Shown: positions 1-36,638 of the stretch, piece by piece
Position numbering within the stretch: position 1 is the first letter of the stretch
How the letters are laid out: the number at the start of each line of letters is the position of its first letter
Virus record (IMG/VR): IMGVR_UViG_3300030060_003536
Span: 1-36,638 of that record
Source of the DNA: a virus
DNA length: 36,638 nt
Strand: one strand, 5' to 3'
Notes under the pieces: generated by a model
Told to the model about the DNA's origin: nothing
The model's input: the letters and a program-made list of their open reading frames with translations, nothing else
Database searches by the model: none
Translations under genes and position numbers: made by a program

Positions 1-3000
1 CTCCAGAACTAGAGTTAAAGGTTAAATTACTTCCAGATTTAGCCCCTAGATCACCTGTTGCAGCAGTCGCAAATAATGGGAAACAAGTCGTATCAGATGA
101 CTCATCAGCAATTGTGATTGCCGTCGCTACGGCTGCTGTTCCACTTGTATCTTGCGTTCCAGAAGCATTTACACCAGGAAGATTTATATTTGCTGATCCA
201 TCAAAGCTAACACCACCAATTGTTCTAGCAGTTGCCAATGTCTTAGCAGTAGAAGCAATATTGCTATTTGTTTGAACGCTATTACCCATCGACGCATGAG
301 ATGAGCATTGATAATGCAATATTTGTGGAGTCGTATCTGTAACTGTTATTTCCGTATATGCACCTGACGAACCAGCAGTACCATTAGTCGTAACACCTGT
401 AGTAAACGCAGTTGTCTTATCAGCTTCTAAATAAAAACGTAGTGGATGACCTGAGTTACTACTATCTGCTTGATCAAACTTATATGTACGTCCAGGTGTC
501 AGTGTGATAAATGGTGCTTCTATGCCATCAATCTTGTAGCCGCTACTTGATCCACTACCTGAATACCTGTGGGCAGCAGTCTTACTTGCAACTGTGACAG
601 TAAATGTGACAGTAGAAGAAAATGGAGCTTGCAAAGATCCAAAACCTTCAATGTTTCCTCCTTGTACCAGTAAGTCACCACTAAAGGTTGGGTTAGAAAC
701 AGAAGGAGCAGCAATAAATGATAAATTTCCTGACCCGTCAACAGACAAGACTTGACCATTTGATCCTGCTGTTCCAGGTAATGTCAGTTCTACATTCCCA
801 GATAAAGCAGAAGGAGCTTTAAGACTTACATAATTACTACCACCAGCAGATGCTTCAGAAAATCTTGTTTCTTTTTGGTTCGCTAAAACAATATTGCCTG
901 TAAAAGTACTACCTGTTGTTTGTGCTGCGTTTGCAGCATTTGTATTAGCTGTTGTTGCAAGATCAAAGGCAGTCTTAACAGAATTAGCAGTGGCAGCTAG
1001 TGATGTTGAAGTAGATGATGTTGAATCTGATAGTTGTAAAACACCTGCACCAGAAGTCGAACCAGAAACAATCTTGCTTGCAACTATGGCTGCTGAATTT
1101 GATATGTCAGCATTAACAATGACACCAGCAGCAATCGCTGTAAGTCCTGCATTATCTATGCTTATATCACCTGTTACTGCTCTTGGAGTTGCCTCTGTTC
1201 CAGAACTACCAATAAGAATTTGACCATCGGGCAATGCTTGAAGTTTGCTATATGCAATAGCAGCATCACTTTTTATATCTACGTTTTGGATCGTGTCATT
1301 AGCAATCATCGTGCCAGTAACAGTTCCAGTACCACCAGTACTAATTAATGTGCCATTTTCATTAGGCAAAAGAAGCGTTTTATCTGAAGTTGTTGGATCA
1401 ACAACACCAAGAGTTGTTTCAAAGTTATCTGCTGTTGAACCTTCAAAACTTAACGAGCCAGTATTACTTCCTGAACTATCAATAATAATTGGACCTGTAA
1501 ATGTTGCACCACTAACTGATACTTTTTCTGTCTCAAGCTCATTTATAGCCGCCTGAACATTTGTTGCACTAATTTGTCCAAATGGAGTATTTGAAACATT
1601 ACTTGCAACCTGACCTTGAACGGTTGCCGATAAATCAATCTCTTGGTAAGAACTAGCTCCAGCACTGGTAACTCCCAATATATAATCAGGTGGATTTAAT
1701 GCAGTTACAGGAGCAGGAGCACTAGGCGTTCCACCAACAGCAACAATTACAAATACACCGTCCATAGAGGAAGATGCAGTTGGTAAATTACTATTAACAG
1801 ATAAACCTTTTGACGCACCTGCAGCCGTTACGCTTGTCATTTTTGACTGTGATGCATCGTATGTTCCACCAAAAATTAAACTTCCCTTCGTTAAAGTTGT
1901 TACTGGTTGATAAGCATTACCATCAAAAATATATAAATCTTCTAGGACTGAATCAAAGAAAAATTGCCCTGTAAATTGGCTTGAAGGAAAACCACTTTGA
2001 TCAACAGAACCAAATAAAACTGTTGAAGCATTTGCTAACTTTGTTCCTGTGATTGCATTTGCACCTAATCTTGCAACATCTAATGTTCCAGAAGTTAATT
2101 TAGCTGCTGAAATATTTGGTATATCTCCTTCAACAAGGGTTGTACCTGCTGTAATTATTCCTTTTTGACTAACAGTAACTTTTGGATAAGTACCAGGAGT
2201 AACAGCAGAATCAGTAACAGATAACGCACCAGCCCCACTAACTGTTAAACCTGCTCCACTTGTAACGCTAAGACCTCCAATAGCAGATGTTGTTCCTACA
2301 GGAAGGTCATTGGCTACTAAAGCCGAGTGACCAATTATTTGCCCAAAGGCATTGAATTGTATTCCAGATCGTGTTGCTGCTGTAATTGTTGCAGCAATAG
2401 AAACTGCTCCCGCACCAGTAATTGATAAACCACCAGATGTAGGAAAACTTGCTATTCCTGCTGCACTTGTTGTTCCTAAAGGTAAATCGCTTGGTATTAA
2501 ATCAACAATCCCAGAAATTAATCCTTGGTCTGTATATGTAATTCCACTTTTGGTTGCTGCACCTCCTGACACAGCATTTTGAATACCGATATTTCCACTA
2601 GCAACATTTAAACCACGATTGATATTTGAAGTGTTTAATGCTGATGCAGGTATTGTTCCTGCTGATATTTTCGTACCAGCGACAGCAGCGATCTTTGCAT
2701 CTGTTATCGCTGAATTAACAACAGCATCAGTATCTACGCTGTTATTTGCTAAAGCAGTTGAATCAACAGAGTTTAGTCCAAGCTTTGCTGAAGTCACTGC
2801 GTCATCAGCAATCTTCGCAGTAGTTACTGATCCATCAGCAAGAGAAGCAGCTTGCAACGTTCCACTAAGTTTTGCTGCTGTTACTGCTCCGTCTTGAATT
2901 TTGGCAGTTGTAACTGCATTAGTAGCAAGCAAGCTGGCTGTAATTTGTGACGCTGCTATATTTCCCGTTTGGATCGTTGCACTAGCAATTTCTACATTTG

Positions 3001-3580
3001 TTATCGCATTTGAAGCTACCTCACTTGTTCCCACTGCATTTGCAGCAATTTGAGATGCCCCAACTGAATCTGCTGCTAACTGCGTACTTGTGATACTTGC
3101 ACTTGTAATCTTTGCACCGCCTATATCTCCATCAGAAAGATTTAGTTTTGCAAAAGCAACTGTTGAATTAGCTAATTTATCTCCTGTGATGCTGCCTGCT
3201 AACTGTGCATTTGTAATCGTTCCACTAAGAGAAGATGTTGGATAGTTTGTAGCGTCAGAGAGATTTAGAGCGGGAGTCGCATCTGTCGATCCAAGCGAAA
3301 GACTCAAACCTCCGAGACTGATACTTGAATTAGCAAGTTTGGCATTTGTTACTGCTCCATCTTGTATTGCTGCTGTTGCTACTTGGTTCGTTCCTAATGT
3401 TCCTACCTTGGCTGCTGGTATATCTCCTGCATCAATTAACGCTACACCTGCTGCTAATAAATCTTTAACAGTTACTTTTTTTGTCTCTGATGCACTTAAA
3501 TCTGCAACGGCTAATACGTCTGTTGATTGAACACCTGCTTCCGCTAACGCTGGTAACTGTGAAATCTGAAGATCTGCCAT
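1..3580 (-). CDS. Long repetitive tail fibre, partial (C-terminus beyond left edge)
   Basis: Open frame of 1193 codons from ATG at 3580 (start MADLQISQLPALAEAG), still open at base 1. Residues about 60-320 are built of short degenerate repeats of the type DGAVTxAKL / NSVDSTAL, expected to form a beta-solenoid shaft. Later parts repeat VSGAGLTVSGAGALSV and VSGATFTGPIII blocks. Residues about 988-1100 (bases 278-615) form a separate beta domain with His1045, Cys1092, His1095 and Met1098, arranged like a type 1 copper site. Such fibres recognise the host surface at the tail tip. It is the last gene of the virion operon seen here. Repeats and composition make it a fibre with high confidence; the receptor is unknown. 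Confidence 0.88.
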   Translation of the reverse strand, partial: MADLQISQLPALAEAGVQSTDVLAVADLSASETKKVTVKDLLAAGVALIDAGDIPAAKVGTLGTNQVATAAIQDGAVTNAKLANSSISLGGLSLSLGSTDATPALNLSDATNYPTSSLSGTITNAQLAGSITGDKLANSTVAFAKLNLSDGDIGGAKITSASITSTQLAADSVGASQIAANAVGTSEVASNAITNVEIASATIQTGNIAASQITASLLATNAVTTAKIQDGAVTAAKLSGTLQAASLADGSVTTAKIADDAVTSAKLGLNSVDSTALANNSVDTDAVVNSAITDAKIAAVAGTKISAGTIPASALNTSNINRGLNVASGNIGIQNAVSGGAATKSGITYTDQGLISGIVDLIPSDLPLGTTSAAGIASFPTSGGLSITGAGAVSIAATITAATRSGIQFNAFGQIIGHSALVANDLPVGTTSAIGGLSVTSGAGLTVSGAGALSVTDSAVTPGTYPKVTVSQKGIITAGTTLVEGDIPNISAAKLTSGTLDVARLGANAITGTKLANASTVLFGSVDQSGFPSSQFTGQFFFDSVLEDLYIFDGNAYQPVTTLTKGSLIFGGTYDASQSKMTSVTAAGASKGLSVNSNLPTASSSMDGVFVIVAVGGTPSAPAPVTALNPPDYILGVTSAGASSYQEIDLSATVQGQVASNVSNTPFGQISATNVQAAINELETEKVSVSGATFTGPIIIDSSGSNTGSLSFEGSTADNFETTLGVVDPTTSDKTLLLPNENGTLISTGGTGTVTGTMIANDTIQNVDIKSDAAIAYSKLQALPDGQILIGSSGTEATPRAVTGDISIDNAGLTAIAAGVIVNADISNSAAIVASKIVSGSTSGAGVLQLSDSTSSTSTSLAATANSVKTAFDLATTANTNAANAAQTTGSTFTGNIVLANQKETRFSEASAGGSNYVSLKAPSALSGNVELTLPGTAGSNGQVLSVDGSGNLSFIAAPSVSNPTFSGDLLVQGGNIEGFGSLQAPFSSTVTFTVTVASKTAAHRYSGSGSSSGYKIDGIEAPFITLTPGRTYKFDQADSSNSGHPLRFYLEADKTTAFTTGVTTNGTAGSSGAYTEITVTDTTPQILHYQCSSHASMGNSVQTNSNIASTAKTLATARTIGGVSFDGSANINLPGVNASGTQDTSGTAAVATAITIADESSDTTCFPLFATAATGDLGAKSGSNLTFNSSSG

Positions 3581-3610
3581 ACCTTGACGCTAAAAACTAT
3601 TACAAGCAGT

Positions 3611-4477
3611 TTAATCTGAATCGAGCAATATAGGACTTTGATTCTCTTGCAATATTTTATCTGTGTTCTCCTGTAACAAGAATCCAGGCGTTCCACCTGT
3701 TTTTAATTTAATAACTCCATTTGTTACAAACTCAATAGAAGTTTCTATCACTTCTGAAGGAGTAACGTTAATTGCAACATTTGTTACGATGCAATTACAT
3801 TCATAAAATACATCTTTTTTGCTATTTGCATTATCTTTATATAAGTAAAAAGCACCATCAAAGTCTGATCCTTGCTGAGTTCTTAGCACTAATTGTGCAA
3901 GGTAAAATGGAAATTCTGGTTCAACACCTCTTTCGTTTTGTTTATATCCATGTTCATAACGATGTTCAAAAAAAGCATTTAATGTTCCTTGTCCTGAGAT
4001 AAGTCCTGCTTCATATTGATTCCTAAACTGATCTCCTAAATTAGTTGTATCAACTTGATCTCTACTCGTTGTCATTTCAAAATCAGTTACATTTGCTAAC
4101 TGCCTAAACCTTTCATTCCTTGTTTTTATCAATACGTCTTTAGCTGCACTAGGAGTTACTAAGGTCAAAGCATCAGACTGTTCTCCACTAAGAGCTTTAC
4201 CAAAAGTGTTATATAAACGAATACCTCCAGCTTGATCTACATGGATATAAGCTTTTGCATCAGGGAAATTATGTCCATTGATAAGTTCTAATGTTGAACC
4301 ATCTACGGTTTCAATTTCTATTTGATCTCCTGTTAATAACGATCCATCAGCAAAGTCAACACTAAACCTTTTCTTTGACGTATTGACATCAAAAGGATCT
4401 AGCTTTGTTTTTAAAGCTTCTTGTAGAGAATCACGTTTTAAAGCAATTTCTCCTGATTGACCAAAATAAACACCCAC
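3611..4477 (-). CDS. Tail-tube-fold protein, copy C (288 aa)
   Basis: The middle of the protein (around residue 135) has the stretch DQVDTTNLGDQFRNQYEAG followed by SGQGTLNAFFEHR. This resembles the signature of siphovirus major tail proteins: D-x-T-T-x-L, then R, then a Gly-rich turn and a beta strand. It sits two bases downstream of another tail-tube-like gene (4480-4926) and just before the fibre, so it probably forms part of the distal tail or tip. The N-terminal 120 residues are an added domain of unknown role. It could alternatively be a tail decoration or adaptor protein joining the fibre to the tip. Confidence 0.55.
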   Translation of the reverse strand: MGVYFGQSGEIALKRDSLQEALKTKLDPFDVNTSKKRFSVDFADGSLLTGDQIEIETVDGSTLELINGHNFPDAKAYIHVDQAGGIRLYNTFGKALSGEQSDALTLVTPSAAKDVLIKTRNERFRQLANVTDFEMTTSRDQVDTTNLGDQFRNQYEAGLISGQGTLNAFFEHRYEHGYKQNERGVEPEFPFYLAQLVLRTQQGSDFDGAFYLYKDNANSKKDVFYECNCIVTNVAINVTPSEVIETSIEFVTNGVIKLKTGGTPGFLLQENTDKILQENQSPILLDSD

Positions 4478-4479
4478 GA

Positions 4480-4926
4480 TTAAATAGCAACTTCTGTTGG
4501 AGCACCGTTAGCTTCAAAACTTACATCTGCTTCTATAACTTCTCCTATTGCTACGTTCATATTAAACGAAGTGATAAATGCACTAAAAGATATTGTCCTG
4601 CCGTTGGCTGATCCATCAGCAATTTTTAATTGGAAAGTAACAGCCGTTGATTCTGCTGCTGTTCCATCACCTGCCCCACTGCCTGCTTTTATACATTTAT
4701 TAATCAACGTAGTTACATCACCACCTGATCCAGCAGATGCTTGATGATAAGCAAGTCTAGCTGTTCCTGAATAACTTCTAATTCCTGCAATTAGTGTTCT
4801 ATCAGTATCTTCTAAAGATGTTGTATCAAGAACAGCTTGAGAACTAGAAAAGCCAAATGATTTGACTTTTGCAGCTTGCGTTCCATCAATTAAAAGCTGA
4901 CCATGTTGACCGCTATAAAAAGGCAC
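4480..4926 (-). CDS. Tail-tube-fold protein, copy B (148 aa)
   Basis: A compact single-domain protein. Near residue 33 it carries LDTTSLEDTDRTLIAGIRS followed by SGTARLAYH, the same signature as the main tail tube gene upstream (13509-14279). It ends in a typical beta strand pair (IEADVSFEANG). The length matches the simplest phage tail tube subunits. Its position on the tip side of the J-like gene, not before the tape measure, suggests a specialised ring or distal tail component instead of the bulk tube. The assignment rests on motif resemblance only. Confidence 0.55.
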   Translation of the reverse strand: MPFYSGQHGQLLIDGTQAAKVKSFGFSSSQAVLDTTSLEDTDRTLIAGIRSYSGTARLAYHQASAGSGGDVTTLINKCIKAGSGAGDGTAAESTAVTFQLKIADGSANGRTISFSAFITSFNMNVAIGEVIEADVSFEANGAPTEVAI

Positions 4927-4955
4927 GACCCAAAATCCTAAACATTGCGTTTATT

Positions 4956-5396
4956 CTAAGGGGCATCTAGGCAACCAACAAAACTACAACTTACATTACT
5001 TTTCCCTGGGAAAACACTTGTTACGTTTGGAGGAGCACTATACCTCCACTTAAGTTTTGATCTTGTGATTCCATCTCCTCCAATTGATCCTGTTATTTCC
5101 TCTTTAAAAACATTGCTTGAACTAGAGTCTTCTATGCCTAATGCACCGTTTTCATTACTAAATTCAATATGACCGTAAACCGACATCACACTGTCATAGT
5201 TATTTAAAATCTCTACTACTTGGTCGTCAGTAATATTTACAAAACCCAAAACTAAAGTCGCATCAACCCTTCTATTGCCGTATCTCAAATGTGTTTTAGT
5301 TCCATCTTGTGACTGAAACTCTGTGCTTGGATACGACCCAGGAGTAAATGATCTTTGGTTTGGTTTTAGACCAGAAGGAAAAATAACTTTTGCCAT
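4956..5396 (-). CDS. Minor tail/tip protein, possibly gpM-like
   Basis: 146 aa. The N-terminal half has the run FQSQDGTKTHLRYGNRRVD, then alternating strands (ATLVLGFVNI) and DDQVVEILNNYDS. This recalls lambda gpM and related distal-tail proteins, where a GDGY-R strand precedes a helix that closes a beta barrel. The C-terminal part (WRYSAPPNVTSVFPG, two Cys) is strand-rich. Its ATG overlaps the stop of the J-like gene (shared base 5396), indicating translational coupling. The gpM link is inference from layout and weak resemblance. Confidence 0.45.
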   Translation of the reverse strand: MAKVIFPSGLKPNQRSFTPGSYPSTEFQSQDGTKTHLRYGNRRVDATLVLGFVNITDDQVVEILNNYDSVMSVYGHIEFSNENGALGIEDSSSSNVFKEEITGSIGGDGITRSKLKWRYSAPPNVTSVFPGKSNVSCSFVGCLDAP

Positions 5397-8300
5397 TACT
5401 CAATCTCCGAAAACTCACCAGACGTTAAAAGTCCTGTCAACAGTTTAGACTTTCCACTGGAATTTACAGGGTAAAAACTAGCTGATACAGCAATTAAACC
5501 TTCTTCTCCATAAGTAATAGATTGAACTTTATATATTTTATTTTCTGTTGTAGTAGATTTTATTGCAAATAAACTGCCAGCAGGAACCCCATGATTAGCT
5601 GATAAAAGATTTACGTTATTCATTGTTTTTATTCCTTCTGTTCCTGTTTGCCAGTAATAAATATTTTCTGAAGTACTTAAACCATCTTCATTTGTAACAA
5701 CCGTTCCATCAGGTGTTATTGCTCCATTTCTAAAACGATCAGTATGTGAAACCTCGCTAATTACTTTAATCAGATCTCCTGGCCCTACATTTTCAATATA
5801 TTGAGGAGCCGTTTCAAACTGAATTGTATGGTCAATTTCTTTTCTAACTTTTAAAGCGTAATAAACAAAAGTTCGTGCATGTTCTTTTCTAGTACAAAAA
5901 CCACTTAAATCAAATCGTTCTATTGGATCATTATCAGAACCACCAAAGTTATTAGCAAATTTATACAGGTCAGAATCTATTTCACTAAAGCCATTTGTCT
6001 TTTCTTTTCTATAAAGAACATGTGCTTTAAATAATTGACGTTCTTGAGGATTTAAAAATCCAACTTGCATACCTCTTGTATTGCCATCTGTATAAAGACA
6101 TTTAACACGACTTCTTATATCAGCTTCGTAATTAATTTTAAATTTACTATCTTCCATATTTTGTATTCCCGTAATACCTGCTGTTTCATTTGTATTATTT
6201 AAATGAGCAATAAAACTTGTCTCTTGCTCACATTCAAAAGGTAAATCAGGATAAACAGAAAAACGTCCACCTACTATTTGAAAACTCAACATGTTATAAC
6301 CAGCATGTTCAAAAATAAATTCTCTTAAATTTATCTTTTGAGAAATTACACCGTCCCAATAAAAATCATTTGCTTTACAGAATTTTGCAGCTACAACCAT
6401 TTTTCTTTTATCAACTGAATTAGCCCCAATAATTTCACCAGCACCAATTTTACTATCAGTTAATAAAGCATATACAATTTCAGGGAAAAGACTTGTTGAT
6501 CTTGTGCTGCTATCTAATAAACTTTCTACAATAATTCCTTTTTTAAAATAAGCAGATAACTGTGCAAAATTAGTCCATTCTTTTGAACTATTAATTCTTA
6601 TGCCTGCATAAGCTAAATTGTCATAAGTAGGAAAAGTTAACGTGCCTTCATCAATAATTTCATTTAAATACACGACCTGATGTTCTGGTTCGTCTAAATG
6701 ACTAGATTGATCACCTTCATATTTATACATATCAGAAGCAGCATCAAAATCATTTAAATGTGATTCTGCTGGCTGGCTACTTAATGAATCTGCAAAAGGT
6801 TTTAATGTAATACCTGTTTGAATTACTGGAGTATTTGGATTTCCACCACCTGCCGCTTGAGCAGGAATAGTAACTATTTCTCCTTCTTTATATCCTGATC
6901 CACTAGCAGTCAAATAAAATTCAGAAGCAACATCAGTTCCATTTGTGTAAGAAGTAAGTAATACTTTAGCTCCCGTACCATCACCACTACTTGTCAAAGA
7001 TACCTCAGTATTTATATATGCTTGAACAGGTACAGATTGCAAAACAGATCTTTCTACATATAACTGTAAAACAGGATTTAAAATTGAATTAGTTTCTGGA
7101 TGTGTAACTCTTGCTGCAATTCCACCAACCTTAGTAGCTCTAAATCTTTCATTGCCAATATCAACTTGAATTGTTTCAATGTTTTGTGCCGCAGGTATTA
7201 ATTGACCAGATACTAATTTAGTACCTCTATACCATAAATCAAACCTGATAAAGCCTGGTGGAACTAACGTTGGATTAGTAATTATATCAAAAAAAGTAAG
7301 ACTTCCTATGTTTGTACCATTAGCTGCGTTATGTCCAAAGTTACCAAAGTAACCCCACAAAGCCGCATCAGTAACTACATATTCTTGAGAAGTAGGTATT
7401 TGAAATGATTGGTTATTAGTCATATGTTGACTAATATTTAATGATTGAATACCTGCTGTTCTTTCTCCTGTAGAAGCATCTGTAGGAATATTACCAATAA
7501 TAAATTCTGGATTAGTTAACTTTTCTTTATTTAATTCAAATTGATTTTCTCCTACAAATTTAACGCTAAAAAGTCCATAGATTGTATTTCGTTCATAACC
7601 TACTAAATTTTGATTGTTTTCTGTAAAGTTTGCATTTAATAAATTAACTTTTACATTACCACCATTTCCTATTTGTCTTATAACATCACGACCAGGCCAA
7701 GGTAATAATCTATATTCAAATTGATCTTCTCTTGGGTGTTGTATTTTAATAAAGTTATATTGAAATTCTGGTGTATTACCTCTTACGCAAAACAATCCTG
7801 TGTGCTGTGAAGTATTAGAACTGTTAACTAACTGATCCCATGTTTCTGAGCCTAACTCCCTTACATATAATTTAAAAAATGAAAATCTAGTTATAAATTT
7901 ATCAATACGTCCTAAATTTAATTGACCTCCAGGCTCACCAAAAATTTTACCTAAAGCTTCTTGATCAGGTTGTGAGTTAACATTAGCAAAGTTTATCTTT
8001 TTAAATACTTTACTTTTTAAACCAATCTCTGTAATTCTACATTTTCTATTATTACTTATTGTTCCAATCGCTAAACGTTGTAAATGATAGACATCAACAG
8101 GATCGGCTAAGTCTCTATTATTTAATAGTTGATCAATAAAAATTATATTATCTGTGCTATTTCCAAGATCCATTACATTCTGTAATCTACGTCCAGCACT
8201 ATTAAAAGCAGGATTATTTATATGTCTTGCAAGACCTCCTGCTTTTTCTAAAGTATTAGAATCAGAATCTATTTCATTTACTTTAAAAGTATATTTTTTT

Positions 8301-9577
8301 GTAAAAGTGTTATCAAAAGGACTGTTACTTGAAATATTAATGCAAGTAGCAATACTTGTTCCTAACATATAAGTTTCACCAACAGAGATATAAGAATCAG
8401 AAGCTTCTCTAACTGCTTTTGTTGAATTAGTTATATCAACAACTCCATGAGGCATAAAACCTTGTTTTTTATCATCAGTATCTTTTTGAACACCGACATC
8501 ATCATTACCTAGTATTTCATAAACAATTTCATCATTAACAGAAACAGTTCTTGCAGATAACAACGAACCATCAGCAGGTTGAGTTATAAATCCTGCTCTC
8601 ATAGGAAAACTAGAAAATTCTACTTTTTTTCTTTTTCGCCCTATATCTCTAATAGCTGCTTTACTTGCTCCTCTAACATCTCTTACTAAATCATAGGCAG
8701 GTCTAAATATAGAAGCATTTGGCATTGGATTATATAAACCAAAAGTTGTTTGAGTATTAGGATTTCTTGCACTAGAAAATGCTGGCTTATTTGAAACAAT
8801 ACTTCCAACAGTTGATATAGGAATAGAGAAAGGATCAGCTTGATCTTCAACAGGTAATTTTTTACTTGAGTTAGTTTCTAAAGAATCACTTTCTGTTATA
8901 CGTCCACCATTCTTTTTAAAGTATAAAGTAAACTTTTGTTTGTGATAATTTTCTAATAACATATCACCAATTGCAAAACCTTTTTCATCTGGTACTTGAG
9001 CTAAGTCACCAAGACAAAATAAAGCTTTAGCAGATAATCTTTGTAAACGTCCCAAGCTTTTTAGTTGTGACCAAAGTAACTGACTATCAACTCTAATTCC
9101 TCCTTCTGAATTAATGTCTTGATCAGTAAATATTAAAGGAATAATATCACCAATAGTAGCTAAATTTTGTATTGAATCAAAAGCAAATTGAGGAGCAAAA
9201 CGCTTTGCACCAATAACATCTGCTGTGTTTATAGCTGCTTTACTATCTAGTTGTTTTGGCTTGGGTGTTAATAAATAAGCAACGGTAGCAGACGCAATAG
9301 CTAAACCTATTTGTACTAATATTTGTTTTCCTGCTTTTGTACCAAAAAATACAGCTACTTGTCCAGCTTGAATATCAGGAATTAATTCATACCCTTTCTT
9401 TTGTTTTCCGTCATATAAAAAAGTTTGATCTACAAAGTAAAAATATTCTTCTTTACTTAAATTTAAAAGATTACATAACTCTAATTCCGTGGGTAATAAG
9501 ACTCGATCACCATAAGGCTGTTTAACGGTGTCCATATTACCGTTGATTCGTTGAATCTTTCTTGGAAACTCAGCCAT
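5396..9577 (-). CDS. Central tail-tip (J-like) host-specificity protein
   Basis: 1393 aa, the largest complete gene of the window. Position after L-like and NlpC/P60-like genes and size match lambda gpJ-type central tip proteins, which trimerise at the tail end and contact the receptor. Residues about 65-100 contain a hydrophobic stretch (QILVQIGLAIASATVAYLL) as found near the N-terminus of J-like proteins. The rest is strand-rich with hub-like text such as FARPGDLIKVI-type segments (VGPGDLIKVISEV near residue 1290). The start at 9577 is preceded by GAGG four bases upstream; the next ATG (9535) has no ribosome site. The gene therefore overlaps the preceding frame by 97 bases. Confidence 0.75.
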   Translation of the reverse strand: MAEFPRKIQRINGNMDTVKQPYGDRVLLPTELELCNLLNLSKEEYFYFVDQTFLYDGKQKKGYELIPDIQAGQVAVFFGTKAGKQILVQIGLAIASATVAYLLTPKPKQLDSKAAINTADVIGAKRFAPQFAFDSIQNLATIGDIIPLIFTDQDINSEGGIRVDSQLLWSQLKSLGRLQRLSAKALFCLGDLAQVPDEKGFAIGDMLLENYHKQKFTLYFKKNGGRITESDSLETNSSKKLPVEDQADPFSIPISTVGSIVSNKPAFSSARNPNTQTTFGLYNPMPNASIFRPAYDLVRDVRGASKAAIRDIGRKRKKVEFSSFPMRAGFITQPADGSLLSARTVSVNDEIVYEILGNDDVGVQKDTDDKKQGFMPHGVVDITNSTKAVREASDSYISVGETYMLGTSIATCINISSNSPFDNTFTKKYTFKVNEIDSDSNTLEKAGGLARHINNPAFNSAGRRLQNVMDLGNSTDNIIFIDQLLNNRDLADPVDVYHLQRLAIGTISNNRKCRITEIGLKSKVFKKINFANVNSQPDQEALGKIFGEPGGQLNLGRIDKFITRFSFFKLYVRELGSETWDQLVNSSNTSQHTGLFCVRGNTPEFQYNFIKIQHPREDQFEYRLLPWPGRDVIRQIGNGGNVKVNLLNANFTENNQNLVGYERNTIYGLFSVKFVGENQFELNKEKLTNPEFIIGNIPTDASTGERTAGIQSLNISQHMTNNQSFQIPTSQEYVVTDAALWGYFGNFGHNAANGTNIGSLTFFDIITNPTLVPPGFIRFDLWYRGTKLVSGQLIPAAQNIETIQVDIGNERFRATKVGGIAARVTHPETNSILNPVLQLYVERSVLQSVPVQAYINTEVSLTSSGDGTGAKVLLTSYTNGTDVASEFYLTASGSGYKEGEIVTIPAQAAGGGNPNTPVIQTGITLKPFADSLSSQPAESHLNDFDAASDMYKYEGDQSSHLDEPEHQVVYLNEIIDEGTLTFPTYDNLAYAGIRINSSKEWTNFAQLSAYFKKGIIVESLLDSSTRSTSLFPEIVYALLTDSKIGAGEIIGANSVDKRKMVVAAKFCKANDFYWDGVISQKINLREFIFEHAGYNMLSFQIVGGRFSVYPDLPFECEQETSFIAHLNNTNETAGITGIQNMEDSKFKINYEADIRSRVKCLYTDGNTRGMQVGFLNPQERQLFKAHVLYRKEKTNGFSEIDSDLYKFANNFGGSDNDPIERFDLSGFCTRKEHARTFVYYALKVRKEIDHTIQFETAPQYIENVGPGDLIKVISEVSHTDRFRNGAITPDGTVVTNEDGLSTSENIYYWQTGTEGIKTMNNVNLLSANHGVPAGSLFAIKSTTTENKIYKVQSITYGEEGLIAVSASFYPVNSSGKSKLLTGLLTSGEFSEIE

Positions 9578-9861
9578 CCGTCCTCATAAAAAGAAGCCAT
9601 TCCCAAACCATTTTCTGATTTGCAAAGACCAATTGTTCCTAGTTTAGGGGGTGATTTAACTCCCCACCTATTTAATTCTTCAAAAAAGACATCATAATCT
9701 TTATTCTTTAATCTCCTATACCAACTCCTTTTTCCTTCAGGAACTTGTATCCCATACGAACCAAGACATACACGGCATAAAGATAAACAATCAGCAGCAC
9801 CATGCTTTATAGGATCTGCCCCTAAACGATAAGGCAGTCCAATCAACTGATATGGTTTCAT
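9481..9861 (-). CDS. Degenerate NlpC/P60-like tail peptidase
   Basis: 126 aa at the position where siphoviruses encode lambda gpK-type NlpC/P60 cysteine peptidases that nick peptidoglycan at the tail tip. The nucleophile region is present as HGAADCLSLCRVC (Asp24-Cys25). The family's catalytic His, normally in an HVGIY-like strand, is replaced: the corresponding strand reads GLGMASFYEDG, and the only His in the protein is His20, before the Cys. Activity is therefore doubtful and the protein may be purely structural. Its last 32 codons overlap the start of the J-like gene in another frame. Confidence 0.6.
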   Translation of the reverse strand: MKPYQLIGLPYRLGADPIKHGAADCLSLCRVCLGSYGIQVPEGKRSWYRRLKNKDYDVFFEELNRWGVKSPPKLGTIGLCKSENGLGMASFYEDGWLSFQERFNESTVIWTPLNSLMVIESYYPRN

Positions 9862-10340
9862 CTTGCTTGGATATTTCCTGTTACAGGTAAATGCCCTACA
9901 TCTTTTGAAGTTAATGTTTTAGTTGGTGCGTTAGCTCCTACTGCATCAATCGCACTAGAGAGAACAAGCTCTATTTGCACTGGATCGTAATTAAATAAAG
10001 TTGCTAACCATGTTTCAGCAGCTAATATCTTTTTCTTTGCAAACGATTCTGTCATCAAAAAAGTTTCTACCTTTACCTGATATTTATTCTCTACCATTTC
10101 TTTTACATAACCCATGCTGACAGGATTATTAGCAAGAATAATAGAAGCTTCTAAATTATCTCCAGAAGTTGTTAAAGCTGCTCCTGAATATAAAAAAGAT
10201 AAATAAGTATGACCATCTACAATTTCGTTGTATTTACCATTCTGAAACTTATTTGTAGTAAAAACAGTTCCACTAATGTTTGGTTGACCACCTAAAGGTT
10301 TTGTAACTTCAATAAAAGCAGCTAAAGAAACTAAGGTCAT
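9858..10340 (-). CDS. Minor tail protein L-like (DUF1833-type) tip component
   Basis: 160 aa. The C-terminal half contains LVLSSAIDAVGANAPTKTLT, resembling the strand-turn-strand of gpL/DUF1833 tail-tip proteins (typical text LSSPIDAVGAxxPxxxL). It lies directly between the tape measure and the NlpC/P60-like gene, the standard place for gpL, which forms a ring of the tail-tip complex. It overlaps both neighbours by 4 bases, so the block is translationally coupled. Lambda gpL binds an iron-sulfur cluster through Cys residues; this protein has no Cys, so it would lack that cluster. Confidence 0.55.
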   Translation of the reverse strand: MTLVSLAAFIEVTKPLGGQPNISGTVFTTNKFQNGKYNEIVDGHTYLSFLYSGAALTTSGDNLEASIILANNPVSMGYVKEMVENKYQVKVETFLMTESFAKKKILAAETWLATLFNYDPVQIELVLSSAIDAVGANAPTKTLTSKDVGHLPVTGNIQAR

Positions 10341-12892
10341 AATCCAATGCGGCTTCTAGCACTACGACTATTTCTTAAGGTAGCAAAAGTTTGAGAAGAT
10401 CCTTGTGAAGCACCTTGTCTTGCTGCTGTACTAATGATGTCATTTACAGCAGATTTAGGTACAAACTCTTCACTATTAAAAGTCAAGATAGGACCAGAGT
10501 AATTAACAGTAGTAGAACTTCCACCGCCTCCACCTGCATAGGACGAACCACCTCCAGCAACTACAGAATCGCCTCTAGCACCTGCTGAGTAGCGTTGCAT
10601 ACTTGAAGCCATCTTTGATGCAGGAATTACATATTCGTTCTCTCCAGCTTCTCCTACAAGTCCTACGGTTGGGCTAGTTACATATCCTCCTGAAGCGTAT
10701 TTTATTGGTGCTGAAAACGCTTGGCTAGTGCTAAAACTTGTACTTGTATCTGGAACGATATTGCCATAAGAACCTCCTCCAAATGAGTTAGCAAACATAC
10801 TTAATATTCCTTGCTGTAATCGAGTTGCAGCCATTTTTGCTGCCATGTCTGCAAAATGATCTGCAATACGATTAAACATATTTGCAAATGCTTCTTGAAC
10901 ACTCATTGTTCCACGAATTATCCCTTTAAATGATTCGCTAAAAGCATCTCCAAATGCTTTACTAAATTCAACTGTTTGAAATGTTATATTATTAAAATTA
11001 GCCATTTGTTTATTTAAATCTATTAATGCAGCTTGCATAGGATCAGCCATAATTATTGATTGGTTCAATAATTCTTCACTAATTTGTTTTTCAATTTTCA
11101 ACTTATCTATAGCAAATTGATGTGCCCTTTCTTGTTCTTCGCTCATTATTTCTGTATCTGCTAATCCTTTAACTTTTAATTGTTCTTCTATTTTTAAAAG
11201 ATCGATTCTTCGTTTTAAAACATTTACATCTTCACTTCTCATTGTAAGACTCTTTTTTTCTATCATAAGTTGACTCTTCATCGTAGATAATTCAAAGTCT
11301 CTTCTTTCTTTAATTATTCTTTGTAAGTTTACATCTGCATTATTAGTTGTTCCTGCTTGTCCACCTAATCCTGCTTCATTCATTCTTCTATTAAAAATTC
11401 CTGGTGCTATTCCTTTTCTAAATTCATTAAAAGTTTGACCATCAACTGTTTTGCCAAAGAAATTTTGTTTAGCTCCCAAATTAGCTAATGCTTTGGGAGT
11501 ATTAGGTGCAAATTTCTTCATACCTAAATTAAATGCTTCTAAATCAGATTCTCTTCTAATACCTTTTATAGTTTTATTTCCTAAAGTATCATTCACTACT
11601 TCTAAGAATTTTGTTAAAGGACCAGCTACAAGTAAAGTTATTGATGTTCCTAGTTTTTCTAATTCATTATTAAATCTTATAGATTCTTCTCCAAGTTGAG
11701 CTAGTGATGTTTTATTAGTTCCAAATGTTTTATTAAAATTATCTAATACTTGACCTGCTGCTACTGCTTCTAATCCTAAACTTTTTAATGTCTTAACTGT
11801 ATTTCCAAAAGGGGTATTAGCTTGACCCATCTTTGTTATAAGCATATCCATGTTTTCTATTGGATTTTTTAATGCTTCTCCTAACTGCCTAGCTGATTGA
11901 GCTAACTTATCAAATTGAGCACCTACAGTTGTGCCTACTAAAGAGAGAGCAAATCCAAATTGACCTCCCATTAGTCCACCACCGAAACCACCTGCCGCAC
12001 CACCAACAGAAGCACCTAATCCTTGTCCAAATAACAAAGGAAAAGCACCACCAATAAGACCACTACCAATAGCTCCTTTAAATTTTTGTCCTCTAGCTTT
12101 TTTCTCAGCTAACTTAGTAAGTTTTATTTCTGTTAAAAGTTCTTGATTAGCCATTTCCATATTTTGTCTTCTTTGAATACCAGATAACTTTCCTGCTTCT
12201 CTTCTTTTTATTTCCTCTGCCACAATATTTTTAGTTGCTTCTACTTCAGCTTGCATTGCTGCTTTTTCAACGTTTGCTTGATTAGCTAAAGCTTGTACTT
12301 CTGATTGAAATTGTTGTTTGTTTTTAGCTCTTAATTTTGCTTTTTCCGCTAACTCAGTTGTAGATTTTTTTTCTAATTCTAATAAAGATTTTTGTAAAGA
12401 ATCTTGTTCTCCTAGTATCGTTTTTATCCTCTCTTCTACATTTACTCTCTGCCCTACTAAAGTACCTGTACCATCTTTGGCTATAGAAGAAGTCTGCCCT
12501 GCTAAAAGTCTTGGCCCTATAGGTCTTTTATATTGATCAGCTTGATCCATTGAAGAATTAATACCTCTTCTTATGTTTATTTCATCTCGTACTAATTTAT
12601 TTTGTCTAGCTCTAGCTGTATTAGCTTGATCCATTGCGGTAACAAGCTCTTTAATCGCTATAGCTTCTTTATTACTACCTGCTACGACTTGGTTTAAATT
12701 TTTAGAAGCTTCTCGTAATACTTTTGAATAACCACTTGTGCTATTTGTAATAGCTAATAATCTTCCATCTTGCTCTTTTAATAATTTATTTTCTTCTTCT
12801 ATAAGTTCTGAAGTAACTTTAATTTCTTTTCGTAAACTAGTAAGTTTATTTAAACCTTGTATTCGTAATTCAATATCAGTTTTAAAAGACAC
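10337..12892 (-). CDS. Tail tape measure protein
   Basis: About 850 aa. Long coiled-coil N-terminal third rich in Glu/Lys/Gln, then a Gly-rich hydrophobic segment (residues about 275-330, text such as GSGLIGGAFPLLFGQGLGAS), further helices, and a Gly/Ser-rich C-terminal part with KYASGGYVTSPTVGLVGEAG, a common tape-measure ending. Tape measures set tail length (about 0.15 nm per residue, so roughly 130 nm) and enter the cell envelope on DNA ejection. The start is uncertain: TTG codons at 12907, 12904 and 12901 and GTG at 12892 all fit. GTG is preferred because it gives the natural start MSFKTDIELRIQ. No strong ribosome site is seen for any. Confidence 0.88.
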   Translation of the reverse strand: MSFKTDIELRIQGLNKLTSLRKEIKVTSELIEEENKLLKEQDGRLLAITNSTSGYSKVLREASKNLNQVVAGSNKEAIAIKELVTAMDQANTARARQNKLVRDEINIRRGINSSMDQADQYKRPIGPRLLAGQTSSIAKDGTGTLVGQRVNVEERIKTILGEQDSLQKSLLELEKKSTTELAEKAKLRAKNKQQFQSEVQALANQANVEKAAMQAEVEATKNIVAEEIKRREAGKLSGIQRRQNMEMANQELLTEIKLTKLAEKKARGQKFKGAIGSGLIGGAFPLLFGQGLGASVGGAAGGFGGGLMGGQFGFALSLVGTTVGAQFDKLAQSARQLGEALKNPIENMDMLITKMGQANTPFGNTVKTLKSLGLEAVAAGQVLDNFNKTFGTNKTSLAQLGEESIRFNNELEKLGTSITLLVAGPLTKFLEVVNDTLGNKTIKGIRRESDLEAFNLGMKKFAPNTPKALANLGAKQNFFGKTVDGQTFNEFRKGIAPGIFNRRMNEAGLGGQAGTTNNADVNLQRIIKERRDFELSTMKSQLMIEKKSLTMRSEDVNVLKRRIDLLKIEEQLKVKGLADTEIMSEEQERAHQFAIDKLKIEKQISEELLNQSIIMADPMQAALIDLNKQMANFNNITFQTVEFSKAFGDAFSESFKGIIRGTMSVQEAFANMFNRIADHFADMAAKMAATRLQQGILSMFANSFGGGSYGNIVPDTSTSFSTSQAFSAPIKYASGGYVTSPTVGLVGEAGENEYVIPASKMASSMQRYSAGARGDSVVAGGGSSYAGGGGGSSTTVNYSGPILTFNSEEFVPKSAVNDIISTAARQGASQGSSQTFATLRNSRSARSRIGL

Positions 12893-12921
12893 AATTACCA
12901 ACAACAACCATTAAGAACAGT

Positions 12922-13457
12922 TTACCTACGTCTTCGAGCTTTTTGCATTTCTTTTTCGTGATCTTCATTCAACACTTGAAAATAAGCTGACCACCCTAAT
13001 ATTTCCTCCATTGTCATTTGACGTATTTCACCTAAAGATTTACCCAACTCTTTTGCAACTCCAAACTGAAGCATTAATAAATTATCTTTTCGTAACTCTG
13101 CACTTAGTCTTTTGGGTCGATAGGTTCCTCATCATCTTGCAATACAAGAAGCATTAGCTTCTGTAAATCAGAATCTTTAAGTTCATTTTTTAAAATATCA
13201 ATATCTCCTGATTGAAAACATTTTTGATTTCCTCCATCTTCATACGCTTTATTAATTAATAAACGCAAAGCAAACTCATTGGCATCGTCATTATCACTTT
13301 CTTTTTGAGCTTGTGCTCTTTCAGCCATTGTCAAAGGTGACAACCATAATTCAACAACTTCTCCAGTAGATAAAGTAACTGTTCTTTTCTTTTTACTTAA
13401 ATCAGTAGCTTTAACAAGACGATCAATTAATCGCATGTTTTTAGGTGACGCTGCCAT
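12922..13457 (-). CDS. Tail assembly chaperone G-T fusion (made by -1 frameshift)
   Basis: The upstream frame (G) ends at 13104. In the -1 frame an open stretch continues to TAA at 12922-12924, encoding RLSAELRKDNLLMLQFGVAK and later GWSAYFQVLNEDHEKEMQKA with a RRRR end. The GWSAYF-type segment is characteristic of the T part of phage tail chaperones. The shift can occur on CCCAAAA at 13116-13110, read C CCA AAA in the zero frame. In lambda the equivalent G-T product coats the tape measure and recruits tube subunits. The location immediately before the tape measure is exactly as expected. Confidence 0.8.
13104..13457 (-). CDS. Tail assembly chaperone G (unshifted product)
   Basis: 117 aa, acidic and helical (RLIDRLVKATDL, LSTGEVVELWLSPLTMAERAQ), like other siphovirus G proteins. 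It ends DDEEPIDPKD just after the slippery heptamer, the standard design in which most ribosomes stop and a minority shift to make G-T. It sits between the major tail tube gene and the tape measure. The promoter-like element TAATAGTGTATAAA lies just upstream of its ATG (minus strand, 13479-13466), so it may be transcribed from its own start as well as by read-through. Confidence 0.8.
   Translation of the reverse strand: MAASPKNMRLIDRLVKATDLSKKKRTVTLSTGEVVELWLSPLTMAERAQAQKESDNDDANEFALRLLINKAYEDGGNQKCFQSGDIDILKNELKDSDLQKLMLLVLQDDEEPIDPKD
13110..13116 (-). promoter_or_regulatory. -1 ribosomal frameshift slippery heptamer CCCAAAA
   Basis: The minus strand reads GAC CCA AAA GAC TAA. The heptamer C-CCA-AAA fits the X XXY YYZ rule, and both tRNAs can re-pair after slipping back one base. 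The stop codon follows one codon later. The -1 frame stays open for 62 codons with chaperone-T-like sequence. Confidence 0.75.
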
Positions 13458-13508
13458 AAAAATACTTTATACACTATTACTCTATCACGACTTCTTCCTA
13501 GTGGTTAT
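13458..13508 (-). promoter_or_regulatory. Intergenic promoter candidate before the tail chaperone gene
   Basis: Minus strand carries TAGAGTAATAGTGTATAAAG ending about 10 bases before the ATG. The core AGTAATAGTGTAT recurs identically at 22831-22843, and TAATAGTGTA recurs at 29354-29363. The TATAAA could act as a -10 hexamer; no good -35 is visible. Confidence 0.4.
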
Positions 13509-14279
13509 TTATGTTTGATTAAAGTCGAAAGCAACATCTCCTGCTGGCCTGAAGTTAACAGTTACTGCTTGTGCATCGTCTGGATTTACATTCATTGATG
13601 CAGAAGTTAAAGTTGCTGGAAACTCAATAGAACGACTTAGTGTATCGCTCAACGTTCCACCAGAAAATACTTGGTCTATATAAAGCTTAAATGAAGCTCC
13701 TACCTGCTGACGCTGGAATACATCCTGAATCATTCTATTGACCATTGCAGTATCTTCATTGGTCATATAAGCAGTAGCAGAGCCAGTGCCATCACCAAAA
13801 CCTGCAATGTATTCTCTAAATGGAACGTTCTGACCTGGAGTTCCACCAATAGTAGTCACATCAATCTCAGCCCTTTCAATCTCAAATGTCCACTCTCTTA
13901 CTTGAGTAACAGATTCAAACGCACCATATTCAACTTGAAACTCGTTAGGTGAAGCAGCAGTACCAGTGCTAGTTAGATCAACATCTGAACCCCCATTTGT
14001 AGCAGAAACTTTTAATGCACCTGTAGTTGCGTTGTAAGAACTAATAAAAAAGGTAGCACTATCGTTTAGTCCAGCAGGTAATGTTCCTGTTCCTGCTTCA
14101 CCTGTGGCTGCATTGATAATACTAAATTTAACTGGATCACCTACCTTGAAATTCAAGAAAGGATCTACTTCAATGACTTCAGTTCCAATGGTGACTTTAC
14201 TAGGTGTAAAAGTACCTTTTGTTCCTGCTGGTTTATAGTACAAAGCACCTGATGTGCCAGATAGACAGGTAGCAGCCAT
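13509..14279 (-). CDS. Major tail tube protein (copy A)
   Basis: 256 aa. The C-terminal half (from about residue 120) has VREWTFEIERAEIDVTTIGG followed by REYIAGFGDGTGSATAYMT, the tail-tube signature also seen in the genes at 4480-4926 and 3611-4477. It closes with VTVNFRPAGDV, a typical final strand. The first half is an extra beta domain (GTEVIEVDPFLNFKVGDPV), plausibly exposed on the tail surface. Placement after the tail terminator and before the chaperone is canonical for the tube subunit, which stacks in hexameric rings around the tape measure. Confidence 0.75.
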   Translation of the reverse strand: MAATCLSGTSGALYYKPAGTKGTFTPSKVTIGTEVIEVDPFLNFKVGDPVKFSIINAATGEAGTGTLPAGLNDSATFFISSYNATTGALKVSATNGGSDVDLTSTGTAASPNEFQVEYGAFESVTQVREWTFEIERAEIDVTTIGGTPGQNVPFREYIAGFGDGTGSATAYMTNEDTAMVNRMIQDVFQRQQVGASFKLYIDQVFSGGTLSDTLSRSIEFPATLTSASMNVNPDDAQAVTVNFRPAGDVAFDFNQT

Positions 14280-14306
14280 GAGGCGTTCTTGAAATTTACA
14301 TATAGA

Positions 14307-14738
14307 TTAGCTCAAAACTGTAGCAACGTAAGAAGTATCTATCGTACTCATAAACATTGGTGGGGTTTCTATCGTTGAAAATCCTGGTCCTTCAATATTT
14401 CCAACCTTAAAAAACACTCCTGCATTAGTCTTAGCTGTATCATTTAATGTCTCTAAAACATTTACAGCAGTTGTAACTAACGTTTGATTTCGTGCTGGTC
14501 CTTTTCCTTTTTCAGTAAAAATTCTAATAACTATTGCTCCTTGTGCGTTATCAACACTAGAACCTAAAGTCGGCTCATTTGTTACACCAAAAGTTACATT
14601 TATTCGCACATACTCTGTTGTAGTACCTGTTGGAGCAGCCGTAATATTATCAAAAAATACTGGCACTGCTGGTGATAATGCTCCAAAAGCAGTAAGCATT
14701 GGGTTTTCTACTGCTGCTCTAATTTTTTGATAATTCAT
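14307..14738 (-). CDS. Tail terminator protein (DUF4128-like)
   Basis: 143 aa. It begins with a short helix (MNYQKIRAAVENPMLTAF), has TEYVRINVTFGVTNEPTLGS in the middle and a mixed alpha/beta remainder, a pattern shared by DUF4128/gpU-type tail terminators. These cap the completed tube and dock it to the head. It overlaps the 15367-14735 gene by 4 bases and precedes the tube gene, the expected order. No catalytic motif is expected or seen. Confidence 0.6.
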   Translation of the reverse strand: MNYQKIRAAVENPMLTAFGALSPAVPVFFDNITAAPTGTTTEYVRINVTFGVTNEPTLGSSVDNAQGAIVIRIFTEKGKGPARNQTLVTTAVNVLETLNDTAKTNAGVFFKVGNIEGPGFSTIETPPMFMSTIDTSYVATVLS

Positions 14739-15367
14739 TTAATTCTCCCTTGAGTTCTTCTTTTTGAAACTTTAATAGCTTTATCCATTTCAATTCTAAT
14801 TGCTCTATTTAATCCTCCACCTTGAACATAAGTAGGAAACCAATCTAATGGTGCAGTACGACTTGAAGTTGAATTAGGATTTCCTCCTCCTATTTCACCC
14901 CTAAAAGCAGGAATTTTTCTTCCAGAACTTGTTGTTTCTAGATTTTTTCTACCTTTTTGAGTTTGAGGTTCAAGACCCCATAAAGGATTACGATATGATC
15001 TTCCTTTTTGTTCATCTAAAGAATATTTTTTATAAGGAGCACCTGAAAAATTAGTTGGAGAATCATTAAAAATTTCAAAAACAATGCTGTCTTTTAAAAA
15101 CTCAGAAGATAAAACTTCTCTTCCTGTTACTGAAGGTTTTTTTATTCTTCTAGGTTCTCCTTCTTGACCAGGACTAGGGCAAGTAAAAGTCTTAGAAGGT
15201 GTTTTAATTACCCATGAGTTAGAAAACTTTCCTGACCATGATGGTCCTTTATCTTGCAGTTGAGTTACTACTTCTACTGCTGAGTTAATAGGTCCACTAA
15301 ACAATAAAGATGCAGCAACTCGATCTAAATCTTTAGCTAATTGATTAAATCCATTCTTCCTAACCAT
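14735..15367 (-). CDS. Neck / tail-completion protein (HK97 gp10-like position)
   Basis: 210 aa, basic. It starts with a helical segment (FNQLAKDLDRVAASLL) followed by GPINSAVEVVTQLQDKGPSW and strand-rich sequence. The C-terminus (LDWFPTYVQGGGLNRAIRIE) resembles the closing helix of head-tail joining proteins of the gp10/gpZ kind. It lies in a tight coupled run (4-base and 1-base overlaps) between a head-closure candidate and the tail terminator, so a connector role is likely. The call rests on context more than on motif. Confidence 0.5.
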   Translation of the reverse strand: MVRKNGFNQLAKDLDRVAASLLFSGPINSAVEVVTQLQDKGPSWSGKFSNSWVIKTPSKTFTCPSPGQEGEPRRIKKPSVTGREVLSSEFLKDSIVFEIFNDSPTNFSGAPYKKYSLDEQKGRSYRNPLWGLEPQTQKGRKNLETTSSGRKIPAFRGEIGGGNPNSTSSRTAPLDWFPTYVQGGGLNRAIRIEMDKAIKVSKRRTQGRIK

Positions 15368-15744
15368 TACTGTGGCCTCACAATTAATGTATGAAACACT
15401 GGTTTATCTCCTCTAAAAGAACGAATACTAATAATTTTACCTTCAATTGTTGATCCAGCTTGCCCATACTGAATACGATCTGCCTCAGTTGGATAATAAT
15501 CACCGAGTTCATCCGCACCTATTAAAACTTTTACATCTGTTGTTTGATATAAACCTTCATCTTCACTAGAACTCAATTGTGTTATTACTCCCCTTACCGT
15601 TACGTTCGTATCTGCTCCAGTAACGACACCCGTAGTTGGGTTATAAGTTCTCGGAGTTGTTGTCTTTATATACGTTATATCTGTTCCCCAATTACTTAAA
15701 ACTGAAGCTGGAACACCTGCAAATGTATCGTCAATAAGAGACAT
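15367..15744 (-). CDS. Head-closure (stopper-like) protein
   Basis: 125 aa, almost all beta: VTVRGVITQLSSSEDEG, TTDVKVLIGADELG, GQAGSTIEGKIISIRSF. Small beta-barrel proteins with an internal loop at this position, after the adaptor and before the neck protein, are the stoppers that close the portal channel (SPP1 gp16 / lambda FII type). It begins 2 bases after the previous stop and shares base 15367 with the next gene. The fold assignment is inference from strand pattern, length and order. Confidence 0.5.
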   Translation of the reverse strand: MSLIDDTFAGVPASVLSNWGTDITYIKTTTPRTYNPTTGVVTGADTNVTVRGVITQLSSSEDEGLYQTTDVKVLIGADELGDYYPTEADRIQYGQAGSTIEGKIISIRSFRGDKPVFHTLIVRPQ

Positions 15745-15746
15745 AA

Positions 15747-16277
15747 TTAACCTCTAAGAACTCTTACCTGATAACTACCAGACCCACCAAGGCAATAAGG
15801 ACCAAGATAGGACTGAAGCCAAGGATAAACGTCAAAAACATTGTTCACAGTTCCCGTTGCCAAACTCGCCTCATTATATTTCACCTTCAATTCTCCTAAT
15901 TCAACTTCCTTTGCAACACCAGCAGTTCCTTTATTACCTGTAATTGCATCTGGATCGTTTGCTAACGCTCTTGCTAATTCATATTGTGCTTGTTTTATCT
16001 TTTCTGGAATTACGCTACAAGCAAAATCAACACTATCAACTGAATAATTATTTCTAGGCCATTGCAATGCCTGTCCATCATCACAACGTTCACCAAAGAA
16101 ATTTAATCCTTCTATCCATCTTGTCGCTGATATTAAAGATCTATTCTTTTGATCATCTGTTTTGTTATCCCATGTAGAAGATTCAGGTGTTGTCTCAAAG
16201 TAAGAATTAGCTTCTGCCAAAGTTACATAACTATTAGAAGAAGTACCTGACAAATTGGCATTTATAGTTGCTGCCAC
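15747..16277 (-). CDS. Head-tail adaptor (DnaT-like/gp6-type connector)
   Basis: 176 aa starting with GTG at 16277. It has the pattern YVTLAEANSYFETTPESSTW, then SLISATRWIEGLNFFG and ALQWPRNN. This pattern is known from phage proteins annotated as DnaT-like, which are head-tail adaptors binding the portal. C-terminal helix IPEKIKQAQYELARALAND fits the adaptor fold. It is the first gene after the terminator that follows the capsid gene, so its level is probably set below that of capsid. Confidence 0.65.
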   Translation of the reverse strand: MAATINANLSGTSSNSYVTLAEANSYFETTPESSTWDNKTDDQKNRSLISATRWIEGLNFFGERCDDGQALQWPRNNYSVDSVDFACSVIPEKIKQAQYELARALANDPDAITGNKGTAGVAKEVELGELKVKYNEASLATGTVNNVFDVYPWLQSYLGPYCLGGSGSYQVRVLRG

Positions 16278-16314
16278 AATAAATTAAATAATTATTGTCT
16301 TTATTGTAGCGTCA

Positions 16315-16345
16315 TAAAAAACCCCCACCAAATAAATGGTGAGGG
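16315..16345 (-). terminator. Rho-independent terminator after the capsid gene
   Basis: On the minus strand CCCTCACC, an 8-base AT loop, GGTGGGGG (one mismatch), then TTTTTT. It begins 26 bases after the capsid stop codon, inside the late operon. Partial termination here would yield extra capsid message relative to connectors. Confidence 0.8.
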
Positions 16346-16371
16346 ATCTTTCTTTCCAATACAAGACTAAA

Positions 16372-17448
16372 TCAAAGTGTTGATGTGTCTAGTGGTGAGT
16401 TAACTGTTAGCTGCACAACAGGAACTAGGTCTACATCATATGTAGCAGCCCACTTGCCTGAAGCTCCAAGGTTGGAGTTAGTAGGGTTGTCAGCAGCATC
16501 ATTCCACTTAGTACCCATGATGTGATAAGTACTGTGGTAGTCAACTGAGATAACATCCTGCTTCGATAAGATGTTCCTTTCTGCTTCCAAGTTCAAGTCT
16601 TGCTGAACACCTTCAAGGATTGTTCCAGACTTAATTAGATAGCAATAGAACTCTTTCTGATGACCAGAAGAACCAGGAACAACAGAGTTAACAGAAGAAT
16701 CAACAACTACGTTCATTCCTGCGAATTGACCTACTTGTTTTGAGTCAATTCCAACGCCACCGCCACCCCACTGGATACCTGTTCCAGTTGAAAGTGCAGA
16801 AGTAGAGAAAGTTAACATTCCTACCTGATATAGGTAGTAAGCAACAGTTGGATGAACAACAAGAGTATCTAACTCTTCTCCTCTTTCACCAAGAAGATTA
16901 CGGCCTTTTGCAACAGCAGATGCAGTAAGGAAGTTTGCTTCCGTTGCACCTGTTCCTGCTTTTGCTAAATCTAATTTGTTAGCAGAAAGAGCAGAACCAA
17001 ATAAACCGTGAAGTTGGAAAAATAGTCTTGTGCTATTTAACTTGTTGATTGCATCTGCAAGTTGGTTACGGATATGACCCATAGGATCTTCACCAGCAGC
17101 CAATACTGCAATGTCATCTACCGCATAGGCAAAACCTCTGTGACAGATAGTTGCAACTTGAGTTCCTGTTCCAATCTTCTGTGGAGTTAAATATCCTCCA
17201 TTACCTGTACCCCATGTAGCTGTTCCATCAAGAATCTCTTCCGTTGGGGCTATTGGGTTAAACTCAGGAACTTGGATGCGTGTACCGCCTTCTCTTGAAT
17301 CAAGAAGTGCGTTACGAACTACAGCACCACTTCTAATGAAGGCACTGCGTTCTTTAATTGCTTCAGAGACGTATGCACTGAAATTATTTCTCTTTACGAT
17401 ATCCGCTAATAGGACACCGCCAGAGTAATTCTGTAGCGGAGCAGCCAT
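16372..17448 (-). CDS. Major capsid protein (HK97 fold)
   Basis: 358 aa from ATG at 17448. The N-terminal ERSAFIRSGAVVRNALLDS and GGTRIQVPEFNP, then GFAYAVDDIAVLAAGEDPM, are typical of HK97-fold coat proteins: N-arm, E-loop beginning, spine helix. The P-domain is followed by VVHPTVAYYLYQVGML and a late strand (DVISVDYHSTYHIMG). No N-terminal protease domain is present. It lies directly after the scaffold gene and is followed by a terminator, so it is likely the most abundant late protein. Identity as the coat is secure by order and sequence character. Confidence 0.88.
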   Translation of the reverse strand: MAAPLQNYSGGVLLADIVKRNNFSAYVSEAIKERSAFIRSGAVVRNALLDSREGGTRIQVPEFNPIAPTEEILDGTATWGTGNGGYLTPQKIGTGTQVATICHRGFAYAVDDIAVLAAGEDPMGHIRNQLADAINKLNSTRLFFQLHGLFGSALSANKLDLAKAGTGATEANFLTASAVAKGRNLLGERGEELDTLVVHPTVAYYLYQVGMLTFSTSALSTGTGIQWGGGGVGIDSKQVGQFAGMNVVVDSSVNSVVPGSSGHQKEFYCYLIKSGTILEGVQQDLNLEAERNILSKQDVISVDYHSTYHIMGTKWNDAADNPTNSNLGASGKWAATYDVDLVPVVQLTVNSPLDTSTL

Positions 17449-17515
17449 CAGAAAAATTGTGATTGATTTGCGATACCCTAGTCACGGACAAGGGCGTTAA
17501 TCTCACGGAGACTAA

Positions 17516-18238
17516 CTATTTTTGTGAAGCCTCTCTTTTCAGCACTGCTGCAAGATCGGGGTTTTCATTCTCCATTATAAGCTGTTGGGTCAAATTGCCA
17601 CTCTTCCAAGGATTATTAGTATTGCCAGAAGTATTAGCAACTGGACTTGGTTTCGCTCCCATTCCTGCTGCACTGCTTGGCTTAAAGTGATGTTCCCAGT
17701 TTGATCCTGGGTTTTTTAAACTTGTCAGATAAGCAGTTAAATCTTCCTCTACTCCACCATTCAATATCACAACCTTGCCATCGTTATTTCGTTTTAGGTT
17801 GCTTTGTAAAAGAGATAAAGTTTGCTCCGCATTAATAGCACCAGCATTACTAATTGCTGCTAATGCTGTTTGTTTTGTAGAAGCAACTTCATTTGAAGAT
17901 TTTAAATCTGCTAGTTGTTGAGTTAAAGAACTAATTTGTTGTTCTTTATCTTGAGCAGTTTTATTTGCTTCTTCCCACAACGTTTTCCATTGTCCTTGAT
18001 CTTCTAATTCTTGCTTTCTTTTATCCTCTTTTTGCTTATAGACCTCATCTAATTTAACTTTTATTCCTTGAAATCTTTCCTCTGATTCTTCGGCTTGTTT
18101 ACGAGCCAATGACAATTGCTCTTCGTACTGCTGTTTTACAGAGTCGAGATTTGGTTGTTGAGGTTGAGAAGGAGTTTCAGCCACAGGCTGTTCAGCAGGA
18201 GTCACGGACTCAGGCTGAATTACTTTTTCTTCAATCAT
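17516..18238 (-). CDS. Capsid scaffolding protein
   Basis: 240 aa. Acidic/Gln-rich disordered N-terminus (PESVTPAEQPVAETPSQPQQ), long coiled coil (residues about 35-115, many Glu/Lys/Gln), then a basic, Asn/Ser-rich tail with NNPWKSGNLTQQLIMENENP, a common scaffold ending that contacts the coat. It sits just upstream of the major capsid gene. Scaffolds guide procapsid assembly and leave before DNA packaging. No protease motif is visible. Confidence 0.8.
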   Translation of the reverse strand: MIEEKVIQPESVTPAEQPVAETPSQPQQPNLDSVKQQYEEQLSLARKQAEESEERFQGIKVKLDEVYKQKEDKRKQELEDQGQWKTLWEEANKTAQDKEQQISSLTQQLADLKSSNEVASTKQTALAAISNAGAINAEQTLSLLQSNLKRNNDGKVVILNGGVEEDLTAYLTSLKNPGSNWEHHFKPSSAAGMGAKPSPVANTSGNTNNPWKSGNLTQQLIMENENPDLAAVLKREASQK

Positions 18239-18240
18239 AC

Positions 18241-18396
18241 TTAGGCTTTTGTTTCAGTAGTTTTAGGAGTAGCAGCTTTAGTTGTCTTTGTTGTTGTCTT
18301 TACAACTGGATCTGAGTCAGCTTCTTTTGGATGGTCAACAACTTCCCATTTGTAACTTCCGTCAGATTGCAAAACTCTATCAATAGATCCAGGCAT
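18241..18396 (-). CDS. Small Lys/Thr-tailed protein in the head block
   Basis: 51 aa, ATG at 18396 (MPGSIDRVLQSDGSYKWEVV), ending with a tail of Lys, Thr and Ala repeats. The frame fills the gap between portal and scaffold, ending 2 bases before the scaffold start, with no better alternative. A short folded beta piece (GSYKWEVVDHP) followed by a basic disordered tail would suit an internal head protein, but the function is unknown. Confidence 0.6.
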   Translation of the reverse strand: MPGSIDRVLQSDGSYKWEVVDHPKEADSDPVVKTTTKTTKAATPKTTETKA

Positions 18397-18429
18397 GACT
18401 TTAAAGCTGTTCTTTATAATATTAGCTTA

Positions 18430-19872
18430 TTATTCTGATTTAACTTCCCCTGCTGAAGGTAATACTTCACCTTGAACTAAAATATCTCTAAATTCTTCCT
18501 TATCTATAACCTGTTGATCAAATAAAGAAGTTAAAGCTGTTATATCCTGTCCAATTAATCTTTCAATATCAAAATCACGACTAATTTTGACTTCTGGTGG
18601 ATCAATACCTACATAATCAGCCGATAAGTTAAATGCTTTTTGTAACTTCTGTTCCAACTCCATTGAAACCATAGACAACATAGAGTTTGTATCTACACGA
18701 TCTAATCGTCTTGCATCTGCTGATTCTGCTACAAACTTTTGTTGAGATAATGTACTAATACCAAGAGTTGCCATTTGTCTTTGCAATTCATCTATTTCTG
18801 CTGATTGTGCTTCAAATGCACTACTAGCTGGCTCGACATAATAAACTTTATTTCCTGGTTGAGTTGCCATCGCATAATTAACACTAATACTCATATCTTT
18901 TGTTTGATCATCCCATCCCTCTAATACCAACATTGGTTGAGATGCAACATGCAAACTATGAATTAAATCAGCTTGACGTTGAAAATGTGCAAGATTTAAA
19001 TGTGCAATATCTAATAACGGTGGTTTGCTAACTAAATTATCAACTTTGCCTGAATAAATAGTTACTAAAGGTATTTCACCAAGAGAAAAATCACCAGACT
19101 CAACTAATCCATAATCAACATCATTTTCAGGAGCACTAAAACTACCTGCATAAGTACTATCTTCGACATCATAAAGTTCTTGCATTTCTTCCTTCTGTCT
19201 AAACACCCGATATCTTCCAGGTTCTATAACTCTTACCTGCTCATAAATTTTTTCTCCAAACTCTCCATCAGGTAAAACAGCCCTCTCTCCTATTCTGACC
19301 TGCACTAAATTTCCATAGTTAGCTTCTCTATCTAATCTCCATCCATATAAATTTGTAGGATCAACTTCAATCCAATATGGTCTACGGTTTTGCTGCCTTT
19401 CTTCTGCCAAACTAACTGCACCAGAAGGAGCAGGATAATCAACTAAAATATGACTTTGACCATAAGTTAACGAGCACATTAATACTCTTCTTGCATATTC
19501 ATCTAAGTCTGATTTACATCCATCTACATCCATCTTGAACATCTCCGTCCAATATGGATCTCCTATTAAAGTAATAGGTTTACGAAGAATTAAACCTGCT
19601 GCTGCTCTTAATAACCTTTGTGTAAAAGGTGAAAATACTGCTCGGTTTACTCTTGATAAATAAGCTGTGTAATCTTCTCTTGGTTCTAACGGTAAGAAAG
19701 CTTCAGAATTCTCTCTTAAATAATCAGTGCCTTCTGTAACTGCTTTCATTATTTCCCACCCCTTCATCATTTCTAAAACAGCTTTTGTCCTACCAAAAGG
19801 ACTACCAATTCCTGCTGCTTTTGTAGAGCTAGTTACACTCGTTCTTATTGGGCCTGGGATTGCGTAAGTCAT
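18430..19872 (-). CDS. Portal protein (DUF4055-type)
   Basis: 480 aa. Near residue 55 the run AFLPLEPREDYTAYLSRVNR, then AVFSPFTQRLLRAAAGLILR with KP, is the start signature of DUF4055 portal proteins. It continues with the clip/stem region and a C-terminal helical part (SADARRLDRVDTNSMLSMVS). Portals form the dodecameric ring at one capsid vertex through which the terminase pumps DNA. The neighbours, basic proteins and scaffold, fit. Confidence is high. Confidence 0.85.
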   Translation of the reverse strand: MTYAIPGPIRTSVTSSTKAAGIGSPFGRTKAVLEMMKGWEIMKAVTEGTDYLRENSEAFLPLEPREDYTAYLSRVNRAVFSPFTQRLLRAAAGLILRKPITLIGDPYWTEMFKMDVDGCKSDLDEYARRVLMCSLTYGQSHILVDYPAPSGAVSLAEERQQNRRPYWIEVDPTNLYGWRLDREANYGNLVQVRIGERAVLPDGEFGEKIYEQVRVIEPGRYRVFRQKEEMQELYDVEDSTYAGSFSAPENDVDYGLVESGDFSLGEIPLVTIYSGKVDNLVSKPPLLDIAHLNLAHFQRQADLIHSLHVASQPMLVLEGWDDQTKDMSISVNYAMATQPGNKVYYVEPASSAFEAQSAEIDELQRQMATLGISTLSQQKFVAESADARRLDRVDTNSMLSMVSMELEQKLQKAFNLSADYVGIDPPEVKISRDFDIERLIGQDITALTSLFDQQVIDKEEFRDILVQGEVLPSAGEVKSE

Positions 19873-19875
19873 AAA

Positions 19876-20142
19876 TCAGCACTTCCATCTTTTCAATGCT
19901 AGTGCCTTTCTTGTAGGTCTACCCTTTGAGTCTTTCATTGGGCCTTTTACTCCAGCCATTCTCGCACAAAATGACCTTTTTCTTGCTGCTCTCTTGCCAG
20001 TTGGATTACTTTCAGTAACGGGTGCTTTTAAATTACTTCCTGTTGCTCTGTTATATCTTGCTCTGCCTTTAGCAGTCAGACCTCCCTTACGAGATTTTTC
20101 ACCCCGTTTTACAGATAAACTGACTCCTTTTTTGCGTGGCAT
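19876..20142 (-). CDS. DUF6321-like basic protein
   Basis: 88 aa with about one third Lys/Arg. The central text GGLTAKGRARYNRATGSNLK followed by APVTESNPTGKRAARKRSFC and a C-terminal ALKRWKC matches what I remember as DUF6321, a small family in environmental viruses. Conserved Cys at SFCAR and the C-terminus could bind metal. Its ATG overlaps the stop of the preceding gene (TAATG). It ends 3 bases before the portal start. Likely DNA-contacting or packaged; function unproven. Confidence 0.7.
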   Translation of the reverse strand: MPRKKGVSLSVKRGEKSRKGGLTAKGRARYNRATGSNLKAPVTESNPTGKRAARKRSFCARMAGVKGPMKDSKGRPTRKALALKRWKC

Positions 20143-20300
20143 TACTTTCCTACCTTTTTCATAGTCATTTTATGTGCTTCTGTGAAAGTTTTACCCCTTA
20201 ACATTAACTTTTTCATCTCATCTATATGTTTTTTTGTATGACCATGAGTTTTTTTATGCCTAGCTAATGCTTCCTCTTGTCTTTTAGTGATTTTTTTCAT
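20142..20300 (-). CDS. Small His/Lys-rich helical protein
   Basis: 52 aa, ATG at 20300: text QEEALARHKKTHGHTKKH followed by IDEMKKLMLRGKTFTEAHKM. It has five His and 15 Lys, and should form two amphipathic helices. It is coupled on both sides (4-base overlap upstream, TAATG downstream). Similar short proteins occur next to basic DUF genes in environmental phages, as far as I recall. The His/Lys composition suggests nucleic-acid or metal binding; no function is assigned. Confidence 0.65.
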   Translation of the reverse strand: MKKITKRQEEALARHKKTHGHTKKHIDEMKKLMLRGKTFTEAHKMTMKKVGK

Positions 20301-20587
20301 TTTTTCTTGCTTTTCGTAGAAGTTTTACGTTTATGTTGATAACTTATTTTCTTACTACCTGTTTTTTCACGCTTAAATCTAGCTTTTTCAGAAGAACTCA
20401 TCTCTTTGGTTGTCTTAGGTGTCTTACTTGATACACGTTTACTAGGTCTACAGGCAGGATACGCTCTATCTTCTCCCTTTTGACGACCACAAGGCTTTCC
20501 AGTTTTTACATCAACCCACTTCTCGTCAAACCAACGGCCTAAACCACCTCTACTTTTTGTTTTTGGCTTACTTTTTCTTTGTGGCAC
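20297..20587 (-). CDS. DUF5872-like basic protein
   Basis: 96 aa, starting with GTG at 20587. The segment GGLGRWFDEKWVDVKTGKPC, followed by GRQKGEDRAYPACRPSKRV, is the hallmark of DUF5872 proteins, which also occur in large DNA viruses of eukaryotes. Two Cys and many Lys/Arg; the end is an almost pure Lys/Ser/Thr tail. It overlaps the previous frame by 20 bases and the next by 4. It may bind DNA inside the virion or during packaging; this is inference from charge and context. Confidence 0.72.
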   Translation of the reverse strand: MPQRKSKPKTKSRGGLGRWFDEKWVDVKTGKPCGRQKGEDRAYPACRPSKRVSSKTPKTTKEMSSSEKARFKREKTGSKKISYQHKRKTSTKSKKK

Positions 20588-20744
20588 GTTTCTTCTCCGT
20601 TCCTACACGATAAGTACCGCCACGCTTCTTATACTCCCTAACCAACCACGCATTTGCATACGCAGAAGGATAAACAGCAAACTTTTTCTTCGCAGCAGCT
20701 TTTACTCTTGCATAAAGAGCTTTATTAACAGGAATGTTTGCCAC
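20568..20744 (-). CDS. Small basic protein with YPSAYANAW motif
   Basis: 58 aa, GTG start at 20744 (reads VANIPVNKALYARVKAAAKK). The middle YPSAYANAWLVREYKKRGG is a motif I associate with short basic proteins of phages and large DNA viruses. The remainder is Lys/Arg-rich. Overlaps its neighbours on both sides in different frames. The motif and absence of another gene in this gap support it; the role is unknown. Confidence 0.62.
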   Translation of the reverse strand: MANIPVNKALYARVKAAAKKKFAVYPSAYANAWLVREYKKRGGTYRVGTEKKRATKKK

Positions 20745-20802
20745 GCTTACCCCCCTTCTTCTTTTTCTTCTTTCCTTTGGGTTTCATCGCTCCATAAGCC
20801 AT
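20725..20802 (-). CDS. Micro-protein MAYGAMKPKG-polyLys
   Basis: 25 aa: MAYGAMKPKG, six Lys, then GGKRGKHSC. It lies between the terminase stop (20820) and the next basic gene, which it overlaps by 20 bases. Half of its residues are Lys or Arg. Being so short it may be chance, but start position, coupling and composition match the four basic genes that follow. Confidence 0.4.
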   Translation of the reverse strand: MAYGAMKPKGKKKKKKGGKRGKHSC

Positions 20803-20819
20803 AAGCAAAAAGAAAACTC

Positions 20820-22085
20820 TTAGTAGATTCTATAGCCAGTCTGCCCTAAAGTCTCTGGTTTCGCTAAATTAAATTGCTGTAAACATAAATAACCGAAAGC
20901 GTCAAAAGCATGATCAACACCAAGATTTTTATTTGGTAATCCTGTGTTCGGTGCATAAGTCAAAGTCCTCAACGATTTGATTAATTCTTTACATCTAGGG
21001 TGAATAATTGTTCTTCTATCTCCATTTGCATCTAACAAAGCAGTATTAACAGCAGTAATTTTATCCCTTATCTTCCAAGGAGCCTTTGGACTAGAAACAT
21101 TAAAACCATTCCTCCTTAAAATACTATGATCAGTTGCTCCTACCCCACTGGTTTTTCTAGCACCACCCGTAGGGTCAGGACAAGCAACAATTCTTCGATC
21201 TACTCCATACCTTCTCGTTACTTCCTCCGCAAAATCCCATGTCGTAGCACCTCCTGTCATAATTATTTCATCGAATACATATAGCGTATCTCCACTTCTT
21301 ACAGCACAAATACCACTCATAGGATCAACGTTAAAGTCAACTCCTAATAACAATGGCATCACATTAATATCAACCGATTCAGCAGAAATATTGTCATCAC
21401 CAAAACTAATAGCAACTAATCCACTTAAATTTTCAAAACTAGCCTCAAACTCCTGCCTAAATGTTCTCCCATCTAATTGTGCCCTTGCCGCCTCAACTTC
21501 ATCTTTTGGTACATTACCCCCCTCAATAGTTGTATAACACCACCTTTTCCACTCTTCCGTAGCATCTTCCTTGCAATAACACCATAAATCGTAAAACCAA
21601 CTAGCAGTTCCATCAGGTGTACTGATAAATAAGGCCCAACCTTGCTTATCTGCTAAAGCAGGTCTAATAACTTCAAACCATACTTCCGCATCCATAAATG
21701 CAGCCTCATCTAACACAACTCCAGCTAAACTCCTTCCCCTCAATGCCATCGCATTCTCAGTTCCCTTTAACTCAATAGTCGATCCATTTATCAATTCCAA
21801 CCTTAAATCAGTCTCATTCTTACTCTCAATCCATACCTTCGGAACTAACTTCTTTAACGCCTTCCACGCAATATCCTTCGCCATCCGATATGTAGGAGCA
21901 CAATAAAAAAATGTCTCCCCTGGTCGATCAATCGCTCCCTTCAATAACTCAATACAACTTAAATAACTCTTTCCAAACCTCCTCCCAGCAACTAATACCC
22001 TAAACCTTCTCTTATCGTTGAACACCTGCCCCTGTGCCCACCTTAAGTTAATATCTAACCCCGATTGTGCGGTTTTAACTGTCAT
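20820..22085 (-). CDS. terL: Terminase large subunit
   Basis: 421 aa. ATPase domain: Walker A AGRRFGKS (residues 33-40), Walker B VVLDE (123-127), followed by a coupling motif region (FISTPDG). Nuclease domain: first Asp in LLLGVDFNVDPMSG (about 250), later Asp in DHAFDAFGYL near the C-terminus, the usual RNase H-like acidic set. It powers DNA translocation into the capsid and cuts concatemers. It is the first gene of the minus-strand late operon, preceded by a divergent intergenic region of 38 bases. Confidence 0.93.
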   Translation of the reverse strand: MTVKTAQSGLDINLRWAQGQVFNDKRRFRVLVAGRRFGKSYLSCIELLKGAIDRPGETFFYCAPTYRMAKDIAWKALKKLVPKVWIESKNETDLRLELINGSTIELKGTENAMALRGRSLAGVVLDEAAFMDAEVWFEVIRPALADKQGWALFISTPDGTASWFYDLWCYCKEDATEEWKRWCYTTIEGGNVPKDEVEAARAQLDGRTFRQEFEASFENLSGLVAISFGDDNISAESVDINVMPLLLGVDFNVDPMSGICAVRSGDTLYVFDEIIMTGGATTWDFAEEVTRRYGVDRRIVACPDPTGGARKTSGVGATDHSILRRNGFNVSSPKAPWKIRDKITAVNTALLDANGDRRTIIHPRCKELIKSLRTLTYAPNTGLPNKNLGVDHAFDAFGYLCLQQFNLAKPETLGQTGYRIY

Positions 22086-22123
22086 AACCTATTATCCTAT
22101 ACATAAGTCCTTGATTTGTAATC
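22086..22123. promoter_or_regulatory. Divergent intergenic region, terL / TerS candidate
   Basis: Only 38 bases separate the two divergent starts. On the minus strand the sequence CTTATGTATAGGATAAT contains a TATAGG -10-like hexamer. A close relative, ATTTATGTATAGATTAA, lies in the other divergent gap at 33413-33429 on the plus strand. No Shine-Dalgarno sequence is visible for either gene. Confidence 0.35.
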
Positions 22124-22507
22124 GTGGCTAGAAAAAATCAAGAAATAGATGATCGCATCTTAAAAAGACAACAACAACTTTATCGCAGGCAAACTGAAGG
22201 TCTTCCCGCTAGAGCACTTGTCGTAGATCATGCTAAAAATCATGCTATCTCTGAACGTCATGCTTGGGATGACTGGAAACAAGTAAAACTTTGGAATGAT
22301 GAAGATTGGTCCAAAGATAGAGAAAATATGATCTCTCGCATTCAAGCAATGCGTCTTCGTGCCATAGATAAAGCTATGAAAAAAGGTCAACTCCAAACCG
22401 TTCAAGCTCTCCTCGCTGACCTCGGTAAAGTTGTAGGCGAGGCTGAAGAAGTAATTAACATTAAAGCTCCTGAACTTTCTATTAAAGTCGAAAATAAAAA
22501 ACCTTAG
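22124..22507 (+). CDS. Candidate terminase small subunit
   Basis: 127 aa, GTG start (reads VARKNQEIDDRILKRQQQLY). All-helical: an N-terminal basic half, ISERHAWDDWKQVKLWND, then a long helix ending VQALLADLGKVVGEAEE and a short beta tail PELSIKVENKKP. Long helix followed by an acidic strand-forming tail is the usual build of small terminases, which form rings and mark DNA for the large subunit. It sits next to terL but in the opposite direction, which is unusual. The assignment is inference; it could be an unrelated early protein. Confidence 0.5.
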   Translation: MARKNQEIDDRILKRQQQLYRRQTEGLPARALVVDHAKNHAISERHAWDDWKQVKLWNDEDWSKDRENMISRIQAMRLRAIDKAMKKGQLQTVQALLADLGKVVGEAEEVINIKAPELSIKVENKKP

Positions 22508-22564
22508 TTTCAAGAATATATTTAGGTTCCCCCACCTGACGTTCAGATTTGCCGATTCTGCAAC

Positions 22565-22600
22565 AGTCCCCCCTTGCTAGGTGATGCTTAGGGGGTGACT
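22565..22600. terminator. Hairpin between convergent genes
   Basis: AGTCCCCCCT pairs with AGGGGGTGACT across a 15-base loop with one bulge. It lies between the 3' ends of a plus gene (22507) and a minus gene (22609), so it may act as a factor-assisted terminator or block in both directions; there is no U-run on either side. Confidence 0.45.
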
Positions 22601-22608
22601 ACTGTCTC

Positions 22609-22746
22609 TTAGGTTGTAACCTTAGTTGTTACGGGTTTCAGGAAGATTTTAATTTGCTGTTCTCCGTGGTATTCGCCTATCTTACTCCCTGCTATTTTAT
22701 AGCCTTTAGGGAGACTATCTAGCCATGCTCTGATTTCTTGTTCCAT
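22609..22746 (-). CDS. Small hypothetical protein
   Basis: 45 aa, ATG at 22746: MEQEIRAWLDSLPKGYKIAG then SKIGEYHGEQQIKIFLKPV. Helix plus three strands, plausible as a folded mini-protein. It is the only coding candidate on this side of the control region, and two promoter-like elements on the minus strand (around 22773-22793 and 22830-22844) point toward it. Function unknown. Confidence 0.5.
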   Translation of the reverse strand: MEQEIRAWLDSLPKGYKIAGSKIGEYHGEQQIKIFLKPVTTKVTT

Positions 22747-23029
22747 TGGTTTAAATTTGTTGATACCTTTATTATATACACTACTCTACGCTATTGGTCT
22801 AAATGTTAAGTAATATTATTTTATCAACATAATACACTATTACTTTGAACTATTTGTTAAAATAGGTTATAACTTCAGTTTTTCTCGCGTTAGCTTTATT
22901 TTTCTTCTTAAAAACTTCAGAATCTACATTGCATCTCAGCAAATAACTATTTTCGGGGCACTGAAGCAAGGCAAAGCAAAAAAAGAGAATTGATTACCTA
23001 AACCAAAACCAAAATCAAACAAAACCAAA
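22747..23029. promoter_or_regulatory. Early control region with back-to-back promoters
   Basis: 283 bases without a convincing gene. Plus strand: TTGAAC (22845-22850), 17 bases, TATAAC (22868-22873), a good sigma-70-type promoter for the early block. Minus strand: AGTAATAGTGTAT followed by TATTAT (22843-22829) and AGTGTATATAATAAAGG with a perfect TATAAT (about 22787-22769), toward the 45-aa gene. The leader before 23030 is A/C-rich (repeated AAACCAAAA units, 23001-23029) and lacks a Shine-Dalgarno. Confidence 0.55.
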
Positions 23030-23305
23030 ATGGCAAAGTTTAAAGAGATCAACCCAAACACAAAAAAAGTTTGGAGACTCCAGGAACTACATGATGCATA
23101 TTCTGACAGTCAATTGCATGTAGTAGCATTACAAGGAAAAGTTTCAAAGCTAGAGACAAAAGTAGACCTTAAATACAATTGGTCTACGCTTTGCAAAGCA
23201 GCTCAAACACTAGCAAGTGAAAGAGCAAAAGCAGACACTAAAAAAATCACTCGTTCAATTTATAGAGAATTATCTCTTGAGTTAATCAACTACCCTAGAA
23301 AATAA
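23030..23305 (+). CDS. First early protein, unknown
   Basis: 91 aa. Mostly helical, basic overall: FKEINPNTKKVWRLQELHDA, a heptad-like stretch (VALQGKVSKLETKVDLKYN), then ASERAKADTKKITRSIYREL. I do not recognise the family. It is the first gene after the early promoter and is followed by a strong terminator, so it is expected to be expressed alone at high level soon after infection, as with host-takeover proteins. That role is inference only. Confidence 0.65.
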   Translation: MAKFKEINPNTKKVWRLQELHDAYSDSQLHVVALQGKVSKLETKVDLKYNWSTLCKAAQTLASERAKADTKKITRSIYRELSLELINYPRK

Positions 23306-23313
23306 GATTAATC

Positions 23314-23346
23314 AGATAGAGAATTAATTTTCTCTATCTATTTTTT
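23314..23346 (+). terminator. Rho-independent terminator
   Basis: AGATAGAGAA, loop TTAATT, TTCTCTATCT (10 perfect base pairs) followed by A and TTTTTT. It ends the transcript of the 91-aa first early gene; downstream genes need read-through, antitermination or a further promoter. Confidence 0.85.
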
Positions 23347-23370
23347 ATGTTCAATTATCTTTTTTAAAAA

Positions 23371-23526
23371 ATGACACCAACAGAATTAAAAAATTCAGTT
23401 TTCGATCAATTAGAAAACTACACAAGAAACATGAATAAAGAAGACATTTTAAAATCTTTCATTAGTTTCTTACCACAGTCACAAATTGAAGAATTGAAAG
23501 ATTCATTAGATAGGGAGATATTCTAA
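23371..23526 (+). CDS. Small acidic hypothetical protein
   Basis: 51 aa, ATG at 23371: MTPTELKNSVFDQLENYTRN, ending SQIEELKDSLDREIF. Helical and acidic. Its stop overlaps the ATG of the next gene (TAATG), which supports translation. Family not recognised. Confidence 0.55.
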   Translation: MTPTELKNSVFDQLENYTRNMNKEDILKSFISFLPQSQIEELKDSLDREIF

Positions 23527-23852
23527 TGAATTTAAAACCACTAATCAAAAAAGGGAAATTTGAAAGCTTAATTACATTAATTAGTCTTTCAAAAAGTGGA
23601 AACTCTAAAAACCCTTTAAATACTTTTAAAGAATTAATCGAAAATAATTCTTCTTGTGAGTTAGGGTTAATTTTAGAAGGTTTAAAAATTATTTTAGATA
23701 AAAATTTTATTATTGAAGGAAAAGGAAAAATAAGCAATAAAGAAGTTGTAGAAGAATTTATACAAGAATATGAAAGGATGGAAAGACTCTATGATTTTAA
23801 TTACGATGAATATTTGAAAGAAGTTGAACGAACTGGAATAGATTTAAATTAA
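23526..23852 (+). CDS. Hypothetical protein
   Basis: 108 aa, Lys/Glu/Ile/Asn-rich and predicted helical, with a repeat-like opening (KGKFESLITLISLSKSGNSK) that resembles a helical-repeat unit (NPLNTFKELIENNSSCELGL). Coupled to the 51-aa gene upstream. No motif that would assign a function. Confidence 0.6.
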   Translation: MNLKPLIKKGKFESLITLISLSKSGNSKNPLNTFKELIENNSSCELGLILEGLKIILDKNFIIEGKGKISNKEVVEEFIQEYERMERLYDFNYDEYLKEVERTGIDLN

Positions 23853-23891
23853 ATCTATTTTAAAACCAATCAAAACAAACTTTTTTTTATT

Positions 23892-24110
23892 ATGAAAATG
23901 ATTACTACTATTCAATATTTAACGATATTGAAAACCAAGAAAGATGTTGAAAGTCATTTAAACAGTCAAAAAAGCTTTCTTATTCAAGATATTTCTTGTG
24001 AGTGGGATAATAAACCATGTAATAAAGAAGAATTATTGAAAGAAAAATATAGTCACATAAAAGTCTATTACGGTAAGAATAACGCAAAAATGACAGTGAT
24101 TGAACTATGA
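23892..24110 (+). CDS. Hypothetical protein
   Basis: 72 aa: MKMITTIQYLTILKTKKDVE, later DISCEWDNKPCNKEELLKEK. Alpha/beta content with two Cys. Leader is A/C-rich followed by a T-run just before ATG, a pattern shared with the gene at 25419. Stop overlaps the next ATG (ATGA). Unknown function. Confidence 0.55.
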   Translation: MKMITTIQYLTILKTKKDVESHLNSQKSFLIQDISCEWDNKPCNKEELLKEKYSHIKVYYGKNNAKMTVIEL

Positions 24111-24271
24111 ATAAACCAAAAATGACAATCATCAACTTTAATGGCGAAGTTGATGAGTTTATTATTGAAGATCCAAAAACAGCATATGAAAGAACTTGTT
24201 CTTTTTTAGATCAGGGACTTAAAAACAAAAACAAACCAAAAACAAACAATGACACTATTAAAGGAACTTGA
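24107..24271 (+). CDS. Small hypothetical protein
   Basis: 54 aa, ATG at 24107 sharing bases with the previous stop: MNKPKMTIINFNGEVDEFII then EDPKTAYERTCSFLDQGLK. Strand-strand-helix build. The last 23 bases overlap the next gene in another frame, and the A/C-rich region that codes its Lys/Asn tail doubles as leader for that gene. Function unknown. Confidence 0.5.
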   Translation: MNKPKMTIINFNGEVDEFIIEDPKTAYERTCSFLDQGLKNKNKPKTNNDTIKGT

Positions 24272-24983
24272 AAGACTTAAAGTTAGTTCAGGTAATGCCA
24301 AACTAACAAAAAGAAATATTTTTAGTTTGCCCGCTGGACTAACGTGTCCAGGGGCAAAAATTTGTAAAAGTTGGGCAAGCGTTATTAATGGCAAGAGTCA
24401 AATTGTTGACGGTGATGAAACTCTTTTTAGATGCTATGCGGCATCACAAGAGAATCAATACCCGATAGTAAGGGATAATCGCATGTATAACTTTAAAGCT
24501 ATGTTGAAAGCTTTGAGGCGTGGTAATGCAGTTGAATTGATTGATAAAAGTATTGATAAAAATTTGAGATTAACCAGGGTTCATGAATCAGGAGATTTTT
24601 TTAGTTTAGATTACTTGAAAGCATGGTTAGAAGTAGCTAGAAAGAATCCTGATAATATTTTTTACTGCTATTCAAAATCGCTTAGTTATTTTCTAGATTT
24701 GGGGATACCTAGTAATTTTTTAGTTACTGCTAGTTGGGGTGGATATGAAGATCATTTAATAGAATATTTTGAAAGAGATTCAAGAGTAGTTTTTAATGAA
24801 GATGAAGCTAAGAAACTAAAACTACCCATTGATCATGATGATTCAAACTGTTTTAAAAAAGGTAGTTTTTGTCATTTATTGCACGGTACTCAACCCAAGG
24901 GAAGTGACGCTAGTAAGGAACTAGGAAAGAGAAGAAAGCTTAAAAAAACTAATCAGTCAATATTTACAGGTTATTCAAAATGA
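24249..24983 (+). CDS. GP88-family protein
   Basis: 244 aa. Conserved text of the phage gene-88 family is clear: LPAGLTCPGAKICKSWA (residues about 27-43), FRCYAASQENQYPIVRDNR, then RVHESGDFFSLDYLKAWLEV and NPDNIFYCYSKSLSYF. Six Cys (in TCPGAKIC, FRC, FYC, NCFKKGSFC) could hold metal or an iron-sulfur cluster. The GDFF..YLKAW..VA..NP..FY.Y pattern resembles one half of a TIM-like barrel, as in DUF5131 and radical-SAM relatives. The biochemical role is not known to me. Ends with a 4-base overlap to the next gene. Confidence 0.75.
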   Translation: MTLLKELERLKVSSGNAKLTKRNIFSLPAGLTCPGAKICKSWASVINGKSQIVDGDETLFRCYAASQENQYPIVRDNRMYNFKAMLKALRRGNAVELIDKSIDKNLRLTRVHESGDFFSLDYLKAWLEVARKNPDNIFYCYSKSLSYFLDLGIPSNFLVTASWGGYEDHLIEYFERDSRVVFNEDEAKKLKLPIDHDDSNCFKKGSFCHLLHGTQPKGSDASKELGKRRKLKKTNQSIFTGYSK

Positions 24984-25333
24984 ATAACGCACAAAAATTT
25001 GATCAGAAAAAAGAAGAAATCAAACTTTTTATTGAAGAAAAAAAAGTTGATGGATTAATTGATTCAGATATAAAAAAGAGAATGACAAAAGAATTTGATG
25101 TAACTATTAGAACTGCTCAACGATGGTTTCTAATATTAAATGATCCAACAATAGGAGAATATGAAACTATAAATAATAAGAATGAAGTAAATAGAAAAGG
25201 ATCAAGTTTAATACATGAGAATTTAGAAAGATTAGTATTGAGTGAAAATAAAGATGAAAGAGAAACTATAAAAGAAGAAATAGAGATTATTACTAAAGCA
25301 TTAAAAGGAATAAATACTATCAGGACTCAATAA
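24980..25333 (+). CDS. Helix-turn-helix DNA-binding protein
   Basis: 117 aa. Residues about 28-48 (DSDIKKRMTKEFDVTIRTAQ then RWF) fit a helix-turn-helix of the kind that reads IKKRxxEEFxVSxRTAxRW. The C-terminal half is an acidic/basic helix (KDERETIKEEIEIITKALKG) suited to oligomerisation. It could be a transcription regulator of the early block or a small-terminase-like protein. A perfect 17-base dyad begins on its stop codon and may be its own operator. Coupled (ATGA) to the GP88 gene. Confidence 0.6.
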   Translation: MNNAQKFDQKKEEIKLFIEEKKVDGLIDSDIKKRMTKEFDVTIRTAQRWFLILNDPTIGEYETINNKNEVNRKGSSLIHENLERLVLSENKDERETIKEEIEIITKALKGINTIRTQ

Positions 25334-25392
25334 CTGTCGTTACGACAGTCGTTTCAAAATCTAGGCAGTTGAGAGAGACAGTAAGACCTAGA
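25333..25392. repeat. Nested inverted repeats (operator or RNA structure)
   Basis: ACTGTCGT-T-ACGACAGT (25333-25349) is a perfect 8+1+8 dyad. It is followed by TCTAGG (25360-25365) and CCTAGA (25387-25392) as a second, wider dyad. They fill the gap between the helix-turn-helix gene and the 87-aa gene. No U-run follows, so an operator or translational control element is favoured over a terminator. Confidence 0.5.
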
Positions 25393-25418
25393 AAACAAAC
25401 TTAAACCCCTTTTTTATT

Positions 25419-25682
25419 ATGTCTGATTATCATGAAACACTTCTTTTAAGGAAAGAAGAACTTGAAGATATTGCTTATCGTGAGCAATTAGAAAAAGAAG
25501 AATACATCAAAAATAATCCTTATTTTTGGTCGATAAAATCTTATAGGCTTAATGTAGATATTTATTACCATTGGGAAGAGTGGTGCTATACAAAAGAAGA
25601 ATTAATAAAAGAGATAGAAGAAGCACATAAAAAACAATTAAAGGTAAGAATTGAAAGATTTAAAAGAACTTTAGAAGCTTAA
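25419..25682 (+). CDS. Hypothetical acidic protein
   Basis: 87 aa, very rich in Glu, Lys and aromatic residues: LLRKEELEDIAYREQLEKEE, then YHWEEWCYTKEELIKEIEEA. Helical. Preceded by a TTTTTTATT-ATG leader without ribosome site. Family not recognised. Confidence 0.55.
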   Translation: MSDYHETLLLRKEELEDIAYREQLEKEEYIKNNPYFWSIKSYRLNVDIYYHWEEWCYTKEELIKEIEEAHKKQLKVRIERFKRTLEA

Positions 25683-25710
25683 GTATTAAACTAATTATCC
25701 CTTACTTATT

Positions 25711-25890
25711 ATGTCAGCAATGAAAAGAGAATTAGAAAATCTAATTCAAAAACAACTAAAAGAAAAAGCAGATAATAAAGCAATTATTATTGATGCTTTT
25801 TTTAATAATGAAATAAGTGAAGAACATTTCAAATCAGAAATGAATGCACTTGAATTAGCAGAAAAAACTATTAGAGAACTAGGTCTATGA
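25711..25890 (+). CDS. Small helical hypothetical protein
   Basis: 59 aa, ATG at 25711: MSAMKRELENLIQKQLKEKA, ending ALELAEKTIRELGL. Two amphipathic helices. The stop overlaps the start of the following gene (ATGA) and the leader repeats the TTATT-ATG pattern of neighbouring genes. Unknown function. Confidence 0.55.
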   Translation: MSAMKRELENLIQKQLKEKADNKAIIIDAFFNNEISEEHFKSEMNALELAEKTIRELGL

Positions 25891-26045
25891 ATGGCAAAAT
25901 CATGAATGGCTCAGGACAAGGTTTAAGAAGATTTAAATTAATGAATGGCATAAGAGTATGGGTTGATGAGCCTAATGATGAATGGCAAAAACGATATGAA
26001 CATGACCAAACAAACTACCAAACCAACTTATTTACAAACCAATGA
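25887..26045 (+). CDS. Small protein with repeated MNG start motif
   Basis: 52 aa from ATG at 25887: MNGKIMNGSGQGLRRFKLMN then GIRVWVDEPNDEWQKRYEHD. Three in-frame copies of ATGAATGGC (25887, 25902, 25941) offer alternative starts; the third would give MNGIRVWVDEPNDEW. It ends in a Gln/Asn/Thr tail that overlaps the next ATG. Function unknown. Confidence 0.5.
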   Translation: MNGKIMNGSGQGLRRFKLMNGIRVWVDEPNDEWQKRYEHDQTNYQTNLFTNQ

Positions 26046-26518
26046 AAAAACCAATTTCTGAGTACACAACTGACTATGACTATGCTGAAGATTATGGGAA
26101 AGTTCCTGAATTTAATAAGCAAAGAGAAAAACTAAGAAAAACAATTTCAGATTTAGAGCATGAAATATATACAGAGATGAGATTAATGAATGAAAGATGG
26201 CATGGTTATAAACTTTTAAAAGAAAGTAGCTATGAATCTGAAAATAAAGAATGGAATGGAGATGAGGATGATGAATGCAGAAAAATGACAGGTGATTGCT
26301 TTGAAATATGGCATTCAATAGCTAATGACAATGCTGATTTCATGCAGAAAGCAGGAATAGAACACGCTAGGAAGTTGGTTATTGCAGAAGATAAAAGAAT
26401 AAAAGCTGAGAAGGATAAAGCAGATATTTGGGATAAGGAATGGAAAGAACGTGCTAAGGGAAGAGATGAATGGAATAAATACCAAGAAAAGAATAAAAAA
26501 GAGGAGGCTAAATCATGA
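26042..26518 (+). CDS. Coiled-coil hypothetical protein
   Basis: 158 aa. Tyr/Asp-rich start (SEYTTDYDYAEDYGKVPEF), a coiled coil (KQREKLRKTISDLEHEIYTE), an acidic middle with two Cys and a long highly charged C-terminal helix (residues about 110-158). The composition suggests a scaffold or nucleic-acid-interacting role; no family is recognised. Coupled to both neighbours through 4-base overlaps. Confidence 0.6.
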   Translation: MKKPISEYTTDYDYAEDYGKVPEFNKQREKLRKTISDLEHEIYTEMRLMNERWHGYKLLKESSYESENKEWNGDEDDECRKMTGDCFEIWHSIANDNADFMQKAGIEHARKLVIAEDKRIKAEKDKADIWDKEWKERAKGRDEWNKYQEKNKKEEAKS

Positions 26519-26601
26519 ATGCAAATTATTACAATCCTGATTTGACACATATTTATCTACCATGTAGATTACATGTCATCACCTACCCTATTGAACTGTA
26601 A
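26515..26601 (+). CDS. Possible micro-protein
   Basis: 28 aa, MNANYYNPDLTHIYLPCRLH then VITYPIEL. It is supported only by the ATGA overlap with the previous stop and by filling an otherwise empty 95-base gap. It may be chance. Confidence 0.3.
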   Translation: MNANYYNPDLTHIYLPCRLHVITYPIEL

Positions 26602-26613
26602 CTGACCTGTATT

Positions 26614-27183
26614 ATGGAAACTCAATCAGTTGATATGTCGAAGAAACTAATCGAATATTGCAAGCTTTATATGTCTGAATGGCATACAGTCAAAGGGTTT
26701 GTGCATGACATGACCTTGCTTGGTATAGAAACAAAATATAAGCACTTGACAACGTATGCTACAATGAAAACCGACCGACAGAAAGAAAAAAACAAAGAAG
26801 AAAGGGAGGTTTTCTATACTAGTAAAGTAGAGAATATAATAAATAAGGAAAAATCAAAAAAATGGATTTTTAAAGAAAATCACATTCCTAAATCACTTGA
26901 GTTTTGTAAAGATTTAATCGTTAAGTTCTGGGCAGTAAAAAAAGGATTTCATACAGAAGATGCTTTTAAACTTTTAATTGGGCCTAAAGGTTTAGCAGGG
27001 ATATATACAAATCATGGTCAGAGTGCCGTCTTAGATCAGCTAGAAGAGGGCATAGCGAATAAATGGCAAAGTATTACCCTAAAGAACTACGAAGCCTTTG
27101 GAAGACCACAGAAGGCTGATAAAGAACCTGTGACAGGTCATCCTGCTCAAAGACTCTGGAAAGATGGAGGCTTTGTTGATTAA
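26614..27183 (+). CDS. Hypothetical early protein, possible replication role
   Basis: 189 aa. N-terminal half: helical, basic (LIEYCKLYMSEWHTVKGFVH, KYKHLTTYATMKTDRQKEKN). C-terminal half: EDAFKLLIGPKGLAGIYTNH then GQSAVLDQLEEGIANKWQSI, ending KNYEAFGRPQ, which looks like a compact alpha-helical domain followed by a tail. It is the first gene upstream of the recombination module, so a replication or DNA-binding role is plausible, but I see no decisive motif. Confidence 0.6.
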   Translation: METQSVDMSKKLIEYCKLYMSEWHTVKGFVHDMTLLGIETKYKHLTTYATMKTDRQKEKNKEEREVFYTSKVENIINKEKSKKWIFKENHIPKSLEFCKDLIVKFWAVKKGFHTEDAFKLLIGPKGLAGIYTNHGQSAVLDQLEEGIANKWQSITLKNYEAFGRPQKADKEPVTGHPAQRLWKDGGFVD

Positions 27184-27467
27184 TGGAACCGTTATTTAGC
27201 AATCTTCGCTCAATCACTCTCAGGTTAAAGAAAGGATTACATACTCCTAATCCTGCTAACCCTAAAAAACCAATGTGGACGCTGGAGGATTTAGATCAAA
27301 TCAGTGCAGGTTGTCAGTACAACATCGATTTAGCAAACAAACATCTTGATATACATCCGAGAGGATACACAGGTGTGAGGTTTAAAAACTTAGCAAGGGA
27401 GAATCCTCCTCCCGAAGTCACTGAATCTGTAGAGGTTATCGACCCTAAAGATTTCCCAACTAACTAA
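27183..27467 (+). CDS. Hypothetical protein
   Basis: 94 aa, coupled to the previous gene by TAATG. It contains TLEDLDQISAGCQYNIDLAN and HPRGYTGVRFKNLARENPPP, a helix followed by a Pro-rich acidic tail. It ends 4 bases before the exonuclease, so it may belong to the recombination module. Family not recognised. Confidence 0.55.
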   Translation: MEPLFSNLRSITLRLKKGLHTPNPANPKKPMWTLEDLDQISAGCQYNIDLANKHLDIHPRGYTGVRFKNLARENPPPEVTESVEVIDPKDFPTN

Positions 27468-27471
27468 ACAA

Positions 27472-28161
27472 ATGAATCCTTTTGCAAAGTGGATACACGT
27501 TCAAGCTTTAAAACGTGAAAACCCTTGGTCTTCTGTTTGGCTTGATCCTTTACCGATCTATCGCAAAGAACCTGATCATAAATATATATGGGAACCTACA
27601 AATGAAGCTCTTTTATATTCAACAACTCAGGTATGTAATAACAAAACACCGGAGGCTTTAGCCAATATTGAACGCTATCGTTATGGGCCTGATGGATGGG
27701 AGGCAAGAGGTAAAGCTGTTCATTATGGATTAGAGCAAAAAATGCTAGGTGATCCTAATCCTGAGTTTGGAATATATAGTGAATGGCTTGAACCATTGTT
27801 AAGTCATCCTTTTTTTGAACAGTTTGAACCGTGGTGTACTGAATATATGCTCTGTGATCTTAAGAAGTCTGTTGGAGGTCAATTAGATCTTTTGGGTTAT
27901 GACCATAAGTCAAAAAGATTAATGTTGATTGACCTTAAATCTCAAAGCAAATCAGGCAGAACTTATTCAACTAATGCTCAATTAGGAAGTTATGTGGAGG
28001 CACTAAAGACACATCATGGATTAGAAGTTGATGTATGTAAAACGATTTGGGCTAAACCTAAAAAGACAACCATTGGAGATGATCAACCTGTTAATGAATG
28101 CCTAGATGCTTGGCATAAAGCATGGGAAATATTTGAAGAAAAGCAGGAGATCCCATTTTGA
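27472..28161 (+). CDS. PD-(D/E)XK phage exonuclease
   Basis: 229 aa. Ordered motifs of the RecB/Cas4/lambda-exo nuclease fold: GKAVHYGLEQ (His84), EYML (Glu124), GGQLDLLGYD (Asp139), LIDLKSQ (Asp154, Lys156) and AQLGSYVEAL (Gln170, Tyr174). Such enzymes resect double-strand ends to give 3' tails for an annealing protein, here the DUF1071 gene at 29390. The three genes exonuclease, RusA and annealing protein form a phage recombination module. The stop overlaps the TTG start of the methyltransferase. Confidence 0.8.
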   Translation: MNPFAKWIHVQALKRENPWSSVWLDPLPIYRKEPDHKYIWEPTNEALLYSTTQVCNNKTPEALANIERYRYGPDGWEARGKAVHYGLEQKMLGDPNPEFGIYSEWLEPLLSHPFFEQFEPWCTEYMLCDLKKSVGGQLDLLGYDHKSKRLMLIDLKSQSKSGRTYSTNAQLGSYVEALKTHHGLEVDVCKTIWAKPKKTTIGDDQPVNECLDAWHKAWEIFEEKQEIPF

Positions 28162-28901
28162 CTTTAAAACTAATCGATTGTTTTTCAGGAATAGGTGGTT
28201 TTAGCCTTGCAGCAGAACGAATTGTTGGAGGATTTGAAACTATTCAATTTGTTGAATGTGAACCTTACGCTCAGAAAATTTTAAAAAAACATTGGCCTAA
28301 CGTACCTATCCATGACGACATACGAACCTACCAACCCGAACCATATTCAGCACGAGTTGTTTGCGGAGGATTCCCTTGTACCGACATCAGTATTGCAGGG
28401 GAAGGTCTGGGCATCACCAAAGAAACTAGGTCAGGTCTCTTTTACGAACTCATGCGAGTCATTCGCTTGGTACGACCAGACTTCATCGTCTTGGAAAACG
28501 TGGCAGCGATCCTTAATAACGGATTGGGAATTGTACTCGGAGAATTGGCCTCGGCAAGGTATGACTGTGAATGGTGCTGCATACCTGCAAGTGCATTGGG
28601 AGCCTGTCATCGCAGGGATAGATGGTGGCTTGTCGGAAAGCTTGCCAACTCCAACGGCAAGGGAATGGAAAGACGGATCGAGCCAATCAACCAAGAAATG
28701 CAGAAAACAAGACTCGCTTGGCAGAGCGATACACCACACTTATCCCCCGAATGGAGATCATATGTATCTGAATGCGTTCTTCGTAGAGGAGATGATGGGT
28801 TACGAAATCGGATGGACAGACTTAGGTGCTTAGGGAATAGCGTTGTGCCACAGGTCGCAGCGATACCATTACAAAGAGTTTTAAATCTTGCAAATGAATG
28901 A
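28158..28901 (+). CDS. DNA (cytosine-5) methyltransferase
   Basis: 247 aa, starting at TTG 28158, which has a good ribosome site (CAGGAG, 9 bases upstream). Motif I DCFSGIGGFS (residues 7-16) for S-adenosylmethionine; motif IV GGFPCTDIS with nucleophile Cys74; motif VI LENV (112-115); motif VIII CHRRDRWWLVG (150-160); motif X LGNSVVPQV (225-233). The region between VIII and X, which holds the target recognition domain, is only about 65 residues. It is complete and likely active, protecting phage DNA from restriction. A second gene is nested in its +1 frame. Confidence 0.9.
   Translation: MTLKLIDCFSGIGGFSLAAERIVGGFETIQFVECEPYAQKILKKHWPNVPIHDDIRTYQPEPYSARVVCGGFPCTDISIAGEGLGITKETRSGLFYELMRVIRLVRPDFIVLENVAAILNNGLGIVLGELASARYDCEWCCIPASALGACHRRDRWWLVGKLANSNGKGMERRIEPINQEMQKTRLAWQSDTPHLSPEWRSYVSECVLRRGDDGLRNRMDRLRCLGNSVVPQVAAIPLQRVLNLANE
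28312..28833 (+). CDS. Nested methyltransferase-associated protein (+1 frame)
   Basis: 173 aa, wholly inside the methyltransferase gene. The product has recognisable family text: ELFAEDSLVPTSVLQGKV, SFAWYDQTSSSWKTWQRSL, SENWPRQGMTVNGAAYLQ, LPTPTAREWKDG and a C-terminal NAFFVEEMMGYEIGWTDLGA. Stand-alone phage proteins with WPRSGM..NG, PTPTA..WKG and VEWLMGFP.GWTDL occur beside C5 methyltransferases, as I remember them. Here SSWKTW is simply the +1 reading of the bases for methyltransferase motif VI (IVLENV). The start at ATG 28312 has no clear ribosome site. Function unknown; a regulator or specificity partner is possible. Confidence 0.6.
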   Translation: MTTYEPTNPNHIQHELFAEDSLVPTSVLQGKVWASPKKLGQVSFTNSCESFAWYDQTSSSWKTWQRSLITDWELYSENWPRQGMTVNGAAYLQVHWEPVIAGIDGGLSESLPTPTAREWKDGSSQSTKKCRKQDSLGRAIHHTYPPNGDHMYLNAFFVEEMMGYEIGWTDLGA

Positions 28902-29343
28902 AATTTTTATTCCTGTAATAGGAATCCCTGCTCCTCAAGGAAGTAAAAGACACGTTGGAAATGGGATCATGATTGAAAATAGTAAACGTGTAAAACCTTG
29001 GAGACAGGACGTAAAAGAAGCAGCATTGATTCATTACGATGGGGAAGTTATTGATCAAGCTGTAGAAATAGAAATTATATTTTTATTTGCTAGACCTAAA
29101 AGTCATTATGGAACAGGAAAAAACGCAAGGAAATTAAAACCCTCTGCTCCTGTATTCGTAACAAGTAAAGGAATTGGTGATATAGATAAACTTCAACGGT
29201 CTACATACGATTCTTTATCTGAAAGTAGTGGAGGAAGTGTGATTAAAGATGATTCTTTAATAGTACAAAATAGAAACATGAAAAGGTATTGCGTAGAAGG
29301 AGAAAATCCTGGGGCAAAAATCACGATTAGAACACTTCATTGA
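28894..29343 (+). CDS. rusA: RusA-family Holliday junction resolvase
   Basis: About 149 aa. ATG at 28894 (MNEIFIPVIGIPAPQGSKRH) is preferred over the in-frame TTG at 28888. The family core is clear: GIPAPQGSKR near the start, an aspartate cluster GIGDIDKLQRSTYDSLS (about residue 91-107) and VIKDDSLIVQ. In RusA the DxDK and DD acids bind the metal that cleaves four-way junctions. It follows the methyltransferase with an 8-base overlap and precedes the annealing protein, so it probably resolves recombination intermediates. Confidence 0.82.
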   Translation: MNEIFIPVIGIPAPQGSKRHVGNGIMIENSKRVKPWRQDVKEAALIHYDGEVIDQAVEIEIIFLFARPKSHYGTGKNARKLKPSAPVFVTSKGIGDIDKLQRSTYDSLSESSGGSVIKDDSLIVQNRNMKRYCVEGENPGAKITIRTLH

Positions 29344-29389
29344 TATTTTACGCTAATAGTGTAGAATGAATGAGTTGTATACATAAACA
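29344..29389 (+). promoter_or_regulatory. Promoter candidate before the annealing protein
   Basis: TTGATA (from 29340), 16 bases, TAGAAT (about 29362-29367). The spacer carries CTAATAGTG directly before the -10, the same element as at 13479 and 22843 on the minus strand. The leader ends GTATACATAAACA-ATG without a ribosome site. Confidence 0.5.
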
Positions 29390-30142
29390 ATGGCAAACCA
29401 AACCAAACCTAAAGAAGGATCTATTCCTGATTTATCTGGCCTTATTTCAAAAGAAGATCTTCACAAAAAAGGATCTTTTGCCACATATATGAATTGGGCA
29501 AGAACAACTCAATATTTGAGAGAACACGCCCCAAACTGGGAGTTTCATCTTGAATGCAAATTAGACACACAAGAATATGTATGGGCTGCTCCTGACGGAA
29601 CTGGCTATTTGATGTGTTTCTTCAAGAACGGAGAAAAGAAAACACCTTTGTTTCCTTTCCCGATCATGGACAACAGAAACAATCCTTTACCTTTAGAAAA
29701 AATTAGTGCAAGAGATGTCAGCGACTCGCATCGAAGAGGCTTATGTGCCTGTGCTGCCTTTGTGTTTGGATTGGCCTATGAATTATGGGCAAGGATTGAA
29801 ATAGAAGAAGCAGCACGAGTAGATGCGGCTCCTATTAAGAAAGAGATTGCTCGCTCTCCTCAAAGAGGTGCTAACGCTAGACAAGCAAAACCCTCTCCTG
29901 TTGCACATGAAATGGTAACTGGAAAAGTTGCAGAGACTCCGAAAGTATCATTCACAGCAGCCCAAACCAAAAAAGTTCAAGACTTTATGAATGCACATCC
30001 AGAAGGATGGGAGACTCTCGTTGAAACTTTTAATGCTGAGTTCAATAAAACTGGAGGGAAAATAGCTACGAGTGTTACGACTCAAGAGCAAATTACCTTT
30101 GTTCTAGACAGAATAACGGCAGTTGAAAATCTTAGTCGTTAA
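29390..30142 (+). CDS. DUF1071-type single-strand annealing protein (Sak/Erf-like)
   Basis: 250 aa. N-terminal domain: KGSFATYMNWARTTQYLREH, WEFHLECKLD, GTGYLMCFFKNG, FPFPIMDNRNNPLPLEKISA, then SHRRGLCACAAFVFGLAYEL. This YL.WA...K..P..F, PVMD..N.A and late hydrophobic helix order marks DUF1071, a Rad52-superfamily annealing group in phages. The C-terminal third is Pro/Ala/Lys linker plus a helical end. It would anneal ssDNA produced by the exonuclease at 27472. It has its own promoter candidate. Confidence 0.78.
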   Translation: MANQTKPKEGSIPDLSGLISKEDLHKKGSFATYMNWARTTQYLREHAPNWEFHLECKLDTQEYVWAAPDGTGYLMCFFKNGEKKTPLFPFPIMDNRNNPLPLEKISARDVSDSHRRGLCACAAFVFGLAYELWARIEIEEAARVDAAPIKKEIARSPQRGANARQAKPSPVAHEMVTGKVAETPKVSFTAAQTKKVQDFMNAHPEGWETLVETFNAEFNKTGGKIATSVTTQEQITFVLDRITAVENLSR

Positions 30143-30279
30143 TGACACCTGAAGCTGTTGATCACGCTGCAAAAGCAGTTCTTACACAACTTTCAAACAG
30201 ACGTAAATGTAATGTCGAGTCTCTAAAAAACGGCATTAAAACAAGTAAACTAATTAACCATTCCAATTACTATGGCTGA
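30142..30279 (+). CDS. Small hypothetical protein
   Basis: 45 aa, ATG at 30142 overlapping the previous stop (TAATG): MTPEAVDHAAKAVLTQLSNR then RKCNVESLKNGIKTSKLIN. It overlaps the next gene by 8 bases. Helical and basic. Unknown function. Confidence 0.5.
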   Translation: MTPEAVDHAAKAVLTQLSNRRKCNVESLKNGIKTSKLINHSNYYG

Positions 30280-30604
30280 CTTTTCTAACTTCGTTCCTGC
30301 TTTCCCTTATCCAATTAAATGGTCTTTAGGAGATAACACTTTTGATGATGCAGATAAATTTCCTAAAACAATAGGTCTTGCAATTCCTGTTGAATCAATT
30401 CCTGGCCTTATTGATCACTTGATGGCATTAGAGGCTGATACTTCTAAGCATAAGCAAGGTAAAGTTTGGAGCAAAGAAAATGGAGAAGAGAAAAAACCTG
30501 TTGTTTATTTGAATGGCAAAGGTATGAACTCAAACGATGGATATGGTTGCTATGGCAATATCAGTCCTAGAAAAATCGAAAGAAACACTCAACCTGATTT
30601 TTAA
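30272..30604 (+). CDS. Hypothetical protein
   Basis: 110 aa, beta-rich: FVPAFPYPIKWSLGDNTFDD, then FPKTIGLAIPVESIPGLIDH and EKKPVVYLNGKGMNSNDGYG. I have the impression that similar proteins occur in marine cyanophages, without known function. The position right after the annealing protein would suit a single-strand DNA binding or recombination accessory protein, but no OB-fold motif is certain. Confidence 0.62.
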   Translation: MADFSNFVPAFPYPIKWSLGDNTFDDADKFPKTIGLAIPVESIPGLIDHLMALEADTSKHKQGKVWSKENGEEKKPVVYLNGKGMNSNDGYGCYGNISPRKIERNTQPDF

Positions 30605-30621
30605 ACCAATACAGGGTCATC

Positions 30622-30897
30622 ATGAATGGCCCTTTCTTTAAACCAATGAAAAACCAAAAACTTAGTTTGTATTCCGAAGTCGAGTTGATCGTTAAACGAC
30701 TTGATGAAATTGTTAAAGAAGATCAAAAAAGGTGGGAGCCTGACCAAGATCTTTCATACCTTCATAACGACATAGAAGAATTTGTTTATCAAGCAGATAA
30801 ATTCTTTAACGCTGATGAAGACCCTGATCCTTGTCCAATTACCGCACAAGAAAGAATGAATGAATCTTGGGAACAAAAAATGAGGGCAAAAGGATGA
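30622..30897 (+). CDS. Hypothetical acidic protein
   Basis: 91 aa, start ATG 30622 supported by AGGG seven bases upstream (a second ATG at 30648 follows). Acidic helical text: YSEVELIVKRLDEIVKEDQK, LHNDIEEFVYQADKFFNADE, DPDPCPITAQERMNESW. Unknown function. Ends with ATGA overlap to the next gene. Confidence 0.58.
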   Translation: MNGPFFKPMKNQKLSLYSEVELIVKRLDEIVKEDQKRWEPDQDLSYLHNDIEEFVYQADKFFNADEDPDPCPITAQERMNESWEQKMRAKG

Positions 30898-31160
30898 ATG
30901 ATCTCATTACTAAAGAACAAGCAATTATTGCTTTTAATCAACTTGCTGCTGTTGTTGTAGGCAGACGATTTGCAATGCAAACAGAAGAATATAGAGACTC
31001 TCCTTCTTTACGCATTGAAAAATGTCATCGGCTTGTTTTGAATGAATATTCACAAGCAATAGGAGATCCTATGAAAACTTCACAAGTTCAACGAAAATTA
31101 GACAGTCTTAATTCTTTGGCTGTTTTGGCAAAGATAGCTGATAGCTCTAATAGAATGTAG
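30894..31160 (+). CDS. Hypothetical helical protein
   Basis: 88 aa from ATG 30894 (MNDLITKEQAIIAFNQLAAV), chosen over an upstream TTG because of the ATGA overlap with the previous stop and an AAAGG ribosome site. The remainder (QRKLDSLNSLAVLAKIADSS) is helical. Unknown function. Confidence 0.55.
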   Translation: MNDLITKEQAIIAFNQLAAVVVGRRFAMQTEEYRDSPSLRIEKCHRLVLNEYSQAIGDPMKTSQVQRKLDSLNSLAVLAKIADSSNRM

Positions 31161-31205
31161 ACGTTCTTTACTAATATGGTAGAGTTAAATAGATTTTATC
31201 TATAG
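31161..31205 (+). promoter_or_regulatory. Promoter candidate
   Basis: Contains CTAATATGG directly before TAGAGT (about 31171-31185), an imperfect copy of the TAATAGTG plus -10 element. TAGACG 16 bases upstream is a weak -35. It lies in the only gap of this block, before a new gene with no coupling. Confidence 0.35.
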
Positions 31206-31526
31206 ATGACTGATCCTATAAAGCCTAGAAAAGATGGTAAATATATAGTTCAAGTATTACTTCCTCCAGCTTCAGGTAAATTATATGCAGAACATATTAG
31301 TAAAGATTTAAACATGCAACCTAGCAAGCATGCCAATGAGTTGATACAGAAATATTTAAAGAAAACCTTTCCAAAAGAGTATAGAAAAATATTATTAGCA
31401 GATGCAAAAAATTGGAAAGAAATTGTCTCAAAAAGAACAGAAGGTAGAGAAAAAGCTAAACTTAAAAAAGTCGAAGCTAAAATCGATTCTGTATTAGAAC
31501 TACTGCAAAACGATGAAGATTCTTAA
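31206..31526 (+). CDS. Hypothetical basic protein
   Basis: 106 aa: short strand part (DGKYIVQVLLPPASGKLYAE) followed by helices PSKHANELIQKYLKKTFPKE and a long basic coiled helix (KRTEGREKAKLKKVEAKIDS). A strand-helix-helix start could be a ribbon-helix-helix DNA-binding fold, but this is uncertain. Overlaps the next gene by 14 bases. Confidence 0.55.
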   Translation: MTDPIKPRKDGKYIVQVLLPPASGKLYAEHISKDLNMQPSKHANELIQKYLKKTFPKEYRKILLADAKNWKEIVSKRTEGREKAKLKKVEAKIDSVLELLQNDEDS

Positions 31527-31725
31527 CTGGGTAGGATCTTTTTTTGTTTATAAAAGCCCTAAACCATATCAAGGATTTGCAAGATTCCTCGAAACACTTA
31601 CAGCAAGACAACTAAGGTCATTGGCTGGAACAACAACCCATTACAGCAAAAAAAAACTCGTCCAAATTTATTTACAAAAAAACAAATGCCAGCAACACCA
31701 AGATTCAAACTCAATGATCGAGTAA
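31513..31725 (+). CDS. Small protein with SAP/HeH-like helices
   Basis: 70 aa. Residues about 28-54 (ETLTARQLRSLAGTTTHYSK then KKLVQIYLQKN) resemble the two-helix SAP/HeH DNA-binding motif (L...LR.LA...  ..K..LV..L). It overlaps its neighbours on both sides in different frames, by 14 and 40 bases, which is long for this genome. A nucleic-acid-binding role is inference. Confidence 0.5.
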   Translation: MKILNWVGSFFVYKSPKPYQGFARFLETLTARQLRSLAGTTTHYSKKKLVQIYLQKNKCQQHQDSNSMIE

Positions 31726-31898
31726 ATAAAAAAAGAAATACAGGAGTTTTCTTAGCAATAGATTCTACGGCTGGAACAATTGTCGAGATGAAAGAAAAAT
31801 TTAATAGCAGGAAACGTCCAAGTTGTTACTACACCGTTAAATGGCCTGATGGTAGAACATCAGAGCATGCACAACACATACTTGTTCCAGCACCATAA
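31686..31898 (+). CDS. Small SH3-like/KOW-type protein
   Basis: 70 aa: FKLNDRVNKKRNTGVFLAID, AGTIVEMKEKFN, SCYYTVKWPDGRTSEHAQHI. The order F..GDRV, GTI, Y.VKWDDG, and a final short strand is typical of small SH3-like barrels in phages and cyanobacteria. The first 40 bases overlap the preceding gene. The next gene starts directly after its stop. Confidence 0.6.
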   Translation: MPATPRFKLNDRVNKKRNTGVFLAIDSTAGTIVEMKEKFNSRKRPSCYYTVKWPDGRTSEHAQHILVPAP

Positions 31899-32120
31899 AT
31901 GATCAATAAAATTCAAGCAGATTGCCCTAAGTGTGCCAACGCTAGGACAAGGGTTGTATTGACTAAACGCACCTCTGATAAGGTTACGATTAGACGTAGG
32001 TGGTGTCCTATTTGCGATTATCGTTGGTACTCAGTTCAACATCCTGAAGTTCCTGTTTCAGATCACGAAATAAAATGGATAGGTACTGGACGTAACGCTA
32101 AATTTGAACAGTCTGCATAA
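31899..32120 (+). CDS. Zinc-ribbon protein
   Basis: 73 aa: DCPKCANARTRVVLTKRTSD then RRRWCPICDYRWYSVQHPEV. Two CPxC knuckles about 25 residues apart form a zinc ribbon like the N-terminal part of NrdR and TFIIS-type proteins (CP.C....TRV...R.....RRRR.C..C..R). Likely binds DNA or RNA polymerase as a small regulator; unlike NrdR there is no ATP-cone domain. It is the last gene before the bidirectional terminator. Confidence 0.65.
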   Translation: MINKIQADCPKCANARTRVVLTKRTSDKVTIRRRWCPICDYRWYSVQHPEVPVSDHEIKWIGTGRNAKFEQSA

Positions 32121-32127
32121 ATAACAA

Positions 32128-32168
32128 AACCTCCTGCACTGGGGATCATATGCAAGAGGTTCTGTTTT
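32128..32168. terminator. Bidirectional rho-independent terminator
   Basis: AACCTCCTGCA (32128-32138) pairs with TGCAAGAGGTT (32151-32161) with one G-T wobble. It is followed on the plus strand by CTGTTTT and preceded by ACAAAA for the minus direction. It lies between the convergent genes ending at 32120 and 32197. Confidence 0.75.
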
Positions 32169-32196
32169 CGCAATGGAGCAAGTCTCAACTCCAGAC

Positions 32197-32493
32197 TCAT
32201 TCTAGCTTTAATATTTTTTTGAGCAAATTAGTGCTTTTTTTAGGCTGTTTATCCATATTTCTAACAACCATTGTTTGTAATTCAGCAACCCTAGTTAAGC
32301 AACCAGCAATAAAAATACTTTGTTGATGATTCTGTCTAGCAATATCTTCTGCATACCTTTTTACTTGTTCAATATCAGTACAAGCTTTGATAGATCTAAT
32401 TTCTTTCTCTAATTGAAGTTCATCTTCAAGACTAGGAGGATTAGCTAATTCCATAACAAATGAAAAGTCAAGAGGAATTTCTGCTTCTTTCAT
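32197..32493 (-). CDS. Hypothetical protein
   Basis: 98 aa, helical: LANPPSLEDELQLEKEIRSI, IEQVKRYAEDIARQNHQQSI, FIAGCLTRVAELQTMVV. I have the impression that similar proteins occur in picocyanobacterial phages; function unknown. Its start lies inside the end of the small CxCxxC gene (26-base overlap), and it is the last gene of this minus block before the shared terminator. Confidence 0.62.
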   Translation of the reverse strand: MKEAEIPLDFSFVMELANPPSLEDELQLEKEIRSIKACTDIEQVKRYAEDIARQNHQQSIFIAGCLTRVAELQTMVVRNMDKQPKKSTNLLKKILKLE

Positions 32494-32593
32494 CGTTTTT
32501 CTCTATATCTAGCAATAATTCCTGCCACTTTCCATGCCTTGCTTGTTGCCTTCGTAGCTCTTTGCAATGAGAACAGTTACACAACTCCTTCAA
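32468..32593 (-). CDS. Small CxCxxC protein (TTG start)
   Basis: 41 aa, reads LKELCNCSHCKELRRQQARH and then GKWQELLLDIEKNDERSRNSS. Start TTG at 32593 has a ribosome site GAGGAG nine bases upstream. Cys-x-Cys-x2-Cys plus two nearby His could bind zinc. It overlaps both neighbours (17 and 26 bases) in different frames, continuing a chain of coupled small genes. Confidence 0.5.
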   Translation of the reverse strand: MKELCNCSHCKELRRQQARHGKWQELLLDIEKNDERSRNSS

Positions 32594-32747
32594 AACTGTC
32601 TAGCTCCTCACCTTTAGCAGCAAGCCCAGTGTAAATACCATGTTGAGGATGATCAGATCTATGTCTCCCATCTAAAACGTACCAACGCTCCATATTTAAA
32701 ACTCTTTCACGATCTTCCTCTAACCATTCTGTTTTGTAACCCATCAT
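32577..32747 (-). CDS. Small hypothetical protein
   Basis: 56 aa, ATG at 32747: MMGYKTEWLEEDRERVLNME, then RWYVLDGRHRSDHPQHGIYT. The YVLDGRHRSDHPxHGxYTGL segment looks like a folded beta-hairpin and is well conserved in character. It overlaps the previous gene by 4 bases (ATGA-type). Function unknown. Confidence 0.58.
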   Translation of the reverse strand: MMGYKTEWLEEDRERVLNMERWYVLDGRHRSDHPQHGIYTGLAAKGEELDSFEGVV

Positions 32748-32899
32748 TGAAGTTTTAATGTTCGATTAGGCCATAGTCTAGCTTCAATAAAGTCAACGTC
32801 TGATGGAGTAAGACTGTTGTTACTTTGTTCTGTAGCTGATTCAAGTACCCAGAGGGTAAAGCGTTTGCCTCGCTCGCTGCTGAAGAATAGTTTTTTCAT
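32744..32899 (-). CDS. Small hypothetical protein
   Basis: 51 aa, ATG at 32899: MKKLFFSSERGKRFTLWVLE, later LTPSDVDFIEARLWPNRTLK. Alpha/beta mini-protein, coupled to the next gene by ATGATG overlap. First gene of this four-gene minus chain. No ribosome site seen. Unknown function. Confidence 0.55.
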   Translation of the reverse strand: MKKLFFSSERGKRFTLWVLESATEQSNNSLTPSDVDFIEARLWPNRTLKLQ

Positions 32900-33031
32900 T
32901 GGTAATATTCATGGAAATGGTTAAAATGTTTTTGTAATTTACTACTCACACAAGTAAGTTATTGAACACCTAAAGGGATTAGATTGTTCGCTATTAAACC
33001 CCTAGCTCGTAGAGGACGTTAGGGGTTTTTT
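32899..33031 (+). ncRNA. Candidate small RNA between orphan promoter and terminator
   Basis: Plus strand TTGGTA (32899-32904), 17 bases, TAAAAT (32922-32927). About 100 bases later comes AAACCCCTA...TAGGGGTTT + TTT (32996-33031). No plus-strand frame of note lies between. The pair would yield a roughly 95-base RNA. Evidence is only the two signals, so confidence is low. Confidence 0.28.
32996..33031. terminator. Strong hairpin terminator
   Basis: AAACCCCTA (32996-33004) and TAGGGGTTT (33020-33028) with T-run to 33031 on the plus strand; reading the minus strand the stem is followed by TTTAAT. On the minus strand it closes the transcript of the gene pair 33401-33038; on the plus strand no gene precedes it. 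Confidence 0.75.
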
Positions 33032-33037
33032 AGTATC

Positions 33038-33217
33038 TTATTGCCCACGCCAATTACGAGGTCTATTGGAGTCAAGCCTTACTAATTCCTTATCAATACC
33101 ATTCAAGCGATGAAAGATCTCACGGATGTCTCCTTGGCGTTTATTGGAGCGATTACCAAGAACCATCAGCAAGGCTGACACCATAGCACCAATCAAAGCA
33201 GCAGCAATTTCAGACAT
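33038..33217 (-). CDS. Small membrane protein, holin-like size
   Basis: 59 aa, ATG at 33217: MSEIAAALIGAMVSALLMVL, one N-terminal membrane helix, then a basic cytosolic helix (RSNKRQGDIREIFHRLNGID) and Arg-rich end. The shape matches short phage membrane proteins found with lysis genes. It overlaps the previous gene by 8 bases. A holin or holin-regulator role is inference. Confidence 0.6.
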   Translation of the reverse strand: MSEIAAALIGAMVSALLMVLGNRSNKRQGDIREIFHRLNGIDKELVRLDSNRPRNWRGQ

Positions 33218-33401
33218 TTACATTAGGCCATGTTCCTTGTTGAATCTTAATCCATTGTTTTTGTGCCTCAATGAGATCAGGCTTTGAAACATCAGGATCA
33301 TTAATCAAACTCCATAACTCAATTCTTTTATTTATAGAGTCAATTGATATCCCATGAGACTTTGCTATTACTTCTTTTTGCTCTTGTGATAAGAACTTCA
33401 T
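33210..33401 (-). CDS. Hypothetical protein
   Basis: 63 aa: MKFLSQEQKEVIAKSHGISI then DSINKRIELWSLINDPDVSK, QKQWIKIQQGTWPN. Two or three helices. Ribosome site AAAGG just upstream. First gene of a two-gene minus unit; divergent from the plus gene at 33454. Function unknown. Confidence 0.55.
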   Translation of the reverse strand: MKFLSQEQKEVIAKSHGISIDSINKRIELWSLINDPDVSKPDLIEAQKQWIKIQQGTWPNVNV

Positions 33402-33453
33402 TACCTTTTAGGCTATTTATGTATAGATTAAGTGTGTTTCACCTTTTTTCTAC
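33402..33453. promoter_or_regulatory. Divergent promoter region
   Basis: 52 bases between divergent starts. Plus strand: ATTTATGTATAGATTAA with a TATAGAT -10-like core, similar to the terL upstream element. Minus strand: CTATACATAAATAGC and an AAAGG ribosome site. No clear -35 for either. Confidence 0.4.
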
Positions 33454-33900
33454 ATGGATGAGTCAAAAGCAACCGACCCAAAAAGAAAAAATCCTCTTCA
33501 AAAATTAAAGGAAGGTTTAGATGATAAAGAAGAACAATTACAAGTATTATCTACATTTGTAAGGCTAGGAGTTGTAATTTGGAGTGGGTTTATTTTAACA
33601 TTAAACTATGTAGAATTGCCTGGTTTAGGTAAACAAGAAAGGATCGACCCGACTTTCATAGCAAGCGTTTTCACGGGAGCTTTAGCTTCATTTGGGCTTG
33701 AAACTGCAAAGAAAAGAGGAGATGGAACTTACAAGGCTGATGAAGAAAGAAAGAAAGCAGAAGCAGCAAATGGTTCAGTAACAACAATGCGATTTGAGAC
33801 AGGGGTTAAGATTATTCCGATTCAACCAAGACAAGAACGCCTTGAAGTTGATGAAATCACTCAAAGACCTATCGACCCAGAGACAGGCAAACTTACATGA
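33454..33900 (+). CDS. Two-helix membrane protein, holin candidate
   Basis: 148 aa. Charged N-terminus, helix 1 FVRLGVVIWSGFILTLNYV (residues about 37-55), helix 2 DPTFIASVFTGALASFGLET (about 65-84), then a charged C-terminal region rich in Lys/Glu and ending RPIDPETGKLT. Two membrane spans and charged ends fit a class II-like holin, but the long soluble tail is unusual. It leads the block encoding three exported proteins; no endolysin is recognised nearby. Confidence 0.55.
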   Translation: MDESKATDPKRKNPLQKLKEGLDDKEEQLQVLSTFVRLGVVIWSGFILTLNYVELPGLGKQERIDPTFIASVFTGALASFGLETAKKRGDGTYKADEERKKAEAANGSVTTMRFETGVKIIPIQPRQERLEVDEITQRPIDPETGKLT

Positions 33901-34406
33901 AGCACTTTCTTTTCCTACTGCTATTAGCAGCCCCAGCTCATGCTGGAGGCATCACCCATAAGATCACAGCTACAGCACAAGCTTCTGTTGATGGTTCGTA
34001 CTCTCATGCAAAACGAATAGGTTCAACTTATTCAATGAGTAGCTCTGGAGTAACAGCAGCAACAATGGGACATTTAGACGTTCCAGCGTCATCAAATAGC
34101 TCTCTAACAGGAGTTGCTGCCACTCACGGTTCAGGTTCGTACACTCAGACCACAGCAGGTGCAGCGACAACTTTTAGCGAAACATTTATTATGGGTGATG
34201 ATGTTCCAAGTGCAACATCTATAAGTCATGGTGCAGTCGGAAGTCTTCCAATGCTGGGAGACACTATCACTTACACAGGGGGTGACAACACAGGGTTGGC
34301 AGCTACTATCACATCAGTTTCAGGGGGCACGATAGGTTTAACCCCAGGAAAATCTGGTACTAGCGTAACTGGTTCAATTACAAGTGCATTATCGATAGGT
34401 GACTAA
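33897..34406 (+). CDS. Exported protein 1 (Sec signal peptide)
   Basis: 169 aa. Signal peptide MKHFLFLLLLAAPAHAGG with an AHA cleavage site (about residue 16). The mature part is Ser/Thr/Gly-rich, of low complexity and strand-forming (QASVDGSYSHAKRIGSTYSM, GAATTFSETFIMGDD). Overlaps its neighbours by 4 and 1 bases. Role unknown; could act in the periplasm or on the outer membrane during infection, or be virion-attached. Confidence 0.6.
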   Translation: MKHFLFLLLLAAPAHAGGITHKITATAQASVDGSYSHAKRIGSTYSMSSSGVTAATMGHLDVPASSNSSLTGVAATHGSGSYTQTTAGAATTFSETFIMGDDVPSATSISHGAVGSLPMLGDTITYTGGDNTGLAATITSVSGGTIGLTPGKSGTSVTGSITSALSIGD

Positions 34407-34828
34407 TGCGTTATTTATTATTAATAGCCTTTATATCCCTTCCAGCACAAGCAGTTCCAGTTATTCCTAGTTTCAATTCTGGATCGACCACAGCAAGAAC
34501 AGAAAGCAAACAAAATACAACAGAACTTATAGAACAATGGACGTATTCGACAGGTTATGAATATTCAATAGGAGGAACAAATCTAAATATTCAAGGAGAT
34601 TTATTACCCACCACCGTTACCACAGGGAGCCACGTTGTAGATGGAGTTACTACTACTCATCATGGGATTGACCTTAATTCTAAACCTACGGTTACTATGC
34701 AGACTCAAGGAGCAGCGACAAATCTAATTGAGTCATATCACGGCCCAGGTTTAAAATCTTTTACTCGAATAAATAGAGATATTATTACTGAATCAGTAAC
34801 AGAAACAATGTCAACATTTACTCAATGA
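34406..34828 (+). CDS. Exported protein 2 (Sec signal peptide)
   Basis: 140 aa. Signal MRYLLLIAFISLPAQAVP with AQA cleavage site. The mature part is polar and strand-rich: TTELIEQWTYSTGYEYSIGG, TQGAATNLIESYHGPGLKSF, ITESVTETMSTFTQ. Same build as its upstream neighbour; the two may be distant relatives. Function unknown. Confidence 0.6.
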   Translation: MRYLLLIAFISLPAQAVPVIPSFNSGSTTARTESKQNTTELIEQWTYSTGYEYSIGGTNLNIQGDLLPTTVTTGSHVVDGVTTTHHGIDLNSKPTVTMQTQGAATNLIESYHGPGLKSFTRINRDIITESVTETMSTFTQ

Positions 34829-35547
34829 AGAGATATTTATTTGCAGCACTATTATTAATAAATAGTCCTGTAATTGCAGATACTACAATGACAAACAATC
34901 CTATAAGTAATAGTAGTGGAAGTGTAACTAATCTTGGTGTAATGAATATGCCATCTAAGCAATTTACAAACACAATATCATTGCAACAAGTTCAATGCCA
35001 AGGTGACACCTTAGTTATTCAACCTTTTTTAACTGGTAATTATTCTGGAGGCATGCCAAAAGTTGATAACTTCCTTGAGCCAGTTTACTCAACTAAAGAT
35101 GTAAAAGGTGCTATTGATGACAATGGAAACGAAATAGGAGATGGAGAGGTTGACGACCCAACATTAGTACGAGGTTATAGAACGGTAAAGCGATTTGAAA
35201 AAACTAATTACGCAATTTCACCAGGAATCAGTTTAAGTTGGAATATTAATCTAGATCGAAAAAGTGTGCGTAACTGCCGTAAATCACAAGTGCATTTGGT
35301 AAATCTTTTACAGGCAAAACATGAAGATGCCAGATTATCCTATGAATTAGGAAGGGCAAAACATTGTGCAGATCTTTTAAAGAATGGAGTTAGGTTTAAG
35401 AAAGGAACTAAGTACGAAGTCCTTTGTGCTGACATAGAGCTTGTATCAAAACCCAACACGTTAATAGATCATACGCACTCTATTTCCGAAGATCCCTCTG
35501 AGCCTTTCTCCTTTCAGAAAGGGACAATAACTTCTCCTTCTTCTTAA
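34825..35547 (+). CDS. Exported protein 3 (Sec signal peptide, Cys-containing)
   Basis: 240 aa. Signal MKRYLFAALLLINSPVIAD. The mature part has a beta-rich half (TNTISLQQVQCQGDTLVIQP, FLTGNYSGGM) and a C-terminal helical half (QAKHEDARLSYELGRAKHCA) with Cys at VQCQ, RNCRK, KHCAD and VLCAD, possibly two disulfides, consistent with export. Its last 68 bases overlap the convergent minus gene. Function unknown. Confidence 0.62.
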   Translation: MKRYLFAALLLINSPVIADTTMTNNPISNSSGSVTNLGVMNMPSKQFTNTISLQQVQCQGDTLVIQPFLTGNYSGGMPKVDNFLEPVYSTKDVKGAIDDNGNEIGDGEVDDPTLVRGYRTVKRFEKTNYAISPGISLSWNINLDRKSVRNCRKSQVHLVNLLQAKHEDARLSYELGRAKHCADLLKNGVRFKKGTKYEVLCADIELVSKPNTLIDHTHSISEDPSEPFSFQKGTITSPSS

Positions 35548-36292
35548 ATAATTTTTTAGCCAAGACCTTAGACCGTTTTTTAATTTGCTTCTGAATCTGT
35601 TTTTGTACGATTTTTATGTAGGGCTGCAACGTACCAACAGCAAGAATACTGGTGACAGCTATTGCACTTGTAGAAACTAATAATGGAACAGGAGGTGCGT
35701 AGTTTCCTGCTATTTCAAGTGGGTTTAAACCTTCCCATACCGTTTCACATTTATTTGTAACCTGATCTCTTCTCCAACCTTTAATCCTTGCTAGACCGCC
35801 TTTACCTAACGAACCAATAGGAGTTTTAGCAAGTGTATCTAATGGTGGGCAGGGCAAAACTTCTGCAATAAACTGTCCATCAATATTTGAGGTATCAAAG
35901 TTTTGTTGACCTACATTGGAATTGCCTTTCTCGTCACTTTTTCCATCATCCTTTTTCACTTCCTCTCCTACATCGTTTAACGCATTTAAAAGTTCTACTG
36001 GCTGATCAGGTTTAGGAGGTTGTATATCAGCATAAAGATCAGGGGCTATATACATTGCTGGAGCGTGATCACATAAAACAAAATTATTTCTAGGATCTAC
36101 GTTAAACATTTCACTACCTGTACCTGTCTTTTTATCTCTGGCTACAACACAAGGAAGTTCAATAATTGGGACAAAACCAAATGGCAGTTCACCAAAAGTA
36201 GTTGGAGGAATTATTTCCGCAGGAGGAATTATTGTTAGTTCTGGTAAATCTTTAACCTTTGGCTCGTTTATAAAAGGAGGATTTAATTCCAT
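35480..36292 (-). CDS. Pro-rich protein with membrane segment, virion/host-interaction candidate
   Basis: 270 aa from ATG at 36292 (MELNPPFINEPKVKDLPELT); a TTG at 36316 is the in-frame alternative. The first 150 residues are Pro-rich and soluble. A membrane helix (APPVPLLVSTSAIAVTSILA, about residue 198-217) leads into a strongly basic C-terminal end (KQIQKQIKKRSKVLAKKLFK). I recall similar proteins near tail genes of cyanophages. The 3' end overlaps the exported-protein gene by 68 bases on the opposite strand. Confidence 0.58.
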   Translation of the reverse strand: MELNPPFINEPKVKDLPELTIIPPAEIIPPTTFGELPFGFVPIIELPCVVARDKKTGTGSEMFNVDPRNNFVLCDHAPAMYIAPDLYADIQPPKPDQPVELLNALNDVGEEVKKDDGKSDEKGNSNVGQQNFDTSNIDGQFIAEVLPCPPLDTLAKTPIGSLGKGGLARIKGWRRDQVTNKCETVWEGLNPLEIAGNYAPPVPLLVSTSAIAVTSILAVGTLQPYIKIVQKQIQKQIKKRSKVLAKKLFKKKEKLLSLSERRKAQRDLRK

Positions 36293-36435
36293 ACAACAAA
36301 GCCCTGCATTGACCAATCAGAGAACGTATCTCTTTCAAGGTTTACAGGGTTCTGTGACTGACGCTCCAACAGAGCAGAGGCTAAGTTAATAGCTTGATAA
36401 TGGGTCTGGTGAAAATATATTAGCAGTCGTTCCAT
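36283..36435 (-). CDS. Small hypothetical protein in overlap chain
   Basis: 50 aa, ATG at 36435: MERLLIYFHQTHYQAINLAS, then ALLERQSQNPVNLERDTFSD and WSMQGFVVWN. It overlaps the upstream gene by 16 bases and the downstream gene by 10, each in another frame. The sequence has balanced composition and no stop along the gap, so it is likely real. Function unknown. Confidence 0.52.
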   Translation of the reverse strand: MERLLIYFHQTHYQAINLASALLERQSQNPVNLERDTFSDWSMQGFVVWN

Positions 36436-36638
36436 TGACCAGCAACATCACTTGCAACATTTCCTACTTGTTTTCTAGCCTGACCAAAGAAGATGCCTGC
36501 GAGGACTGGGCCAACAATTGGAACGCTTGCAATAGCTGGAGTAACCTGAACACTTGCACTATCGGCAATCAATTGTCCATTACTTTTACCCTGTGCCATT
36601 TTTTCTATACATTCAATTTGTTTATCAGTAAGTTTTCC
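36420..36638 (-). CDS. Membrane protein, partial or starting at 36599
   Basis: Open frame from the right edge to TAA at 36420 (72 codons). If it starts at ATG 36599 the product is 59 aa, MAQGKSNGQLIADSASVQVT, with a hydrophobic segment AIASVPIVGPVLAGIFFG and end DVAGQWNDC. The frame continues upstream (GKLTDKQIECIEK), so a longer protein beyond the window is possible. Function unknown. Confidence 0.5.
   Translation of the reverse strand, partial: GKLTDKQIECIEKMAQGKSNGQLIADSASVQVTPAIASVPIVGPVLAGIFFGQARKQVGNVASDVAGQWNDC

Follow-up and report, generated by a model that had tools for sequence, protein, structure and literature searches.

What does a second reading frame encode when it lies entirely inside a phage methyltransferase gene, and is it a gene at all? 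This question is raised by the stretch of DNA analysed here (the window), a viral record of 36,638 nucleotides. A preliminary description, made from the sequence without searches, had pointed to a 173-codon frame read at +1 and wholly contained in a 247-codon frame for a C5-cytosine DNA methyltransferase. Both ORFs are indeed present. In this work, we refer to the outer protein as alpha and to the inner one as beta.

Two reading frames in one phage gene

The methyltransferase gene belongs to a phage recombination module. It is preceded by an exonuclease gene (phrog_298, 27472-28161) and followed by genes for a RusA-like resolvase (28888-29343) and a Sak-like annealing protein (29390-30142). 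The alpha start overlaps the stop codon of the exonuclease gene, and the sequence AGGAG is found at 28145-28149, 8 bases 5' of the TTG start codon. The inner +1 frame is open already from 28285, upstream of its ATG at 28312. The outer-frame motifs listed in the preliminary description (I, IV with Cys74, VI, VIII and X) were all located, and their key residues are invariant or nearly so. Frame mapping also agrees with its remark that the inner peptides SSWKT and RQGMTVNG are +1 readings of the codons for motif VI and SARYDCEW: the outer IVLENVAAIL reads SSSWKTWQRSL at +1, and the outer LASARYDCEW reads WPRQGMTVNG. The features of the locus are as follows.

28158-28901, + strand: outer ORF, proposed alpha subunit, 247 aa, TTG start, frame 0
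28182-28199, + strand: alpha motif I (FSGIGG), from sequence; F9, G11, G13 and G14 invariant in the alignment
28312-28833, + strand: inner ORF, proposed beta subunit, 173 aa, ATG start, +1 relative to the outer frame
28312-28362, + strand: likely beta start region; ATG within the alpha IHDDI stretch, followed by some 17 codons of reduced synonymous change
28365-28379, + strand: alpha motif IV (GGFPC, catalytic Cys74), from sequence; P73 and C74 invariant in the alignment
28450-28584, + strand: beta core (SCESFAWYDQTSSSWKTWQRSLITDWELYSENWPRQGMTVNGAAY), apparently overprinted on alpha motifs V-VIII; dSN 0.130 vs 0.365 upstream
28494-28502, + strand: alpha motif VI (ENV); E113 and N114 invariant; its +1 reading is part of SSSWKT
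28599-28622, + strand: alpha motif VIII (GACHRRDR), from sequence; R153 and R155 invariant in the alignment
28642-28758, + strand: beta TRD-like cassette (LPTPTAREWKDGSSQSTKKCRKQDSLGRAIHH...), the only one in the window phage; from the constraint pattern and related cassettes across distant alphas
28668-28772, + strand: putative alpha filler opposite the beta TRD (residues 171-205); open though unconstrained, pLDDT mostly below 50
28768-28824, + strand: putative beta motif IX (LNAFFVEEMMGYEIGWTDL); family consensus LNPxFVEWLMGFPxGWTDL
28830-28853, + strand: alpha motif X (LGNSVVPQ), at the beta stop; L225, G226, N227 and P231 nearly invariant

Relatives were gathered via both proteins. In all loci collected, whether retrieved by the inner or by the outer protein, both frames are open and the inner one lies at +1, with an open length of 133-509 codons (the shortest are cut by contig ends). 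The earlier suggestion that the sequence is still dual-coded in many phages is thus borne out, as every complete relative found keeps both frames. To obtain expected stop numbers, codons were shuffled among identical alpha residues, which preserves the alpha protein and its codon usage. Stops occurring freely in the inner frame of relatives, named in the preliminary description as an argument against a second gene, were not seen: in 22,384 codons from 90 distinct loci there were 0 vs 559 expected, while the +2 control frame of the same loci contained 1593 vs 1582 expected. In the window, the +1 frame has 0 stops vs 6.4 expected, a value reached by none of 1000 synonymous shuffles. Three conventional C5 methyltransferases showed no depletion at +1 (20 vs 21.1, 27 vs 27.4 and 31 vs 29.4 expected). 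To avoid hand-picking open stretches, stops were also counted between the set limits of motifs IV and X; in 80 loci this region contained 5 inner-frame stops vs 464 expected, and these 5 are the normal inner stop codons directly before motif X. Finally, a profile HMM was built from half of the beta proteins and applied to the 45 held-out loci; in all 45, the real beta outscored each of 20 synonymous shuffles. The stop depletion, the HMM test and the conventional-methyltransferase controls rule out that the inner frame is open through chance or codon bias, and the overlap of 28312-28833 with 28158-28901 is confirmed as genuine dual coding.

Opposite constraint along the overlap

Changes were counted by their effect in both frames, and this overlap-aware check, proposed in the preliminary description, gave whole-frame dN/dS values of 0.35 (0.29-0.42) for alpha and 0.33 (0.25-0.43) for beta. 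Both intervals exclude 1, and both frames are under purifying selection. Regional constraint was assessed in 26 independent pairs; beta-frame ratios are biased by codon position and must be judged against the flanking values instead of against 1. Upstream of the beta ATG, alpha dNN/dSN is 0.16 and the beta-frame background dNN/dNS is 0.64, and across the catalytic parts alpha dNN/dSN stays at 0.16-0.22. In the beta core (SSSWKT to WPRQGM), the alpha-synonymous rate dSN falls from 0.365 to 0.130, and beta dNN/dNS is 0.33 vs a background of about 0.65. After this, dSN climbs to 0.278 directly before the target-recognition domain (TRD). Over the TRD region the constraint is opposite in the two frames: alpha is neutral, with dNN/dSN of 0.98 (0.80-1.23), while beta dNN/dNS is 0.28. 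The motif IX region has an alpha-synonymous rate of 0.063 and a beta dNN/dNS of 0.20. Past the beta stop the background is restored (dSN 0.425, beta-frame ratio 0.85). A plain count of third-position changes gives the same regional profile. That the inner frame might be conserved only through the amino acids of the methyltransferase, a doubt raised in the preliminary description, does not fit a beta frame that is constrained where alpha is neutral.

Neutral as it is, alpha remains open over the TRD. Given the beta protein, 7 alpha stops were found there vs 329 expected, and all 7 belong to two actinophages, L008 and L009, in which alpha truly ends in the TRD region. This part of alpha is best read as filler that needs only to be open so that the ribosome reaches motif X, which lies beyond it in frame 0.

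The constraint profile also bears on where beta begins. The ATG inside the alpha IHDDI codons is conserved, and a further synonymous dip follows right after it in the five-codon profile: at codons -60 to -46 relative to ENV, the synonymous difference is 0.10-0.17 vs 0.24-0.39 just before and 0.42-0.47 after. The conserved ATG at 28312 is therefore the likely beta start, from which the inner protein would be translated. Neither a Shine-Dalgarno sequence nor any other conserved start signal beyond this ATG was found in the start contexts and the synonymous profile.

Division of the enzyme between alpha and beta

The outer protein is a C5 methyltransferase and a member of PF00145 (1.5e-34) and phrog_363 (1e-63), the PF00145 match being limited to its catalytic part, residues 4-180. 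The AlphaFold2 model of alpha has a pLDDT of 85; motifs I-VIII and X are confidently placed, and residues 171-205, mostly below 50, lie exactly under the beta TRD. The best PDB match of the model is M.HhaI (E 1.5e-14, about 170 alignment columns). Neither motif IX nor a recognisable TRD is present in alpha, and the conventional single-chain layout, with the TRD and motif IX in the frame of motifs I-VIII, does not apply to it. The preliminary description had missed that motif IX is located in the inner frame and not in the outer one.

The inner protein matches phrog_1008, a 329-position profile, at 3.2e-19. This profile is labelled "DNA methyltransferase" but appears to correspond to the beta subunit; it reaches motif X, which is absent from the window beta. 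No Pfam or NCBIfam match was obtained for the inner protein, and a sequence search against the PDB found no solved structure. The AlphaFold2 model of beta alone is not confident (pLDDT 62), as is expected of a subunit. Its putative motif IX has the P-to-GFP spacing of the conventional motif IX, LTPxExxxLQGFP; the sole hhalign alignment of the beta family to conventional methyltransferases falls on this same motif, at a non-significant probability of 0.2%. In the actinophages, the beta motif IX is collinear with motif X.

Between the core and motif IX, each beta carries 1-7 TRD-like cassettes, each starting with (L/W)PTP. These cassettes are exchanged: 122 pairs from 85 loci share cassettes of 70% identity or more, with the catalytic parts of their alphas below 55% identity. 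One cassette, of the helix-turn-helix type (L069 and relatives, beta frame), has a counterpart within the N6/N4 methyltransferase of Staphylococcus phage Alsa_4 (48% identity over 64 aa), and this counterpart is in frame with the catalytic domain. Recognition domains thus appear to cross between methyltransferase classes. By their position, their exchange and this one case of homology, the cassettes are best read as TRDs. The betas of L065, L069 and L071, 413-496 codons long, carry several cassettes, including the helix-turn-helix type.

Because of the constraint, motif IX, the shared helix-turn-helix cassette and the cassette exchange, beta is probably the specificity subunit of the same enzyme, bearing its TRD and motif IX. 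We consider it highly probable that the product of the locus is a heterodimeric C5-cytosine DNA methyltransferase of the phage, with its subunits encoded in fully overlapping frames, alpha being catalytic and beta providing specificity. Alpha would bind AdoMet and the flipped cytosine, and beta would supply the DNA-recognising small domain with motif IX, its N-terminal core probably docking on alpha. In such a complex, the two chains would jointly restore the standard enzyme of large and small domains, with specificity set by the cassettes. Being an orphan phage enzyme encoded within a recombination module, it would most likely protect phage DNA from host restriction.

This reading also bears on the origin of the two frames. 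The claim that the inner family arose by overprinting on the methyltransferase holds for the N-terminal core over motifs VI-VIII; it does not hold for the TRD and motif IX of beta, which are better explained as ordinary methyltransferase parts shifted to +1. Under this reading, the alpha catalytic part and the beta TRD and motif IX would be native methyltransferase sequence, and the beta core and the alpha filler would be the overprinted halves. The nested layout may have come from an ancestral single-chain enzyme through two frame changes flanking the TRD.

The layout itself varies among relatives. In the actinophages L008 (Euratis gp33/34) and L009 (Colucci gp82/83), alpha has its stop after motif VIII, and the TRD, IX and X follow in canonical order in the beta frame; the Colucci beta frame matches phrog_1008 at 7e-105. 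A rough tree with only three outgroup sequences places the actinophage form inside the nested family, apart from these conventional enzymes, which is only a hint. A relative of the actinophage form on the Streptomyces violaceusniger plasmid pSTRVI02 (L272, 1831-2931) has the core and TRD at +1, with IX and X back in the catalytic frame; decay of the copy, an indel or yet another layout could account for this. In L028 (2139-2949), L124, L134 and L156, the beta-frame ORF extends into motif X, and both profiles match the same ORF, possibly through single-base indels in the contigs or an actinophage-like layout.

This actinophage arrangement gives some plausibility to another way of joining the parts, namely programmed ribosomal frameshifting that fuses alpha motifs I-VIII to the beta TRD and IX as one chain, since there a single shift restores a whole enzyme; the lack of a Shine-Dalgarno sequence before the beta ATG would also suit it. 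A late shift, though, has no need of the constraint observed on beta in the core and just after the conserved ATG, and, with dSN rising again before the TRD, no conserved shift site is seen. In the nested form, moreover, motif X lies past the beta stop in frame 0, so one shift would lose it. We regard frameshifting as unlikely.

Still less probable is an unrelated overprinted accessory protein with no part in methyltransferase function. In its favor, beta has no match in Pfam, NCBIfam or the PDB, and the N-terminal core has no known homologue beyond the overlap. However, the beta TRD is constrained where alpha is neutral, the TRD and motif IX missing from alpha are both present in beta, one cassette is shared with another methyltransferase class, and the actinophage beta even has motif X (phrog_1008). 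That no second protein exists, and the inner ORF only reflects the conservation and codon bias of the methyltransferase, has practically no likelihood. The frame-shifted shadow of conserved motifs does give profile matches, and a conventional methyltransferase (L266) read at +1 matched the beta profile at E 9e-14, so profile matches alone were not taken as proof. But shuffling codons under the same alpha protein abolishes both the openness and the inner score, conventional methyltransferases have the expected number of +1 stops, and over the TRD beta is conserved and alpha is not. The evidence as a whole favors the two-subunit enzyme, with beta as its specificity subunit.

Spread, precedents and annotation

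A search of viral contigs with the inner-frame profile found 77 further loci, all 77 with an overlapping methyltransferase, and a search of bacterial genomes found 80, of which 78 have the same +1 overlap and 2 are truncated. Together, 155 of 157 loci have the overlapping frame-0 methyltransferase, the other 2 being the truncated ones, and no stand-alone inner gene occurs among them. These loci give no support to the view, taken in the preliminary description, that the inner product forms a family of its own which also exists as separate genes and may have been copied to other places. The bacterial loci, assigned to phyla from record titles, come from Actinomycetota, Acidobacteria, Bacillota, Bacteroidota, Chloroflexi, Gemmatimonadota, Planctomycetota, Spirochaetes, Elusimicrobia, Proteobacteria and others. 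The nested layout was also found on a plasmid of the archaeon Methanomethylovorans hollandica and on Enterobacterales phage-plasmids. Among 369 evenly sampled genomes of gammaproteobacterial species, 12 had a match, the seed genome counted. It is quite likely, in our judgment, that these loci represent a large class of C5 methyltransferases in phages, plasmids, many bacterial phyla and one archaeal plasmid, in which the specificity subunit is encoded at +1 inside the catalytic gene. In this class, up to 7 exchangeable cassettes would stand in tandem, with neutral, disordered filler in the other frame; each frame would be part native and part overprinted, and databases would usually hold one half.

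Several known systems share parts of this arrangement. The C5 methyltransferases of the SPbeta group of phages, such as M.SPR, are multispecific single chains with tandem TRDs between motifs VIII and IX. In these enzymes the TRDs are in the frame and chain of the catalytic motifs, whereas in the window family they are at +1 and the catalytic frame passes through as filler. M.AquI is a natural two-subunit C5 methyltransferase, split between motifs VIII and IX, whose alpha contains motifs I-VIII and part of the variable region and whose beta contains the distal variable region and IX-X. It resembles the actinophages L008 and L009 in having the TRD, IX and X in a second frame or subunit; unlike in M.AquI, motif X of the window is in alpha (28830-28853) and beta is fully nested. 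Methyltransferases split between motif VIII and the TRD complement efficiently (PMC5944983).

The closest precedent is M.EcoHK31I of E. coli (YGGCCR), a two-polypeptide enzyme which, like that of the window, has motifs I-VIII and X in alpha and motif IX in beta; its predicted TRD was placed in alpha (PMC3404938). Lee, Kam and Shaw (1995, NAR 23:103) reportedly described its beta as read from a different frame of the alpha gene. Compared by description, not by sequence, the two enzymes differ in the place of the TRD, as constraint and cassettes place the TRD of the window family in beta. M.EcoHK31I is also part of a restriction-modification system, while the window enzyme is an orphan phage enzyme from a widespread family with 1-7 TRD-like cassettes. 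Plasmid searches for an M.EcoHK31I-like sequence returned distant relatives only, including Enterobacterial phage-plasmids with the same layout. The preliminary description knew of no account of such an arrangement, but the nested two-subunit architecture is already known from M.EcoHK31I; what is probably new is its wide spread and the location of the TRD in beta. The literature, covered in part and so giving weak evidence, yielded no description of nested C5 methyltransferases as a widespread family. Paracoccus phage m5C methyltransferases with relaxed specificity were considered as a source of activity data; for the homologues of these enzymes a length of about 700 aa is given, and no link to the nested family was made.

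To our knowledge, only a few long overlaps between genes on the same strand are established in prokaryotes, where they are regarded as rare. All complete relatives sampled have the nested methyltransferase overlap; they span many bacterial phyla, and selection is seen separately in both frames. It corrects the place of the recognition domain in the nested type of enzyme and offers a clean system for studying how cassettes are exchanged under the demand that no insertion closes either frame. It also implies that databases lack the specificity subunit of many annotated phage C5 methyltransferases, and a missing subunit would defeat both the cloning of codon-optimised versions and target-site prediction.

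In the non-actinobacterial GenBank phage records inspected, only one frame of the two is annotated. As a rule annotators retain a single frame and discard the other, which could make beta look like a stand-alone gene. In Microcystis phage Mwe-JY08 (L002, 392-652), the annotated hypothetical protein is a beta-frame fragment, and the methyltransferase frame is unannotated. In Phage C75C1 (L275, 1107-2549), a 480-aa DNA methyltransferase is annotated, and its Gly/Ser/Asn-rich middle is filler over a beta with several cassettes at +1.
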